DNA from: Aureimonas pseudogalii
GTDB lineage: Bacteria; Pseudomonadota; Alphaproteobacteria; Rhizobiales; Rhizobiaceae
NCBI RefSeq assembly: GCF_014196835.1
Contig: NZ_JACIEK010000002.1
Span: 62,001-126,000 of the forward strand
Direction: 5' to 3'
DNA length: 64,000 bases
Shown here: piece by piece, positions 1 to 64,000 of the stretch
Position numbering within the stretch: position 1 is the stretch's first letter
Layout: each line of letters opens with the position of its first letter
Notes under the pieces: generated by a model
Told to the model about the DNA's origin: nothing
Databases searched by the model: none
The model's input: only the letters and a program-made list of their open reading frames with translations
Translations under genes and position numbers: made by a program

Positions 1-589
1 CATACATGGTCAGCACGATGCCGTGCAGCGACAGCGCGGGGTTCAGCGTGTCGCGCACCTGCTCCACCGTCTCCAGAAGCTGGGAAAGGCCCTCGAGCGC
101 GAAGAACTCGCATTGCAACGGCACAAGGATGGCGTCGGCCGCCGCCATGGCGTTGATCGTCAGGAGGTTGAGCGAGGGTGGGCAGTCCACCAGCACGAAG
201 TCGAAGAGAGCGCTCTCTTCCATGTGTTGGTGCAGCGCGTCGCGCAGGCGATAGGCGCGGCCCGCGGCACCCGAGATCTCCATCTCGACGCCGAGGAGAT
301 CGAGCGTCGAGGGGATGACCGAGAGGTTGGGCACGGCGCTCGCCATCGCCGACTCGGTGATCGAGGCGTTCTCCACGAGCACGTCGTAGGACGACGTCTC
401 GCGGTCCTCGCGGTTGATGCCGAGGCCGGTCGAGGCGTTGCCCTGCGGGTCGAGATCGATCACCAGCGTGCGCTTGCCGATGGCCGCCAGCGCGGTGGCG
501 AGGTTGATCGCGGTGGTCGTCTTGCCGACGCCGCCCTTTTGATTCGCGACCGTAATGACGCGCATGCGCGGGACAGGGAGCGTATCCAT
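1..589 (-). CDS. parA: Chromosome partitioning ATPase ParA (3' end cut off by window)
   Basis: The protein is a deviant Walker-type ATPase that, with ParB bound at parS, segregates the newly replicated origin. The reading frame runs off the left edge, so about 196 residues are visible. Seen: MRVITVANQKGGVGKTTTA with the deviant P-loop KGGVGKTT near the N-terminus, the Walker A' stretch LVIDLDPQGNAS, and the Walker B-like VLVDCPPSL. The start at 589 gives MDTLPVPRMRV; an in-frame ATG at 565 would give the more usual MRV start. It lies 78 bases downstream of rsmG on the same strand, the usual alphaproteobacterial order mnmG-rsmG-parA(-parB). ParB would lie outside the window. A parS-like site sits inside the neighbouring rsmG gene. 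Confidence 0.93.
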   Translation of the reverse strand, partial: MDTLPVPRMRVITVANQKGGVGKTTTAINLATALAAIGKRTLVIDLDPQGNASTGLGINREDRETSSYDVLVENASITESAMASAVPNLSVIPSTLDLLGVEMEISGAAGRAYRLRDALHQHMEESALFDFVLVDCPPSLNLLTINAMAAADAILVPLQCEFFALEGLSQLLETVEQVRDTLNPALSLHGIVLTMY

Positions 590-667
590 GAACCTCGTTT
601 CTCGGCCGACGATGCCGGGCGCGGACGTCGCGCCGTCCGGTTGGCGAGCGTGTCGCCTGCTACTCCG

Positions 668-1330
668 TCAAGCCCCCGCCAGGGCCGTCAGGTTCCGGAT
701 TTCCAGCACCACCGAGCCATCCTCGATGTGTGAAGCATGCTTTACCATGTCGAAGCGCCAATGGGCAGAAGCATCCGCGATTTCCCCCTCATGGCTCCGG
801 CCCTTGGGAAACCAGCAGACGGCGCCGGGCGCGAGATGCGGCGCGACGAGCGCGAAGAGATCGGGCAGGGATGCCAGCGCCCGCGCGCTGACGGCCTCGG
901 CCTGGCCGAGAATCGTGCCGCAATCCTCGATCCGTTCGGCATGAACGCTGACCGGCAGCGCCAGTTCTCGCGCCGCCGCCCGTAGGAAGGCGGCCTTCTT
1001 GTCGTTGCTCTCGACGAGATCGACATGCGCGCCCTCGCGCCCCGCCAGCAGGATGGCGAGCACGAGACCCGGAAAGCCCGCGCCGGAGCCGAGGTCGACC
1101 CAACGGCTCGGGCCCCGCGCCAGTTCGCCGAGCTGCAGCCCGTCTTCGAGATGGCGCGTCCAGAGTTCGGGCACGGTGGCGGGCGACACCAGATTGATTT
1201 TCGCCTGCCACTGCCGCAGCAGCGCCACGAACCCGTCGAGCCGATCCACCGTTTCACGTGAAACGCCATGGCGCGACAGGACGAGGGCGCGCTCCTCGGT
1301 GAGCTTCGCCTCGGTCGCCGCGCGGCCCAT
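668..1330 (-). CDS. rsmG: 16S rRNA (guanine-N7) methyltransferase RsmG (GidB)
   Basis: RsmG methylates G527 of 16S rRNA using S-adenosylmethionine. Seen: the SAM-binding motif WVDLGSGAGFPGL, followed by VDLVESNDKKAAFLR and the Rossmann-fold methyltransferase core; the length of about 220 residues fits the family. The start was put at 1330 (MGRAATEAK). The frame stays open to 1438, but that would add a basic, proline-rich extension overlapping the end of mnmG. The gene follows mnmG by 55 bases and precedes parA, so the three are probably co-transcribed. A near-perfect parS palindrome lies inside the coding sequence at 1250-1265. Confidence 0.93.
   Translation of the reverse strand: MGRAATEAKLTEERALVLSRHGVSRETVDRLDGFVALLRQWQAKINLVSPATVPELWTRHLEDGLQLGELARGPSRWVDLGSGAGFPGLVLAILLAGREGAHVDLVESNDKKAAFLRAAARELALPVSVHAERIEDCGTILGQAEAVSARALASLPDLFALVAPHLAPGAVCWFPKGRSHEGEIADASAHWRFDMVKHASHIEDGSVVLEIRNLTALAGA
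1250..1265. promoter_or_regulatory. parS: parS-like centromere site inside rsmG
   Basis: The sequence CGTTTCACGTGAAACG is a perfect 16-base palindrome. It matches the broadly conserved parS consensus TGTTTCACGTGAAACA at 14 of 16 positions, with only the outermost pair changed. It lies within the rsmG coding region, a little over 600 bases from parA. ParB binding is inferred from the match and the location. Confidence 0.85.
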
Positions 1331-1385
1331 GCGCGGCTTGGAACGGGGCGTCTTCGGCGGCAGAAGCCGCGGACGGGGCTTTGGT

Positions 1386-3269
1386 TCAAGCGGCTTTCGC
1401 AAGATCGGTCTTTCGCAGCGCGACGAGAAGGATGGCAAGCGCCGCAGGCGTCATGCCGTCGATGCGCTCGGCCTCGGCGATCGTCGCGGGCCGGCGGAGC
1501 GTCAGCTTGTGTTTCAACTCGTTAGACAAGCCCTTCAGCATCTCGAAGTCCAGGGAAGCAGGAATGCGCTTCTCCTCGTCCCGTCGAAGCCGGATCTGGT
1601 CGCGGCGCTGGCGCTCGAGATAGACGTCGTAGGCCGCCTCGATCTCGATCCGCTCCCGAACCGATCCCTGCAGCGCCAAGAGTTCGGGCCAGATCGGCGT
1701 GAGCATCTCCAGCGTCGTCTCGGCATTGGAGAGGAGCACCCAGGCCGAACGCGAACGTCCGTCCTGATTGACGGCGAGACCGCGGCGCGCCGCCTCGCCG
1801 GTGGTAATGACGGCCGCCTCCAGCAGGGCGCGGGCGTCGCGAAGCGCCGTCTCGCTCGTCTCGAACACGGCTCGGCGGCGCTCGTCGACGAGACCGAGTT
1901 CGATGCCCATCGGCGTCAGGCGGCGGTCGGCATTGTCGGCCCGCAGCGACAGGCGGAACTCGGCGCGGCTGGTGAACATGCGGTAGGGCTCGGTCACGCC
2001 GGTGCGCGTGAGATCGTCCACCATCACGCCGAGATAGGCGTCGGCACGGTCGATCACGGCGGGCTCGGCGCCGCCGGCGCGGCGCGCGGCGTTGAGCCCG
2101 GCGAGCAGCCCCTGCGCCGCCGCCTCCTCGTAGCCCGTGGTGCCGTTGATCTGCCCGGCGAGGAAGAGGCCGGGCGCCACCGCCACCTCCAGCGTCCGGT
2201 TCAACTCGCGCGGATCGACGTGGTCGTATTCGATGGCATAGCCGGGTTTCAGGATCGCGACGCATTCCAGCCCCGGGAGCGAGCGCAGGAAGGCGCCCTG
2301 CACGTCTTCGGGCAGCGAGGTCGAGAGGCCGTTCGGGTAGACCGTGTCGTCGTCGAGCCCCTCCGGCTCCAGGAACACCTGATGCCCGTCGCGGTCGCCG
2401 AACTTGACGATCTTGTCCTCGATCGACGGGCAGTAGCGCGGCCCCGCACCCTCGATCTGCCCGCCATAGAGGGCGGAGCGATGGAGATTGTCGCGGATGA
2501 TGCGGTGCGTCTCGGGCGTCGTGCGGGTGATGCCGCAGTCGATCTGCGGGTTGGCGATGCGGGTCGTCAGGTAGGAAAAGGCGTAAGGGGTCTCGTCCGG
2601 TCCCTGCCGGTCGAGCCCGGCCCAGTCGATCGTGCGCCCGTCGAGCCGCGCCGGCGTTCCCGTCTTCAGGCGCCCGAGACGAAGGCCGAGCCGGCGCAGG
2701 GTGGCCGAAAGGCTGAGCGAGGGCGCCTCGCCCATGCGGCCCGCCGGGATCTGTCGGTCGCCGATATGGATGAGCCCGCCGAGAAAGGTGCCGGTGGTCA
2801 GCACCGCCGCGCCGCAGGCGATCCGGCGCCCGTCGGCGAGGATCACTGCGGCGACGCGGTTGCCATCGGTGAATTCCAGATCGAACGCGTCGCCTTCCAG
2901 CACCGTCAGGTTCGCCTGCGCCCGCACCGCGCGCTGCACGGCGGCCTTGTAGAGCTTGCGGTCGGCCTGCGTGCGGGGCCCGCGCACCGCCGGGCCCTTG
3001 CGCCGGTTGAGCAGGCGGAACTGGATGCCCCCGGCATCGGCGGCCTCGCCCATGACGCCGCCGAGCGCATCGATCTCGCGCACGAGATGGCCCTTGCCGA
3101 TGCCCCCGATCGCCGGGTTGCAGCTCATGGCGCCGACGGTCTCGAAGGCATGGGTGAGGAGAAGGGTCGGCGCGCCCGTGCGCGCGGCCGCGCAGGCCGC
3201 CTCGACGCCGGCATGCCCGCCGCCGATCACCACGACGGCGGCTTCGAGATCGGAAGGATGGTCGCTCAT
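1386..3269 (-). CDS. mnmG: tRNA uridine-5-carboxymethylaminomethyl modification enzyme MnmG (GidA)
   Basis: MnmG is the FAD-dependent partner of MnmE; together they install the (carboxymethyl)aminomethyl group on wobble U34 of several tRNAs. Seen: the N-terminal dinucleotide fold [14 protein letters not shown], the family signature around [20 protein letters not shown], the segment TGTFLGG, and the YCPSIEDKI motif. The length of 627 residues is normal. It starts the likely mnmG-rsmG-parA transcription unit. A TTGACA-N17-CTTTAC promoter lies so close upstream that the transcript may be leaderless, and no Shine-Dalgarno sequence is visible before the start. The partner gene mnmE is 1.4 kb away on the same strand. 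Confidence 0.97.
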
Positions 3270-3277
3270 GCACGAGG

Positions 3278-3306
3278 GTAAAGCGCGCGGCGGCGGGGTC
3301 TGTCAA
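3278..3306 (-). promoter_or_regulatory. Sigma-70-type promoter of mnmG
   Basis: On the minus strand there is a perfect -35 hexamer TTGACA (3306-3301), a 17-base spacer and CTTTAC as -10 (3283-3278). Transcription would begin about 7 bases further, near 3271, only a base or two before the mnmG start codon at 3269. This predicts a leaderless or nearly leaderless message. Confidence 0.5.
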
Positions 3307-3508
3307 ATGCGGGGGCGACGGATCCGAAAGGTCCAACGGCGGAACCTGCGAGATCGGGCGCATGGTTTGAGGCGAGGACCGGGCACGCCGTCGCCACCAC
3401 AGTCGCCTCCGACGGCTTGGACGATCGCCAAGCCGGCCCTTCACAGACCGTAGCCCAGCCTGAGAGCAGAACCGGAGACACTCTCCGTCCATCTCGACCC
3501 GCCTGCCC

Positions 3509-4018
3509 TCAGGCCGCGCGCGGGGGGTCCACCAGACGGGCCATGGTGAAGGCGTCGACGAGGACGCCGTCGCGCAGGATCGAGCGGCGCTCGCGCCCCT
3601 CGATCTCGAAGCCGAAGCGCTCGTAGAGGGCGATGGCGCCGGCATTGTCGGTGTTGACGGAGAGTTCGAGGCGGGTGAGGCCGAGCCAGCGATCGGCGAG
3701 ATCGACGAGTTCGCCGAGCAGCCGGGCGCCGATGCCGCGGCGCTGGAAATCGTCGTGGACGCCGAGGCCGAGCGAGCCGACATGGGCGCGCCGCCCGTTC
3801 CAGCGCATCAGATGCGCGAGGCCGACGATCCGGCCCTCCCACTCCGCCACGATGAGCGTGGCGTCGCTGCTCCCGTCGAAGAGGCGTCGGCGCACCGCCT
3901 CCGGCGTCTCGAAGGGCAAACGCATCGTCCCGTGCCGGTAGCCCGGCAGGTTCATCAGCGCCGTCAGGGCGTCGAGGTCGCGCGGCTCGGCGGCGCGGAT
4001 CGCGAGAGGGTCGGTCAT
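3509..4018 (-). CDS. GNAT N-acetyltransferase, YhhY-like
   Basis: This is a 169-residue acetyl-CoA-dependent N-acetyltransferase of the GNAT fold. Seen: the N-terminal IRAAEPRDLDAL start typical of the fold, the acetyl-CoA pyrophosphate loop QRRGIGARLLGELV (Q/RxxGxG/A), and the late segment ELSVNTDNAGAIALYERFGF. The overall pattern, including the ending DAFTMARL, resembles E. coli YhhY, an amino-acid N-acetyltransferase, but the substrate is inferred. It lies between mnmG and a DUF1993 gene on the same strand, with a 239-base gap before mnmG. Confidence 0.85.
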   Translation of the reverse strand: MTDPLAIRAAEPRDLDALTALMNLPGYRHGTMRLPFETPEAVRRRLFDGSSDATLIVAEWEGRIVGLAHLMRWNGRRAHVGSLGLGVHDDFQRRGIGARLLGELVDLADRWLGLTRLELSVNTDNAGAIALYERFGFEIEGRERRSILRDGVLVDAFTMARLVDPPRAA

Positions 4019-4070
4019 GGGATGAAGCGGGCTTCCAGGAGGGATTTTGCGAGACGTTGGAGGGCCGCCG

Positions 4071-4625
4071 TTACGCAGCCTGCGGCCTCAGATAGGCGAA
4101 CATGTGAGGCACGTAGTCGCCCTTGCCGATCGTGACGCCTTGGTCGCGCAGGATGGCGTAGGCGGTAACGACGTGGAAGTAGAATTGCGGCAGGGCCCAG
4201 TCGCGCACGTACTGCTCACCGCTTATGTCGAACGTCAGCCCGCCGGGCAGCTCGATGGCGAGCGGCAGGGTCGAACGCGCATCGAGAGCGTGCTCCGGCA
4301 CGGCGCGAACGAAAGACAGAGCCTCGTCGATCCGGGTCCTCGCCTCCGCCAGCGACCCCGGCGTCTCGCCGCCGTTGCGACCCTCCGCGGCCACCGCGTC
4401 CAGCCATTCGGGAACGGCCTCGCCGCGCAGCCGGAACGAAGCTTCTTGCGCCTGATAGGCCGCGAAGCGGATCTGCGACGACAACGGGTACATGTCGGGT
4501 GCGAGGCGCGCCGACAGAAGCGCTTCCACCCGATCCGGCATCTGCTGCGCGGCCTTTTCCAGCAGGGTGGCCAGGGTCTGCAGCATGTTCGCGTAGGTCG
4601 GTAGCAGCAAGGTCGTCGGCGTCAT
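4071..4625 (-). CDS. DUF1993 family protein
   Basis: This is a 184-residue soluble, mostly alpha-helical protein that matches the DUF1993 family in length and pattern. Seen: an N-terminal YANMLQTLATLLEKAAQQ helix, then ARLAPDMYPLSSQIRFAAYQA, and a C-terminal stretch YVRDWALPQFYFHVVTAYAIL followed by GKGDYVPHM. The family has a DinB-like four-helix fold and no established reaction. No signal peptide or membrane segment is visible. It lies 52 bases upstream of the YhhY-like gene and may share its transcript. Confidence 0.8.
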   Translation of the reverse strand: MTPTTLLLPTYANMLQTLATLLEKAAQQMPDRVEALLSARLAPDMYPLSSQIRFAAYQAQEASFRLRGEAVPEWLDAVAAEGRNGGETPGSLAEARTRIDEALSFVRAVPEHALDARSTLPLAIELPGGLTFDISGEQYVRDWALPQFYFHVVTAYAILRDQGVTIGKGDYVPHMFAYLRPQAA

Positions 4626-4699
4626 GAAAGGCCTCGTCGGCTTGTGTGGTCAGGGAATGCGGATCCCGCCCGGTCGGGGCCGGCGAATCGCCCGGAGCG

Positions 4700-6028
4700 T
4701 CACTTACCGATACAGAACTCCGAGAAGATGACATCGAGAAGATCCTCGACGCCGACGCGGCCCGTCAAGGCGCCGAGGCGGTCTCCGGCGCGGCGTAGGG
4801 CCTCGGCCACGAGTTCGGGCGGCAGGCGGGAGAGGGCGGGATCGGTGAGAAGGCCGAGCGCGTCGGCGACGATCTCGCGATGGCGCAGCCGGGCCGGCAG
4901 GACGGCGGCGGGATCGCCGACGGTCTCTGCCGCACGGGCGGCGAGGATCGCGACGAGGCGCTCGATACCCTCGCCGGTCGCGGAGGAGACGGCGAGGTCG
5001 TGAGCCGGCAAAGCGGCAGCCGGCAAGAGGAGATCGGCCTTGCCGAGAACGCACAGCACCGGCGATGTGGCCGTCTCGCCGTGCGTGGCCTCCGTCGCCG
5101 GCGAGGTGTCCGAACCATCCAGGAGCGCGATCACGAGATCGGCCTCCGCCATCGCCCGGCGGGCGCGCTCGATGCCGATCGCTTCGACCGTGTCGGAGGT
5201 CGCGCGCAGGCCCGCCGTGTCGGCGAGGCGCACCGGCACGCCGCCGAGGTCGAGGCTGACCTCGATCACGTCGCGCGTCGTGCCGGGCACCGCCGAGACG
5301 ATCGCCGCGTCGCGCCGGGCGAGCGCGTTGAGGAGGCTCGACTTGCCGGCATTCGGCGGCCCGGCGATCACCACGCGAAACCCCTCGCGCAGGATCTCGC
5401 CGCGCCGTGCGGACTGGAGATGCACCGCCATCTCGCCGGCGAGCGCGGCGACGCCCTCGATCACCCCGGCCGCCACGTCGTCGCCGACGTCGCCCTCGTC
5501 GGAGAAGTCGAACTCGGCCTCGAGCAGCGCGCGCAGCCGCACGAGACGGCGCATCCAGCCCTCATAGAGCGCGCGCAGCGCACCGCCGGCTTGCGCCACC
5601 GCCTGCCGGCGCTGGCCTTCCGTCTCGGCGGCGAGGAGATCGGCGAGGCCCTCGGCTTCCGTCAGGTCGATGCGCCCGTTGTCGAAGGCACGCCGGGTGA
5701 ACTCGCCGGCCTCGGCGAGGCGCAGGCCGGGCAGGGCGGTGAGCGCGCCAAGCGCCGCCGCCACCACGGCGCGCCCGCCATGCAGGTGCCATTCGGCGAG
5801 GTCCTCGCCGGTGACGGAATGGGGCGCGGGAAAGAACAGCGCGAGGCCGCAGTCGATCGTGCCGCCCGAGGCGTCGCGGAAGGTGCGAAGGCTGGCGCGG
5901 CGCGGCTCCGGCACGCCCCCGGCCAGCGCCGCCATCGCGGGCGCCGCGCCGGGGCCGCTGATGCGCAGCACCGCGATGCCCGCCGGCAGCGCGCCGGAGG
6001 AGAGGGCGACGATCGTATCCTCTTCCAT
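4700..6028 (-). CDS. mnmE: tRNA modification GTPase MnmE (TrmE)
   Basis: MnmE is the GTPase partner of MnmG in wobble-uridine modification. Domains in order: an N-terminal tetrahydrofolate-binding domain (about 1-118), then a helical domain carrying an inserted G domain (about 215-375). Seen: G1 GPPNAGKSS (223-231), G2 GTTRD (249-253), G3 DTAGL (270-274), and the C-terminal CIGK ending whose cysteine is the conserved one. The G4 motif reads GKAD at 329-332 instead of NKxD, an unusual change of the guanine-specificity asparagine. The length of 442 residues is normal. The gene is divergent from the thioredoxin-domain gene at 6148. Confidence 0.96.
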   Translation of the reverse strand: MEEDTIVALSSGALPAGIAVLRISGPGAAPAMAALAGGVPEPRRASLRTFRDASGGTIDCGLALFFPAPHSVTGEDLAEWHLHGGRAVVAAALGALTALPGLRLAEAGEFTRRAFDNGRIDLTEAEGLADLLAAETEGQRRQAVAQAGGALRALYEGWMRRLVRLRALLEAEFDFSDEGDVGDDVAAGVIEGVAALAGEMAVHLQSARRGEILREGFRVVIAGPPNAGKSSLLNALARRDAAIVSAVPGTTRDVIEVSLDLGGVPVRLADTAGLRATSDTVEAIGIERARRAMAEADLVIALLDGSDTSPATEATHGETATSPVLCVLGKADLLLPAAALPAHDLAVSSATGEGIERLVAILAARAAETVGDPAAVLPARLRHREIVADALGLLTDPALSRLPPELVAEALRRAGDRLGALTGRVGVEDLLDVIFSEFCIGK

Positions 6029-6147
6029 CCGCTCTCCTTCGCCCGGCCGCCGATGCGCATTCGAGGTCGCGGCCCCGGACTTTTCCGGTCGCGATCCCCC
6101 GCGCCTGCCCTAGCTGATGGGGAGCAGCGACAAAAGAGGGCCGACCC

Positions 6148-8202
<2,055 letters not shown>

Positions 8203-8211
8203 ACGCGCGGT

Positions 8212-8697
8212 TCAGCGCACCGCGATGACCGCGGCGTCGGCGGCGATGCGCAGCGCCTCCGGCGTCGTCTCGAAGACGTGGAAGGGCGTGCCCGCGGCGG
8301 CCCAGACCGCGTCGAAGGCAAGGAGATCGCGGTCCATGAAGGTGCGGATGGGATGAAGGCTGCCGAGCGGCGCGACGCCGCCGATGGCAAAGCCCGTGGC
8401 CTCGCGCACGAAGGCGGCGTCGGGGCGCTCCAGCGCCTCGCCGATCTCGGCCGCAACGGCCGCCTCGTCCACCCGGTTGGCGCCGGAGACGAGCAGCAGC
8501 ACCGCCTCGCCGCTGGCCTTGCCGCGGAAGACGAGGCTCTTGACGATCTGCCCGACCTCGGCGGAGACGGCGACCGCGGCTTCCGCGGCGGTGCGGGCGA
8601 TCGTCTTCGTCTCCACCACGCGGATCGGCAGCGAGGCCGCCAGGGCGGCGATCTCGACGCGGCGCACGGCATCGGGGCGGCCCGGCTGGTCGGTCAT
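8212..8697 (-). CDS. YbaK/EbsC-family aminoacyl-tRNA deacylase
   Basis: This is a 161-residue trans-editing domain of the YbaK/ProX superfamily, which hydrolyses mischarged aminoacyl-tRNA. Seen: the core VGQIVKSLVFRG with the conserved lysine, then VLLLVSGANRVD and FAIGGVAPLGSLHP (the G-G-x-P/S-P-x-G loop). The start at 8697 is supported by GAGAGGGAG just upstream; the frame stays open to 8748, but that longer start would fall inside the rho terminator hairpin. Substrate specificity (Cys, Ala or other) cannot be read from the sequence. Confidence 0.88.
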   Translation of the reverse strand: MTDQPGRPDAVRRVEIAALAASLPIRVVETKTIARTAAEAAVAVSAEVGQIVKSLVFRGKASGEAVLLLVSGANRVDEAAVAAEIGEALERPDAAFVREATGFAIGGVAPLGSLHPIRTFMDRDLLAFDAVWAAAGTPFHVFETTPEALRIAADAAVIAVR

Positions 8698-8727
8698 GGC
8701 GAACTCCCTCTCGGCGGCCGGGCCGGA

Positions 8728-8768
8728 CAGAAGAAAGGGCCGCCGCATCGCTGCGACGGCCCTTTAGC
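8728..8768 (-). terminator. Rho-independent terminator downstream of rho
   Basis: Arms at 8734-8747 and 8752-8765 form a 14-base stem with one mismatch and a GCGA loop. On the minus strand the stem is followed by TTTCTTCT. It ends the rho transcript and lies before the ybaK-like gene. Confidence 0.8.
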
Positions 8769-8819
8769 AGGCTCGGAACGTTTCGTCTCGCCCGCCCGGT
8801 CGGCAGGCGCGGCGTGCGG

Positions 8820-10190
8820 TCAGGTGTTCATCGAGTCGAAGAAGTCGCCGTTGGTCTTCGTCTGCTTGAGCTTGTCGTTGAGGAACTCGATCGCGTCGGT
8901 CGTGCCCATCGGCGAGAGGATGCGGCGCAGCACGAAGATCTTCTGCAGGTCGCCGCGCGGCACGAGGAGGTCTTCCTTGCGGGTGCCGGACTTGAGGATG
9001 TCCATCGCCGGGAAGATGCGCTTGTCGGCCACCTTGCGGTCGAGCACGAGCTCGGAATTGCCGGTGCCCTTGAACTCCTCGAAGATCACCTCGTCCATGC
9101 GCGAACCCGTGTCGATGAGGGCGGTGGCGATGATCGTGAGGGAGCCGCCCTCCTCGATGTTGCGCGCCGCGCCGAAGAAGCGCTTCGGCCGCTGCAGGGC
9201 GTTGGCGTCGACGCCGCCCGTCAGCACCTTGCCGGAGGAGGGCACCACCGTGTTGTAGGCGCGCCCAAGGCGGGTGATGGAATCGAGCAGGATCACGACG
9301 TCGCGCCCGTGCTCGACGAGGCGCTTGGCCTTCTCGATCACCATCTCGGCCACCGCCACGTGGCGCGTCGCCGGCTCGTCGAAGGTGGAGGAGACGACCT
9401 CGCCCTTCACCGAGCGCTGCATGTCGGTCACCTCTTCCGGCCGCTCGTCGATGAGCAGCACGATGAGGTAGCACTCGGGATGGTTGGCGGTGATGGAATG
9501 GGCGATGTTCTGCAGGAGCACCGTCTTGCCGGTGCGAGGCGGCGCCACGATGAGCGCGCGCTGGCCCTTGCCGAGCGGGGCCACGAGATCGATCACGCGG
9601 GCCGAGAGGTCCTTTCGCGTGGAATCGGGATGTTCCATCTTGAAGCGCTCGTCCGGGTAGAGCGGCGTCAGATTGTCGAAATGGCTCTTGTGCTTGATCT
9701 TTTCGGGATCGTCGAAATTGATCGTGTTGACCTTGAGCAGCGCGAAATAGCGCTCGCCGTCCTTGGGCCCGCGGATCGTGCCCTCCACCGTGTCGCCGGT
9801 CTTGAACGAGAAGCGGCGGATCTGCGACGGCGAGATGTAGATGTCGTCGGGGCCGGGCAGGTAGTTCGCCTCGGGCGAGCGCAGGAAGGCGAAGCCGTCC
9901 TGCAGGATCTCGACGACGCCCTCGCCGATGATCTCGATGTCCTGCGCGGCCAGGCGCTTGAGGATGGCGAAGAGCAGTTCCTGCTTGCGCAGCGTCGAGG
10001 CGCTCTCGACCTGGTTCTCCTCGGCGAAGGCGACGAGATCGGCGGCGGTCTTGTTCTTCAGGTCCTGAAGCTTGATCTCGCTCGGCCGGGCGTCGGTGCC
10101 CTTCTGCGCCTCGTGCGGCGTCGCTCCGCTCTCGCTCGCATGGCCCAGCGGCTCGTCGATCGGGAGTTCGGGTGTCGTGATCTCTGACAT
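8820..10190 (-). CDS. rho: Transcription termination factor Rho
   Basis: Rho is a hexameric RNA-dependent ATPase-helicase that releases nascent RNA. Domains in order: an N-terminal helical Rho_N segment ([19 protein letters not shown], about 39-57), an RNA-binding cold-shock-like domain with [20 protein letters not shown], and a RecA-like domain with Walker [14 protein letters not shown] and Walker [17 protein letters not shown]. At 456 residues it is longer than E. coli Rho because of an acidic N-terminal extension of roughly 36 residues before the usual KLQDLK start. The start at 10190 gives [10 protein letters not shown]; the frame is open further upstream, but that part looks like non-coding sequence. 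A strong terminator follows the gene. Confidence 0.97.
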
Positions 10191-10475
10191 GGAAGGCTTG
10201 GGCTCCGCCCCGGAAGCTCGGCCCGGACACGCTGGTCGCGGGGCTGCCCTCGAGGGTGTTCGTCGGACGGGGAAAGGTCGGGCCGGACTACGGGATGCGT
10301 ATGATCTGGCTGCGAGAGGCGGGACGCGGGCTGAACAGCCGGTCCGCACCGAAAGGCGGGATACGGGAAGACGTATAGCCGCGCGGCGAAGCGCACGCAA
10401 GATGGCCCGCGAGCGGCCACCACCTTCGCGTGAAAGCTCGATCCTCCCACCCCGGGCCCGGGCCGGCGGGGGCGC

Positions 10476-11030
10476 TCAGTGCGCGCGCAGCACCGCGGCG
10501 TCGCCGAGGTCCAGCCGCTGCAGCGCCTCGGCCGCCACCGCCTCGGGGGCCTGCGCCACCGAGACGCGCACGCCGTCCTCGCCCTCTTCGAGCGGCTGGA
10601 AGTCGGCATATTGCGAGGCGAGCAGCGAGGCCGGCATGTAGTGGCCCTTGCGCGCGGCGAGCCGGGTGCCGACGAGCTCGGGGTCGGCCTCGAGCTCCAC
10701 GAAGCGCACCCGCGCCTCGGCGCCGCGCAAGACGTCGCGGTAGCGCCGCTTCAGCGCCGAGCAGGTGATCACCGTGCTCTCGCCCATTCCCGCCTCGTCG
10801 GAGATCCAGTCGCGGATGAGGGCGAGCCAGGGCGCGCGGTCGGCATCGTCGAGGGGCAGGCCCGCCGACATCTTCTCGATATTGGCCTTGGGGTGGAATT
10901 CGTCGGCCTCGGCGAACTTCCAGCCGAGCCGCTGCGACAGGAGCCGGGCGGTGGTGGTCTTGCCCGTGCCGGACGGTCCCATCACCACGAGGCAGGTTGC
11001 GGGGCGGGCGCGGGCAGGGGACGAAGGCAA
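10476..11030 (-). CDS. gntK: Gluconokinase (GntK type)
   Basis: The enzyme phosphorylates D-gluconate to 6-phosphogluconate for the Entner-Doudoroff or pentose phosphate routes. Seen: the P-loop VVMGPSGTGKTTTARLL near residue 15, ADEFHPKANIEKMSAGLPLDD (substrate region, very conserved in the family), and VITCSALKRRYRDVLRG. The length of 184 residues is normal. It lies between rho and hemJ with wide gaps on both sides (285 and 122 bases), so it is probably transcribed alone. Nothing recognisable was seen in the 10191-10475 gap. Confidence 0.93.
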   Translation of the reverse strand: MPSSPARARPATCLVVMGPSGTGKTTTARLLSQRLGWKFAEADEFHPKANIEKMSAGLPLDDADRAPWLALIRDWISDEAGMGESTVITCSALKRRYRDVLRGAEARVRFVELEADPELVGTRLAARKGHYMPASLLASQYADFQPLEEGEDGVRVSVAQAPEAVAAEALQRLDLGDAAVLRAH

Positions 11031-11152
11031 GGGCTGGGATCTCCCGGACGGGGTTGCGAGGGCGGCAGGCTTCCGAGAAGGACCGCGCCCTCAAGATCGC
11101 ACGGGGGCCGCGAAAGGCAAGCCGGCTTTGCCGGCGACGTGGCCGGAGCGCC

Positions 11153-11719
11153 TCAGAAGGGCTTGACGATCACCAGCACGACGATGAGCACGAGAAGCAC
11201 CGTCGGCACCTCGTTCATCATCCGCCAGTGCTTGGCCGACTTGGTGATCTCGTCGCGCTCCAGGCGCTTGCGCGAGGCCGAGAAATAGCCGTGCGCGCCG
11301 GTCATCAGCACCACCAGCAGGATCTTGGCGTGCAGCCAGCCGCCCTGGAAGGCGAAGACCTCGATCGCCATCCACAGGCCGGAGACCCAGGTCACCACCA
11401 TCGCCGGGTTGATGATCGCCCGCATCAGGCGCCGCTCCATCACCTTGAAGGTCTCGGCCTGCGGCGATCCGGCGCCGGCCTCGGTGTGGTAGACGAAGAG
11501 GCGCGGCAGGTAGAGCATGCCCGCCATCCACGAGATGACGGCCACGACGTGCAGCGCCTTGACCCAGAGCTGCGCCCCGAGCGGCACGAGAGCGAAGAGC
11601 ACGAGCGCCAGCACCGCGCCGGCGCCGAGCGCGGCCAGCACCGAGCGATCCCTGGGCGTGCGGGTGCCGACCGGGCCGGGCGTGACGAACTCGGGAAGGG
11701 GAGGGGTCTTGGCGGCCAT
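11153..11719 (-). CDS. hemJ: Protoporphyrinogen IX oxidase HemJ
   Basis: HemJ is a membrane haem protein that oxidises protoporphyrinogen IX to protoporphyrin IX, the penultimate step of haem synthesis. Seen: about four hydrophobic membrane segments and the diagnostic stretch KALHVVAVISWMAGMLYLPR with its conserved histidine, then RLFVYHTEA. The C-terminal MMNEVPTVLLVLIVVLVIVKPF forms the last helix. At 188 residues it is somewhat long because of a hydrophilic N-terminus of about 25 residues. It is on the same strand as hemE, 197 bases downstream of it, and belongs to the same pathway. Confidence 0.93.
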   Translation of the reverse strand: MAAKTPPLPEFVTPGPVGTRTPRDRSVLAALGAGAVLALVLFALVPLGAQLWVKALHVVAVISWMAGMLYLPRLFVYHTEAGAGSPQAETFKVMERRLMRAIINPAMVVTWVSGLWMAIEVFAFQGGWLHAKILLVVLMTGAHGYFSASRKRLERDEITKSAKHWRMMNEVPTVLLVLIVVLVIVKPF

Positions 11720-11916
11720 GGCGGAACCTTCGGGGGAAGCGGGCGCCGGGAGGGGCGTCCGGAAAGCGGGAACGGTCGGTCCTGCCTAGTCGAGAACGGT
11801 TCCAGGCGAAAGCGGACGGGTTGTCCTCGGCCAGTCACCAATGGCTCAGCTGTTCACCAGCGGCGCCGGCCGCTCACCGGCAGCGCCGCCCCTCGAACGA
11901 GGCCCCGGCGATCCCC

Positions 11917-12936
11917 TCAGCCGCGCACGCGCCGCAGCAGCGCCTCGACATGGGCGATCGGCGCGTCCGGGGTGATGCCGTGGCCGAGATTGAAGATCAG
12001 CGGTCCCGCCCCGAGCTGATCGAGGATGGCGTCGACGCCTTCCTCCAGCGCCCGCCCGCCGGCGATGAGGCGCAGCGGATCGAGATTGCCCTGCACCGGG
12101 CCGCCCCGCTGCAGCGCCGCGCCGTGCGAGAACGGTACCGACCAGTCGAGCCCGATGGCGTCGACGCCGGTGCCCGAGCGGTAGCGCTCGAGCAGCGGCC
12201 CCGCGCCCTTGGCGAAGCCGATGATGCGCGCCGCCGGCACGCTCGCACGCACCCGCTCCACGATGCGCCGCGTCGGGCCCACCGAGAAGCGCTCGAAGGA
12301 GAGTTCGTCCAGCACCCCGGCCCAGCTGTCGAAGATCTGCACGCAGTCCGCCCCCGCCCGGAGCTGGCGGATGAGGTAGTCGGCGCTCATCTCGGCGAGC
12401 AGCGCCAGGAGGGCGTCCATCTCGGCGGGATGGCGATAGCCGAAGAGCCGGGCGGGCGCCTGGTCGGGCGTGCCGTGGCCGGCGATCATGTAGGTCGCCA
12501 CCGTCCAGGGTGCGCCGCAGAAGCCGATGAGCGCGGTCTCAGTCGGGAGCTCGGCGCGCAGCCGCGCCACCGTCGCGATCACCGGCGCCAGATGCGTCTC
12601 GGCATGGGTGGGATCGAGCGCCGCGATCTCGTGCGGGGCGATCGGATCCATCTGCGGACCCTCGCCCACCACGAAGCGCACGTTGCGCCGCAGTGTGTCG
12701 GGGATCACGAGGATGTCGGAGAAGAGGATCGCCGCGTCGAAGCCGAAGCGCCGGATCGGCTGCAGCGTTACCTCCGTCGCGAGATCGGGATTATAGCAGA
12801 GGTCGAGGAAGGAGCCCGCGGCGGCACGGGTGGCGCGGTATTCGGGAAGATAGCGACCGGCCTGGCGCATCAGCCACACGGGGGGCGGCGTCACCGTCTC
12901 GCCGGCGAGGACGCGCAGAAGCTTTCGCTGTTCCAT
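11917..12936 (-). CDS. hemE: Uroporphyrinogen decarboxylase HemE
   Basis: HemE removes four carboxyl groups from uroporphyrinogen III to give coproporphyrinogen III. Seen: the signature [17 protein letters not shown] near the N-terminus, [24 protein letters not shown], and [10 protein letters not shown] near the C-terminus. The start at 12936 gives [13 protein letters not shown] and 339 residues, the normal length; the upstream in-frame extension is basic and looks non-coding. HemE sits beside the replication origin in many alphaproteobacteria, and here its upstream side faces the 780-base oriC candidate. Confidence 0.97.
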
Positions 12937-13098
12937 GGGGATCTTTCGAGGGTGGGGCGGGCGGGCGAAGAGCGCGCTTCGCGTCTGAAGGCGAGGACAT
13001 GACGCGTCGCCGCCCTTGCGTCCAGTCCTCGCCTTCTTCCTTGCGTCGATCGGTCGGGGACGCTCGGCTCGGCTTTTCCCGTCCGGCCCTTTTAGAAG

Positions 13099-13135
13099 AG
13101 AATCCAAGGATTCTAGGATTCTGATTCTATGAGTC
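13099..13135. repeat. Inverted/direct repeat array carrying five GANTC (CcrM) sites
   Basis: AGAATCC-AA-GGATTCT (13099-13114) is a perfect inverted repeat. It is followed by a second AGGATTCT and then GATTCTATGAGTC. GANTC sites start at 13100, 13109, 13117, 13123 and 13131. GANTC is the CcrM methylation target in alphaproteobacteria; methylation here is inferred. Confidence 0.75.
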
Positions 13136-13277
13136 GGTGAATAGCAGGGATCAACAGGGCGCCCGAAACGACGCGCGCATCGGCACGCCGCCCTCGCCCT
13201 CGCGCATCCGCCGCAACCCGCTGCTTCGCCGAAGACATATCGGCAAGCGACCCGACTGCCGGATCGGCCCGTCCCCG

Positions 13278-13329
13278 TTTTTCACAAGCTCCTTTCCACA
13301 AGCCTGCCCGGAGTATGTTCTGTGGACGA
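13278..13329. promoter_or_regulatory. Cluster of DnaA-box-like sequences
   Basis: TTTTTCACA at 13278-13286 fits TTWTNCACA fully. CTTTCCACA at 13292-13300 has one mismatch. TGTGGACGA at 13321-13329 is a reverse-strand box with two mismatches. DnaA binding is inferred. Confidence 0.5.
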
Positions 13330-13717
13330 CGGGTGGGTTATCCCGGCGGCCCGGGCGAGGCCGGGACAATTGGCCGACTTGTCCGCACTCGCCCACAGGG
13401 CGGCGGAATCTGCGGGCACAAACCGGGCGCCCGCTTGCGGTTCCCGAGCGAATCGAGTCCGCCCTCGCCATGCACCCGGCTCGATCCGCGCGTAAGATCG
13501 AGCGATTTTCCGGGGAATGCCACCGAACGAATGCGAGCCGGTTCGCAAAACCGCTCTTAATGGTTATTAAAGCCGCCAAACTTGAAGAAAACACTAACGT
13601 TAAGGCTCTTCGGGAAGGTTTTCGAAGCTCGTGTTATCAGGTCTTAACGGTGGTCCATCCCGTCGTTTCGCACCCGAACAGAGCTCGATCATGCCGAGTG
13701 TTGAGGCAAGGATTCTC

Positions 13718-14317
13718 ATGACGAAGCCCATCGTTCTCGCCTCCGGCAGCATCCATCGGCGCGAACTCCTGAAGAATGCCGGCGTCGACGTCACCGTCGA
13801 TCCGTCCTCGCTCGACGAGCGCGCGCTGGAGGCGCCGCTGACCGGCAGCGGCCTCGCACCCGAGGAGATCGCCGCCGTTCTTGCCGAAGCCAAGGCCGCC
13901 GACGTCTCCAAGCGCCATCGCGGCGCGCTGGTGATCGGCGCCGACCAGACGCTGTCGCTGGGCGACACGATGTTTCACAAGCCCGCCGACATGGAGGCCG
14001 CGCGCCGCACGCTGCTGGCGCTCGCGGGGCGCACCCACCAGCTGACGAGCGCCGTGGTGATCGTCGAGGACGGCAGCGTGACCTGGCGCCATGTCGGGGT
14101 CGCCCGCATCACGCTGCGCCCGCTCGTTCCCGGCGAGATCGGCCGCTACCTCGCACGGGCGGGCGACGCCATCCTCACCAGCGTCGGCGCCTACCAGATC
14201 GAGAAGCAGGGCATCCAGCTGATGGAGCGCATCGAGGGCGACTTCTTCACCATCATCGGCCTGCCGATCCTGCCGCTCGTGGCGGAGCTGCGGGCTCGCG
14301 GCGCGATCGATGGCTGA
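13718..14317 (+). CDS. maf: Maf-family nucleotide pyrophosphatase
   Basis: Maf/YhdE-like enzymes hydrolyse non-canonical or canonical nucleoside triphosphates to monophosphates. Seen: the N-terminal motif [16 protein letters not shown] (SxSxxR type), the middle motif LVIGADQTL, and [21 protein letters not shown], all Maf signatures. The start at 13718 ([11 protein letters not shown]) has AAGGA upstream and gives 199 residues; the frame is open to 13631, but that extension is atypical. It overlaps aroE by eight bases, so the two are translationally coupled. Confidence 0.95.
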
Positions 14318-15212
14318 TCTCGCGATGCCCGTCCTGTCCCGTCCCGCCGGATCGTCGCTGGAGGGCCCGCGCGCCTTCGTCGCCGGCTGGCCGATCGCCC
14401 ATTCGCGCTCGCCGCTGATCCACGGCTTCTGGCTGGAGGAGCACGCGCTTCCCGGCGCCTACGAGCGCGCGGGCGTGCCGCCGGAAGAGTTTGCGGCCTT
14501 CCTCCAGGGCCTGCGCGCCGCCGGCTGGACGGGCGGCAACGTCACCATTCCCCACAAGGAGGCCGCCTTTGCCGCCGCCGATCGGCGCGACGGGGCGGCC
14601 GAGGCGATTGGCGCGGTGAACACGCTGTGGTTCGAGGGGGATCGCCTCGTCGGCGGCAACACCGACGCCTACGGCTTCTCGGCCAATCTCGACGAGCGGC
14701 TCAAAGGCTGGCGCGATGCGCAGAACGCCGTCGTGCTCGGCGCCGGAGGCGCGGCGCGCGCCGTGGTTCAGGCGCTGGTCGAGGCGGGGATCGGCGAGAT
14801 CGCCGTCGCCAACCGCAGCCGAGATCGCGCCGAGCGGCTGGCCGCGGATTTCGCCGGCCGCGGCGCGCGCCTCGTGGCCCTCGACGACGCCGGGCTGGCG
14901 AGCCGCCTCGCCGGCACCGACCTCCTCGTCAACACGCGCCCGTCCGAAAAGGGCGGCGGCGCGGCGCAGGGCGCCGCCGAGACCTCGCTCGAAGGGCTCG
15001 CCCCCGCCGCCCTCGTGACCGACATCGTCTACGTGCCGCTGGAGACGCCGTTCCTCGCCGAGGCACGCCGGCGCGGCCACCGCACCGCCGACGGGCTGGG
15101 TATGCTGCTGCATCAGGCAGTGCCCGGCTTCGAGCGCTGGTTCGGCGCACGCCCGAACGTGACGCCGGCCCTGCGGGCGCGTATCCTCAACGATATCGAC
15201 GCCGCGCGCTGA
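14310..15212 (+). CDS. aroE: Shikimate dehydrogenase AroE
   Basis: AroE reduces 3-dehydroshikimate to shikimate with NADPH in aromatic amino-acid synthesis. Seen: the substrate-binding start [23 protein letters not shown] with the catalytic lysine, the conserved GAVNTL and GNTDAYGF (catalytic aspartate), and the dinucleotide loop [10 protein letters not shown]. Its length of 300 residues includes a short N-terminal extension. It overlaps maf. A later gene of the pathway, aroA, closes the window on the same strand. Confidence 0.96.
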
Positions 15213-15314
15213 TCTCCCGCCATCCGGCGGCGCGGGCCGCCATCGGCCCGGCCGTCCGCCGCCTCAATCCCGCTCCGGCGATCCGTCGCCGGTGCGCGCA
15301 GAAGGACTTCCCCC

Positions 15315-15761
15315 ATGGACGAGCGCTCCCCCCATCCCCTGTTCGAGCCCGCGCCGAGCGACGCCCATGACGCCGAGGACGCGATCGAGGATCTCTTCAC
15401 CGCCTATGCCGGCGGCTTCGACGATTTCGACGCCGCCGCCATCGCCGCCTGCTTCGCCTTTCCCGTCACCATCTGGCAGGCGGGCCGCGGCAACGTCTTC
15501 GCCGACGAGGCCGAACTGACGGAGAACATCGAGGCGCTGCTCGCCGTGTTCGAGCGCGAGGAGATCGTGCATTCGACCTACCGCACGATCGAGGCGGCGG
15601 GCGACGGGGCCAGCGCCTTCGCCGTGCTCGACTGGCGCCAGGAGCGCGAGGACGGCGAGGCGGCGCTGGAGTTCCGCTGCCGCTACGCGCTCGTTCGCAT
15701 CGAACCCGAGCGGGATGCGGATGGCCCGGTCTGGCGCATCGCCTTCGCCGTGAACGACTGA
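15315..15761 (+). CDS. NTF2-like / SnoaL-fold protein of unknown role
   Basis: This is a 148-residue acidic protein. Seen: [33 protein letters not shown], the typical start of an NTF2-like cone fold, then [21 protein letters not shown] and a C-terminal beta-rich half. No catalytic residues could be assigned. It ends five bases before coaE and starts 102 bases after aroE, so it is probably in the maf-aroE-coaE operon. The function is unknown. Confidence 0.75.
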
Positions 15762-15766
15762 CCGCC

Positions 15767-16378
15767 ATGATCGTCCTTGGCCTCACCGGCTCGATCGGCA
15801 TGGGCAAGTCGACGGCGGCCGCAATGTTCGCGGCGCTCGGGTGCCCCGTTCATTCTGCCGACGAGGCGGTGCACCGGCTCTACAGTGGTCTCGCCGCGCC
15901 GCTCATCGAGGCGCGCTTTCCCGGCACGCTTGCCGGCGGCACGGTGGACCGCGCGGCGCTCGGGACCCGCGTTCTCGGCGACGCCGCGGCGCTGCGCGAT
16001 CTGGAGGCGATCGTTCATCCGCTGGTGCGGGCCGAGGAGGCACGGTTCCTGCGCGAGGCGCACGAGGCCGGCGCGCGCCTCGCGGTGCTCGACATTCCCC
16101 TCCTGTTCGAGACCGGCGGCGAGACCCGCGTCGATCGCACGCTCGTCGTCACCGCGCCCCCCGAGGTGCAGCGGGCGCGGGTGCTGGCCCGCCCCGGCAT
16201 GACGCCGGAGCGCTTCGAGGCGATCCTGGCGAAACAGATGCCGGACGCCGAGAAGCGACGGCGCGCCGATCTCGTCGTGGACACCGGCGCCGGGATGGCG
16301 GCGACGCAGGCCGAGATCCGGCGCATCGCCGCGATGCTTCTGCTTGAGGACGAAAACAAAAAGGGAACAGGCGTTTAG
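15767..16378 (+). CDS. coaE: Dephospho-CoA kinase CoaE
   Basis: CoaE phosphorylates the 3'-hydroxyl of dephospho-CoA, the last step of coenzyme A synthesis. Seen: the P-loop [18 protein letters not shown] at the very N-terminus, [11 protein letters not shown], and [13 protein letters not shown] in the lid/catalytic region. The length of 203 residues is normal. Another CoA gene, coaA (pantothenate kinase), is at 41 kb. It lies in the order aroE-coaE-dnaQ that is conserved near the alphaproteobacterial origin. Confidence 0.95.
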
Positions 16379-16468
16379 CGCAGGGGAGAAGCCCGTTCAT
16401 CGCGCATCAAGCCGCTTGCGGCACGACCGGGAAGGCCCGACATGAAGGGGCGGACACCGGAGAGCCCC

Positions 16469-17191
16469 ATGCGCGAGATCGTCTTCGACACAGAAACCAC
16501 CGGCCTCGACTTCGCACAGGACCGCGTCATCGAGATCGGCGGCATCGAGCTCTGGAACCACATCCCGACGGGGCGCGACTACCACTGCTTCATCCGGCCC
16601 GAGGGCCGCAAGGTCGATCCGTCCGCCTTCGACATTCACGGCCTCTCCGACGAGTTCCTGCGCGACAAGCCGGTCTTCGCCGAGATCGTCGATGACTTCG
16701 CCGCCTTCTTCGACGGCGCGCGGCTGATCGCCCACAACGCTGCCTTCGACATCCGCTTCCTCAATGCCGAGCTCGGCCGGCTCGGGCGCCCGGCGATCGA
16801 GCCCGGCCTCGTGATCGACACGCTGCCGATGGCGCGGCGCAAGTTTCCGATGGCGCCGGCGACGCTCGACGCGCTCTGCTCGCGCTTCCAGATCGACACG
16901 AGCAAGCGCGAGAAGCACGGCGCGCTCGTCGATTCCGAGCTTCTGGCGCAGGTCTATATCGAGCTGATCGGCGGCCGGCAGTCGGCGCTGCGGCTCGTCA
17001 CCGACGCCGACGGGCTGGACGAGCGCGGCGTGGAACTCGCGCCGATGCGCGTGCCGCCGCGCCCCGTGGCGCTCGCGCCGCGCCTCAGCCCCGCCGAGAT
17101 CGACGCCCACGCCGCCTTCGTCGCGACGCTCGGCCCCGATGCGCTCTGGCCGAAGGTGCTGGGCTCGGCGCAGGCCGTCGCCGCCGAGTAG
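16469..17191 (+). CDS. dnaQ: DNA polymerase III epsilon subunit (3'-5' exonuclease) DnaQ
   Basis: DnaQ is the proofreading exonuclease of the replicative polymerase. Seen: the DEDDh residues in FDTETTGLD (Asp, Glu), HNAAFDIRFL (Asp), and HGALVDSELL (His, Asp). A C-terminal tail of about 50 residues with ALWPKVLG would contact the polymerase. The start at 16469 gives MREIVFDTETTG, the usual beginning, with GGAGAG six bases upstream. A start nine codons earlier (16442) also has a GGAAGG site and cannot be excluded. It converges on secB. Confidence 0.95.
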   Translation: MREIVFDTETTGLDFAQDRVIEIGGIELWNHIPTGRDYHCFIRPEGRKVDPSAFDIHGLSDEFLRDKPVFAEIVDDFAAFFDGARLIAHNAAFDIRFLNAELGRLGRPAIEPGLVIDTLPMARRKFPMAPATLDALCSRFQIDTSKREKHGALVDSELLAQVYIELIGGRQSALRLVTDADGLDERGVELAPMRVPPRPVALAPRLSPAEIDAHAAFVATLGPDALWPKVLGSAQAVAAE

Positions 17192-17208
17192 CCGCTGGCT
17201 TGGCCGCG

Positions 17209-17349
17209 ATGGTGCGCCGGCCTATGCTGGCGCGGATGAGCCTCGCTGCCGATCCCGTTCCTTCGGTCGAGGCGGCGGAGCGGCTGGCCGAAGCCTTTCC
17301 GGCAGCGGTCGAGCGCTTCCGCCGAACGGTCGATCCCGAAACCGACTGA
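17209..17349 (+). CDS. Possible 46-residue small protein after dnaQ
   Basis: The frame ATG (17209) to TGA (17347-17349) gives MVRRPMLARMSL and then an amphipathic helix rich in Ala, Glu and Arg (SVEAAERLAEAFPAAVERF). A shorter start at 17236 gives 37 residues. No clear ribosome-binding site was seen, so expression is uncertain. It lies between dnaQ and the secB terminator. No family was recognised. Confidence 0.25.
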   Translation: MVRRPMLARMSLAADPVPSVEAAERLAEAFPAAVERFRRTVDPETD

Positions 17350-17360
17350 GCGTTCCCGAC

Positions 17361-17392
17361 GAAAAAGGCGCCGCCGGGGATGCCGGGGCGCC
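17361..17392 (-). terminator. Rho-independent terminator of secB
   Basis: GGCGCC arms at 17367-17372 and 17387-17392, with a partly self-complementary CCGG interior, form a G+C-rich stem. On the minus strand the stem is followed directly by TTTTTC. It lies 29 bases after the secB stop. Confidence 0.75.
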
Positions 17393-17421
17393 TCGTTCTC
17401 AACTTTCGGATCGATGAGCCG

Positions 17422-17922
17422 TCAGACGGTCTGGACCTGCTGGCGGGCGCGCTCCTCGGCCATGCGCTGCGTGAACAGCGCCGAGAAGTCGATGGGGTCG
17501 ATCATCAGCGGCGGAAAGCCGGCATTGCGCGTGACGTCGGCGACGATCTGGCGCGCGAAGGGGAAGAGCAGGCGCGGGCACTCGATGAAGAGCAGCGGCA
17601 GCATGTGCTCCTGCGGGAAGTGCTCGAGGCGGAAGACGCCGCCATATTCGAGTTCCACGTGAAACAACGTGTCGGCGCCCTCGCCGGCGCGCGCGTTCAG
17701 CGTCAGGCGCACGTCGTACTCGCCCTCGCTGCCAGCCACCGCGTTGGCGCCGACATTGACGCCGATGTTGATGCCGGGCGCCCGCGCCTGGCCGCGCAGC
17801 GAGGCCGGCGCCTTCGGGCTCTCGAAGGAGAGATCCTTGATGTACTGGGCGAGAATGCTGAGGTTCGGGGCTTCCGGGGTCGCGCCGTTTCCGTTCACGG
17901 GCGGCATGGTGGTCTCGGACAT
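17422..17922 (-). CDS. secB: Protein-export chaperone SecB
   Basis: SecB is a tetrameric cytosolic chaperone that keeps preproteins unfolded and delivers them to SecA. Seen: [20 protein letters not shown] at the N-terminus, [13 protein letters not shown], and [36 protein letters not shown], the family core. The start at 17922 ([11 protein letters not shown]) is chosen because GGAGG is six bases upstream of it; the ATG two codons earlier lies against that site. The result is 166 residues. A parS-like site lies inside the gene at 17651-17666. Confidence 0.96.
17651..17666. promoter_or_regulatory. parS: parS-like centromere site inside secB
   Basis: AGTTCCACGTGAAACA carries the core TTCCACGTGAAAC, and 14 of its 16 bases match the consensus TGTTTCACGTGAAACA. 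It lies in the secB coding sequence about 16.4 kb from the rsmG site. ParB binding is inferred. Confidence 0.75.
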
Positions 17923-18062
17923 GGACATCCTCCGAAGGGTCGGCGCCAAGCGCCGGTTGGGCGTCACGCGGCGCCGTGGATCGGTGCGGCAGCTATCACG
18001 CGGGGGCCGCGAGAACAAGGCGAGGTCCGGCGGCGCAAGCGGCGCGGCCGGCCGGTGCGGGC

Positions 18063-18569
18063 TTAGTGCAGGGTCGGTCCCGCGCCCGGCGCGCCCGGAC
18101 CGCGCCGATCGTCGTCGATGCGGATCCACGGGCTGCCGTCGCGGCGCCGGAACTCGGCCCCGTCGAGCTCCACGATGTCGGCGGCCGGCGCCGGGCGCGC
18201 ACCGACATTCACGACGCGGATGCGACGGCGCAGGGCGTTCCACAAGAGATCGCGGACGGGGGGCACGAAGAGCAGCAGCCCGACGACGTCGGTGACGAAG
18301 CCGGGCAGCACGAGGAGGATGCCGGCGAGCGCGATCATCGCGCCGTGCGCGATCTCGCGGTCGGGCACCCGCCCGGCCCGCGCTGCGGCGCGGGCGGCGG
18401 TGAGCGTCGAGAGGGTCTGCCGGCGCAGCAGCATCGCGCCGACCACCACCGAAAGCACCACGAGGGCCAGCGTCCAGCCGACGCCGATATGGCTGCCGAC
18501 CCAGATGAAGACGCCGATCTCGAGAAGCGGCAGCGCCAGAAGCGCCAGGGGAACGAGGATCAGCGGCAT
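18063..18569 (-). CDS. fxsA: FxsA-family membrane protein
   Basis: FxsA is an inner-membrane protein of the cytoplasmic membrane whose E. coli member modulates exclusion of phage T7 by plasmid F; its normal role is unclear. Seen: hydrophobic N-terminal segments ([16 protein letters not shown] and [18 protein letters not shown]), a third region [20 protein letters not shown] with the conserved LPGFxTD motif, and a hydrophilic C-terminal tail of about 60 residues. The gene is divergent from timA and lies upstream of secB on the same strand, with 140 bases between them. Confidence 0.9.
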
Positions 18570-18688
18570 GGGGAAACGGCAACTCCGGGGCGGGTGGAAC
18601 GGGTCGCTCTCGCCGGCAGCCCCTCGCCGGCCAGTCTGCTCGGCTATGAGCCGGGTTCAATCCCTAGATAAGACGCGTCTTCGTGAAT

Positions 18689-18717
18689 TTGAATGCGCGG
18701 AGACCTCCCACTATATA
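18689..18717 (+). promoter_or_regulatory. Promoter of the timA-mltA-smr operon
   Basis: TTGAAT at 18689-18694, 16-17 bases, then CTATAT/TATATA at 18711-18717. It is one of very few AT-rich spots in this region and lies about 40 bases upstream of timA. Confidence 0.5.
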
Positions 18718-18758
18718 AAGCTTCGTTGACCGAAAACGCGAAAGGCGCACGCAGCTTC

Positions 18759-19454
18759 ATGGGCTTTGGGACGATCTTCTTCATCGTGGTGGCGGCGATT
18801 GTCCTCTATCAGCTGCGCAGCGTGCTGGGACGGCGCACCGGCAACGAGCGCCCGCCCTTCGATCCCTTCTCGCGTCCGGCCGACACGGCGACGCAATCTC
18901 AGGGCAACGTCGTGACGCTGCCCTCGCGTCGCGTCGGCGACGAGCCGGTGGCCGTCTCCGGTACCTACGAGGCGATCGACGCGCTGGCCGCGCCGGGCAC
19001 GCCCGCCAATGCCGAGCTTCGGCGCATTCGGGATGCCGACCCCACCTTCGACATGAAGCAGTTCATGGAGGGCGCCAAGATCGCCTACGAGATGGTGGTG
19101 ACGGCCTTTGCCGATGGCGACCGCAAGCTCCTGAAGAACCTGCTGTCACCGGAGGTCTACCAGGGCTTCGAGGCCTCGATCACCCAGCGCGAGGCGCGGG
19201 GCGAGCGGATGCAGTCATCCTTCGTCGGCATCAACGACGCCGCGGTGGCGGGGGCCGAGCTGAAGGACCGCGAGGCCTTCATTACACTGCGCATCGTCTC
19301 GCAGCTGATTTCGGCCACCACCAAAGCCAATGGCGAGGTCGTCGACGGCGACCCCGAGACGGTGGTCGAGGTGCGCGACGTCTGGACCTTCGCCCGCGAC
19401 ACGCGCTCGCGCGATCCCAACTGGAAGCTGGTCGAGACCGAGTCCGAAGACTGA
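18759..19454 (+). CDS. timA: Tim44/TimA-family membrane-anchored protein
   Basis: This is a 231-residue bacterial Tim44-domain protein. Seen: a single N-terminal membrane anchor FGTIFFIVVAAIVLYQLRSVLG, a linker with ERPPFDPFSRP, then the NTF2-like Tim44 domain from DPTFDMKQFMEGAKIAYEM to NWKLVETESED. Alphaproteobacterial members are thought to be related to the mitochondrial import factor Tim44 and act at the inner membrane; the exact role is not settled. The start at 18759 is chosen because the anchor begins directly after it. It heads the timA-mltA-smr-xre series. Confidence 0.92.
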   Translation: MGFGTIFFIVVAAIVLYQLRSVLGRRTGNERPPFDPFSRPADTATQSQGNVVTLPSRRVGDEPVAVSGTYEAIDALAAPGTPANAELRRIRDADPTFDMKQFMEGAKIAYEMVVTAFADGDRKLLKNLLSPEVYQGFEASITQREARGERMQSSFVGINDAAVAGAELKDREAFITLRIVSQLISATTKANGEVVDGDPETVVEVRDVWTFARDTRSRDPNWKLVETESED

Positions 19455-19517
19455 CGATCGTCGCCCGCCGCGCTTTGCGGCGGCGCGCCCATCGGCCGAA
19501 CCGCCCGAAGGCGTCCC

Positions 19518-20651
19518 GTGCCCCCCACCGATCCGTTTCCTGCCGTGACGCCGCTTCGCTTCGCGGAACTCGAGGGCTGGCCGACGCTCGACGTCGTGCC
19601 GGCCCTCGCCGCGTTTCGCCGCTCCGCCGTCGCATCGACGACGGCCTCGCCGAATGGCGCTACCGTTCTCGCGGCACCGGAGACCCGTGCGCCGGCGGCC
19701 GGTGGAGTTTCCGCAGCTTTGCTCGACGCGGCCTTCCAGGCGCTCGTCGCAACGCCCGATCCTGTCTCGCAGACACAGGCCCGCCGCTTCTTCGAGCAGG
19801 CGTTCGAGCCGGTGCGGGTCGAGACGCCCGGCTTCGTTACCGGCTATTACGAGCCGCTCGTGGCGGGATCGCGTGAACGCACCGACGCGTTCACCGTGCC
19901 GCTCTACGTCCCGCCGTCCGATCTCGTGACGGTGCCGCCCGAGAGCGAGGGTGCACCCGGGCGCTTCGTGCAGAGCCTCCCCGACGGCTCGACGCGCGAC
20001 TATCCCGACCGCGCCACCATCGAGGCTGGCGCCTTGGCGGGCCGAGGTCTCGAGATCGCCTGGCTGGCCGATCCCATCGACGCCTTCTTCGTTCACGTCC
20101 AGGGATCGGCGCGCCTGGCGCTGCCGGACGGCACGACGATGCGGGTCGGCTACGCCGCCAAGAACGGTCACCGCTTCACCGCGATCGGCCGCGTCCTCGT
20201 GCAGGAAGGGCGCCTGGCGCTGGAGGAGGCGGACATGGCGGGCCTGCGCCGCTGGCTGGCCGCCCATCCCGCCGAGATGCGCCGCGTTCTCGACCAGAAC
20301 CGCTCCTTCATCTTCTTTCGCGAAATGCCGGACGACGAGCCAGAGGCCGGGCCGATCGGCGGCGCCGGCGTGGCGCTGACGCCGCTCGCCTCGCTGGCGG
20401 TGGATCGCCTCCTTCACGCCTACGGCACGCCGATCCTCGTGGAGGCGCCGACGCTCGTCGTCGAGGGCGCACCCTTCCGGCGGCTGATGGTGGCGCAGGA
20501 CACGGGGTCGGCCATCGTCGGCCCCGCGCGGGGCGACATCTTCACCGGCTCGGGCGCGAGCGCCGGCGCGCTTGCCGGCGGCATCCGCCATCCCGCCCGC
20601 TTCACCCTGCTGCGCCCGCGCGAAAACAGCGTGGAGAGGGCGGACCGATGA
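19518..20651 (+). CDS. mltA: Membrane-bound lytic murein transglycosylase A (MltA)
   Basis: MltA cleaves the MurNAc-GlcNAc bond of peptidoglycan, forming 1,6-anhydromuropeptides. Seen: FVTGYYEPLV, FFVHVQGSARLALPDG, YAAKNGHRFTAIGRVL and AQDTGSAIVGPARGDIFTGSG; the aspartate of AQDTGSAI corresponds to the catalytic acid. No clear lipobox or signal peptide is visible from the GTG start at 19518, which has GAAGG upstream, so export is unclear unless the true start differs. It overlaps smr by four bases. Confidence 0.94.
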   Translation: MPPTDPFPAVTPLRFAELEGWPTLDVVPALAAFRRSAVASTTASPNGATVLAAPETRAPAAGGVSAALLDAAFQALVATPDPVSQTQARRFFEQAFEPVRVETPGFVTGYYEPLVAGSRERTDAFTVPLYVPPSDLVTVPPESEGAPGRFVQSLPDGSTRDYPDRATIEAGALAGRGLEIAWLADPIDAFFVHVQGSARLALPDGTTMRVGYAAKNGHRFTAIGRVLVQEGRLALEEADMAGLRRWLAAHPAEMRRVLDQNRSFIFFREMPDDEPEAGPIGGAGVALTPLASLAVDRLLHAYGTPILVEAPTLVVEGAPFRRLMVAQDTGSAIVGPARGDIFTGSGASAGALAGGIRHPARFTLLRPRENSVERADR

Positions 20652-21205
20652 AGCGCCGTCGCCAGCTTTCGGGGGAGGAGACGCGGCTCTGGGTGGCGAT
20701 CGCGCGCTCGGCCCGGCCGCTGAAGGGCAAGACGGCCCCCGAGATGCCGCCCGCGCCGGAGGTCCCGGCGCCCGCGCCGCCTCCGCCTCCGCCGCCCGGC
20801 AAGGCGCGCGCCACCGCGGTCTGGACGGCGCCCGTCCTGCCGGAGACGCCGGCCCGACGCACGCCCGCGTTGCCCGTTTTGCATCCGATCGAGCGTCCGG
20901 TGCGGCGCAAGATCGGCAAGGGGCGCGTCGCGCTCGACGACCGCATCGACCTGCACGGGCAGACCGAGGCGGTGGCGCACGGCACGCTCCTCTTCTTCCT
21001 GCGGGGGGCGCAGGCCCGCGGCCACCGCCACGTGCTCGTGATCACCGGGCGCGGTGCCTCGTTCGGCTCCACCGGCACGCTCAAGCGCGCGATGCCGCAC
21101 TGGTTCTCGACGCCCGAATTCCGGCGGCTCGTCGCCGGCTTCGAGCCGGCCGAGCGCGGCCATGGCGGCGAGGGCGCCTTCTACGTACGGGTGCGCCGGC
21201 CGTGA
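20648..21205 (+). CDS. Smr-domain protein
   Basis: This 185-residue protein ends in a small MutS-related (Smr) domain, a predicted nucleic-acid nicking or binding fold. Seen: a proline-rich linker (PAPEVPAPAPPPPPPPG, about 38-54), then the Smr hallmark LDDRIDLHGQTEAVAH, the HVLVITGRG loop, and GEGAFYVRVRRP at the end. It overlaps mltA (ATGA, four bases) and the XRE gene (GTGA), so the three are coupled. The substrate is unknown. Confidence 0.9.
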   Translation: MKRRRQLSGEETRLWVAIARSARPLKGKTAPEMPPAPEVPAPAPPPPPPPGKARATAVWTAPVLPETPARRTPALPVLHPIERPVRRKIGKGRVALDDRIDLHGQTEAVAHGTLLFFLRGAQARGHRHVLVITGRGASFGSTGTLKRAMPHWFSTPEFRRLVAGFEPAERGHGGEGAFYVRVRRP

Positions 21206-21597
21206 CGCCGTTCGGCGAGAAGGTGCGCGCGCTGCGGCGCGAGCGCGGCGTGACGCAGAGCGAGATGGCGCGCTCGCTCAGTGTCTCCTCGGCTTATCTC
21301 TCGGCGCTGGAGCATGGGCGGCGCGGCCGCCCGACCTGGGATCTCCTGCAGCGCATCATCGGCTATCTCAACGTGATATGGGACGATGCCGAGGAGCTGC
21401 AGCGCCTTGCCGAGCTCTCGCACCCGAAGGTGACGGTGGAGACGGCGGGCCTCGGACCGGCCGCCACCACGCTTGCCAACCGGCTGGCCGAGACGATCGC
21501 GATCCTTGCGCCTGCCGACCACGTCGCGCTCCTCGCCGCACTCGAGGAGGCCGCGAGCCGCGCCGAGGCGCTGAAGCGCGCCCGGCGTCGGCGATAG
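21202..21597 (+). CDS. XRE-family helix-turn-helix regulator
   Basis: This is a 131-residue transcription regulator. Seen: a GTG start (TPFGEKVRALRRERGVTQ), then a Cro/C1-type helix-turn-helix with SEMARSLSVSSAYLSALEHG, about residues 8-64. The C-terminal half is alpha-helical with no recognised sensor domain. Its start overlaps the smr stop. Related genes sit after smr near the origin of other rhizobial chromosomes, so a local housekeeping role is possible. Three operator-like dyads begin 15 bases after its stop, which makes it one candidate regulator of the efflux operon that follows. Confidence 0.88.
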   Translation: MTPFGEKVRALRRERGVTQSEMARSLSVSSAYLSALEHGRRGRPTWDLLQRIIGYLNVIWDDAEELQRLAELSHPKVTVETAGLGPAATTLANRLAETIAILAPADHVALLAALEEAASRAEALKRARRRR

Positions 21598-21612
21598 GCA
21601 TCGCACGCCGAA

Positions 21613-21684
21613 GCTTGCGACCGAGATCGCGCTCAGGCTTGCGATCGGGATCGCGCGCCAGCTTGCGATCGGGATCGCGCACGA
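21613..21684. repeat. Three 24-base tandem repeats with internal dyads
   Basis: Units begin at 21613, 21637 and 21661. Units two and three contain GCGATCGGGATCGC, in which GCGATC and GATCGC are reverse complements; unit one has GCGACCGAGATCGC. They lie in the 213-base gap before the RND operon. An operator function is inferred from dyad symmetry and regular spacing. Confidence 0.6.
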
Positions 21685-21810
21685 GGACGATCCGTCGCGG
21701 GGACACGTTGGCGTGAAGCCGAAAGGCTCTCTCGCCGCAGCGCGAAGGTCGCCTACCTAACGGTCTCGTCATCCGCACACGCTGCGGTTCTCCCTGATGC
21801 GAGTTCACCG

Positions 21811-23538
21811 ATGGGCTTCAAGGCCGTCCGCATTCGCCGCGCCGCCTGCGCGCTGGCGTTCGTCTCCCTCGTGGGCGCCGCTCCGGCGCTGGCCCAATCC
21901 GGCGGCTCTCAGGCCGGCGGGTCGCAGTCCGGCGGCTCCGGCCCGGGCACCGATGGGGGAGGCGAGGCCGAGCGGCCGAGCGTCGATCTTCCGATCGTCG
22001 GGCGCATCCCGCTTCCGGGCTTCCTCGCCGGTCTCTTCGACGGCTCCGACGAGGCGGCCGGGCAGAGCGGGGGCGCGGGCGGCGACGGGGCGGCGGCCAA
22101 TGCCGAGCCCCCGGCAGTGATCGTCGAGACCATCCAGACGCAGTCGGTCGGCGACACGCTCGACTTCATCGGCACGGTCCAGCCGATCGAGCAGGTGGGC
22201 GTTCGCGCCCGCGTCGACGGCTACATCCAGGCGGTGGCCTTCGAGGGCGGCCAGCGGGTGAAGGCGGGCGACCTCCTCTACCAGATCGAGCCCGCGCAAT
22301 ACGAGGCGGCGCTGCGGGCGGCGGAGGCGCAGCAGTCGGGTGCGCAGGCGACGCTGAACCAGACGCAGCGCAATTTCGAGCGCCAGCAGGGACTGGCGCA
22401 ATCCGGCGTCACGGCCCGCGCGACGCTGGACGACGCCACCGCCCAGCTCGAAAACGCGCAGGCGAGCCTTCTCCAGGCGCAGGCCGCGGTGACGCAGGCC
22501 CAGCTCGACCTCTCCTACACGCGCATCGAGGCGGCGATCGACGGCGTCATGTCGGCGCCGCTGATCACCCGTGGCAACTACGTCTCCACCACCACGGCGA
22601 GCGACCTTGCGACCCTCACCCAGCTCGACCCGATCTGGGGCGTCTTTCCCGTCGGCGAGGGCCAGCTCGTGACGTGGCGGCGCATCGGCGTCGGCGAGGT
22701 GCAGGACCCCCCGATCGCCGAGAACGGCCAGATCGACGGTGCCTCGGGCGGCGGCGAGGGCGACCAAGCGGCGGCTGCTCCGGCCGGCGAGGAAGCGCAG
22801 GGCGACGCCGCGGCCGCCGGCTCGAAAGAGGCGGGCGGCCAAGCGAACGGCAACGAGGGCGGCGACGAGACCGTGATCGCCTCCGCCGACGGCACGGGCG
22901 CCGCCGGCGCGCCGCCCCCGCCTGCAGGCGCCGAGGAGGCGGGAGCCGATCCCGCCGTTCCCTCCAACGAGATCGGCGCCGGTTTCGATCTCAACCTCCG
23001 CCTGCCCAACGGCGCCCGCTACCAGCTGCCCGGCACGTTCGACTTCGTCGGCAACACCGTGAACGCCTCGACCGGCACGGTGGAGACGCGGATCTCCTTC
23101 CCCAATCCCAACGGCATCCTTCTCGCCAACCAGAACGTCACGCTCGTGGCCTCCGAGAAGAACCCGCCGGTGCTTCCCGTGGTGCCGCAGGCGGCGATCC
23201 AGCTGTCGCGCGAGGGCCGCTCGGTGCTCCTCGTCGACGGCGAAGGCACCGTGCGCCGCCAGCCGATCGAGACCGGCAAGACGATCGGCAATCTTGCCTC
23301 GGTGACGCAGGGACTCTCGGGCGGCGAGACCGTGATCGTGCGCGGCGCCGCCTCGGCCAAGGACGGCGCCAAGGTGCGCCCGCTCAGCCAGGCCGAGGCC
23401 GACGCGGAGGCGCAAGCGCGCCGCGCGAACCGGCCGGCCGGGAACGGCGAGGGCGGGGGCGGGGGAGCCGGAAACGGCGGGGGCGAAGCCTCCGGCGGCA
23501 CCGGCTCGGGCGCCTCGGGCGGATCGGCCGCCCGATGA
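21811..23538 (+). CDS. RND efflux periplasmic adaptor (AcrA/MexA family)
   Basis: The adaptor links an inner-membrane RND pump to an outer-membrane channel. Seen: a signal peptide ([24 protein letters not shown], cut near residue 28), a Gly/Ser-rich spacer, lipoyl half-motifs [19 protein letters not shown] and [16 protein letters not shown], a coiled-coil hairpin between them (about 165-232), and a C-terminal membrane-proximal domain [21 protein letters not shown] low-complexity acidic Gly/Ala/Glu/Pro insert of about 80 residues (308-389) breaks the beta-barrel domain, and the C-terminus is Gly-rich. There is no lipobox cysteine. Its stop overlaps the pump start. No TolC-like gene follows. 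Confidence 0.93.
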
Positions 23539-26500
23539 TCTCCGACGTCTTCATCCGCCGACCGCGCCTTGCCGGCGTCATCTCCGTGGTGGTGGTGCTG
23601 GCGGGGCTGCTGGCCATCGCCGTCCTGCCGATCGCGCAATATCCCGAGATCACCCCGCCCACCGTCTCGGTCTCGGCCAACTATCCCGGCGCCGATTCCA
23701 CCGTGCTGGCGCAGGCCGTGGGCGATCCGCTGGAGCGCGCCATCAACGGCGTCGAGGACATGACCTACATGTCCTCGACCTCGACGGATTCGGGCACCTA
23801 TTCCCTCTCGATCACCTTCGCCATCGGCACCGATCCCGACATCGCGCAGGTCAACGTCTCCAACCGCGTGCAGCTCGCCACCGCGCAGCTGCCCGAGGCG
23901 GTGACGCGCCAGGGCGTGACCGTGCGCTCGCGCTCGCCGAACTTCCTCATGGCGGTCGGCTTCTTCTCGGAGGGCGGTCAGGTCTCGACGATCGACATCG
24001 GCGCCTACCTCTCCTCCACCGTCGTCACGGCGCTGCAGCGCGTCGAGGGCGTGGGCGACGCCAACGTCCTCGGCAATGCCGACTATTCGATGCGCGTCTG
24101 GACCGATCCGGTGCGCATGGCTGCGCTGTCGATCTCCCCGGCCGAGGTCAACGCCGCCATCCAGGCCGAGAACCTGCCGGCCTCGACCGGGCAGATCGGC
24201 GGCTCGCCGGCGCCGGAGGGCCAGGCGCTCGTCTACACGATCACCTCGCAGGGCCAGCTCAACACCGCCGCGCAGTTCGAGAACATCGTGGTGCGCGCCG
24301 AGCAGAACGGCGCCATCGTGCGCCTGAAAGACGTGGCGCGGGTCGAGCTCGGCTCGGAAAGCTACGCCGTCAATTCCTTCGTCGAGGGCAATCCCGGCAA
24401 GACCATCCAGATCAACCAGTCGCCCGGCGGCAACGCGCTGGCGACGGTGACGGCGATCCGCGCCGAGCTGGAGCAGCTCAAGGGCCAGTTTCCGCCGGGC
24501 CTCGACTACCAGATCATCTACGACTCCACCCAGTTCGTGGACGCCACGATCCACGAGATCGTGCTGACGCTGGCGATCACCGCCGCGATCATCGTGGTGG
24601 TGGTGTTCGTCTTCCTGCAGGACTGGCGCTCGACGCTCATTCCCGCGCTGGCGATCCCCGTATCGCTCATCGGCACCTTCGCGGTGCTGCTCGCCATCGG
24701 CTTCACCATCAACGTCATCACGTTGCTCGCGCTGATCCTCGCCATCGGCCTCGTGGTGGACGACGCCATCCTCGTGGTGGAAAACGTCCAGCGCGTGATG
24801 ACGGAGCGCAAGATCGACCGCGTCGAGGCGACGCGCATCGCGATGAAGGAGATCACCGGCCCGATCGTCTCAACGACGCTGGTGCTGCTCGCGGTGTTCC
24901 TGCCCACCACCTTCCTGCCTGGCCTCTCGGGCCAGCTCTACCGCCAGTTCGGCCTGGCGCTGTCGATCTCGATGCTGCTCTCCTCGGTGGTGGCACTGAC
25001 GCTGACGCCGGCGCTCGCCGCCTCGATGCTGCGCCCGCCCACCGCCGCCTGGGGCCCGCTGCGCTGGTTCAACCGCGGGCTCGACGCGACGCGCAACACC
25101 TATGCGGGCGCCGTCTCGTTCCTCGTGAAGCGCGTGCTCGTGGCGCTTGCCATCTTAGGTGTCGGCTTTGCCGTGGCGACCGTCTCGTTCCTGTCGCTGC
25201 CCTCGACGCTGCTGCCCGACGAGGACCAGGGCGCCATCCTCTTCGACGTCTCGCTGCCGGACGGCGCCTCGCTCCAGCGCACCACGGAGGCGATGCTCGA
25301 GATCGGCGACATCCTCGCCGAGACGGAGGGCGTCAACTCCTACGTCCTCAACGCCGGCTATTCCCTCCTGCAATCCTCGCAGCGCACCTCCGGGGGCCTC
25401 GGCATCGTGACGCTGAAGCCCTGGGGCGAGCGTCCCGACCTCTTCGCCATCCTGGGCGAGCTCCGAGGAAAGTTCGCCGCCATTCCCGGCGTCCAGGTCG
25501 CGGCCTTCCCGCCGCCGCCGATCCCCGGCCTCGGCTCGGTCGGCGGCTTCACCTTCGAACTGACGGCTGAGAACGGCCAGGATCCGACCGAGGTTGCGCA
25601 GGTCGCGGCCTCCTTCGTCTCGGCCGCCAACGAGCGGCCGGAGATCGAGGGCGCCCGCACCACCTTCTCGGCCGACGTGCCGCGGCTCTACATGACGATC
25701 GACCGCGACCGGGCGGAGACGCTGGGTCTCTCCGTCGCCGACATCTACGACACCGTCGGCTCCACGATGGGCGAGACCTTCGTCAACCAGTTCATCTACG
25801 ACGGGCGCATCTACCAAGTGCGCCTGCAGGCCGAGGCCGACGCGCGGCAGGCGGCGAGCGACATCGGCGATCTCTACGCCAAGAACGCGAGCGGCCAGAT
25901 GGTGCCGTTGCGCTCCGTCGTCACGGTGGACACGACCTTCGGCCCCTATGCCGTGCCGCGCTTCAACCTGTTCACCGCGCCCCAGATCACCGGCCAGCCG
26001 GCGGCGGGCTATTCGTCGGGCGCGGCGCTGACGGCGCTGGAGGAGGTCGCGGCCGAGGTGCTGCCGGACGGCTATTCCTACCAGTTCTCCGGCACCTCCT
26101 ATCAGGAGCGGCAGGCGGGATCGGTCACGTACATCGCCTTCGGCCTCGCCTTCGTCTTCGCCTATCTCTTCCTCGTGGCGCAGTACGAGAGCTGGCTGCA
26201 GCCGCTCACCGTGATGCTGTCGATCGGCATCGCGGCGGCCGGTGCGGCGGGCTCGCTCGCGGTATTCGGCTATTCTTCCAACATCTATTCGCAGATCGGC
26301 ATGGTGATGCTGATCGGCCTCGCAGCCAAGAACGCCATCCTCATCGTCGAGTTCGCCAAGGAGCGGCGCGAGGAGGACGGGATGGAGATCACCGAGGCGG
26401 CGGTGATGGGCGCCAAGCAGCGCTTCCGCGCGGTGCTGATGACGGCGCTCGCCTTCATCCTCGGCCTCATTCCGCTCGTCCACACCTCCGGCGCGGGCGC

Positions 26501-26816
26501 GGCCTCGCGCAACGCCATCGGCACGGCGGCGATCGGCGGCATGGTGGCGGCGACCTTCGTCGGCATCTTCGTGGTGCCGGCGCTCTTCGCCTTCTTCGAG
26601 CGCCTGCGCGAAGGCCGCAAGGGCAAGCTCTGGGGCCGCGAGCGCGAGGATCGCTCCGACCTCTCGGACAAGGCGAAGAAGAAGCTGGAGACGGCCGAGG
26701 CCGCGCGCGGCAAGGAGGCCTCCGACAAGGGCGCCACCACCGACGCCGGCCGCGATCGCTTCCCCTGGAGCTTCGGCGACGCACGTCCCGCCGCCCCGGC
26801 GGCCCCGGCCGAATGA
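23535..26816 (+). CDS. RND multidrug efflux transporter (AcrB/HAE1 family)
   Basis: This is a 1093-residue proton-driven inner-membrane pump. Seen: the N-terminal [22 protein letters not shown] helix, the proton-relay [11 protein letters not shown] motif in TM4 (two aspartates), [16 protein letters not shown] in TM10 (lysine), and two large periplasmic loops between TM1-2 and TM7-8. The N-terminal match [20 protein letters not shown] is typical of HAE1 pumps. The C-terminus has a charged cytosolic tail of about 60 residues ([19 protein letters not shown]) longer than in AcrB. The start overlaps the adaptor stop (ATGA) and its stop overlaps the next gene. Substrates are unknown. Confidence 0.95.
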
Positions 26817-27583
26817 TCCGCAGCGTGACGGGATCGACGACACTCTGGGGCGCGGCGCTTCACCCGGGTCCGTGCGAGATTGCCGCCTTGCCGCGGCGGA
26901 TCGCCGTGGTCGGCAACGCGCCGGGGCTCGGACCCCATGCCGGAGCCATCGACACGGCGGACTGGGTGATCCGCTTCAACAACGCCGCCGGCTTCGGGGC
27001 CGAGGCGGGGCGGCGCGTGACGCATCTCTGCCTTCTCAATTTCGGCGGGCAGGCGGCCGAATGGCTGGAGGATCCCGGCTTCATCCGAAGGCCCGTCGTG
27101 CAGGCGGCCGGCGGCTTCGTGCTACCGATCCATCCGGGACCGGAAGCGCTCGCCGATCCCCTACCCGTGGCGACGCGGCGCCGCGCGCCGGGCGACCACG
27201 ACTGGACGCCGGAACTGGCGGCGGCGCTGGCGCCGCTCGCCCGCCCGGTCTGGCTGATGCCCGGCGAATGGGAGGAGGACTGCCGCCGCCTTCTCGCCGC
27301 GGGTGGCGCCCCGGCTCGCGACGGCGCGGCGTCAGCCGATCGGGACGAGGGCGATGCGAGCCCCGCGCCGAGCAGCGGCTTCCTCGTCGTGCGCCGCCTC
27401 GTCGAGGCGCCGGAGCTCCAAGACGTCGCGATTGACTGCTACGGCTTCGGTTTTGCCGGCTGGGAGGGCCACGCGTGGGACGCCGAGCGCCGCTGGTTCG
27501 AGGACCGCGCCGCGGAAGGGCGCCTGCGGCTGCATGTGCCGGACGGCGCGAGCGCGGAGGCGCGGTGCCTCGAGTCGGCCTGA
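26813..27583 (+). CDS. Sialyltransferase-like (GT29-related) protein coupled to the RND pump
   Basis: This is a 256-residue protein without signal peptide or membrane segment. Seen: [34 protein letters not shown] (residues 29-62), which resembles the GT29 sialyltransferase L-motif (VVGN.. then D.VIRFN). Similar proteins in rhizobia are sometimes annotated as urease operon accessory proteins. The later part contains [22 protein letters not shown]. Its ATG overlaps the pump stop by four bases, so it is translationally coupled to the efflux genes. Glycosyltransferase activity is inferred from the motif only, and a canonical S-motif was not identified. Confidence 0.6.
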
Positions 27584-27596
27584 CGCCGTTCGTGCC

Positions 27597-28553
27597 TCAG
27601 GGAAAGATCGCCGCGAGGTCGGCGAGCCGGTCGTTCACCAGCCAGCCGTAGTAGTTCTCCTCCGGCAGGCGCGGCGCCTGGCCCGCCGCCCGCCGCCGGG
27701 CGTTGTCGGCCTTCAGGGCCTCGGCGCGGCCCACGGGATCGCCGACATTGTAGAGCGTCGCGACCACGCCGGGATTGCCGGAGATGTCGAAACCCGCGAC
27801 GTCACGATAGGCGTCGATCGAGGTGCGGATGACCGCGGCCATGTAGGCCAGCGTCTTGTCGGGATCCATGATCGCCGCATAGACCTCGCCGGCCTCGCGC
27901 ATGTCGAGCTCGGGATAGCCGGAGACGCGGTGCACGACGTCGGAGACGGAAAGCGCCGTCAGCGGGTTGAGCTGGCCGAGGCCGAAGGTCTGTCCGGCAT
28001 AGAAGGGCTGGAAGAACACCGCGCCGAAGCGGTTGTCGGGATAGGCGCGCCCGTCCACCGTGCGGCCGCGGAATTGCGCATCGAACACGCGCTCGCGGCA
28101 CGACCAGAGCCGCGTGTCGCTCTCGCTGCGGCAGGCCGAGAACTCTGGCCGCGCCACGAAATCCTCGATCGGCTCGCCCTCGTAGGCGAAGGCGACGCCG
28201 GAGTTCAGATAGGACAGCGCCTTGACGTAGTAGGTCTGCAGCCGGTCGAGCGCGTCGACATTGTAGGTGTGCTCGCCGACCAGCGCGCCGGCGATGTGGA
28301 GCGGCGAGATGCCGTAGGCGCCCGCGGCCTTACGGATCTTGGCCTGCAACTCGCGGTTTCCCGCGATGAGCGCGCGGATCTTGGCGTATTTCCCCTCGAA
28401 CGTGCCGCGCGTCTGCGCCGTACGGGCCTTCGAGCCGCCGGGCACCGCGGGCTGCTCGGCGTTGCGGTTGCCGGGCGGCACGAGCGTCGCGGCGCCGGCG
28501 GGCATGGCCAGGGCGATAAGAAGGGCGGCGGCGATCGCGGCAAAACGGGACAT
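27597..28553 (-). CDS. Secreted DUF1402 family protein
   Basis: This is a 318-residue exported protein. Seen: a signal peptide MSRFAAIAAALLIALAMPAGA at the N-terminus, then KIRKAAGAYGISPLHIAGALVGEHTYNVDALDRLQ and FGLGQLNPLTALSVSDVVHRVSGYP, a pattern reminiscent of lysozyme-like transglycosylase folds (HIAGALVGEH with a glutamate). The DUF1402 assignment rests on this pattern and the length. The start at 28553 is chosen because the signal peptide begins there; the frame is open to 28598. It converges on the GT29-like gene, 13 bases apart. A role in cell-wall turnover is speculative. Confidence 0.8.
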   Translation of the reverse strand: MSRFAAIAAALLIALAMPAGAATLVPPGNRNAEQPAVPGGSKARTAQTRGTFEGKYAKIRALIAGNRELQAKIRKAAGAYGISPLHIAGALVGEHTYNVDALDRLQTYYVKALSYLNSGVAFAYEGEPIEDFVARPEFSACRSESDTRLWSCRERVFDAQFRGRTVDGRAYPDNRFGAVFFQPFYAGQTFGLGQLNPLTALSVSDVVHRVSGYPELDMREAGEVYAAIMDPDKTLAYMAAVIRTSIDAYRDVAGFDISGNPGVVATLYNVGDPVGRAEALKADNARRRAAGQAPRLPEENYYGWLVNDRLADLAAIFP

Positions 28554-28640
28554 GGGAAACAAGGCCTTCGGCGGGGTCACCCGTCCTAGACCGGACAATG
28601 GGGCGGGCGCGAGGCGAAAGAGCTTTCGCTACGTGATGGC

Positions 28641-28656
28641 CGTTCCACGTGAAACA
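28641..28656. promoter_or_regulatory. parS: parS-like centromere site upstream of the DUF1402 gene
   Basis: CGTTCCACGTGAAACA matches TGTTTCACGTGAAACA at 14 of 16 positions and shares a 14-base core with the secB site. It lies in the 237-base gap 28554-28790, about 27 kb from the rsmG site. ParB binding is inferred. Confidence 0.78.
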
Positions 28657-28790
28657 TTTGACGCACACTCCCGTCGACGCTTAGGCCGCAGCAAGACGCG
28701 CGGTCAGGGGTCAGCTTGGCGGGTTCGGTTCTGCGCCATGGGAGGTCTGGTTTGGAGTGGAAGACAAGGCCTGGCGTCCCGAAGCCTCGA

Positions 28791-29279
28791 TCATGAGATA
28801 GACGAGCAGCGGAACCAGTGGCCGCCGCTGGCGATGAGCCAAAGAAGGATGCCGGGCGCAGGCGTTTCGGTGGTCAGGCCATAGCGATCGACGGTTGCCT
28901 TCCACAGCAGATAGACCAGCGGAACGATGCCGACGCACAAGCCGACCACCAGCGTCCGGCGCCGACTCTGCAAACCCTCGCGGCCTTCGTAGAGGCGGAC
29001 CCGAAGCACGCGAACGAGCTGTGTCAGAGCCCAGAGACCCGCCGGTCCCACGGAGAAAAAGCCGAGGACGAAGAGCGTCGCGCCAAGATTTGATATCTCG
29101 GCTTTCGTCGAGACAACCGACCCGACGGACGGCCACAGACTCAGAACGAAGAAGACCGTCCCCGCCCCGCTGAGGACGAATAGCCACACGATGCTGGGCA
29201 GCGCCACGAAAACGAGGGCGCGGACGATCCGGTCGCTTCTCGCCGTGAGCACCTCGTCACGTCCTCCGTTCATTTCCAT
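28791..29279 (-). CDS. Small membrane protein of unknown function, possibly frameshifted at its end
   Basis: This is a 162-residue protein with about four hydrophobic segments (ALVFVALPSIVWLFVLSG; LFVLGFFSVGPAGLWAL; LVVGLCVGIVPLVYLLW; PGILLWLIASGGHW). No family was recognised. The last helix is broken: the present frame ends SGGHWFRCSSIS, whereas one extra C near 28818 would continue it as PLLVYLMIEASGRQAL to a stop at 28711, a more natural membrane helix and tail. It ends up seven bases downstream of the Lrp gene on the same strand, so the two may share a transcript. Confidence 0.6.
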   Translation of the reverse strand: MEMNGGRDEVLTARSDRIVRALVFVALPSIVWLFVLSGAGTVFFVLSLWPSVGSVVSTKAEISNLGATLFVLGFFSVGPAGLWALTQLVRVLRVRLYEGREGLQSRRRTLVVGLCVGIVPLVYLLWKATVDRYGLTTETPAPGILLWLIASGGHWFRCSSIS

Positions 29280-29285
29280 CAGACG

Positions 29286-29747
29286 TCACGCATAGCGTGT
29301 CGGCAGCGCGGTCTGCGACTTCACCGTCTCCATCGAGATGTAGGCGGACATTTCGAACAGGCTGACGCGGCCGACGAGGCGCTTGTAGACCACGTCGTAA
29401 TGCTCGACATGCGGCAGCACCAGCTTGAGGATGTAGTCGAAATTGCCGGTCAGCCGGTGTACCTCGACGATCTCCGGCACCGCGTTCACCGCCGCGCGGA
29501 ACTCCTCCAGCCAGCCGCTCTCGTGCTGCGAGGTCTTGACGATCACGAAGATCGTGGTCGGCAGGTTGATGCGCGCGCGATCGACCAGCGCCACGCGGCG
29601 CAGGACGTAGCCCTCGTCGCGCAGGCGCTGGATGCGGCGCGAGCAGGCCGAGGGCGAGAGCGCGGTGCGCTCGGCGAGTTCCGCCACCGGCCGGTCGGCG
29701 TCGTCCTGCAGGAGCGTGAGAAGAAGGTGGTCGCGATCGTCGAGCAT
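29286..29747 (-). CDS. Lrp/AsnC-family transcription regulator
   Basis: This is a 153-residue regulator of the leucine-responsive type. Seen: an N-terminal winged helix-turn-helix [42 protein letters not shown], then the ligand-sensing RAM domain ([29 protein letters not shown]). The start at 29747 (MLDDRDH) is the usual position for the family; the frame is open to 29855 with an unconvincing extension. It is divergent from the amino-acid racemase gene, with 176 bases between them, so it probably controls that gene and itself in response to an amino acid. The effector is unknown. Confidence 0.93.
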
Positions 29748-29923
29748 GGCGGCGAACGTGCACGTCTTCCCGCCATGGTGCAACGAATTTGCGTGGAACG
29801 GCGGAACGGCGCTTCTTGCGTGCACGGTGGCACGGGCATCTCGTGATCTTTGCATGCGGGACCATCCTCGCGCATGCGATGCTTTCAGGCAGTCGAAGAG
29901 AGTCGAACAGAGGGGCAGGGACC

Positions 29924-30655
29924 ATGAAGCGTATCGGGCTGATCGGCGGCATGAGCTGGGAATCCACCGCCGTCTATTACCGCATGATCAACGAGGGCGT
30001 GCGCGCCGCACGCGGCGGCCTCGCTTCGGCCGACCTCCTGGTCCACTCGCTGAACTTCGAGGAGGTCGTGGCGCTGCAGAAGGCCGGTCGTTGGGATCTC
30101 GCGGGCGAACTCCTCGCCGCGAGCGCCCGGCGCCTGGAGGCGGCCGGCGCCGACTGCGTGCTCATCTGCACCAACACGATGCATCTGGTCTCGCCAGCCG
30201 TAGCCGGCGCGGTGTCGATCCCGCTCGTCGACATCATCGCGGAGACCGGCGCGGCACTGCGCGCGGCCGGGCGTCGCCGCCCGCTGCTCCTCGCCACGCG
30301 CTACACCATGGAGCACGGCTTCTACGCCGACCGGATGGAGGCCCATGCCGGCATCCGCCCGATCGTGCCGGACGAGGCGGACCGCGCCACCGTCCACCGC
30401 GTCATCTTCGAGGAGCTCTGCGCCGGACGGGTGCTCGACGCCTCGCGGCGGGAGTTGCAGGGTATCGTCGCACGTGGCCGCGCGGCGGGGGCCGACAGCG
30501 TCGTCCTCGGCTGCACCGAGATCTGCCTTTCGCTCGACCCGGCGAAGCTCGACCTGCCGGGCTTCGATTCCACCGCGATCCACGCCGCCGCCGCCCTGCG
30601 CTTCGCGCTCGGCACGGGCGCGCAAGGCCAGCTTCGCGAACGCATCGCAGCATAG
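29924..30655 (+). CDS. Aspartate/glutamate racemase-family protein (YgeA-like)
   Basis: This 243-residue PLP-independent racemase would interconvert L- and D-amino acids by a two-cysteine mechanism. Seen: the N-terminal [21 protein letters not shown], the first catalytic cysteine in CTNTMH (Cys82), and the second in GCTEI (Cys197). The pattern fits the YgeA/aspartate racemase group; specificity is not visible. The start at 29924 follows an AGGGGCAGGG ribosome-binding site. It is divergent from the Lrp-type regulator, a common arrangement for amino-acid catabolic or racemase genes. Confidence 0.93.
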
Positions 30656-30722
30656 GCTGCGAAGATCGGCGCCCGCGCCGCCGCCTCGCCGATCCCCGCA
30701 TGCCAGAGGAACCCGGTCGCCC

Positions 30723-31523
30723 ATGTGCCGCCTTCTCGCCTATTCCGGAACGCCCCTCTTTCTCGAGGACCTCCTGATCCGGCCCGAAGGCTCGCTGGTG
30801 TCGCAGTCGATGGCGGCGCGCGAGGCGCGCACGGTGGTGAACGGCGACGGCTGCGGCCTCGGCTGGTATGGCGAGCGCGCCGAGCCCGGCCTCTATCGCG
30901 GCATCCTGCCGGCCTGGTCGGACGCCAACCTCACCTCGCTCTGCCGGCAGATCCGCTCCAAGCTCTTCCTCGCCCATGTGCGCGCGGCGACCTCGGGCGG
31001 CGTCTCCACGAGCAACTGCCACCCGTTCGCGCACGGCCGGCAGCTCTTCATGCACAACGGGCAGATCGGCGACTATGCGCTCGTGCGCCGCCGCGTCGAG
31101 GCGATGATCCCCGACGCGCTCTATCCCTCGCGCAAGGGCACCTGCGATTCCGAGGCGATCTTCCTCGCCGCGATCGGGCGCGGCGTCGAGGCCGATCCGA
31201 TCGCGGCCTACGGCGCGATCCTCGCCGAGATCCTGGCGCTGCAGGGCCGCTCTGGCGAGCCCGTGCGCTTTGCCGCCGTGCACAGCGACGGCGCGCGGCT
31301 CTTCGCCTTCCGCTGGGCGAGCGACGGGCAGCCGCCCTCGCTCTATTCGCGGGTGGAGGACGGCAACCTGCTGGTCGCCTCCGAGCCCTGCGGCGCGGAT
31401 GCGGCGGGCTGGCAGGCCATTCCTTCGGGCAGCGTGCTGGAGGCGAACGGCACGGGCGCGATCTATCTGCGCCGCTTCGACCCGACCGCGCTCGCCCTGG
31501 CATCGGCGGCTCGCGCGGCCTGA
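30723..31523 (+). CDS. Class II glutamine amidotransferase (YafJ/EgtC-like)
   Basis: This is a 266-residue N-terminal nucleophile (Ntn) hydrolase. Seen: the N-terminal catalytic cysteine after Met removal (MCRLLAYSG), GDGCGLGWYG, HVRAATSGG and NCHPFAHGRQLFMHNGQI, the glutaminase-domain set. Known relatives include YafJ and EgtC (ergothioneine pathway), but no other ergothioneine genes lie nearby, so the role is open. It starts 67 bases after the racemase gene and may be co-transcribed with it. Confidence 0.92.
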   Translation: MCRLLAYSGTPLFLEDLLIRPEGSLVSQSMAAREARTVVNGDGCGLGWYGERAEPGLYRGILPAWSDANLTSLCRQIRSKLFLAHVRAATSGGVSTSNCHPFAHGRQLFMHNGQIGDYALVRRRVEAMIPDALYPSRKGTCDSEAIFLAAIGRGVEADPIAAYGAILAEILALQGRSGEPVRFAAVHSDGARLFAFRWASDGQPPSLYSRVEDGNLLVASEPCGADAAGWQAIPSGSVLEANGTGAIYLRRFDPTALALASAARAA

Positions 31524-31806
31524 GGCGGACCATCTCGGGCGATCGCGCGGCGCGGCGGCGGTCTTGCCGGTCGGCCCCATGGGCACGCGTTGGATTGCTC
31601 GAACGCCCTGCCATCACCCGCCAGCCGAAGGGTTCGCGAGGTGTCACGCCCTTCGTGACAATTCGGACGACGGCCACTGGCGGTGAGACGGGCAGGGAAC
31701 CGACACCGGTTCGGCCTCGACCGGGCACCCGCCGCCTTTACCGGATCTGCAGGTTTGTCGCGGCAGGGTTGCCTCGCACGCGCACGGCGTGCTGACGGTC
31801 GGTCCC

Positions 31807-32274
31807 ATGTCCTATCTCGTCCTCAAGTATCTCCACGTCATCGGCGCCTGCGTGCTGCTGGGCACCGGCACGGGCATCGCCTTCTTCATGCTGATGGCCC
31901 ATCGCAGCCGCGACGCCGCGTTCATTGCGCGCACCGCCGGCGTGGTGGTGACCGCCGATCTTCTCTTCACCGCCTCGGCCGTGGTGGTGCAGCCGATCAC
32001 CGGCCTGCTTCTGGCCCGCGAGGCCGGCTTTCCGCTGGGCGAGGGCTGGATCCTCCTCTCGCTCGTGCTCTACGGCGTCGCCGGGGCGTTCTGGCTGCCG
32101 GTGGTGTGGATGCAGGCACGCATGCGCGATCTCGCCCGCGCGGCGGCGGCAAACGGCGAGCCGCTGCCCGCCGCCTATCACCGTCTCTTTCGCTGGTGGT
32201 TCGCGTTCGGCTTTCCCGGCTTCGGCGCGGTGGCGGGGATCGTCTGGCTGATGATCGCCAAGCCCGGATGGTGA
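31807..32274 (+). CDS. DUF2269 family membrane protein
   Basis: This is a 155-residue integral membrane protein with about four helices. Seen: MSYLVLKYLHVIGACVLLGTGTGIAFFM (a conserved histidine in helix 1), VVVTADLLFTASAVVVQPITGLLL, VLYGVAGAFWLPVVWMQARMR and FGFPGFGAVAGIVWLMIAKPGW, matching DUF2269. The start at 31807 gives the conserved N-terminus. It overlaps the next gene by seven bases, so both are translated together. The function of the family is not established. Nothing recognisable was seen in the 31524-31806 gap. Confidence 0.88.
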   Translation: MSYLVLKYLHVIGACVLLGTGTGIAFFMLMAHRSRDAAFIARTAGVVVTADLLFTASAVVVQPITGLLLAREAGFPLGEGWILLSLVLYGVAGAFWLPVVWMQARMRDLARAAAANGEPLPAAYHRLFRWWFAFGFPGFGAVAGIVWLMIAKPGW

Positions 32275-33602
32275 CGATGGGCGAACCCGTGATCCTCGTT
32301 CTCGGCGCGGCCGGACTGATCGGCGAAGCCACCGCACTCGACCTCCGCCGCCGCGGCTTTCCGGTGGTGGCCGCCGCGCGCCGCTTCACGCCCGCCCAGC
32401 GCGCCGCCTTCGGGCGGGATGCGCGGATCGTCGGCGCGGTGGACCTCGCGTCCGACGCGCTGGCGCGGTTCGTCACGGAGACGGGCTGCGACCTCGTGGT
32501 GAACTGTATCGGCGTCCTGCAGGACAGCGCCCGCGGCGGGGCGCAAGACGTCCATGCCGGCTTCACCGCCCGCCTCCTCGCGGCGCTCGCTGCGCAGCCG
32601 AAACCGGTGCTCCTCGTGCAACTCTCGGTGCCCGGCCGCCCCGACGACGACCGCACCACCTTCAGCCGCACCAAGCGCGAGGCCGAGCGGCAGATCGCGC
32701 ACGCGCCTGGCCCTCACGCGATCCTGCGGCCGGGCTTCGTGATCGGGCCGGCGGCCTATGGCGGCAGCGCGCTGATCCGCGCGCTCGCGGCGCTGCCGGT
32801 GTCGCTGCCCGAGGCTCTGGCGAGCCGGCCCTTCGCGGCCACCGACATCGCCGACATCGCGGAGACGATCGCGCATCTGGCGCGGCGCTGGGCCGGCGGC
32901 GAACGGGATCTTCGCCTCGCCCTCGACGTGATGGAGGTGGCGCCCTCCACGGTCGGCGGGGTGATCGCGGCGTTTCGCGCGCGCTTCGGGGGCCCGCGCC
33001 CGCGCCTGACGCTGCCGAACTGGCTGCTGGCGGCGGGCAGCCGCGCCGGCGACGTGGCGGCCTGGGCCGGCTGGAGCCCGCCGGTGCGCTCGACGGCGCT
33101 GGCCGAGCTCTCGCGCGGCGTCGAGGGCGACGGCTCGGCTTGGGCGGGGTTGATGGGTCGCACCCCCCCGGACGCGAGCGCCATCGTCGCCGGGCTCCCG
33201 GCCAGCGTGCAGGAGCGCTGGTTCGCGCGGCTCTATCTCGCCAAGGCGCTTGCGATCGGCGGGCTCGCGCTGTTCTGGATCGTCTCGGGGCTGGTGGCGC
33301 TCGGGCCGGCCTTCGCGCCGGCGGCGGCGATCCTCACGGCGCATGGCGTGCCGCCGGGGCTCGCGGCCGTGCTGACGGCGGCGACGAGCCTCGCCGACAT
33401 CGCGATCGGCCTTGGCATCGCGTGGCGGCGCACCTGCCGCGCCGGGCTTCTCGCGGGTCTGGCGCTGACGCTCGGCTATCTCGCCAGCGCCACCGTCCTC
33501 ACGCCCGAACTCTGGATCGACCCGCTGGGCGCGCTGGTGAAGACCGGCCCGGCGGCGATCCTGATGCTGTTCGCGCTGCTGATCCTCGACGATCGGGGCT
33601 GA
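32268..33602 (+). CDS. NAD(P)-binding (SDR-type) protein fused to a DoxX-like membrane domain
   Basis: This is a 444-residue two-part protein. The N-terminal half is an extended-SDR Rossmann fold: VILVLGAAGLIGEATALDLRRRGF (GxxGxxG), CDLVVNCIGVLQ, and RTKFSRTKREAE-like FSRTKREAERQI followed by AILRPGFVIGPAAYG. The C-terminal part (about 320-444) has four hydrophobic helices resembling DoxX-like proteins (YLAKALAIGGLALFWIVSGL, then SLADIAIGLGIAWRRTCRAGLL). Such fusions occur in proteobacteria; the substrate is unknown. It overlaps the DUF2269 gene. ATG 32268, GTG 32271 and ATG 32277 are all possible starts. Confidence 0.85.
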   Translation: MVTMGEPVILVLGAAGLIGEATALDLRRRGFPVVAAARRFTPAQRAAFGRDARIVGAVDLASDALARFVTETGCDLVVNCIGVLQDSARGGAQDVHAGFTARLLAALAAQPKPVLLVQLSVPGRPDDDRTTFSRTKREAERQIAHAPGPHAILRPGFVIGPAAYGGSALIRALAALPVSLPEALASRPFAATDIADIAETIAHLARRWAGGERDLRLALDVMEVAPSTVGGVIAAFRARFGGPRPRLTLPNWLLAAGSRAGDVAAWAGWSPPVRSTALAELSRGVEGDGSAWAGLMGRTPPDASAIVAGLPASVQERWFARLYLAKALAIGGLALFWIVSGLVALGPAFAPAAAILTAHGVPPGLAAVLTAATSLADIAIGLGIAWRRTCRAGLLAGLALTLGYLASATVLTPELWIDPLGALVKTGPAAILMLFALLILDDRG

Positions 33603-33657
33603 CGCCGGGGAGCGTCAGCCCCGGCCGGTGGCTTAAGGGATGATACCCGGCACCCCG

Positions 33658-33699
33658 CTACAAGATGAAGCGGGACAGGTCGGTCTCGCCTGCGAGACC
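33658..33699 (-). pseudogene. Remnant of a second hslU 3' end
   Basis: Downstream of the hslU stop, on the same strand but in another frame, the sequence encodes [12 protein letters not shown] followed by TAG, nearly the same as the hslU ending [12 protein letters not shown] plus TGA. Five of the codon differences over the shared part are silent or in the stop, and one changes Asp to Glu. This suggests the tail of a diverged hslU copy rather than a fresh tandem duplication. Confidence 0.65.
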
Positions 33700-33710
33700 C
33701 GGTGGACGCC

Positions 33711-35018
33711 TCACAGGATGAAGCGCGACAGATCGGTATCGCCCGCGATGCCGTCGAGCGCCTTGTGGACGTAGGCACCGTCCACCCGGTAGTGCTCGCC
33801 GCCCTTGTCGGGGGCCTCGAAGGAGATGTCGTCGAGGACGCGCTCCATCACCGTCTGCAGGCGCCGCGCCCCGATGTTCTCGATCGAGCCGTTGAGCGAC
33901 ACCGCAAGGTCGGCGATGGCGTCGATGGCGTCGTCGGTGATCTCGAGATCGACGTTCTCGGTCTTCATCAGCGCGATGTACTGCTTGATGAGCGAGGCCT
34001 CGGTCTCGGTGAGGATGCGGCGGAAGTCGTCCTTCGTCAGCGCCTTCAGCTCGACGCGGATCGGCAGCCGGCCCTGCAGCTCCGGCAGGAGGTCGGAGGG
34101 CTTGGCGACGTGGAAGGCGCCCGAGGCGATGAAGAGGATGTGGTCGGTCTTCACCGGCCCGTGCTTGGTGGCGACCGTGGTGCCCTCGACCAGCGGCAGG
34201 AGATCGCGCTGCACGCCCTCGCGGGAGACGCCGGCGCCGCCGTGGCCGTCCTTGTTGGCGACCTTGTCGATCTCGTCGAGGAAGACGATGCCGTTGTTCT
34301 CCACCGCCGAGATCGCGTCGGCCACCAGCGCCTCGTTGTCGAGGAGCTTGTCGGACTCCTCGGTGATCAGGAGCTCGTAGCTCTCCTTCACGCTGGTGCG
34401 GCGCTGCTTGGTGCGCCCGCCCATCGCCTTGCCGAACATCTCGGAGAGGTTGAGAACGCCGACATTGGCGCCCGGCATGCCGGGAATGTCGAGCCCGCCC
34501 ATCGGGTTGGACGTGTCGGCCACCTCGATGTCGATCTCCTTGTCGTCGAGTTCGCCCGAGCGCAGCTTCTTGCGGAAGCTGTCGCGCGTCGCGGGCGAGG
34601 CGGTCTTGCCGACGAGCGCGTCGAGCACCCGGTCCTCGGCGCCTTGATGGGCGCGCGCCTTCACGTCCTCGCGCCGCTTCTCGCGCACGAGCCCGATGCC
34701 GATCTCGACGAGATCCCTGATGATCTGCTCGACGTCGCGCCCGACATAGCCGACCTCTGTGAACTTGGTGGCCTCGACCTTGATGAAGGGGGCACCGGCG
34801 AGTTTGGCGAGGCGGCGCGAGATCTCGGTCTTGCCGACGCCGGTCGGGCCGATCATCAGAATGTTCTTCGGCATCACCTCCTCGCGGAGCGATCCGGTGA
34901 GCTGCTGGCGGCGCCAGCGGTTGCGCAGCGCCACCGCGACGGCGCGCTTGGCGTCGCTCTGGCCGATGATGTGGCGGTCGAGCTCGGAGACGATCTCGCG
35001 GGGGGAAAAGTCGGTCAT
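33711..35018 (-). CDS. hslU: ATP-dependent protease ATPase subunit HslU
   Basis: HslU is the AAA+ unfoldase that feeds substrates to the HslV peptidase. Seen: [19 protein letters not shown] at the N-terminus, Walker [29 protein letters not shown], Walker [19 protein letters not shown]-type [14 protein letters not shown], and the C-terminal tail DLSRFIL that inserts into HslV. The length of 435 residues is normal. The partner gene hslV is about 12 kb away on the plus strand. The gene is followed by a remnant of a second hslU tail. The 270 bases upstream contain no gene except a possible leader peptide of luxR. Confidence 0.97.
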
Positions 35019-35160
35019 GCGTCCGGCATCTCGTGGCAGGCGGCCGCTTCGTGCGGGCCGCGTCGCGCCGGAAGATGGGGAGGCGGGCGGGCGAGCGCCA
35101 GAGGAAGGGGGCGTGGACCTCCCCTGACGGGAATGGCGCCGCCGCGATGCAACCTGCAAA

Positions 35161-35194
35161 CGAAACGGATGATTGTCGTTTCGAGGGTCGAAAC
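35161..35194. promoter_or_regulatory. Dyad elements upstream of luxR, possible operator
   Basis: GTTTCGA-GGG-TCGAAAC (35178-35194) is a perfect inverted repeat. An additional CGAAACG at 35161-35167 pairs with CGTTTCG at 35177-35183. They lie about 150 bases upstream of the luxR-type gene, between it and hslU. Binding by the LuxR protein is a guess from position and symmetry. Confidence 0.4.
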
Positions 35195-35288
35195 CGCGGG
35201 CGGGATCGGATTAAGCTGGAGGACCGTCCGGCGTTCCGCGAATCAGCTGCGCGCCTCTTCGGTTCATAGCCCCGTGAGGATCGATCGT

Positions 35289-35351
35289 ATGGCAACCGTC
35301 GATGGTCACCCCGTGAAGCCGCCCGCCGTCCTCGCCTGTTTCGCCGCATGA
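35289..35351 (+). CDS. Possible 20-residue leader peptide coupled to luxR
   Basis: The frame runs ATG (35289) to TGA (35349-35351), encoding MATVDGHPVKPPAVLACFAA. A GAGGATCG ribosome-binding site precedes it, and its stop overlaps the luxR ATG (ATGA), while luxR has no visible ribosome-binding site of its own. This would make luxR translation depend on the leader. Evidence is positional only. Confidence 0.4.
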   Translation: MATVDGHPVKPPAVLACFAA

Positions 35352-36064
35352 CGATTTCGGCGAGCCCTTTCGAATCTCTGGAGCGTCCCTGGAGCGAGGA
35401 GCAGCTGGTGGTGTCTCTCGAGCGGCTCTGCCGCGACCGGGGCTTCACGCGCTTCGCGCTGATGAACAGCCCGTCGACCGACGAGGCGGGGGCGGAGATG
35501 CGCCTGACCCTCTCGAACTGGAGCGAGGAGTTCCGCCGCGGCTACGAGCGGCTGGGGCTCCACCGTTTCACGCCGGTGCTGCGGGCGATGCGCGGCGGGG
35601 CGCTGCCCTTCGTCTGGGACGCCGAGACGCTGCACGGCTACGACCCGGACGACGCCGACATGAGCCCGCAGGCGCGCTTCCTGGCGGCGAACGACTGCCT
35701 GTCGGGCCTCTACTGCCCGGTGCACGGGCTCACGGGGTTCAACGGGGTGCTGGCGCTCTCGGGGCCGGGCGCGCCGGTGGACGACGCGGCGGCGGACGCG
35801 CTGCAGCTCGCCGCCTTCACGATCTTCGGCATCCTGGCGGCGTGCCGCTTCGAGAAGAACCGGCTGGACAATCCGCTGACGGCACGCGAGCGCGACTGCC
35901 TGAAGCTCGCCATGCTCGGCAAGACCTCGGCCGAGATCGGCACGATCCTCTCGATCTCCGGCAACACGATCTCGCAGCACCTGGCCTCGGCGACGCGCAA
36001 GCTCGACGCCTCCAACCGCACCCACGCCGTCGCCCTCGCCGCGCAGTTGGGATACCTCTCCTGA
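35348..36064 (+). CDS. LuxR-type regulator with autoinducer-binding-like domain (LuxR solo)
   Basis: This is a 238-residue regulator. The N-terminal half resembles the acyl-homoserine-lactone binding domain (residues about 20-150). The C-terminal half is a GerE-type helix-turn-helix (PLTARERDCLKLAMLGKTSAEIGTIL..NTISQHLASATRKL, about 176-235). Compared with TraR/LuxR numbering, Tyr66, Pro76 and Trp90 keep conserved positions, but the conserved Trp is Phe62 and the conserved Asp is Thr75. No luxI-type synthase is in the window. The changes suggest a different ligand from classical lactones. Confidence 0.88.
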   Translation: MTISASPFESLERPWSEEQLVVSLERLCRDRGFTRFALMNSPSTDEAGAEMRLTLSNWSEEFRRGYERLGLHRFTPVLRAMRGGALPFVWDAETLHGYDPDDADMSPQARFLAANDCLSGLYCPVHGLTGFNGVLALSGPGAPVDDAAADALQLAAFTIFGILAACRFEKNRLDNPLTARERDCLKLAMLGKTSAEIGTILSISGNTISQHLASATRKLDASNRTHAVALAAQLGYLS

Positions 36065-36124
36065 AACCGGCAAAGCCGGTTTCAGGAAGCGTCCCCTCCG
36101 AAACGGGCAAAGCCCGGCTTCGGG
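36060..36124. terminator. Two tandem AAA-loop hairpins at the end of luxR
   Basis: CCTGAAACCGGC-AAA-GCCGGTTTCAGG (36060-36086) is a perfect 12-base stem that includes the luxR stop codon. CCGAAACGGGC-AAA-GCCCGGCTTCGGG (36098-36124) is a related, imperfect stem. No T-run follows, so these may act as RNA stabilisers or Rho-dependent ends rather than classical terminators. Confidence 0.55.
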
Positions 36125-36188
36125 ACCGCCTCTCACAATGGCCCGCAGGCCGGCTTCGACGGCGGCTGATGCGCCCGCCGCACCATCC

Positions 36189-36746
36189 TCAGGCCGCGCG
36201 GGCGATCTCGCCTTCCACGAAGCGCACGCGCGACCCGACGTCGGTCCTCGGCAGGAGCACGGTCTCGTAGCCGGCGCGGCGGTAGGTCGCCATCATCGTC
36301 TCGAACGTGCGCTCGGCTTCCACGGCGTCCTGGCGGCGCTCCGCGTCCTGCCCGAAGATTTCCGGCCAGAAGGGCGCCACGAAGACGCGGGGGGCATAGC
36401 GCAACTCCTGGATCGCGCGCTCGACATGCGGGGGCAGCGGCAGGCCGCAGAGGGTGAGATAGCCGGCGCAGTCGGCAAGACCGCGGTCGAAGAAGACGGG
36501 CGCCTCGCCGCCCATTTCGCAGGCCCCGCGCCAGGCCGCGAGATCGTGGAGCAGCATCGCCTCGGCGAAGAGCGCCCGGTCGCGCCAGGGCAGCGCCGGG
36601 CCGTCGATGCGGCTCATGTCGCGGATCACGGCGCGCCCGGCTTCGGGCACGGTGCGGTGGCCGGCGGCGGCGAGCGCGTCGAGAAGCGTCGTCTTGCCCG
36701 ATCCCGGGCCGCCCGTCAGCACGAAGAAGCGATCGGTGGCGGACAT
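36189..36746 (-). CDS. AAA-family ATP-binding protein (NadR/AAA_28-like)
   Basis: This is a 185-residue P-loop kinase-like protein. Seen: Walker A FVLTGGPGSGKTTLLDAL, HRTVPEAGRAVIRDM (a conserved E-A-R turn), APVFFDRGLADCAGYL with an aspartate of the Walker-B type, and YETVLLPRTDVGSRVRFVE at the end. This layout matches the AAA_28 group. The substrate is unknown. The start at 36746 has AAGGAGAG upstream; the frame is open to 36785. It lies 90 bases downstream of the glucan protein gene on the same strand. Confidence 0.82.
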   Translation of the reverse strand: MSATDRFFVLTGGPGSGKTTLLDALAAAGHRTVPEAGRAVIRDMSRIDGPALPWRDRALFAEAMLLHDLAAWRGACEMGGEAPVFFDRGLADCAGYLTLCGLPLPPHVERAIQELRYAPRVFVAPFWPEIFGQDAERRQDAVEAERTFETMMATYRRAGYETVLLPRTDVGSRVRFVEGEIARAA

Positions 36747-36836
36747 CTGGTGGCTCTCCTTCGGATCGAGGGTGCCATCCCGCAACGGAGAAAGAGGACG
36801 AGCGGCAGGCTTGCCGCCGCCCGTCCTCCTTAAGGC

Positions 36837-38396
36837 TCAGGCGGCGCCGAGCGGCAGGAACTGGTAGGCCCAGGTCTCGGTGAGGACGCTCTCGCCCTGC
36901 GTCAGGTAGAGGCGCAGCTCCACCGGGGCGTCGCCCTCGGCCGTGAGATCGAACGTCGCGCGCCAGGCGGTGCCGACCTTCACCGAATAGGCCTCGGTCT
37001 GGCCGACCGTGCCGCGCGAGGCGGTGACGATGGCCTTGACGCCCTTGGCGTCGCGCCCGAGGGCGGCGACGAGCCCGCCGTCGAAATCCACCACCACCTT
37101 GGTGACGCCGGCAGGGCGGGGCTGGCCGGGAATGCCGCCGCGACCGAGGCGCGTCGCCGCCACCTTGCCGACCGTGCCGGGATAGGGCTCGCGGTTGGAC
37201 CAGAACAGGCGGTAGTCGACCGCCACCGCGTCGCCCCGGCGCACCGGGGTCTCCGGCACCCAGTAGGCGGCGATGTTGTCGTGGATCTCGTCGTCGGTCG
37301 GGATCTCTACGAGCTGCACCGCGCCGCGGCCCCAGGAGCCCACCGGCTCGACCCAGACGCTGGCACGCTTCTCGTAGAAGACGCCGTCGTCTTCGTAGTT
37401 CTCGAAGTTGCGGTCGCGCTGCAGCAGGCCGAAGCCGCGCGGCGCCTCGTCGGAGAAGCTCGAGGTCATGACGTTGCGCGGGTTGTTGAGCGGGCGCCAG
37501 ATGCGCTCGCCCGTGCCCGTCCACAGCGCCAGACCGTCGGAATCGTGGACCTCCGGGCGCCAGTCGACGCGGCGTGCCCGGTCGGTCTCGGAGTACCAGA
37601 ACATCGAGGTGAGCGCTGCGATGCCGAAGCGCTGGATGTCGCCCCGCGCGAAGTAGCGCGCCTGGATGTCCATGCGGATCGGGCCGCCTTTCGAGACGTC
37701 CATGCGCAGGACGCCCGCGACGCGGGGGCTGTTCAGCGCGCAGGTGATCACGAGGCGCCCGTCGGCGGAGGGCTCGAGGAAGAAGTCGGTGAAGCGCGGG
37801 AACTCCTCGGGCGTCGGCATGGCGACGTCGATGGCGAGCGCGCGGGCCGACATGCCGAACTGGTTGTCCTCGCCCGAGGTGCGGAAGTAGGCGGCGCCGA
37901 GGAAGGCCAGCCAATCCTCCTCGCGGCCGGGCTCGAGCACGCGAAAGCCCGCGAAGCCGATGTCGGCGGGCAGTTCCTTGGCCGGGCTGTCGGCGGGAAT
38001 GTCGAAGAGGGCGGGATCGTAGCGCAGCGTGCGGGCGGTGCCGCCCTCCACCACGTGGATGCCGACGGGCAGCTGGAAGTAGCGTCCGAGATGGAAGAAG
38101 CGGATCGGCGCCTTGCCGTCGTTGAGCTGGAGAGTCTCGTCCGCCTTGTACTTGATGCGCCAATGCTGGTCGAAGTCGATGCGGTCGAGCACGGCGGGGG
38201 CGCGCGAGGCTTCGGGCACGTAGGGCGCGGCGGCGAGCGCGCGCTGCTTCTCCACCAGAGCGTCGAAGGAGAAGGGCTCGGCCGGCCCGAACTGCAGCCC
38301 GTCACCGTCTGCGGCGAGCGCCCGGCTGCCGGGCAGCGCCACGCCGAGGGCCGCGAGCGCCATCATCACTTCGCGTCGGTTGAGGTCGATCGTCAT
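36837..38396 (-). CDS. Periplasmic glucan biosynthesis protein (MdoG/MdoD, OpgG/OpgD family)
   Basis: Members act in the periplasm in the synthesis or shaping of osmoregulated periplasmic glucans. Seen: a twin-arginine-type signal (NRREVMMALAALGVALPGSRALA, about 6-28), FSFDALVEKQRALAAAPYVP, QHWRIKYKADETLQLN, HLGRYFQLPVGIHVVEGG, FGMSARALAIDVAMP and WVEPVGSWGRGAVQLVEIPTDDEIHDNIAAYW, the family core. The twin-arginine signal favours OpgD over OpgG. The length of 519 residues is normal. No OpgH glycosyltransferase gene is in the window. Confidence 0.93.
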   Translation of the reverse strand: MTIDLNRREVMMALAALGVALPGSRALAADGDGLQFGPAEPFSFDALVEKQRALAAAPYVPEASRAPAVLDRIDFDQHWRIKYKADETLQLNDGKAPIRFFHLGRYFQLPVGIHVVEGGTARTLRYDPALFDIPADSPAKELPADIGFAGFRVLEPGREEDWLAFLGAAYFRTSGEDNQFGMSARALAIDVAMPTPEEFPRFTDFFLEPSADGRLVITCALNSPRVAGVLRMDVSKGGPIRMDIQARYFARGDIQRFGIAALTSMFWYSETDRARRVDWRPEVHDSDGLALWTGTGERIWRPLNNPRNVMTSSFSDEAPRGFGLLQRDRNFENYEDDGVFYEKRASVWVEPVGSWGRGAVQLVEIPTDDEIHDNIAAYWVPETPVRRGDAVAVDYRLFWSNREPYPGTVGKVAATRLGRGGIPGQPRPAGVTKVVVDFDGGLVAALGRDAKGVKAIVTASRGTVGQTEAYSVKVGTAWRATFDLTAEGDAPVELRLYLTQGESVLTETWAYQFLPLGAA

Positions 38397-38525
38397 GGAG
38401 CGGTCCCTTCTTGAGCCGCGCGGCAGTAGGAGGCCTGTGCCCGCGCTGTCAACTCCCCGGCCCTGCGGAGCGCTTCAAATGCGGCGCGAGGATGATCGGC
38501 GGCAGGGGAGCGGGAACGCGCTCCT

Positions 38526-39068
38526 TCAGTCGGACTTGGCGATGGCAGCGATGAAGCGCGGCCGGTTCGCGGCGAGGTTGACGTGCTCGCCGGAGACGAG
38601 GCCAAGCCCGCCGAAGAGCGGATCGTAGGAGACGGCGGTCTCCACCAGGACCAGCGAATCGCCGTCGGCGACCACGGGCAGGCTGTCGGTGGGAATGTCG
38701 GCGGTGCGAAGCGCCGTGCGGGGGGCCACGGCATAGGACCACGCGACCGAGAACTTGCCGCCGGAGCGCGTCAGGCTGCTGATGCGGTATTTCGTGCGCT
38801 CCGCCGTTCGCGAGACCATCTGCAGGAAAAGCTGCTGCGTGGTGGAAAGGAAGGCGTCGTCGACGGGATCGGTGCGCCGCGACAGGAGATCGCCGATGGT
38901 GAAGGTGGCCTTTTCGGCGTCCTGCGAATCCCGATAGGCGACGAACAGCGTGACGCAGCCGAGCAACAGCACGATCAGCACCGGCGCGATCAGCGCGAAC
39001 TCGATGGCGGCGACGCCGCGCCGGTCGCCGAGCCATCGCCGCCAGGAGGTCGCACGCCGCGCCCTCAC
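38526..39068 (-). CDS. TadE/TadG-like pilus assembly protein (second small one)
   Basis: This is a 180-residue protein with a single N-terminal hydrophobic segment (RRGVAAIEFALIAPVLIVLLLGCVTLFVAY), the hallmark RGVAAIEFALIAP of TadE-like minor pseudopilins. It has a GTG start at 39068 that overlaps the stop of the upstream TadE gene, so they are coupled. The C-terminal part (FSVAWSYAVAPRTALR) is exported in family members. It is the last gene of a three-gene Tad-like cluster without the Tad secretion machinery. Confidence 0.85.
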   Translation of the reverse strand: MRARRATSWRRWLGDRRGVAAIEFALIAPVLIVLLLGCVTLFVAYRDSQDAEKATFTIGDLLSRRTDPVDDAFLSTTQQLFLQMVSRTAERTKYRISSLTRSGGKFSVAWSYAVAPRTALRTADIPTDSLPVVADGDSLVLVETAVSYDPLFGGLGLVSGEHVNLAANRPRFIAAIAKSD

Positions 39069-39637
39069 GTGCCGGGCTCGCTGAGGAAGGCCGAACTCGT
39101 CGCCAGGCGGTAGCCGCCCTTGGCATCCTTGGGAAGCTGCAGCGCCAGGCCCATGAGCGGCGTGATCGGATCCACCACGATGCAGACGCGCACGAAGGTG
39201 ATCTTGGCGCGGGCCGCGCTCTGGAAGCTGGTGACGGGGCGGGCGGTGGTGCCCCGATCGACGCAGGTCGCTGCGGCGGTGGGGAAGTCGGAGGCCTTCT
39301 CGACGAGGCGCATCTCCACCGTGGCGACCGCCTCGCAACCGGGGATCACCATCGCGCGATCGCACACCGCCTTGCGGATCTGGGGTTCGGTGGTGGGCGC
39401 GTCGGGCCCGCCGATTCGGACCTCGCGCACGGTGATGTCGAGCGCCCGGTCGAGGAGGGTCGCCTGCGTCATCATCCAGCCCGCCTCGAGCGTCGAGAAG
39501 ACGATCGCGAGGAAGATCGGCGCGACGATGGCGAATTCCAGCGCCACGCTGCCGCGCCGCTCGCCGCACAGACGGCGAAGGGCGCAGGGGCGGCGGGAGG
39601 GGGAGGGACCGGAGGGGGAGCGACTTCTGGCTGCCAT
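39065..39637 (-). CDS. TadE-like minor pseudopilin
   Basis: This is a 190-residue protein. Seen: a basic N-terminus then ERRGSVALEFAIVAPIFLAIVFSTLEAGWMMTQATLLDRALD, the TadE signature (GSVALEFAIVAP) with a single membrane helix. The rest is a periplasmic domain including a cysteine-rich part (CDRAMVIPGC, TCVDRG). It overlaps the downstream TadE/G-like gene and starts four bases after the stop of the vWA-type TadG gene, so all three form one transcription unit. Confidence 0.87.
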   Translation of the reverse strand: MAARSRSPSGPSPSRRPCALRRLCGERRGSVALEFAIVAPIFLAIVFSTLEAGWMMTQATLLDRALDITVREVRIGGPDAPTTEPQIRKAVCDRAMVIPGCEAVATVEMRLVEKASDFPTAAATCVDRGTTARPVTSFQSAARAKITFVRVCIVVDPITPLMGLALQLPKDAKGGYRLATSSAFLSEPGT

Positions 39638-39641
39638 CGGC

Positions 39642-40997
39642 TCACTTCACCAGCCGGATCTGCTGCAGGGTGGTGGCGATGGAGCGGAAGGCGGTGGCCA
39701 TGTCGAGGCCGTCGACGCGGTAGGCATAGCCCAGTTGGCTGGCGCAGCTGGCGATGCTGTTGGCGACCGAATTGTCGCTGATGGCGAAGGCGATGGTGAA
39801 GATCGTGATGCCCTGCTTCTTGGTGTAGGCGCAGACCTGCTTGTAGAGGGCTTCGGACTGGCTTTGCGTGTAGATCTGGTTGGTCTGGGGAATGTTGCGG
39901 TCGGTCACTTCCGCCTCGCCGTTGGTGGGCCGGGGCTGAAACCCGATCTGACCGTCGGTCATCAGCACGATGAACTTCATCGTGTCCTTGTCGTCGAAGG
40001 CGGCAGGCCGGGAGCGGAAGGCTTCGGGGATGGGGGCCAGTCCCTTGTCGCCGATCGCCTTCAGCGAGGACTGCATCGAGGGGTTGAGCAGCAGCTCGCC
40101 CCATTTCATGCCATAGGCGGTGCCGGTGCCGTCGAAAGGCCGCAGCAGTTCGACGCGGTTCTTCAGATAGGTCACGTCGTTCGTCGGATAGGTGATCCCC
40201 GCCTCGTCGGTCGGGCACCACCAGGGCTGCTTGCCGGCGGCCGAGATGTTGTAGACGCTGAAATGCGGCACCTGCTTGCGGAAGGCGAAGGTGGGCGTGC
40301 CGGCCGCAAAGTCGCCGCTCGGCAACTCGAAGCACCAGGTCTTCTCCTGGATCACCCGACCGTGGAGCGGCGTCAGCCCGTAGAACGGCGTCGCCAGATA
40401 CTGGTAGATGGCCTTGCTCCCGGCGCTGACCTGGCCCGCGAAGGGCACGATGGAGACGGAGGTGAAGGGGCGCACATCGGGCTTCAGCATCGTGTCGAGA
40501 AAGCTCTTGGCCGCCGGCTTCAAGAGCTTCATGCCGCCATTGTCGAGCATCGAGCCGGAGATATCGAGCACCAGCGACAGTTCGATGTTCTGGCGCGCTT
40601 CCTGCGCGGTGGCAGCGGCTGCGACGTCCAGCTTGCGGATGTCGGCCAGCTGCAGGAAGGAAGGCACGTAGGTGACCTTCGCGCCCGCTGTGATCTTGCG
40701 GTAGTTGGTGCGCTTCTCCTCCGACAGGGTGAGCTCCGCGGTGGCACCGCCCGGCACCGTCCGCAGGTAGCTCATGACCACCTTGCGCGGATCCTCGCTC
40801 TGGTTGAGCGCCGCGGCCGCCAGCACGCCGCGATCGAGCGCGTCCTGCAGTGCGACGCGGATCTTCTCGTGTCCGACGAAATCCACTGCGCCGCCGGCGA
40901 GCAGCGTCATGGGGATGAGCAGCAGCGCCGCCATGATGGGAATGTTGGCGCCGCGCTCGAAGCGCAGGAAATTTCGCAGACGAAAAAGGAGCGGCAT
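39642..40997 (-). CDS. TadG-like pilus assembly protein with von Willebrand A domain
   Basis: This is a 451-residue protein. Seen: an N-terminal TadE-like helix (RGANIPIMAALLLIPMTLLAGGAVDFV, about 15-41), then a vWA domain containing the MIDAS motif LVLDISGSMLDNGG (DxSxS) and FIVLMTDGQ (a conserved aspartate after the second beta strand), and an ending with YRVDGLDMATAFRSIATTLQQIRLVK. The family is part of Tad/Flp pili or related surface adhesion systems. No cpaA-F or flp genes are in the window, so this is an orphan group here. Confidence 0.88.
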   Translation of the reverse strand: MPLLFRLRNFLRFERGANIPIMAALLLIPMTLLAGGAVDFVGHEKIRVALQDALDRGVLAAAALNQSEDPRKVVMSYLRTVPGGATAELTLSEEKRTNYRKITAGAKVTYVPSFLQLADIRKLDVAAAATAQEARQNIELSLVLDISGSMLDNGGMKLLKPAAKSFLDTMLKPDVRPFTSVSIVPFAGQVSAGSKAIYQYLATPFYGLTPLHGRVIQEKTWCFELPSGDFAAGTPTFAFRKQVPHFSVYNISAAGKQPWWCPTDEAGITYPTNDVTYLKNRVELLRPFDGTGTAYGMKWGELLLNPSMQSSLKAIGDKGLAPIPEAFRSRPAAFDDKDTMKFIVLMTDGQIGFQPRPTNGEAEVTDRNIPQTNQIYTQSQSEALYKQVCAYTKKQGITIFTIAFAISDNSVANSIASCASQLGYAYRVDGLDMATAFRSIATTLQQIRLVK

Positions 40998-41107
40998 CGA
41001 CCCACGCTTCGAGGAACGAGCCGACGATACATAAGGAAGACTTATATGATCTTAACGTCTCCGAAACTCGGGACGGCTCCGGCCGGCGCCCTCGCGGACC
41101 CGTCCGT

Positions 41108-42064
41108 TCAGATCTTGCGCAGCGCCACCTGCTCCACGAGGTGGTTGCCGCCCTTACGCAGGATGAGGTCGGCGCGCGGGCGCGTCGGCATGATGTTCTC
41201 GACGAGGTTGCGGGCGTTGATCTCCGTCCACAGCCGCTCGGCCACGGTCAGCGCTTCGGTTTCCGAGATCAGCGAATAGCGGTGGAAGAACGAATTGGCC
41301 TCGCGGAAGGCCGTCTCGCGCAGGCGCATGAAGCGCGCCACGTACCAGCGATGGAGATCGGCGATGTCGGCGTCGATATAGATCGAATGGTCGAAGAAGT
41401 CGGAGACGAAGGGCACGACCTTGCCGTCGCGCGGCATCTCGCGCACCTGGAGGACGTTCAGCCCCTCGAAGATGAGGATGTCCGGCTGGTCCACGGTGAC
41501 GCTCTCTCCCGGCATCACGTCGTAGTGGAAATGCGAGTAGACGGGCGCCTGCACCCCCCGCTCGCCGGCCTTGATGTCGGAGAGGAAGCGCAGGATCGCC
41601 GCGACGTCGTAGCTCTCGGGAAAGCCCTTGCGCTGCATCAGCCCCTCGGCCTCCAGCACCGCGTTGGGGAAGAGGAAGCCGTCGGTGGTGACGAGATCGA
41701 CCTTCGGGGTGCCCGGCCAGCGGGCGAGCAGCTCCTTCAGGATGCGCGCGGTGGTGGATTTGCCGGCGGCGACCGAGCCGGCGATGCCGATGATGAAGGG
41801 GGTGCGCGCCTGGTCGGAGCCGCGCAGGAAGCGCTTGCGCTGGCGAAACAGCGACTGCGAGGATTCGACATGGGCGTAGAGCAGGCGCGAGACCGCCAGA
41901 TAGATGCGTTCGACCTCGCCGACGTCGATGGCGTCGCCCACCGAGCGCAGACGCCGGATCTCGTCCTCGGTCAGCGTCAGCGCTTCGCGGCCCCGGAAGG
42001 TCGCCCACTGGGCGGCCGAGAAGAAGTGGTAGGGCGAGCGCGTCGCGGGGATGAGCGGGTCCAT
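41108..42064 (-). CDS. coaA: Pantothenate kinase, type I (CoaA)
   Basis: CoaA phosphorylates pantothenate, the first committed step of coenzyme A synthesis. Seen: the P-loop [19 protein letters not shown] (GxxxxGKS), [52 protein letters not shown] and [12 protein letters not shown], the type I signatures. The length of 318 residues is normal. The gene starts eight bases after the end of hisE, so it is probably the last gene of the his transcription unit, an arrangement common in rhizobia. Confidence 0.97.
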
Positions 42065-42072
42065 CGGTGCGC

Positions 42073-42393
42073 TCAGGCCGCCGGCGTCCGGGCGGCCTTT
42101 TCCTCGAGGCCCGTCCGGCGCGTGCGGCGCTCCAGCTCGGCAAGGATGTCGGCGAGCGGCACGCCTCTGAGATGCAGCACCACCATGAGATGGTAGAGGA
42201 GATCGGCGGCCTCGCCCGTCAGCGCCGCGCGGTCTTCACCCAGCGCCGCGATCACCGTCTCGATCGCCTCCTCGCCGAGCTTCTGCGCGGCCTTCGGCAG
42301 CCCGCGCGCGGCGAGCTGGGCGGTATAGGAGGCGGGGTCGCCGGAGGTGGCCCGCTGCGAGACGAGGGTCTCGAGGTCGCTGAGATCGAACAT
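42073..42393 (-). CDS. hisE: Phosphoribosyl-ATP pyrophosphohydrolase HisE
   Basis: HisE hydrolyses phosphoribosyl-ATP to phosphoribosyl-AMP in step two of histidine synthesis. Seen: [26 protein letters not shown] at the N-terminus, [14 protein letters not shown] (the metal-binding E-E helix) and [17 protein letters not shown]. The length of 106 residues fits a stand-alone HisE. It sits between hisF (38 bases) and coaA (8 bases) in the minus-strand run; the companion HisI is not in the window. Confidence 0.95.
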
Positions 42394-42431
42394 GAGGGCT
42401 CCCGGGCCGTCTTGGGTGGGGATGGGCGCCG

Positions 42432-43214
42432 TCAGGCGGGGTCCTGGCGCATGGCGATGCCGGCGACCTGCATGTGGGCCTTGGCCTCGGCGATCGTATG
42501 CTGGCCGAAATGGAAGATCGAGGCCGCGAGCACGGCCGTGGCGCCGCCCTCGCGGATGCCGTCGACGAGATGGTCAAGCGTGCCGACGCCTCCGGAGGCG
42601 ATCACCGGCACGGCGACGGCCTCGCTCACCGCGCGGGTGAGGCCGAGGTCGAACCCGGCCTTGGTGCCGTCGCGGTCCATCGAGGTGAGGAGGATCTCGC
42701 CGGCGCCGAGCGCCACGACGCGGCGCGCGAAGGCCACGGCGTCGATGCCGGTGGGCGTGCGCCCGCCATGGGTGAAGATCTCCCAGCGCGGCGTCTCGCC
42801 GTCAAGCGAGACGCGCTTGGCGTCGATCGCGACGACGATGCACTGGTTGCCGAACTTGTCAGCGGCCTCGGCCACGAATTCGGGGCGCACCACGGCGGCG
42901 GTGTTGATCGACACCTTGTCGGCGCCGGCCAGCAGCAGGCGGCGGATGTCGGCAACCGCGCGCACGCCGCCCCCGACCGTGACGGGCATGAAGCAGGCCT
43001 CGGCGGTGCGCGCCACCACGTCGAAGATCGTCTCGCGATTGTCGGAGGAGGCGGTGATGTCGAGGAAGCAAAGCTCGTCCGCACCGGCCGCATCGTAGCG
43101 CCGTGCCGCCTCGACGGGATCGCCGGCATCGCGCAGCCCCTCGAAATTGACCCCCTTCACGACGCGGCCGTCCTTCACGTCGAGGCAAGGGATGATGCGG
43201 GCTTTAAGGGTCAC
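42432..43214 (-). CDS. hisF: Imidazole glycerol phosphate synthase cyclase subunit HisF
   Basis: HisF, with HisH, forms imidazole glycerol phosphate and AICAR. Seen: [24 protein letters not shown] with the catalytic aspartate, AIDAKRVS with the second acidic residue, VTVGGGVRA and [17 protein letters not shown] phosphate loops of a (beta/alpha)8 barrel. The length of 260 residues is normal. In this his run the usual hisA-hisF adjacency is broken by a Uma2 gene. Confidence 0.96.
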
Positions 43215-43267
43215 GGGGGGTCCTCCGGGACCAGGATTGCAGGCGGCGCGAAGGCCGGATGGCCGCC

Positions 43268-43822
43268 TTATGCGATGGCGCGATAGAGATCCGCAAGGGC
43301 GAGTCGCAGGTCGAGGCCGTCGAGCGTGACGCTTTCGTCCCGGCCGGCGATCATCTCCGGCGAGCCGAAGGCGCCGTCCTCGCCGCGGCGCCAGAGCCAG
43401 AGGCGGGGCTCGTCCTGCGACAGGACGAGGTAATGCAGGAGCGAGGGGAGGGCGGTGTATTCGGCGGCCTTCTCGCCGAAGTCGATCGCGAGCGAGGAGG
43501 GCGAGAGGATTTCGGCGATCACGAGCGGCTCGGACGTCGCGAGCTCACGCCCGTCTCCCTCGTCGCGCAACACGAGCACGTCGGGATAACGGATGCCGGC
43601 GGACGTCCGCACACCGAAGTCGGCCGCAGTGATCCGCAGCGCCCGGTCGGCCATTGCCTGCCGAAGGGAGAAGGCGAGCTGCAGAAACAGTTCGGCATGA
43701 CGCCGCGACCCGCCCGTCATCATCTCGACGATCCCTCCCCGAACGAACTCGCGCTTTCCCTCGCGTCCTTCGTTCCAGCGAAGGAAGTCGTCGGCGGTTC
43801 GGATAGGCGCCTGAATGTTCAT
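43268..43822 (-). CDS. Uma2 family (PD-(D/E)XK nuclease-like) protein
   Basis: This is a 184-residue protein of the Uma2 group. Seen: [29 protein letters not shown] at the N-terminus, [13 protein letters not shown] (the acidic residue of the nuclease-like fold), and [27 protein letters not shown], a strong Uma2 pattern with D-(E/K) residues. Proteins of the family are predicted endonuclease-fold proteins of unknown role, often in many copies in cyanobacteria. The start at 43822 gives MNIQAPIRT; the frame is open to 43876. It is inserted between hisA and hisF. Confidence 0.9.
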
Positions 43823-43901
43823 GGCGCGCATCATAGCGCCGGCTCGCCGCCCGCAAAAGCCCGGCGGGAATGACACACGTGAAACGTGGCCGCCCAGCGC
43901 C

Positions 43902-44633
43902 TCACCCGAGCCGCGCCAGCGCCTCTGCCGCGTCGATGCGGCCGTCGTAGAGGGCGCGGCCGGTGATGGCGCCTTCGAGATGGGCGGCGTCCGGGCCGGC
44001 GAGGCGATCGATGTCGGTCATCGAGGCAAGGCCCCCGGAGGCGATTACGGGGACCCTGACGGCGTGGCCGAGGGCGATCGTGGCGTCCCAGTTGATGCCG
44101 GCCAGAATGCCGTCGCGGTCGATGTCGGTGTAGATGATCGCGGCGACGCCGGCGTCCTCGAAGCGCCGGGCGAGATCGGTCGCGGTGAGTTCGGAGGATT
44201 CCGCCCAGCCCTCGACCGCCACGTGGCCGCCCTTGGCGTCGATGCCCACAGCCACCTGGCCGGGAAAGCGCCGCGCGGCCTCGCGCACCAGCGCGGGATC
44301 GCGCACCGCCACCGTGCCGAGGATGACGCGCGCGAGACCCGCCGCCAGCCAGCGCTCGACGTCGGCCATGGCGCGGATGCCGCCGCCGAGCTGCACCTTC
44401 ACCGTGGAGCCGACCGCCGCCAGGATCGCCTCCACCGCCGCGCCGTTCACCGCGCGGCCCTCGAAGGCGCCGTTGAGATCGACGACGTGGAGATGCGTGA
44501 AGCCGGCCTCACGGAACGCCAGCGCCTGCGCCGCCGGGTCGGTATTGTAGACGGTCGCCTCCTCCATCAGCCCGAGCTTGAGGCGAACGCACTCGCCGTC
44601 CTTGAGGTCGATGGCGGGAAAGAGGATGGGCAT
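43902..44633 (-). CDS. hisA: ProFAR isomerase HisA
   Basis: HisA isomerises ProFAR to PRFAR in histidine synthesis. Seen: [19 protein letters not shown] with the catalytic aspartate, [34 protein letters not shown] with the second catalytic aspartate, and [16 protein letters not shown]. The length of 243 residues is normal. Its start codon overlaps the hisH stop by one base. A Uma2 gene follows with a 79-base gap before hisF. Confidence 0.96.
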
Positions 44634-45289
44634 CAGGGCTTCCAGCGCAGGAAATTGGCGATGAGGGCGAGGCCGAGACGCTGGCTCTTCTCGGGGTGGA
44701 ACTGCGTGCCCGCCTTGTTGTCGTGCGCCACGATCGCGGTGACCGGGCCGCCATAGTCGGCGACGGCCACCACCTCGGCCTCGTCTCTCGGCACGAGATG
44801 GTAGGAGTGGACGAAATAGGCGTGGAGGCCACTCTCGCCGGTCTCGATGCCCTCCAGCAGCGCGTGCGGGCGCAGCGCGCGGATCGTGTTCCAGCCCATC
44901 TGCGGGATCTTGAGGGCAGGGTCGGCGGGCACGATCGGCTCGACATCGCCGCCGATCCAGCCGAAGCCCCAGCTGATCGTCTTCTCCAGACCCCGCTCGG
45001 CCATCAGCTGCATGCCGACGCAGATGCCGAGGAAGGGCACGGCGCGCCGCTCCACCGCCTCGCGCAGCGCTTCGCCCATGCCCGGCACGGCGTCGAGCCC
45101 GGCGCGGCAGTCGGCATAGGCGCCGACGCCCGGCAGCACCACGCGGTCGGCCGTGCGCACGACCTCGGGATCGTCGGTCAGCGCGATGCGAGCGTCCAGC
45201 CCGGCTTCGCTCGCGGCGCGCTCGAAGGCCTTGGTGGCCGAGCGCAGATTGCCCGAGCCGTAGTCGATGATGGCGATCGTCTCGCTCAC
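44633..45289 (-). CDS. hisH: Imidazole glycerol phosphate synthase glutaminase subunit HisH
   Basis: HisH supplies ammonia from glutamine to HisF. Seen: [32 protein letters not shown], the nucleophile [15 protein letters not shown] (catalytic cysteine), and [23 protein letters not shown] with the catalytic His-Glu pair. A GTG start at 45289 overlaps the DUF2628 stop (GTGA). The length of 218 residues is normal. The one-base overlap with hisA indicates coupling. Confidence 0.96.
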
Positions 45290-45759
45290 GTGCGTGCTCC
45301 GTCGAAGAGAGTGCGGCCGGGCGCGCGGCGCACCGAAGGCCCGCTCAAGGGCTCGGCGCCCTTGATCGCGGCCGGCAGCGTGTCGACGGGCTCGGCGGTC
45401 TCGCCCGCGAAATAGAGCGCCTCCGCGTCGCGCCGGCCCCGCGCCGCGACCACCGCCGCCTCGCGCCAGCCTTGGGCCCGGTAACGCCGCAGCCGCAGCG
45501 TCGGCCCTTCCAGCGCCACGAGCAGCCCAACGAGCAGCGGCAGCGCGGCGGCCGGCAGGCCGAAGCCCTGCGTGCCCGCGGCGGAGGCGACGGCGAGATC
45601 GAACAGCACCACGGCGACCGCCGGCCACCAGAGCCGATGGCGCAGCAGCCACAGCGCCGGGATCACCACCGCGAACGGCCGGAACCCGTCGCGCACGAAC
45701 ACGGCCCGATCCGAGCGCGTCGCCTCGCTCGCCGGCTCCAGCACCACCCAGCGCGTCAC
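45286..45759 (-). CDS. DUF2628 membrane protein
   Basis: This is a 157-residue protein. Seen: [46 protein letters not shown], the DUF2628 core (F-R-D-G-F-x-x-x-A-x-x-x-P-x-x-W-L-x-x-x-x-W), followed by a hydrophobic segment and a cytosolic tail. Its function is unknown. It sits between hisB and hisH, overlapping hisH and ten bases after hisB, a placement also seen in related bacteria. It may be carried along with the his genes. Confidence 0.85.
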
Positions 45760-45769
45760 GGTCGCGCGC

Positions 45770-46378
45770 TCACGCCAGCATGCCCTTGGTGGAGGGCACG
45801 AGGTCGGCCTGGCGCGGGTCGATCGACAGCGCCTCGCCGAGCACCCGCGCCACCGCCTTGAAGCAGGTCTCCGCGATGTGGTGCGAGTTCTCGCCGTAGA
45901 GCGTCTCGATGTGCAGCGTCAGCCCGGCATTGACCGCGAAGGCCTGGAAGAACTCGCGCACCAGCTGCGTGTCGAACGCGCCGATCTTCTCGGTCGGAAA
46001 CCGCGTCCGGAACACCAGGAACGGCCGCCCCGACACATCCACTGCCGCGCGCGTCAGGCACTCGTCCATCGCCAGATCCAGCGAGGCATAGCGCCGGATG
46101 CCCCGCCGCTCGCCCATCGCCCGGCGGATCGCCTGGCCCAGCGCAATGCCGACATCCTCCACCGTGTGGTGGTCGTCGATCTGGTAGTCGCCCTTCGCCT
46201 CGACCCGGATGTCGATCAGCGAATGGCGCGCCAGATGATCCAGCATGTGGTCGAAGAAGCCGACCCCCGTCGCGACGTTCGCCCGGCCCTGCCCGTCGAG
46301 ATCGACGTGGACGCGGATCTGCGTCTCCTTCGTCGCCCGCTCGATCGCGCCGTCCCTGCGTCCCGCCGTCTCGCCCAT
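45770..46378 (-). CDS. hisB: Imidazoleglycerol-phosphate dehydratase HisB
   Basis: HisB dehydrates imidazole glycerol phosphate to imidazole acetol phosphate. Seen: [34 protein letters not shown], and [17 protein letters not shown], the metal-binding histidine and glutamate motifs, plus STKGMLA at the end. The start at 46378 (MGETAGRR) gives 202 residues; an ATG at 46411 would add eleven residues, and the choice is not secure. It is the first gene of the minus-strand his run and is divergent from hslV, with palindromic sequence between them. Confidence 0.95.
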
Positions 46379-46705
46379 CGCACCCGTCCTCGCTTCGCCT
46401 CGCCGCTTCATATAGAACCCCGCCGCGCGCGCCAACCGCGGGTGGTGCGGGGGAGAAGCGGGGCTGCCGCCCCGAGCCCCGCCCTGGGGCTGACACCCCC
46501 GGACCCCCGCTTCTTTTCGATCCGAGATCGGGGTGGGCCGGCGGCCCGCCCCGATCTCGGACTGAAGTGAGGGGGATCCAAGGGCCTCGAGGCCCTTGGC
46601 GGGGTCTGGGGCAGAGCCCCCGTCTTCTCCCCCGCGCGGCCCGCCCTTGGCGCGGGCGGCGGTGGGTTCCCATATGGGCGGGCAACGGAACAGGACGAGA
46701 CGAGC
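46379..46705. repeat. Gene-free hisB-hslV stretch with palindromic elements
   Basis: A hairpin with perfect 12-base arms CCGAGATCGGGG / CCCCGATCTCGG lies at 46522-46560, with a further G+C-rich stem inside it. CCAAGGGCCTCGAGGCCCTTGG at 46578-46599 spans 22 bases as a perfect palindrome (outer CCAAGGG, inner CCTCGAGG). The flanking DNA is rich in GGGGTC and GAGCCCC runs, such as are seen in dispersed palindromic repeats. No coding sequence was seen except the hislV promoter region at the right end. Confidence 0.6.
46646..46675 (+). promoter_or_regulatory. RpoH-like heat-shock promoter of hslV
   Basis: CTTGGC (46646-46651), an 18-base spacer and CCATAT (46670-46675) resemble the alphaproteobacterial RpoH pattern (CTTG near -35, CCATnT near -10). 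Transcription would begin about 24 bases before the hslV ATG. hslV is a heat-shock gene in other bacteria; the assignment here rests on sequence alone. Confidence 0.42.
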
Positions 46706-47269
46706 ATGATGGACCAGCACGACCCCGCGAAGATGTATGCGACGACGATCGTCACGGTGCGCAAGGGCGGCAAGGTGGTGATCGCGGGCGACGGTCAAGT
46801 GTCGCTCGGCAACACGGTGATGAAGGGCAATGCGCGCAAGGTTCGGCGCATCGGCAAGAACGGGCAGGTGATCGCCGGGTTCGCGGGGGCGACGGCGGAT
46901 GCGTTCACGCTGCTGGAGCGGCTGGAGGCCAAGCTCGAGCAGTATCCCGACCAGCTGATGCGGGCCTGCGTGGAGCTGGCGAAGGACTGGCGCACCGACC
47001 GCTATCTGCGGCGTCTGGAGGCGATGATGATCGTGGCCGACAAGTCGGTGACGCTGACGCTGACCGGCAATGGCGACGTGCTGGAGCCCGAGAACGGCGT
47101 GATCGCCATCGGCTCGGGCGGCAACTACGCGCTGGCGGCGGCGCGGGCGCTGGCGGAGACCGATTTCGACGCCGAGGAGATCGCGCGGCGCGCCATGCGG
47201 ATCGCCGGCGAGATCTGCATCTACACCAACGGCAATGTGGTGCTGGAGAGCCTCGACGCGGCGGCGTGA
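46706..47269 (+). CDS. hslV: ATP-dependent protease peptidase subunit HslV
   Basis: HslV is the threonine peptidase of the HslUV protease. Seen: [26 protein letters not shown], in which the first Thr of TTIVTVR becomes the N-terminal nucleophile after processing, then [13 protein letters not shown] and [17 protein letters not shown]. It has 187 residues. The partner hslU is at 33.7-35.0 kb on the other strand, whereas in many relatives the two genes are close together. The gene is divergent from hisB and converges on the nnrU-like gene, with four bases between stops. Confidence 0.97.
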
Positions 47270-47273
47270 GCGG

Positions 47274-47846
47274 TCAGGCGAGCGGCGAGACGCCGATGAG
47301 CCATTGGTGGAGGCCCGCCAGGAAGGCGACGGCAAGACCGAGGCCGATCGCGAGGGCGGCGACGTCGCCCACCGCGCTGACCGGGCCGGCGACGGGATGC
47401 GGTGCGCGGCGGACCGAGGCGGCGTAGTCGGCGACGGCCCACGCGAGGAAGGCGCCGAAGAGCACGACATTGGCGGTCTCGCCATTGGCGAGGAGGTGGC
47501 CGAGGGCCCAGAGCCCGACGCCGAGCACCATCGGGTGGCGCGCCGCGCGCTTGATGCGGCCGGCGGGCGCATAGGCGGCGGCGACCAGCACGAAGGCCGC
47601 GGGCACGAGAAGGAGCGCGAGGTGGCGGAGGCCAGCCGGCGGCAGCCAGACCTGGCCGGAGGCGGCGAGCGCCTCGCGGTAGCCCTGGCCGATCAGCACG
47701 AGGCCGAGGAGCGAGAGCACGGAATAGCCGATCTTGTAGGGCGTCTCGCCGATGCCCGCGATCAGCCGGGCGCGCGGGGCCTCGCCGGCGAGACGCAGCG
47801 AGTGGATGCCGAGAAAGAGCACGAGGCCCAGAACGAGAAAGCCCAT
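47274..47846 (-). CDS. NnrU-family membrane protein
   Basis: This is a 190-residue integral membrane protein with about five or six helices. Seen: [22 protein letters not shown] at the start (the H-S near the end of helix 1 is conserved), [21 protein letters not shown], and [25 protein letters not shown] with the conserved RHPMLxGxxLWAxxHL motif. Family members are linked to nitrite/nitric oxide metabolism, or more generally to isoprenylcysteine methyltransferase-like folds; the role here is open. GGAGG precedes the ATG at 47846. Confidence 0.9.
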
Positions 47847-47988
47847 GACGATCGCCTCCGAACGGGCCGGCGGGCCCGACGGGGGAAGCCTAGACCAGTT
47901 TGGCAGCGAGCGGGATCGTCTTGCGGTCGCACCGCGAGGTGAGTGCCGGAGCGGTGGGGACCTTGCGCCCACCTGCGGCCCCCCCGCC

Positions 47989-48462
47989 TCAGGTCCGCCC
48001 TGGCCTCCAGGCATAATGGATCACGGGATCGCCGGATCGCGGATGGGTGCCGCGCCCGGTCGCCGCGAGGCCCTCTCGCTCGTAGAAGCGGCGGGCGCCG
48101 GCGTTCGCCTCGCGGGTGAAGAGGGTGAAACCGCCGGGCATCGCGGCCTTGGCTCCGTCGAGGAGCCGGCGCCCGATCCCGCCCCTGAGCGAGGCAGGTC
48201 GTACGAAGAGCTCTGCCAGAACGCCCTCGGCCGGATCGATCGCGCTGAAGCCGAGGAGGTCGGGCCCAACCGCCGCGACCGTCAGGCGCCAGCCGCGCTC
48301 CTGCTGGCGCTCGAGGCGCTCGCGCATCGCCGCCACCGGCAGCAGCGTGGCCGGCCCGACGCCGGGCAGGCTCGCGCTCGCATGCCAGAGGGCGGCGACG
48401 GCGTCGAGATCGCCGGCCTCGGCGGGCCGAAGCCGGCAGTGCGGCGGGGGAACGGGTGGCAC
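47989..48462 (-). CDS. GNAT-family acetyltransferase
   Basis: This is a 157-residue GNAT enzyme. Seen: RLRPAEAGDLDAVAALWHAS at the start, ELFVRPASLRGGIGRRLLDGAKAAM with the acetyl-CoA loop RGGIGRRL, and FTREANAGARRFYEREGLAATG near the end. The start was set at a GTG (48462) because AGAGAGAG lies just upstream; the frame is open to a TTG at 48528 with a proline- and arginine-rich extension but no ribosome-binding site. It lies 75 bases downstream of the SDR gene on the same strand. The substrate is unknown. Confidence 0.8.
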   Translation of the reverse strand: MPPVPPPHCRLRPAEAGDLDAVAALWHASASLPGVGPATLLPVAAMRERLERQQERGWRLTVAAVGPDLLGFSAIDPAEGVLAELFVRPASLRGGIGRRLLDGAKAAMPGGFTLFTREANAGARRFYEREGLAATGRGTHPRSGDPVIHYAWRPGRT

Positions 48463-48536
48463 GGCTCTCTCTGGTTCGGCGCGCGTCCGGGGAGGGCGTT
48501 GAACCCGCGCCGGCCGCGCGGGCGGCAAGGGGTGGA

Positions 48537-49304
48537 TCAGACCGCGCTCGTCATGCCGCCGTCGACATAGAGGATCTGCCCGGTGACGAAACTCGCGGCG
48601 TCGGAGGCGAGAAAGACCGCTGCGCCCGCCAGCTCCTCGACATCGCCCCAGCGACCCATCGGCGTTCGCTTCGTCAGCCAGCCCGAGAATTCGGGGTCCT
48701 CGACGAGCGCCTCGTTGAGCTCCGTGCGGAAGTAGCCCGGCGCGATCCCGTTGACGCGGATGCCCTTCGGCCCGAGCTCGGCCGCGAGCCCTCGGGTCAT
48801 CATCTTCAGCCCGCCCTTGGAAGCCGTGTAGGGCACGATCGTCGGCCGCCCGAGCTCGCTCATCACCGAACAGACGTTGACGATCGCGCCCCGGGCGCGC
48901 GGCACCATGTGGCGGATCACCGGCTGGGACACGTAGAAGGCGCTCATCAGGTTGGTTTCCATCACCTGCCGCAGCGCCGCCAGCGGAAACGTCTCGATGG
49001 GCGCACGCTGCTGCATCCCGGCGTTGTTCACCAGGATGTCGATCGGACCCATCTCGGCTTCGATGCGGTCGATCTCGCGCGCGGCCGCCCCCGGATCGGT
49101 CACGTCGAAGACCGCCGCCCGCGCCTCGATGCCGAGTTCGGCGAGTTCGGCGGCGGCGGCCGCCGTCTGCGCGGCGCCGCGTCCGTTGACCACGACGCGC
49201 GCCCCCGCCTTTCCGAGGCCGAGGGCCAGCGCTCGACCGATGCCCCGGTTCGAACCGGTCACCAGAGCGATGCGGCCGCCGAGGTCGAAGGGATTGGGAA
49301 CCAT
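48537..49304 (-). CDS. Short-chain dehydrogenase/reductase, gluconate 5-dehydrogenase-like
   Basis: This is a 255-residue NAD(P)H-dependent classical SDR. Seen: the dinucleotide motif [62 protein letters not shown] with catalytic Ser/Tyr/Lys (YTASK), and an ending with GQILYVDGGMTSAV. The N-terminal FDLGGRIALVTGSNRGIG resembles gluconate 5-dehydrogenases (Ga5DH/IdnO), so sugar-acid metabolism is likely but not proven. The gluconokinase gene at 10.5 kb would be functionally related. The start at 49304 follows an AGGAG site. Confidence 0.9.
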   Translation of the reverse strand: MVPNPFDLGGRIALVTGSNRGIGRALALGLGKAGARVVVNGRGAAQTAAAAAELAELGIEARAAVFDVTDPGAAAREIDRIEAEMGPIDILVNNAGMQQRAPIETFPLAALRQVMETNLMSAFYVSQPVIRHMVPRARGAIVNVCSVMSELGRPTIVPYTASKGGLKMMTRGLAAELGPKGIRVNGIAPGYFRTELNEALVEDPEFSGWLTKRTPMGRWGDVEELAGAAVFLASDAASFVTGQILYVDGGMTSAV

Positions 49305-49501
49305 CGTCTCACGCTCCTGCAAGGCGGCCCTCGGCGGTGAAGGACACCGCGGTCGCGAGCGCCTCGTGGAGGCGGAACGCGCCTCGAACTCCTTAGTCGT
49401 GATCGCCGGCATGTGCAAAGCCACCTCCGTGCCCCAGCCGACGCAGACGAGAATGCCGCGCACACGAAGGAGGATCCGCGGCGCACGCCATCCGGAGCGC
49501 C

Positions 49502-50611
49502 TCAGCTCCCGCTTCGAACGTCGGCGCCGCCGAAGACGATCTGGTTGCGGACCGCCGGCTTGAACAGCCCGTAGAGGAAGCCTTCCGACCCGCCGCTCGC
49601 CTCTTCCAGCATCGCCGCGTGCTCCGGTGCGAGGGTCACGTCGAGGGCGCCGACATTGTCGTCGACCTGCTCGGGGCGGCTGACGCCCATCAGCGTCGAG
49701 GCGACGCCGGGACGACCGACCACCCAGGCGAGTGCGATGCGGGCCGCGGACTCCCCGGCCTCCACGGCGACGCGCTTCAGGACCTCGACGATCCGCCAGT
49801 TGCGCTCGGTGAAGAGGCTGTCGCCGAACGGGTTGTCACCGTCGAGGCGCTTGTCGCCGTCGGCCCGGGCCTCGCTCGTCGCGCCGCCCTGGTTGGGCAC
49901 GCCGCCTCGGCGCGCGCCGCCGGCCTCGACCGAGGCCCGGTCGTATTTTCCGGTGAGGAGGCCATAGGCGAGGGGGCTCCAAGGAACGAGGCCGAGGCCC
50001 GCCGAACGGGCGAGCGGCAGGTGCTCGGCTTCGACGCCGCGCTCCACCAGCGAATAGAAGTATTGAAGGCCGACCGGGGCGGGCAGCCCGCGCAGCCGGG
50101 TGATGGTGGCGACCTCGGCGGCATACCAGGCGGGGGTGTTCGAGAGCCCCCAGTAGCGGATCTTGCCGGACCGCACGAGGCCGGCCATGGTCTCCACCAT
50201 CTCCTCGGCCGGGGTGATCCCGTCCCAGACGTGGAGCCAGTAGAGATCGACGAAGTCCGTCCGCAGGCGCTTCAGCGACGCTTCGACGGAGGCGTGCAGA
50301 TGCCGCGAGCCGTTGCCGCCCGCGTGGGAGCCGCGGCCGGTGGAGAAGCCCGACTTCGTCGCGATCACCATCCGGTCGCGAAGGCCTTCTTCTGCGACGA
50401 ACCGGCCGACCATCTCCTCCGAATGCCCGCCCGCATAGACGTCGGCGGTATCGACGAAATTGCCGCCGAGCTCGACGTAGCGGCGCAAGACGGCCCGGCT
50501 GGCGTCGTCGTCCATGCCCCAGCGGGGCGTGCCGAAGGTCATCGTGCCGAGCGCCAGCGGACTGACGAGCAGGCCGGAGCGGCCGAGGGGGCGATAGGTC
50601 TGGAGGTTCAT
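49502..50611 (-). CDS. Aldo/keto reductase
   Basis: This is a 369-residue NADPH-dependent (beta/alpha)8 oxidoreductase. Seen: the start RPLGRSGLLVSPLALGTMTFG, the catalytic tetrad parts NFVDTADVYAGGHSEEMVG (Asp, Tyr), VIATKSGF (Lys) and DLYWLHVWD (His), and YWGLSNTPAW. An insertion of about 35 Gly/Ala/Asp-rich residues follows TGKYDRASV. The start at 50611 gives the conserved N-terminus. It is divergent from the LysR-type gene 110 bases away, which probably regulates it. No substrate can be named. Confidence 0.92.
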   Translation of the reverse strand: MNLQTYRPLGRSGLLVSPLALGTMTFGTPRWGMDDDASRAVLRRYVELGGNFVDTADVYAGGHSEEMVGRFVAEEGLRDRMVIATKSGFSTGRGSHAGGNGSRHLHASVEASLKRLRTDFVDLYWLHVWDGITPAEEMVETMAGLVRSGKIRYWGLSNTPAWYAAEVATITRLRGLPAPVGLQYFYSLVERGVEAEHLPLARSAGLGLVPWSPLAYGLLTGKYDRASVEAGGARRGGVPNQGGATSEARADGDKRLDGDNPFGDSLFTERNWRIVEVLKRVAVEAGESAARIALAWVVGRPGVASTLMGVSRPEQVDDNVGALDVTLAPEHAAMLEEASGGSEGFLYGLFKPAVRNQIVFGGADVRSGS

Positions 50612-50721
50612 GGCTGCAGGCTCCGTTCGGGATCGGCGGGGATCGAACCCCGAAGATGGACCGGACACCGGCGTTCGATCAGGTCATGATCGGCGCATGG
50701 GTTGCTGAAGGAGATTCACGA

Positions 50722-51657
50722 ATGGATCGAGACCTCTGGTCCGGCCTCGCCGTCTTCGCCGAGATCGTGGAGGCGGCCAGCTTCGCGAAGGCGGCGGCGC
50801 GGATGGGCCTCTCGCCCTCCGCGCTCAGCCACGCGATGCGCGCCCTCGAGGCCAGGGTCGGCATCCGCCTCCTCGACCGGACGACGCGCTCGCTCGCCCC
50901 GACGCAAGCCGGCGAGGCTCTCCTCGCGCAGCTGCGTCCCGCGATGGCGTCCGTCGAGGGGGCCCTCGGCGCGCTCGACGCCGGGCGTGCGCGTCCCGCG
51001 GGACGCATCCGGGTCAACGCCCACCGCATGGCGGCCGTCCATGTCGTGCTGCCGCGGCTGGCGGGCTTCGCCGAGCGCTGCCCCGAGGTCGCGGTCGAAC
51101 TCGTGGTCGACGACGGGCTCGTGGACATCGTCACCGAACGCTTCGACTGCGGCGTGCGCCACGAGGGCCAGCTCCAGCGCGACATGATCTCGGTGCGCAT
51201 CAGTCCTCCCGTGCCGCTCGTGTTCGTCGCCGCCCCCGCCTATCTCGCCTCGCGCGCCGCCCCGCAGGCGCCGGACGAGCTGAGCCGGCACCGCTGCATC
51301 TGCTACCGCTACACTTCGGCGGGAACGATGCATGTCTGGGAGTTCGTCTCGGGCGAGCGGATCGTCCAGCAGCCCGTTCCCGGCTCGTTCGTGACCAACG
51401 ACGTCGACGTCATGCGGGACGCCGCCGTCGGCGGCGTGGGCGTCGCCTGCCTGCCCGCACCCCATGTCGAGGCGCAGCTGAACTCCGGGGTGCTGGTCGA
51501 GATCTTGCGGGGCTCGGCGCCGGTCCTGCCGCCCAACCACCTCTACTATCCCCATCGGCGCCAGCCAAGCGCCGCGTTCCAGGCGTTCCTCGAGGCGATG
51601 CGGAGCCCCGCCGGGACCGCCCTCGCCTCTGCCGGGAATGGCGAGCGGGCCCTATGA
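50722..51657 (+). CDS. LysR-family transcription regulator
   Basis: This is a 311-residue regulator. Seen: the N-terminal winged helix-turn-helix FAEIVEAASFAKAAARMGLSPSALSHAMRALEARVGIRLLDRTTRSLAPTQAGE, split here as residues about 9-62, then a periplasmic-binding-like effector domain (90-295). It starts after a clear GAAGGAGA ribosome-binding site. It is divergent from the aldo/keto reductase gene with 110 bases between, which is the usual arrangement for a regulator and its target. The effector is unknown. Confidence 0.93.
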   Translation: MDRDLWSGLAVFAEIVEAASFAKAAARMGLSPSALSHAMRALEARVGIRLLDRTTRSLAPTQAGEALLAQLRPAMASVEGALGALDAGRARPAGRIRVNAHRMAAVHVVLPRLAGFAERCPEVAVELVVDDGLVDIVTERFDCGVRHEGQLQRDMISVRISPPVPLVFVAAPAYLASRAAPQAPDELSRHRCICYRYTSAGTMHVWEFVSGERIVQQPVPGSFVTNDVDVMRDAAVGGVGVACLPAPHVEAQLNSGVLVEILRGSAPVLPPNHLYYPHRRQPSAAFQAFLEAMRSPAGTALASAGNGERAL

Positions 51658-51775
51658 GCGATGGGCGTTTCGAGGGGCGAGGAGATCGTCATCGACGAGC
51701 CGCCTCGGCCCGCACGCGGCGCCCGAGACGTTTCAGGTCGCGCAACGCGGCGGCTCCTCGCTCCGAGGACGAGCG

Positions 51776-52183
51776 TCAGCCGGCGACGATCTCGACATGG
51801 CTCGCGTGCACCCAGCCCGAGCGGCAGGGGCCGCGATAGGCTCTGCGCTCGGCCTGCGGCGAGCCCGTGCCGCAGTCGGTGTCCGATCCCTCCGGCGCAT
51901 AGACGACGCCGAGCCAGCGGCCGCGCTCGTCGCAGACCGTCACGAGGCGCTGCGGCCCGAGACGGTCCAGCTCGGCGTGTCCGGAGCCCGGCCCGGCGCG
52001 CACCGCGAGGACGTTGTCGCCGGCGGGATCGAGCCCGACCACCTGCCCGAGGCTCAGGCAGGCGTCGAGATCGCTCTCGCCGCCGACGAGGACGGGGGTC
52101 GCGTCCCCTCCTCGAGCCGACAGGGGCGAGAGGAGAACCACCAGCACCGCGAGCGATGCTCGGGAAGGGCATGTCCGGATCAT
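51776..52183 (-). CDS. Secreted bacterial SH3-like domain protein
   Basis: This is a 135-residue exported protein. Seen: a signal peptide MIRTCPSRASLAVLVVLLSPL..ARGG, then LSLGQVVGLDPAGDNVLAVRAGPGSGHAELDRLG, a typical SH3b pattern, LVTVCDERGRWLGVVYAPEG and a cysteine-containing C-terminal ...RGPCRSGWVHASHVEIVAG. Four cysteines could form two disulfides. It may bind cell-wall or surface components. The start at 52183 is chosen because the signal peptide begins there. It converges on the LysR gene. Confidence 0.82.
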   Translation of the reverse strand: MIRTCPSRASLAVLVVLLSPLSARGGDATPVLVGGESDLDACLSLGQVVGLDPAGDNVLAVRAGPGSGHAELDRLGPQRLVTVCDERGRWLGVVYAPEGSDTDCGTGSPQAERRAYRGPCRSGWVHASHVEIVAG

Positions 52184-52684
52184 CGTCAGGTCTCGTCGCT
52201 CGGGGGTGAAACGGAAGGGCGTCGGACGCGGCCGACGGCGTCGACCCGCAGCGTTGCTGCCGGCGATCGCCGATGCCGGTCGCGGCGCCGCCGCGAACGG
52301 CCGGAAGATGCGGTCCGTCGCGATCGAACGCGGGTTCGGCCGAGGCTGCCGCGATCGAGACGAAAGGGGGTCGCGCAGGCCACGACCCGCGCCGGCGAAC
52401 GCCGCGACGCCCATGCCTGCTCCTCCCGTCTCCCGCTCGAACCGGACGCTCACGTTCCGCATCTCCCGACGATCTCACGGGGCGGGACGGCGCCGCAAGG
52501 TCATGGGTTCGGCACCGCGCTCCGCTCGCCCCGGTCGCCGGGCCGGCCCGTCGGCCTCCTTGCCTCGAAGATCGTCCCTTGAGCCGGCGTTGCGGGTATG
52601 CCACCCCGGCAGGAGGACGGCCCCCCGCGCCAACGATCCGCATCGTCGTCGCGGTCTCGCCGGGCATCTCGAAGGATGACGACG
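52184..52684. other. Gene-free stretch between the SH3 gene and the channel gene
   Basis: About 500 bases between two divergent genes. The reading frames through it are open, but they give compositions rich in Arg, Ser and Pro typical of random high-G+C DNA. No promoter, repeat or RNA was recognised. Confidence 0.5.
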
Positions 52685-53575
52685 ATGGCAAGCAGGCCGG
52701 ACGACCTTCCCGACGATCGCCCGTCCGGCGACCCCGAGCGGGACGCGGTCCCGATCGGCACCGTTCTCAGCGGGCGCCGTCGCGAGGGCCGCGCTCCCGC
52801 CGTTCCCGGCCGCGCCGCCTGGCGCAATCGTCTGCGCGGGCTCTATGTCGGCACCGGGGGGACGGCGACCCGCTTCCAGCGGTCCGTCGCGATCGTGGAT
52901 CTCCTCATCATCGCCTTCTTCGTCGCCAGTCCGGTGATCCAGGGTTGGCGCGGCTTTCTCTGGATCGACTATTCGATCGCCGTGCTTCTGGCGCTCGACC
53001 TCGGGGCCCGCGCCCTCGCCGCGAGGCGCCTGTCGAAATGGGCGCTGCGCCCGGTCGTCTGGGTCGATTTCGTGGTGCTCGCCACGTTGCTCGCCCCCGC
53101 CTGGATGGTCAATCTCGGCTTCCTGCGGATCCTGCGGCTCTGGACGCTCTCGCAGAACGACTTCTTCTGGCGCTTCCTGCGCCGGCACGGCCGCCAGGAC
53201 TGGGAGGACGCCGCCCGGGCGATCGTCAACCTCGTCACCTGCCTCTTCGTCATCACCGGGTTCGTCTACATCGCGTTCGCGGGCGCGGGGTCCGGCATCG
53301 AGAACTGGATCGATGCCCTCTATTTCACCGTCGCGGCGGTCACCACGACCGGCTTCGGCGACGTGACGCTGCCGGGCACGCTCGGCAAGCTGACGTCGAT
53401 CGTGACGATGATCGTCGGCATCTCGCTGTTCGTGCGTCTGGCGCAGGCCCTGTTCCGGCCCTTCAAGGTGTCGTTCCGCTGCCCGCGCTGCGCGCTGATG
53501 CGGCACGAGCCGGACGCCGTGCATTGCAAGGCCTGCGGCCATGTCCTCGCCATTCCCGACGACGGCGGAAACTAA
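52685..53575 (+). CDS. Ion-channel family (potassium-channel-like) protein with C-terminal zinc ribbon
   Basis: This is a 296-residue membrane protein. Seen: four hydrophobic helices (about 68-87, 92-112, 124-145, 180-202), then the pore loop ALYFTVAAVTTTGFGDVTLPG with selectivity-filter-like TTTGFGD (220-226), and the last helix KLTSIVTMIVGISLFVRLAQALF. The C-terminal end has four cysteines in CPRC...CKAC (266, 269, 281, 284), a zinc-ribbon-like motif. The start at 52685 follows GAAGGA; the frame is open further. It resembles voltage-gated-type potassium channels with an unusual cytosolic tail. Confidence 0.85.
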   Translation: MASRPDDLPDDRPSGDPERDAVPIGTVLSGRRREGRAPAVPGRAAWRNRLRGLYVGTGGTATRFQRSVAIVDLLIIAFFVASPVIQGWRGFLWIDYSIAVLLALDLGARALAARRLSKWALRPVVWVDFVVLATLLAPAWMVNLGFLRILRLWTLSQNDFFWRFLRRHGRQDWEDAARAIVNLVTCLFVITGFVYIAFAGAGSGIENWIDALYFTVAAVTTTGFGDVTLPGTLGKLTSIVTMIVGISLFVRLAQALFRPFKVSFRCPRCALMRHEPDAVHCKACGHVLAIPDDGGN

Positions 53576-53610
53576 GAGGGGGGCGCGCCGCGCCCATCGG
53601 GTGGGCCGAC

Positions 53611-53640
53611 ACGAAAAGGGCCGGCGTCGCCGCCGGCCCT
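53611..53640 (-). terminator. Rho-independent terminator of the porin gene
   Basis: Perfect 10-base arms AGGGCCGGCG / CGCCGGCCCT (53617-53626, 53631-53640) with a four-base loop, followed on the minus strand by TTTTCG. It lies 24 bases after the porin stop. Confidence 0.82.
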
Positions 53641-53664
53641 CGATTTCCGAACGATCGCTTCGGC

Positions 53665-54927
53665 TCAGAAGTCGCGCTGGAAGCGCAGGAAGCCGGCGAA
53701 CTGGTCGGTCTCGCCGAGCTGGTCGAAATCGACGTTCTTGTAGTTGACCTCGAGCAGCGAGGCGAAGTTGTCGGTGATCTGGTAGCCGAGATTGACGACG
53801 CCGGCGTAGTAGTCGCCCTTCGAGGCGACATAGGCCGCGCCGCCGGTGGGCAGGCTGGTGAGGAAGGCGGTGTCGAAGGTCTCGCCGTACTGGCCGGCCA
53901 CGGCGAAGCCGAACTTGCCGATCGCCTGCGCATAGCCGGCGCCCGCCGCCCATTCGAGGAAGATCGGCAGGGAGCCGGGGGTCGGGTTGAGGATGGTGGA
54001 GTTGTTTTCCGACAGCGAGGCCACCGTGGCGAGGCCCGGGATCGCGGCGTAGACGGTGGGGTCGAAGGCGTAGTGACCCTCGAACTTCAGCGTCGAGTCG
54101 GCAAACAGCAGGTCCTTCAGCGACAGGCCGGCCTTCAGCGCGAAGGCGTCGTTGTCGCCGTCGTCGAGGAGAAGCGGCGAGCCCGGCAGGATCACCGGAT
54201 AGAACGTGTTGCCGCCGATCTCGATCGCGTCGAGCCCGAAGGCGCTGTTCACGTCCTCGTCGTTGAAGGTCTCGTCGTAGACGGCCGAGACGAAGGCGGC
54301 GCCGAAGGCCCCGGAATAGACCAGCTTGCCGTGCACGTCGGGCACGGCGTCGCCGGTGGCGTCGTCCTCGATCCCGAGCGTCGCCGAGAAGCCGTTGGCG
54401 GCGAAGGTGTAGGAGGCCTGGTTGGTGTTGAAGTCGCCGACCACGAGGTCGGTGTCGGTGAGGAGGCCGTCCTCGATGCCGCCGATGTCGGACGACCACA
54501 TGGAATCGCGATAGCCGACGAGCAGCCCGCCGAGCTGGGCGAAGGCCTGGTCGATCTCGACCTCGTTGTCGGCGCCCGAGGTGTTGGTGGTCTGCAGGCG
54601 GGCGAAGGCGCGCAGCGTGCCGAACTCGGTCTCCTCGCGCGCGTCGAGGTTAAGGCGCACGCGGTAGCTCGAGCCCGCCTGGTAGTCGTCGCCCTCGAGA
54701 TTGACGGCGGGATCGCCGGCGAAGGTCGTGTCGTAGCGAATGTAGCCGCCGATCGACAAGCAGGTCTCGGTGCCCGGAATGTAGTAGAAGCCCTTGCCGT
54801 AGACGTCGCAGACGCGGACGTAGTCCATCGGCTCGGGTTCGGCCATCACCACGGCATCGGCGGCGCGTGCGCCGCTCCACGATGCCAGAACCGCGGCGGA
54901 CGCGAGAAGAAGTCGTCTCCGGACCAT
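53665..54927 (-). CDS. Outer-membrane porin, Porin_2 (Omp2-like) family
   Basis: This is a 420-residue trimeric general porin of the rhizobial type. Seen: a signal peptide MVRRRLLLASAAVLASWSGARA, then YVRVCDVYGKGFYYIPGTETCLSIGGYIRYD, the Porin_2 N-terminal hallmark with two cysteines (VCDxYGxGFYYIPGTxTCL), repeated amphipathic beta-strands, an acidic loop region (about 205-270), and a terminal aromatic residue (RFQRDF) as required for outer-membrane insertion. A good terminator follows. It lies opposite the ion-channel gene. It is a strong marker of a Hyphomicrobiales host. Confidence 0.95.
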   Translation of the reverse strand: MVRRRLLLASAAVLASWSGARAADAVVMAEPEPMDYVRVCDVYGKGFYYIPGTETCLSIGGYIRYDTTFAGDPAVNLEGDDYQAGSSYRVRLNLDAREETEFGTLRAFARLQTTNTSGADNEVEIDQAFAQLGGLLVGYRDSMWSSDIGGIEDGLLTDTDLVVGDFNTNQASYTFAANGFSATLGIEDDATGDAVPDVHGKLVYSGAFGAAFVSAVYDETFNDEDVNSAFGLDAIEIGGNTFYPVILPGSPLLLDDGDNDAFALKAGLSLKDLLFADSTLKFEGHYAFDPTVYAAIPGLATVASLSENNSTILNPTPGSLPIFLEWAAGAGYAQAIGKFGFAVAGQYGETFDTAFLTSLPTGGAAYVASKGDYYAGVVNLGYQITDNFASLLEVNYKNVDFDQLGETDQFAGFLRFQRDF

Positions 54928-54968
54928 GCGCGAATATTCCCCCGTCTCGCATTTGATCTTCGTTCCTT

Positions 54969-54997
54969 ATGAAACCCGCGATCGACGACGCTCGCAA
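54969..54997 (-). promoter_or_regulatory. Possible promoter of the porin gene
   Basis: On the minus strand, TTGCGA (54997-54992), a 17-base spacer and TTTCAT (54974-54969). It lies about 40 bases before the porin start codon. Both hexamers are imperfect. Confidence 0.3.
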
Positions 54998-55171
54998 CCT
55001 GGAAACGGACCGACGAGGCACTCCGCGCGTCGCTGTTGCATCGTGGTCACGATGGACCGCCGCCCGGGGGGCGGCGGCGCCGCGCCGGCGCGCGAGGCGG
55101 GAAACCGGCGTTTCGCGATGGACCGGGAGGGGCTGCGACGCGGGTGCGCGATGCCGGCATCGCACGGGGTC

Positions 55172-55534
55172 TCAGTCGAGGAAACGCGTGCTGTCGCGGG
55201 CACCGGCCGGGTTCGCCGGGCCTGGAACGGCGGGTGCCGGAGGGTCGAGGAGGGTGGCATCGAGGGTGGCGGGGGCGAGCGGAACGAGGATGGCGGCGGC
55301 CGGGTCGCCGGCATCGGGCGCCTCGCCGGCCTCGATGCGCCTCTGGCGCATCTGCTCGGCCATCCAGCCTCGAACCCATTCGAGATTCTGCCCCGACCCG
55401 AAGGGAAACCGGCAGGCGGCAGTGGGAAGGTTCGTCCGGAAGGCCTCCGCCCCCGCCTGCTGCACCGACTTCATCGCGAAGGGCGCCTTCGCCTCGGCGA
55501 GCGGAACCGGCGAGAGCGGGGGGAGGATGGCCAT
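55172..55534 (-). CDS. Small protein with ribosome-modulation-factor-like motif
   Basis: This is a 120-residue protein of unknown role. Seen: AGAEAFRTNLPTAACRFPFGSGQNLEWVRGWMAEQMRQ (residues 27-64), which resembles the RMF/CrpP pattern (a small-residue helix, Cys-x-x-P-x, then W-x-x-G-W), with Cys41, Pro44 region, Trp53 and Gly56-Trp57. RMF proteins dimerise ribosomes in stationary phase. The C-terminal part is Pro/Ala-rich. The start at 55534 (MAILPPLSP) is one of several possible; the frame is open to 55867. Confidence 0.45.
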   Translation of the reverse strand: MAILPPLSPVPLAEAKAPFAMKSVQQAGAEAFRTNLPTAACRFPFGSGQNLEWVRGWMAEQMRQRRIEAGEAPDAGDPAAAILVPLAPATLDATLLDPPAPAVPGPANPAGARDSTRFLD

Positions 55535-56042
55535 CGGTTCGGTTCCTTGGAACGAAGAGCGATCGGGGAGCGATCGCTCGGAGATGGGCGTGCATGTCGG
55601 CGGCCTGGGCGTGCGCGGGCCATGCACGACCGCAGGGCTTGAGAGCGCCGGCCGGCTTCGGACGATCTCGCCGCCTCGGTGAAGGACCGGTCCGGCAGAC
55701 GCGGCGGTGGCGCAGCGAAGGGGCGAGACGGCGCAAGGGCTAAGACGGGGGCAGGGGCAAGACGGGGCTCGGACTCGCCGCCCTGTTATGCGCCGTTTCT
55801 CATGCATTGCAATGAATTCGGTCTGCATGCGAAAAGTCGTTGTCTCGATCATCGGCAAGAAAATCAATACCGCTCGCGAACGAAGCCGACGTCAAAAAAT
55901 AAAACGGCCTTCCGAAAAGCCGAGATGCTTATTTTTCCGTGAACGGCTTCTAGATAAGAGGGCGAGGCGCCGAGATCTTTGCCGGGTCCGTCGTGGGCGC
56001 AGCCCGCGGCCGTCACCGGCGGGCGGCCTCGGGAGACGCGCG
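55535..56042. other. Gene-free stretch with an AT-rich inverted element
   Basis: No clear gene between the RMF-like gene and the small gene at 56043. An AT-rich patch at about 55890-55940 contains AAAAAATAA (55894-55902) facing TTATTTTT (55929-55936) and an inner CGGC...GCCG pair, unlike the surrounding DNA. It could be a promoter or a terminator-like structure. Confidence 0.4.
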
Positions 56043-56261
56043 ATGTTCGGCTATCAGGGCGGCGAAAGCACCGAGACCGTCGCGCGCAAGCGCGGCTCCA
56101 TGAAGGGCGCGCAGGCGCGCTGGCCGTTCATGACCCGCTACGACCTCACCACGATCCACAACGAGGCGCAGCTCACCACCCTGGTGCGCGACCGGCTGGG
56201 GCTCTCGCGGCCGGCCGCCGACGCCGAGGTCGCCCTCTGGCTCGACGGCAAGTCCTTCTAG
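56043..56261 (+). CDS. Small conserved-looking protein of unknown function (72 residues)
   Basis: Seen: MFGYQGGESTETVARKRGSMKG at the start, WPFMTRYDLTTIHNEAQLTTLVRDRLGL, and DAEVALWLDGKSF at the end, so it has defined composition unlike random frames. No signal peptide, membrane segment or known motif. The codon choice is like that of the neighbours. It is followed by two more small genes on the same strand. No family was recognised. Confidence 0.55.
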   Translation: MFGYQGGESTETVARKRGSMKGAQARWPFMTRYDLTTIHNEAQLTTLVRDRLGLSRPAADAEVALWLDGKSF

Positions 56262-56419
56262 GCCGGACGCGCGAACCCGGCATTTTCCGCGGGTTCGCGT
56301 GTCGGTTCGCCCGCCGCGGGCGGTCGGCGGGCGGGAGCCCACGGCAAGCCGCCATGCTCCGCCGCGCCGACCATCGCGGCGTTCGTCTTGCCCGTTCCTC
56401 CCGACCCGAAGGCGCCGCC

Positions 56420-56641
56420 ATGATCCGAAGCCGCCCACCCCATGCCCTGCGCGAGCCGTTGCGGCTCGTTCGCTCGATCCCCGACGCCGCGCTCGCGCGC
56501 CTGCCGGCCGCGTCCGAAGCGGTCCGCCAGGCCGCCGAGCGGCGGCTGCGGCGGGTCCGCATGGCGCTCGAAGACAGCGTCGCCGCCATCCGCCTTCCCC
56601 GTCGCGTTTCGGGGCCCGTGCCCGAAAGGATTCTCCCATGA
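56420..56641 (+). CDS. Small basic protein of unknown function (73 residues)
   Basis: Seen: ALREPLRLVRSIPDAALARLPAASEAVRQAAERRLRRVRMALEDSVAAIRL, a strongly basic amphipathic helix. Its stop overlaps the start of the next gene (ATGA), which supports it being translated. An AAGGCG-like site precedes the ATG. No family was recognised. It may be DNA- or RNA-binding by charge, but nothing more can be said. Confidence 0.45.
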   Translation: MIRSRPPHALREPLRLVRSIPDAALARLPAASEAVRQAAERRLRRVRMALEDSVAAIRLPRRVSGPVPERILP

Positions 56642-56967
56642 CCGACAGCGCTTCCACGACAGCCGACGTTTCCGAGACCGCCAGCATTTCGACGACCGAC
56701 GTCGTTTCCAAGGTGATCGACTACGATCTCCCGGCCGACGTGTTCTGGACCACCAGCGCCCGGCGCATCACGCCGAAGGGCAACATGCGCTTTCGCTCGT
56801 TCCCGTCGCTGAGCAAGGCGCTGGTCTTTCTCGCCGACCGCACCGAGCCGCGCTACCGCTGCGCCATCGACATGACGGACGCGCGCTTCGAAGGGCAGGA
56901 GATCGAGCAGCTGCTCGAGCGCATGACGCCTCGCGCCGCCGAGGCCGGCGCCCTGCGCGCGAGCTGA
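56638..56967 (+). CDS. Small protein of unknown function (109 residues)
   Basis: Seen: a Ser/Thr/Asp-rich N-terminus, then VIDYDLPADVFWTTSARRITPKGNMRFRSFPSLSKALVFLADRTEPRYRCAIDMTDARFEGQEIEQLLERM, described here in short form: a compact mixed alpha/beta segment with a clear protein-like hydrophobic pattern. An AAAGGA ribosome-binding site lies nine bases before the ATG. It is coupled by overlap to the preceding small gene. No family was recognised. Confidence 0.55.
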   Translation: MTDSASTTADVSETASISTTDVVSKVIDYDLPADVFWTTSARRITPKGNMRFRSFPSLSKALVFLADRTEPRYRCAIDMTDARFEGQEIEQLLERMTPRAAEAGALRAS

Positions 56968-57167
56968 GGCGCGCCGCCGGCGGCGAGGACGCAGGGCGTC
57001 TCCGCTCGGGGTGGAGAGCCCGTTCGGGGGTGAGTGCCGGGTCGTGACGCCGACGAAGGGCCCGTGCGGAGACGGACGCCGCTTGTGTGTTCGCCGACTG
57101 CCGGTCGCGCAGGGGTTCGTGTCGTGAAACCCCGACGTTCGATCCGCCGACGAGCGGAGGAAACGGG

Positions 57168-57310
57168 ATGGCGGAGCAGAACGACCGCAGTTTGGTAACG
57201 ACCTCAAGCCGACGCCGACGCCTCAAGCCTTCGACAAGGTGCTCGCGTCCGCCGTGGTTTCGGCCTTCGTCTGTGTCATCCTGACGCTGGTCGCGATCAT
57301 GCTCGGCTGA
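57168..57310 (+). pseudogene. Small membrane protein gene interrupted by a one-base frameshift
   Basis: An AGGA site precedes ATG (57168), giving MAEQNDRS. Restoring one T in the run at about 57190 would continue in frame as FGNDLKPTPTPQAFDKVL and a hydrophobic helix ASAVVSAFVCVILTLVAIMLG to the stop at 57308-57310, a plausible 47-residue tail-anchored protein. As read, the frames are broken. It is either a pseudogene or a sequencing error. Confidence 0.5.
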
Positions 57311-57614
57311 GGCTTGCCGACGGGGAGGCATCGGCCACGATCCGTCGAACGGATGACGCGGGACAGGCCGCGCGCCTGCGGACCGGAGTGGTCACCGGGC
57401 AGGTTTGCCGGTGCCTCGGTCCCGATGCCGACCGAGCCGACCGTCACTCGACGATCGCGCCAGATGCTCCGGCGATCGACCGCACGCGCCGGACCCGGCC
57501 GCCGCGTCGTTGTTTGCCGATGCGGACCATATGGATGTCGATCGCTTGCCGCTCCATTAATATCGTCATCACGATTTTCAGTCTTCATGATCGTCAGTCT
57601 TGGAGGCCATTCGC
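57311..57614. other. Gene-free stretch upstream of the chemoreceptor
   Basis: No gene. The last 60 bases include an AT-rich patch (CCATTAATATCGTCATC near 57553) that may hold the chemoreceptor promoter, but no convincing hexamer pair was found. Confidence 0.4.
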
Positions 57615-59315
57615 ATGCGCTTGACGATCAAAACCAAACTGGCGGCCTCCTTCGCGACGGTCCTGGCCATGCTCTGCGTCACCGGTTCCGTCGGCGTCAC
57701 CAGCCTTCGGCAGTCGGAATCGATGCTCGACGGCGTGCTCGCCGGTCCGTTCGAGCAGAGCAAGCGTCTCCTCACCGCCCGCGCCTATATTTCCGACGTC
57801 GGTCGGCTGGTGAACACGCTGCACGGCGTGTCCGACCCCGCGGTGTTCGACGACCTGTCGCAGACCGCGATCGAACGCTCGAAGGCGGCCAGCACGCTGC
57901 TGGCGACCTACGGCCAGCTTCAGGGCGGCGGCGGCCTGCCCGAGATGGCAGCCGTGCAGGAGAAGTCTGCAGCCTACGAGGCGGCGGCCCGCGCGGTGAT
58001 CGAGAGCCTGACGCGCTTTCGCGCCGACCGTGCTGGCGCGGCGGCGGCCGAGGGAGAAGCCAATGCCATCGCGGACGGGACGATGCGGCCGATCATGTCG
58101 GCGATGGTCGACGACCTCAAGGTGCTGATCGAGCACGAGAACACGCAGAACGTCGCGCTCGCGCAATCGAACCGCGAGACCGCGCACGCCCGGCAGGTCC
58201 TGCTGTTGGCGATCGTCGCGGGCACGCTGCTCGTCGGGTTCGTCGCCGCGCTGCTGCTGTCGCGCTCGATCGGGCGCGGGCTGGCCCTGGTGTCGCAGGC
58301 GCTCGGGCGCTTTCGCGCCGGCGACCTCACGCCGGCACCCGTGCATGGCCGCCGCGACGAGATCGGCGATCTCCTCGCCGTGGTCGATGGCACGCAGAGC
58401 AAGCTGAACGCGGTGATCTCGGGCGTGCGCGCCGCCGCCGCCGAGGTCGCCTCCGGCGCGGCCCGCTCGGCCGCCACTGCCGGGCAGCTCTCCTCGGGCT
58501 CCACCGAGCAGGCGGCGGCCTCCGAGCAGGCGTCCGCTGCGGTGGAGCAGATGACCGCCAACGTTCGCGGGAACGCCGACAACGCCAGCCAGACCGAGGG
58601 CATCGCGACGCGGACCTCGTCGCGCGCCGAGCGCACCGGCGTCGCGGTCGCCGCCTCGGTGGAAGCGATGCGCACCATCGCCGAGAAGATCCAGGTCGTG
58701 CAGGAGATCGCCCGGCAGACCGATCTCCTGGCGTTGAACGCGGCGATCGAGGCGGCGCGCGCCGGCAGCCACGGCAAGGGCTTCGCGGTCGTCGCCTCCG
58801 AGGTGCGCAAGCTCGCCGAGCGCTCTCGGGTGGCGGCGCAGGAGATCGGCACGCTCTCGGCACAGACCCTCCTCGCTTCGCAGGAAGCGGGGTCGATGCT
58901 CGGGGCACTGGTGCCCGACATCCGGCGCACGGCCGAACTGGTGTCGGAGATCTCTGCGGCCTGCCGCGAGCAGTCGGTCGGGATCGACCAAATCAACCAG
59001 GCGATCCAGCAACTCGACCAGGTGACGCAGGCCAATGCCGGCGCCGCGCACGAGATGTCGTCCACCGCCGAGCAGCTGTCGGCCGAGGCCGGGCGTCTCG
59101 ACGAAGGCGCCGCCTTCTTCCAGCTGGCGGCGGCCCCGGCAGCGCCCGCCGCTGTCGCAGCGTCGCCCTCGCGGCAGGACAGCATCCGCACCCTGCAGGG
59201 CAAGGTCCGGGCCTTCGGCGCCGCCCATGCCAAGCCGCGGCCCGCGGCGGACGCGCGCGCGGGTTTCGCGGTGGATCTCGGTCGCGGCGAGGGCTTCGAG
59301 CGCATGAGCGGCTGA
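57615..59315 (+). CDS. Methyl-accepting chemotaxis protein
   Basis: This is a 566-residue chemoreceptor. Seen: TM1 near the N-terminus ([20 protein letters not shown]), an alpha-helical sensor region (about 40-190), TM2 ([21 protein letters not shown], about 192-215), a HAMP domain, then the signalling domain with the highly conserved tip [37 protein letters not shown] (read in pieces). No CheR-binding pentapeptide ends the protein. GGAGG precedes the ATG at 57615. No other chemotaxis gene lies in the window, so its partners are elsewhere. The ligand is unknown. Confidence 0.95.
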
Positions 59316-59448
59316 ACCGCCGCTTTGGCCGAAGCTCGGCGACGACGCGGCGCGGCCTCGAGCCGAAGCGACTTGGCTCGCGAAAGGGCACGGGACCGGC
59401 CGACGAGATCGCTCCCCCCTCGAGCCGACCGGCGACGGCCGCGTCGGC

Positions 59449-60120
59449 TTACGCGGCGGCGGCGGTGAAGCGCAGTCGCCCGTCCGGCATCGGCGAGGCG
59501 CGCAGCGCCGCGTAGCCGGCGATCGCCGGATGCGGGGTGGTCATGGGATGGGCGTGCGTCGCCGTGATCACCACCACCGCGGCACCCGAGGCCTCGGCGG
59601 CCCGGATGCCGGCCGGGGCATCCTCGAACACGGCGCAATCCTCGATCCGCTGCCCGAGCCGCCGCGCGCCTTCGAGAAAGCAGTCGGGCGCGGGCTTGCC
59701 ATGCGCGACGTCCTCGGCGGTGACGAGCACGGGCGGCACGGGAAGGCCGCCAGCGGCCAGGCGCAGCAGCGCCAGCTCGCGCGGCGCCGAGGTGACGATG
59801 GCCCAGCGCTCGCTCGGCAGCGACGAGAGGAACGCACGGGCCCCGGCGATGGCCTCGATCCCACCCAGATCGGCGCATTCGGCCGCCAGCAGCGCGGCCG
59901 CCTCGGTCTCGGGATCGACGCCGGGCAGATTCAAGCGCCGCACCGTGTCAACCGCGCGAATGCCGTGGATTCCCGCCAGGAAGGACGCGACGTCGAGGCC
60001 GTGCCGGATCGCCCAGGCGCCGTAGACGCGCTCGGTCACCGCGATCGAGGAGAGGACCGTGCCGTCCATGTCGAAGAGGAAGGCGCCGAAGCTGCGGTCT
60101 CGATAGGCATGGGCGGGCAT
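59449..60120 (-). CDS. HAD-superfamily phosphatase (HAD-IA, sugar-phosphatase-like)
   Basis: This is a 223-residue hydrolase. Seen: motif I FLFDMDGTVLSS (DxD), a four-helix cap with WAIRHGLDVASFLAGIHGIRAVDTVRRL, motif II WAIVTSAPRELA, motif III HGKPAPDCFLEGARRLG, and motif IV CAVFEDAPAGIRAAEASGA. The pattern resembles YfbT/GPP-type sugar-phosphate phosphatases. It lies alone between the chemoreceptor and the SRAP gene. The substrate is inferred. Confidence 0.92.
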   Translation of the reverse strand: MPAHAYRDRSFGAFLFDMDGTVLSSIAVTERVYGAWAIRHGLDVASFLAGIHGIRAVDTVRRLNLPGVDPETEAAALLAAECADLGGIEAIAGARAFLSSLPSERWAIVTSAPRELALLRLAAGGLPVPPVLVTAEDVAHGKPAPDCFLEGARRLGQRIEDCAVFEDAPAGIRAAEASGAAVVVITATHAHPMTTPHPAIAGYAALRASPMPDGRLRFTAAAA

Positions 60121-60302
60121 GGCGATGGTCGATCCCGTTGGCGATCGTCAGGCGGGGAGGCGGTCCCGCGCCCGGTGGCGCGTTCCGCTGTACCTCGTCC
60201 GGCCGGGCGAGGCCAGCGCGGGTGCGGGCGAGGAAAGGTCGGCGGCTTGCGGTCCCCTCGCCGGGGCTTTCAACGTCGGCGCGCTCGTGCTCCTGTCCGC
60301 CG

Positions 60303-61016
60303 ATGTGCGATCTCTACGCGATGACGACGGGTCAGCCGGCCCTCCTGAAATTCACCGGTGTGCGGCGGGACCGCGCCGGCCCCGTGCCGCCGATGCCCGC
60401 TCGCTTTCCCGACGACGAGGCGCCCGTGGTGCGCTACGTCGACGGCGTGCGTGAGCTCGTGCGGATGCGCTGGGGCATGCCTTCGACGACCTTCGCGCTG
60501 AAGGGCCGGGCCTACGATCCCGGCGTCGCCAACGTGCGCGACACCAAGAGCCCGCATTGGCGGCGCTGGCTGCCGCCCGAGCATCGCTGCCTCGTGCCCT
60601 TCACCTCCTTCGCCCATTACGACGCGACCGAGGAGCGTCGCAAACGTCCGGTCTGGTTCGCCGCCGACGAGAGCCGTCCGCTCATGGTCTTCGCCGGCCT
60701 CTGGACGGCCTGGACGAGCGTGCGCAAGATCGGCGAGGGCGAGGTCAGCGTCGACGCCTTCGCGCTGATGGCGACGGACGCCAACCGGCTCGTCGGCACG
60801 GTGCACCCCAAGGCCATGCCGGTGATCCTCACTGACTCCGACGAGATGGACGTCTGGCTGCGGGCGCCCTGGCGCGAGGCCGCCAAACTGATGCGGCCCT
60901 GGCCGGAGGAGGGGCTCGCCATCGTCGCCCGCGGCCGGCGGCAGGATGCGGGACGCTCGGCCCCGGCGACGATGAGCGAGACGGTCCCCGGCAAAGCGAG
61001 CGAGCCCGCGGGCTGA
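60303..61016 (+). CDS. SRAP-domain protein (SOS response-associated peptidase-like), with an altered active-site motif
   Basis: SRAP/HMCES-type proteins crosslink to abasic sites in single-stranded DNA through a cysteine exposed after removal of the first Met. Seen: MCDLYAM (Cys2), VANVRD with the conserved Asn (77), and VGTVHPKAMP with a conserved His (168). The usual GFYEW-like segment carrying the conserved Glu reads SFAHYD (His105), so that acid is missing. It has 237 residues. No ribosome-binding site is obvious at 60303. It converges on the DUF4142 gene with eight bases between stops. Confidence 0.87.
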   Translation: MCDLYAMTTGQPALLKFTGVRRDRAGPVPPMPARFPDDEAPVVRYVDGVRELVRMRWGMPSTTFALKGRAYDPGVANVRDTKSPHWRRWLPPEHRCLVPFTSFAHYDATEERRKRPVWFAADESRPLMVFAGLWTAWTSVRKIGEGEVSVDAFALMATDANRLVGTVHPKAMPVILTDSDEMDVWLRAPWREAAKLMRPWPEEGLAIVARGRRQDAGRSAPATMSETVPGKASEPAG

Positions 61017-61024
61017 AGAACGGC

Positions 61025-61510
61025 TCACATCGCGGGGTTCAGCATGTCCACATGCTTGGAATGCTCTTCGAGCACCGGCAGCGCCTTTTCGGCATAGGCC
61101 TTGAGGCTGGCGTCGGTGCCGGCTTCGGCGTAGCTGCGATGCAGGACCACGGCGTCGTTATGCGCCAGCATCTGCTGCGTGAGGTAGAGCTTCTGCTTGT
61201 CGCCCGTCTCCTCCGCGAGCTGCTTCAGCTTGGTCGCCTCCTTCGAGGCCAGCGTCGTCGGCACGCTCACGCCCGACTTCTCGGCCGCCGCCTTCAGGTC
61301 GGCGGCGGCCTTCTTGTGGTCGGCGATCATCTGCGTCGCGAATTCCTTCACCTTCGGATCGGTCGCGCCGTCCTTCAGGATCATCTCGCTCGACTGGATC
61401 TCGAACATTCCTCCCGACGCCGCCTTCTCGGTGAAGGCGGCAGGCGACGACTGCGCGAACGCGGCGGTGGAGACGAAGAGAAGGCCGGCGGCGGCTAGAA
61501 CGGTTTTCAT
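61025..61510 (-). CDS. Exported DUF4142 family protein
   Basis: This is a 161-residue periplasmic, all-helical protein. Seen: a signal peptide MKTVLAAAGLLFVSTAAFAQ at the start, then FTEKAASGGMFEIQSSEMILKDGATDPKVKEFATQMIADHKKAAADLK, the DUF4142 core, read in pieces, and YAEKALPVLEEHSKHVDML at the end. Members are often stress-induced; the function is not known. GGGAGA precedes the ATG. An EcfG-like promoter (61559-61583) lies 49 bases upstream. Confidence 0.9.
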   Translation of the reverse strand: MKTVLAAAGLLFVSTAAFAQSSPAAFTEKAASGGMFEIQSSEMILKDGATDPKVKEFATQMIADHKKAAADLKAAAEKSGVSVPTTLASKEATKLKQLAEETGDKQKLYLTQQMLAHNDAVVLHRSYAEAGTDASLKAYAEKALPVLEEHSKHVDMLNPAM

Positions 61511-62063
61511 GGAAAATCTCCCGGTGAACCGCGAAGCGTCGCGGCATCTACGGGTCCAACCCGGCCCGGCGAGGCGCCGTTCCCGACGATTCGCATGGCT
61601 GACTATCCGTCGAGGGACGCATTCGGCCGGGCATCGGCCGACAAAACCGCCGGGCACGGTGATCTGGAGATCGTGTGAATGTCGGGCGGCGCGCCGCCGG
61701 CATCAGCCCCCGACCCCCGCGGGATGCCGGCATCCTGCCCCCGAGCCCCGCCGGCCGCGGGCATCGGCGAAGTCCGGCGAGACCAGAGCTCCACACCCGG
61801 AAAAGGGATCGACGGCATTCGTGACCCTGGCGAGGCCGCCCGCGCGAATCGGCTGGTCGCCGGAGATGTTCGAAGCCACCGTTCGGCCCGTTCCGCCCAG
61901 CGGACATCACCGGCTGCAGCATCCGGCCTTACGACCGCAGAAGCCTTCGCGGCGTTCCGGAGATGGCGGGACGCGTCGGCGAATGGATCGGGACGATAAA
62001 TTCGGGATTGGATTCAGGTCGCAGGAGCGGCAAGATTCACCCGAATGACTGCGAGAAGATGAG
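61511..62063. other. Gene-free stretch between the DUF4142 gene and tRNA-Ala
   Basis: About 550 bases. It contains the EcfG-like promoter at its left end. The rest has open frames of random high-G+C type; no further gene, RNA or repeat was recognised. Confidence 0.5.
61559..61583 (-). promoter_or_regulatory. EcfG-like general-stress promoter of the DUF4142 gene
   Basis: On the minus strand GGAAC (61583-61579), a 16-base spacer, then GGTT (61562-61559). The EcfG consensus is GGAAC-N16/17-CGTT, so one base differs. Regulation by EcfG is inferred. Confidence 0.4.
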
Positions 62064-62139
<76 letters not shown>

Positions 62140-62299
62140 ATCGCGGCCCGAGGGCTGCGTCTCTGCGGGGCCGTTGGGATCGGCCCCGTTCGTCTGAGCG
62201 GCTAGGTAGGCGAATGCGCCGGAGGGCGCAAGCGAAAACTTCGCCGGGCCGCTGCGAAATCCCGCGGGGGATCGCGCGGCGGCCCGGCCGGGTTTCGTC

Positions 62300-62716
62300 T
62301 CAGACGTCGTCGTCCTCGTCGCGGCCGCCGCCGATGATGTCGGTCATGTCGTCGTCCTCGTCCTCGTCGTCGGGCAGGAACGTGTCGTCGGCGTCGTCCG
62401 CCACGTCGTCGTCCTCGTCCCCGTCGACGCCGGGCAGCTCGGTCTTGGCGCCGGCCTCCTCGTCGTCCTCGACCTCGGTGAGCGACACCGTCTCCTCGTC
62501 GGCCTCGACCACCTCGACGACCTCCTCCTCTTCCTCGGCCTCGACCTCGGGGGCGGGCGCGGCGCGCGAGGCGCGGGTCGCCTTCACGGTCTCGAAGAAG
62601 GAGAGCGGATAGGACTTGCCGGTGTAGGGCGAGACGATCGGATCCTTGCCGAGGTCGTAGAACTTCTGACCGGTCTCGGGATCGACGCGCTTGGTGCCGA
62701 GTTCTTCTTTGGACAT
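62300..62716 (-). CDS. FYDLN-acid domain protein (TIGR02300 family)
   Basis: This is a 138-residue protein. Seen: MSKEELGTKRVDPETGQKFYDLGKDPIVSPYTGKSYP, the family signature (here FYDLGKDPIVSPYTGKSYP), then a long tail of Glu and Asp with only a few Val and Ala (about residues 60-138), giving a very acidic protein. The family is almost confined to alphaproteobacteria, and its function is unknown. The start at 62716 gives the conserved N-terminus. It is divergent from aroA with 418 bases between. Confidence 0.93.
   Translation of the reverse strand: MSKEELGTKRVDPETGQKFYDLGKDPIVSPYTGKSYPLSFFETVKATRASRAAPAPEVEAEEEEEVVEVVEADEETVSLTEVEDDEEAGAKTELPGVDGDEDDDVADDADDTFLPDDEDEDDDMTDIIGGGRDEDDDV

Positions 62717-64000
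<1,284 letters not shown>

What the first reader, a model, noticed from the sequence alone, without database searches (positions are those of the whole stretch)
13080..13660. Five GANTC sites in 36 bases beside DnaA-box-like sequences: candidate oriC with CcrM control
The hemE-maf gap carries GANTC at 13100, 13109, 13117, 13123 and 13131, set in an inverted repeat (AGAATCC-AA-GGATTCT) plus direct repeats, and four more GANTC sites at about 13406, 13450, 13455 and 13711. Nearby are TTTTTCACA, CTTTCCACA and a reverse box, and an AT-rich TTAA-containing block at 13557-13648. CcrM methylates GANTC and couples methylation to replication in alphaproteobacteria, and origins there lie next to hemE. 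Such density in very G+C-rich DNA is far beyond what one expects by eye. The repeat array could be a methylation-sensitive initiation or timing switch.
Basis: partly seen in the sequence, partly recalled or inferred. Interest (0 to 1): 0.72.

Follow-up and report, generated by a model that had tools for sequence, protein, structure and literature searches.

The report
Replication origin core carrying methylation sites
The cluster of five methylation sites lies in what is very probably the chromosome's replication origin, where the initiator protein appears to dock and open the DNA, and the same arrangement recurs across a large bacterial family, so the old question of whether this methylation controls replication becomes directly testable.

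Summary
In detail: five GANTC sites fill 13100-13135 and nine lie in 616 bases, in DNA that otherwise avoids GANTC. The gap is very probably oriC: GC-skew minima of two complete congeners lie within about 9 kb of the hemE gap, three parS-like sites are near, and weak DnaA boxes cluster in it. The array is the gap's least stable DNA and, in ten congeners, its most conserved block. It is an element found once in this genome: a DnaA-box-like 9-mer, GANTC as spacer, four NAN triplets whose central A is invariant in 116 of 116 aligned copies, then an AT-rich tract. A model finds it in 273 of 297 family genomes; in one genome where hemE left the locus, the element stayed. GANTC sits in the spacer in 107 of 116 copies and is 3.7-fold over-represented just beyond. 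So CcrM sites are built into the predicted DnaA docking and unwinding core. That methylation switches initiation is not shown: published CcrM data for Caulobacter and for Agrobacterium ori1 argue against a strict requirement, and no SeqA relative was found. New variant of a known kind.

The parts
11917..12936 (-). hemE, the flanking gene whose upstream gap holds the element
   Evidence: translation; Pfam URO-D E 3.4e-107
13691..14317 (+). maf, the other flanking gene (start at 13691 or 13718 not decided)
   Evidence: translation; Pfam Maf E 1.1e-44
12937..13690 (.). hemE-maf gap, very probably the chromosomal replication origin
   Evidence: skew in congeners, parS-like sites, box cluster, element; two ORFs across it match no Pfam family
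13136..13144 (-). core DnaA-box-like 9-mer CTATTCACC (3 mismatches to TTATCCACA)
13131..13135 (-). core GANTC (GACTC), spacer between box and triplets
   Evidence: GANTC at these columns in 107 of 116 rows though they were masked in the profile
13118..13129 (-). four NAN triplets (TAG-AAT-CAG-AAT), central A invariant
   Evidence: A at +7, +10, +13, +16 in 116 of 116 rows; run of four at offset 6 in this genome
13123..13127 (-). second GANTC (GAATC), overlapping the triplets
13117..13121 (-). third GANTC (GAATC), overlapping the triplets
13109..13113 (-). fourth GANTC (GAATC), in the AT-rich tract
13100..13104 (-). fifth GANTC (GATTC), in the AT-rich tract
13089..13134 (.). least stable 46 bases of the gap; predicted unwinding tract
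   Evidence: rank 101 of 391,421 windows of the contig
13278..13286 (+). weak DnaA box TTTTTCACA
   Evidence: region partly conserved in congeners
13292..13300 (+). weak DnaA box CTTTCCACA
   Evidence: region partly conserved in congeners
13321..13329 (-). weak DnaA box TCGTCCACA (TCATCCACA in several congeners)
13379..13387 (+). weak DnaA-box-like TTGTCCGCA
13389..13397 (+). weak DnaA-box-like TCGCCCACA (3 mismatches), in a conserved CTGTGGG block
13450..13459 (-). tandem GANTC pair GACTCGATTC
   Evidence: present in 19 of 23 Aureimonas/Aurantimonas loci
13406..13410 (+). single GANTC (GAATC) between the boxes and the tandem pair

Best explanation
The hemE-maf gap is the chromosomal replication origin. 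The GANTC array is its core: a weak DnaA box, a GANTC that serves as the spacer, four DnaA-trio-like triplets (two overlapped by further GANTC sites) and an AT-rich tract that melts. DnaA gathered on the weak boxes at 13278-13397 and on the core box would seize the triplet strand and open the tract. Because CcrM sites are written into the docking and opening sequence, each firing turns this stretch from fully to hemi-methylated, and it stays so until CcrM acts late in the cycle (CcrM timing is published knowledge). The most likely use is a tuning of how readily DnaA can dock on and open a just-fired origin, through the DNA itself, as no SeqA relative was found. Shown here: position, conservation, single occurrence, low stability, GANTC enrichment. 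Inferred: DnaA binding, melting, methylation of these sites, any effect on timing. My odds: oriC 0.95; array is the docking and unwinding core 0.75; methylation measurably tunes initiation 0.4.
For: Skew minima at 1,034,358 in G003 (hemE 1,041,822-1,042,835) and 261,342 in G007 (hemE from 254,631) within the contiguous stretches examined. Three parS-like sites against 0.02 expected. Box cluster densest of the contig in 150-bp windows. Element found by a profile with the GANTC columns masked in 116 of 136 loci; best score of shuffled sequences -4.4 against a cut-off of 8. One match in 5.0 Mb at E up to 10. 273 of 297 family genomes, 106 of 109 genera. In G061 the element lies between a kinase-PPPase gene (ydiA type) and a UPF0093 gene (hemJ type) followed by rho, with no hemE in the 14 kb. 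Invariant A at +7, +10, +13, +16 in 116 of 116. Beyond the core GANTC 148 against 40.1 expected; control palindromes 47/31.0, 26/18.6, 27/23.1. CcrM-type RAMA domain in the own genome and 292 of 297 family genomes; GcrA present.
Against: Caulobacter without ccrM keeps normal control of initiation. In Agrobacterium, depleting or over-expressing CcrM did not change ori1. 32 of 116 elements have a single GANTC and one has none, so a dense array is not needed. Boxes are weak: 58 of 116 core 9-mers have 4 or 5 mismatches. In 754-bp windows the box density of this gap is tied by a place at 388 kb. The triplets lie on the strand of TTATCCACA; on the other strand, which from recall and the numbering I take to be the published polarity, runs of three or more occur in only 8.6% of rows, against 40% in shuffles. 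The masked profile was seeded with 80 loci chosen by a GANTC-containing pattern, and its own columns include the triplets, so the 107 of 116 and the 116 of 116 are partly helped by how rows were picked. Rows share ancestry. The own contig's skew shows no clear minimum. No family genome of good quality lacks the CcrM-type domain (273 of 273 have it), so loss could not be tested.
Confidence: 0.7

Rival explanations
1. The element is the origin core, but its GANTC sites are incidental: the sequence is conserved for DnaA contacts, happens to contain GANTC, and methylation there has no effect.
For: ori1 of Agrobacterium is indifferent to CcrM level; Caulobacter without ccrM initiates normally; many family members keep one GANTC only (32 of 116).
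Against: GANTC is 3.7-fold over expectation beyond the core while three control palindromes are 1.2 to 1.5-fold; the free base of the core GANTC varies (96 C, 11 G) while GA and TC stay; the site count rises to 3-5 in several genera.
Confidence: 0.35
2. The array is a CcrM- and GcrA-controlled promoter for hemE (or for the hemE-hemJ-rho side), and its conservation reflects transcription, not replication.
For: It lies upstream of hemE in the sampled loci; GcrA and a CcrM-type protein are encoded.
Against: Distance to hemE ranges from 61 to 433 bases among elements; in G061 hemE is gone and the element stays, though a hemJ promoter is still possible; authors report no transcription at the S. meliloti oriC gap (passage; that this gap is the one beside hemE is recalled, not checked).
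Confidence: 0.1
3. An unknown protein that binds hemi-methylated GANTC sequesters the origin, as SeqA does in E. coli.
For: Dense sites in the unwinding core recall the Dam sites of the E. coli 13-mers.
Against: No SeqA-family match in 21 genomes; elements with one site could hardly be bound in that way.
Confidence: 0.12
4. Chance cluster of GANTC without function.
For: None found.
Against: 0 of 2000 random placements; conserved spacing in the genus and family.
Confidence: 0.01

Closest known systems
Caulobacter crescentus Cori (hemE-linked origin)
   Same: Beside hemE (recalled); weak DnaA boxes; several GANTC in the origin of Caulobacter and close relatives is already in print (passage)
   Different: Here GANTC is the spacer between DnaA box and triplets and is conserved through a family; CtrA sites are not convincingly present, and a review says CtrA sites are not seen in oris outside Caulobacter, Rickettsia possibly excepted
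E. coli oriC with Dam and SeqA
   Same: Methylation sites inside the unwinding repeats (13-mers GATCTnTTnTTTT; 11 GATC in oriC); box beside an AT-rich tract
   Different: GANTC and CcrM, not GATC and Dam; no SeqA relative; TTGT and TTATT, needed in E. coli, are not enriched (8 and 19 of 116; shuffles 32.1 and 24.4), whereas TTCTT and ATTCT are (82 and 75; shuffles 14.1 and 14.8)
Basal unwinding system (DnaA box, spacer, DnaA-trios)
   Same: Box, short spacer, at least three NAN triplets with a conserved central A
   Different: Spacer of 6 bases that is a CcrM site plus one base; triplets on the strand of TTATCCACA, which I take (recall) to be opposite to the published polarity; box weaker than the published limit of 2 mismatches in 89 of 116 rows
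repABC replicons such as A. tumefaciens ori2
   Same: GANTC-rich origin; over-initiation when CcrM is in excess
   Different: Initiated by RepC, not by DnaA

Membership tests
DnaA-dependent chromosomal oriC | GC-skew minimum at the locus | tested here: met
   Two complete congeners, minima 6.7 and 8.5 kb from the hemE gap in contiguous stretches, with coarse sampling round the chromosome; own contig inconclusive
DnaA-dependent chromosomal oriC | DnaA-box cluster and an easily melted tract | tested here: met
   Four 9-mers with 2 mismatches in 110 bp, densest 150 bp of the contig; array ranks 101 of 391,421 for low stability; but no strong box
DnaA-dependent chromosomal oriC | autonomous replication and marker-frequency peak | not testable with these tools
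   needs experiment
hemE-linked alphaproteobacterial origin (Cori type) | adjacent to hemE | tested here: met
   in relatives
hemE-linked alphaproteobacterial origin (Cori type) | CtrA sites TTAA-N7-TTAA (consensus recalled) | tested here: inconclusive
   one match with 1 mismatch at 13557; 20 of 100 shuffles have at least one; block not conserved
Basal unwinding system (DnaA-trio) | at least three NAN triplets within 16 bp of a DnaA box | tested here: met
   116 of 116 on the box's own strand, 104 of 116 at offset 6
Basal unwinding system (DnaA-trio) | triplets on the strand opposite to TTATCCACA (polarity from recall) | tested here: not met
   8.6% of rows have three or more on that strand, fewer than in shuffles
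Basal unwinding system (DnaA-trio) | box with at most 2 mismatches to TTATCCACA | tested here: not met
   27 of 116 rows meet it; the window's core box has 3 mismatches
Dam/SeqA-type sequestration | SeqA homologue | tested here: not met
   0 of 21 genomes; of 14 control genomes only E. coli rings
CcrM-controlled locus | CcrM-type methyltransferase encoded | tested here: met
   RAMA domain over the cut-off at G000:C6:207171-207455; the catalytic domain was not tested separately
CcrM-controlled locus | sites methylated, with an effect on function | not testable with these tools
   needs methylation data and mutants

The most novel reading that the evidence does not exclude
A protein-free methylation switch built into the origin: CcrM sites form the spacer and overlap the DnaA-trio-like triplets, and the adenine methylated on the triplet strand falls on the same register in 75 of 75 sites, the base next to the adenine that DnaA is known to read. 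Hemi-methylated after firing, the core would be a poor docking and opening site until CcrM restores it, with the number of GANTC sites (0 to 5 per element) setting the strength of the switch by lineage.
Probability: 0.22. Interest if true: 0.85.

Novelty: new variant of a known kind. Interest (0 to 1): 0.6.

Why it matters
Whether CcrM methylation acts directly on a DnaA-dependent chromosomal origin has stayed open: GANTC sites are known in the Caulobacter origin, yet removing ccrM there does not upset initiation. Here is a short element, conserved through a family and found once in the genome, in which a CcrM site separates the DnaA box from the opening triplets, and in which the number of sites varies from 0 to 5 between lineages. 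That gives a natural dose series and a precise in vitro substrate. If methylation does tune opening, it would be a way to restrain re-firing without a SeqA protein; if it does not, a long-held suspicion can be laid to rest. It also gives a simple marker for the main origin in this family.

Tried and rejected
Chance clustering: rejected. The AT block at 13557-13648 as opening site: less likely. The inverted repeat AGAATCC-AA-GGATTCT as the functional unit: rejected, seen in this genome only. hemE promoter as the sole role: weakened by G061. SeqA: no relative found. A structured RNA: no Rfam match at gathering score in 9000-18000. A protein gene in the gap: the two longest ORFs across it match no Pfam family. 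A natural knock-out of CcrM: none usable; the 5 of 297 without a hit are incomplete or contaminated assemblies (66-96% range of completeness, one with 8% contamination), and three of the five carry the element. Published DnaA-trio polarity: not met. E. coli motifs TTGT and TTATT: not enriched.

Limits of the comparison. Of 139 loci assembled, one was dropped as too short (L195) and two as duplicates (L032, L034), leaving 136. G045 was not fetched because its hemE lies at a contig end, and G038 had no hemE match; a later model search found nothing in G045 and only E 0.17 in G038. Of 21 loci from outside the family, 4 have the element by the profile score (L120, L122, L127, L193). Three of the genus genomes are single contigs; G003 and G007 were sampled for skew, G005 was not. 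In one search, 24 of 297 family genomes gave no match (with stricter filters), including G026, G348 and G404 of genus group g7 (1.0 to 1.3 Mb), although G279 of that group has it. The profile was seeded by a pattern that contains GANTC, and model R1 was built from 50 of the rows with the GANTC columns included.

Literature limits. Ten searches in an open-access library only; I recall subscription papers on the Caulobacter and Sinorhizobium origins and have not seen them. In these searches no paper was seen that describes a GANTC between DnaA box and unwinding triplets; 5 papers hold both 'GANTC' and 'DnaA box', 1 holds 'CcrM' and 'unwinding element', and I read passages of only some of them. 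What I saw: PMC11514494 abstract, passages and section 23; PMC3973325 passages and section 15; PMC8287927 passages and section 13; passages of PMC8725594, PMC10721633, PMC2245857, PMC4468827, PMC6090056, PMC5742627 and PMC10316083. Other papers were seen as listings only.

Full report
What was checked. GANTC is avoided in this DNA: 56 in 64 kb against a mean of 342 in dinucleotide shuffles, 0.99 per kb over the 391-kb contig C2. Five in 36 bases is the densest such spot in the contig; random placement of the contig's 389 sites gave five in 36 bases in 0 of 2000 trials and nine in 620 bases in 0 of 2000. Three places have four or more GANTC in 150 bases: this array, a stretch upstream of dnaA, and a spot at 377762-377829.

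Is it the origin? The genome belongs to a genus that includes Aureimonas: two named Aureimonas records are identical, in the 400 bp before hemE, to unnamed same-genus genomes. In the complete congener G003 the cumulative GC skew over 859501-1132000 has its minimum at 1,034,358, beside hemE at 1,041,822-1,042,835. Forty coarse samples of 20 kb round that chromosome alone would put the minimum at the 859-kb sample, with a rise from the 955-kb sample on, and the maximum at about 2.8 Mb; the contiguous stretch refines this. In G007 the minimum over 1-368000 is at 261,342, hemE starting at 254,631, and the coarse maximum is near 1.74 Mb. Skew in the own contig is weak and does not decide. Three parS-like sites, each with two mismatches to a recalled consensus, lie within 16 kb of the array; 0.02 expected. 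No 9-mer within one mismatch of TTATCCACA exists in the window, but four with two mismatches lie in 13278-13387, the densest 150 bp of the contig; counted in 754-bp windows the gap ties with a place at 388 kb. Weak boxes are also described for Caulobacter (passages).

What the array is. I took the DNA upstream of hemE from 139 loci, dropped one as too short and two duplicates, and scanned 136 with a profile from which the five GANTC columns were left out; it was seeded with 80 loci chosen by a pattern that does contain GANTC, then iterated. 116 loci score over 8; the best of the 136 shuffled sequences scored -4.4. The genomes of L055 and L109 have it elsewhere (E 0.0018 and 1.2e-6). In that of L055 it sits between a kinase-PPPase gene (ydiA type) and a UPF0093 gene (hemJ type) followed by rho, with maf and aroE on the far side and no hemE in the 14 kb. 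In that of L109 it precedes another hemE, with the same neighbours. So the element follows the locus, not hemE, though the hemJ-rho side could still use a promoter there. L121 belongs to a 1.1-Mb genome with no match. In G000 the element is found once: one match in 5.0 Mb at E up to 10. In the family 273 of 297 genomes match at E up to 0.1, 106 of 109 genera. In an order-wide draw 8 of 150 matched at E up to 0.01, 5 of them family members.

Anatomy. Reading on the hemE strand: a DnaA-box-like 9-mer, GANTC with no gap, one base, then four triplets NAN whose central adenines at +7, +10, +13 and +16 are A in 116 of 116, then an AT-rich tract (AT 0.73 in the element against 0.47 to its left, 112 rows). 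The profile used to pick rows includes these columns, so the invariance is in part a condition of entry. Box mismatches to TTATCCACA are 0 in 1, 1 in 3, 2 in 23, 3 in 31, 4 in 51 and 5 in 7 rows; random 9-mers mostly have 6 to 8. A run of four or more NAN on this strand occurs in 116 of 116 against about 20% of shuffles; on the other strand runs of three or more occur in 8.6% against about 40%. Published DnaA-trio origins have box, spacer and at least three NAN, and B. subtilis has a GC-rich 5-mer between boxes and triplets (passage). Here the 5-mer is a CcrM site. The strand of the triplets seems opposite to the published polarity; that comparison rests on recall and on residue numbering, and is either a real difference or a reason for doubt. 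Several relatives outside the family show a box followed by CAA, AAC or AAG runs (for example L193, L125, L272), which favours the triplet reading. The array is the least stable 46 bases of the gap, rank 101 of 391,421, and the best conserved block of the gap in ten congeners.

Is GANTC itself selected? At the masked core 107 of 116 have GANTC, 96 GACTC and 11 GAGTC; of the nine others five are family loci and four are not. Beyond the core, 5600 bp in 112 rows hold 148 GANTC against 40.1 in dinucleotide shuffles; TCNGA 47 against 31.0, AGNCT 26 against 18.6, CTNAG 27 against 23.1. Rows share ancestry, so these are not independent events. Elements carry 0 to 5 GANTC (1, 32, 33, 31, 14 and 5 rows). 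Within the triplets 75 of 75 top-strand methylatable adenines fall on the same register, beside the central A and never on it; shared ancestry may explain this too. 273 of 273 family genomes of good quality encode a CcrM-type RAMA domain, so there is no natural knock-out to test.

What it does. The parsimonious reading is an oriC core in which CcrM sites are part of the DnaA docking and unwinding sequence. In E. coli the 13-mers GATCTnTTnTTTT likewise carry Dam sites and SeqA binds the hemi-methylated origin, but no SeqA relative was found in 21 genomes. A direct effect is plausible because B. subtilis DnaA reads the amine of the central adenine of each triplet (passages), but the methylated bases are neighbours of that adenine, so this step is inference. 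Against a strict switch: Caulobacter without ccrM controls initiation normally, and Agrobacterium ori1 does not respond to CcrM depletion or excess while ori2 does. The three Agrobacterium elements sampled have one or two GANTC (L046, L058, L089), so lineages with three to five remain untested.

Novelty. GANTC in the origins of Caulobacter and close relatives is in print (passage), and oriC beside hemE is established knowledge. What I did not see in ten searches of an open-access library is a GANTC as the spacer between box and triplets, conserved through a family. I file it as a new variant of a known kind.

Noticed in passing
L150 13731-14238 (contig C2 373731-374238): Second GANTC cluster: ten sites in 508 bp, eight in the gap between rpsT and a rhodanese-like gene that is followed by dnaA, two at the end of rpsT; so the initiator gene and the origin lie beside the two richest GANTC stretches of the contig.
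   Followed up: partly
window 13450-13459: Tandem GACTCGATTC-type pair in 19 of 23 Aureimonas/Aurantimonas loci; 18 of these 19 rows show TGTGG about 60-70 bp further on.
   Followed up: partly
L269 5085-8323: In Pseudaminobacter soli hemE has left the origin locus while the kinase-PPPase gene, the element, the UPF0093 gene and rho stay.
   Followed up: yes
L193, L125, L272: Outside the family the box is followed by runs of CAA, AAC or AAG triplets, strikingly DnaA-trio-like.
   Followed up: partly
L091: A record titled Bacillus subtilis SK6B4 carries a rhizobial hemE and this element; probably mislabelled or contaminated.
   Followed up: no
window 12937-13690: The kinase-PPPase gene (ydiA type) that lies between maf and the element in L268 and L269 is not in this gap; the two longest ORFs here match no Pfam family.
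   Followed up: partly
G026, G348, G404: Three genomes of 1.0 to 1.3 Mb in one genus group gave no match to the element although a fourth (G279) did; their origin may have changed.
   Followed up: no
window 1250, 17651, 28641: Three parS-like sites spread over 27 kb around the origin.
   Followed up: no
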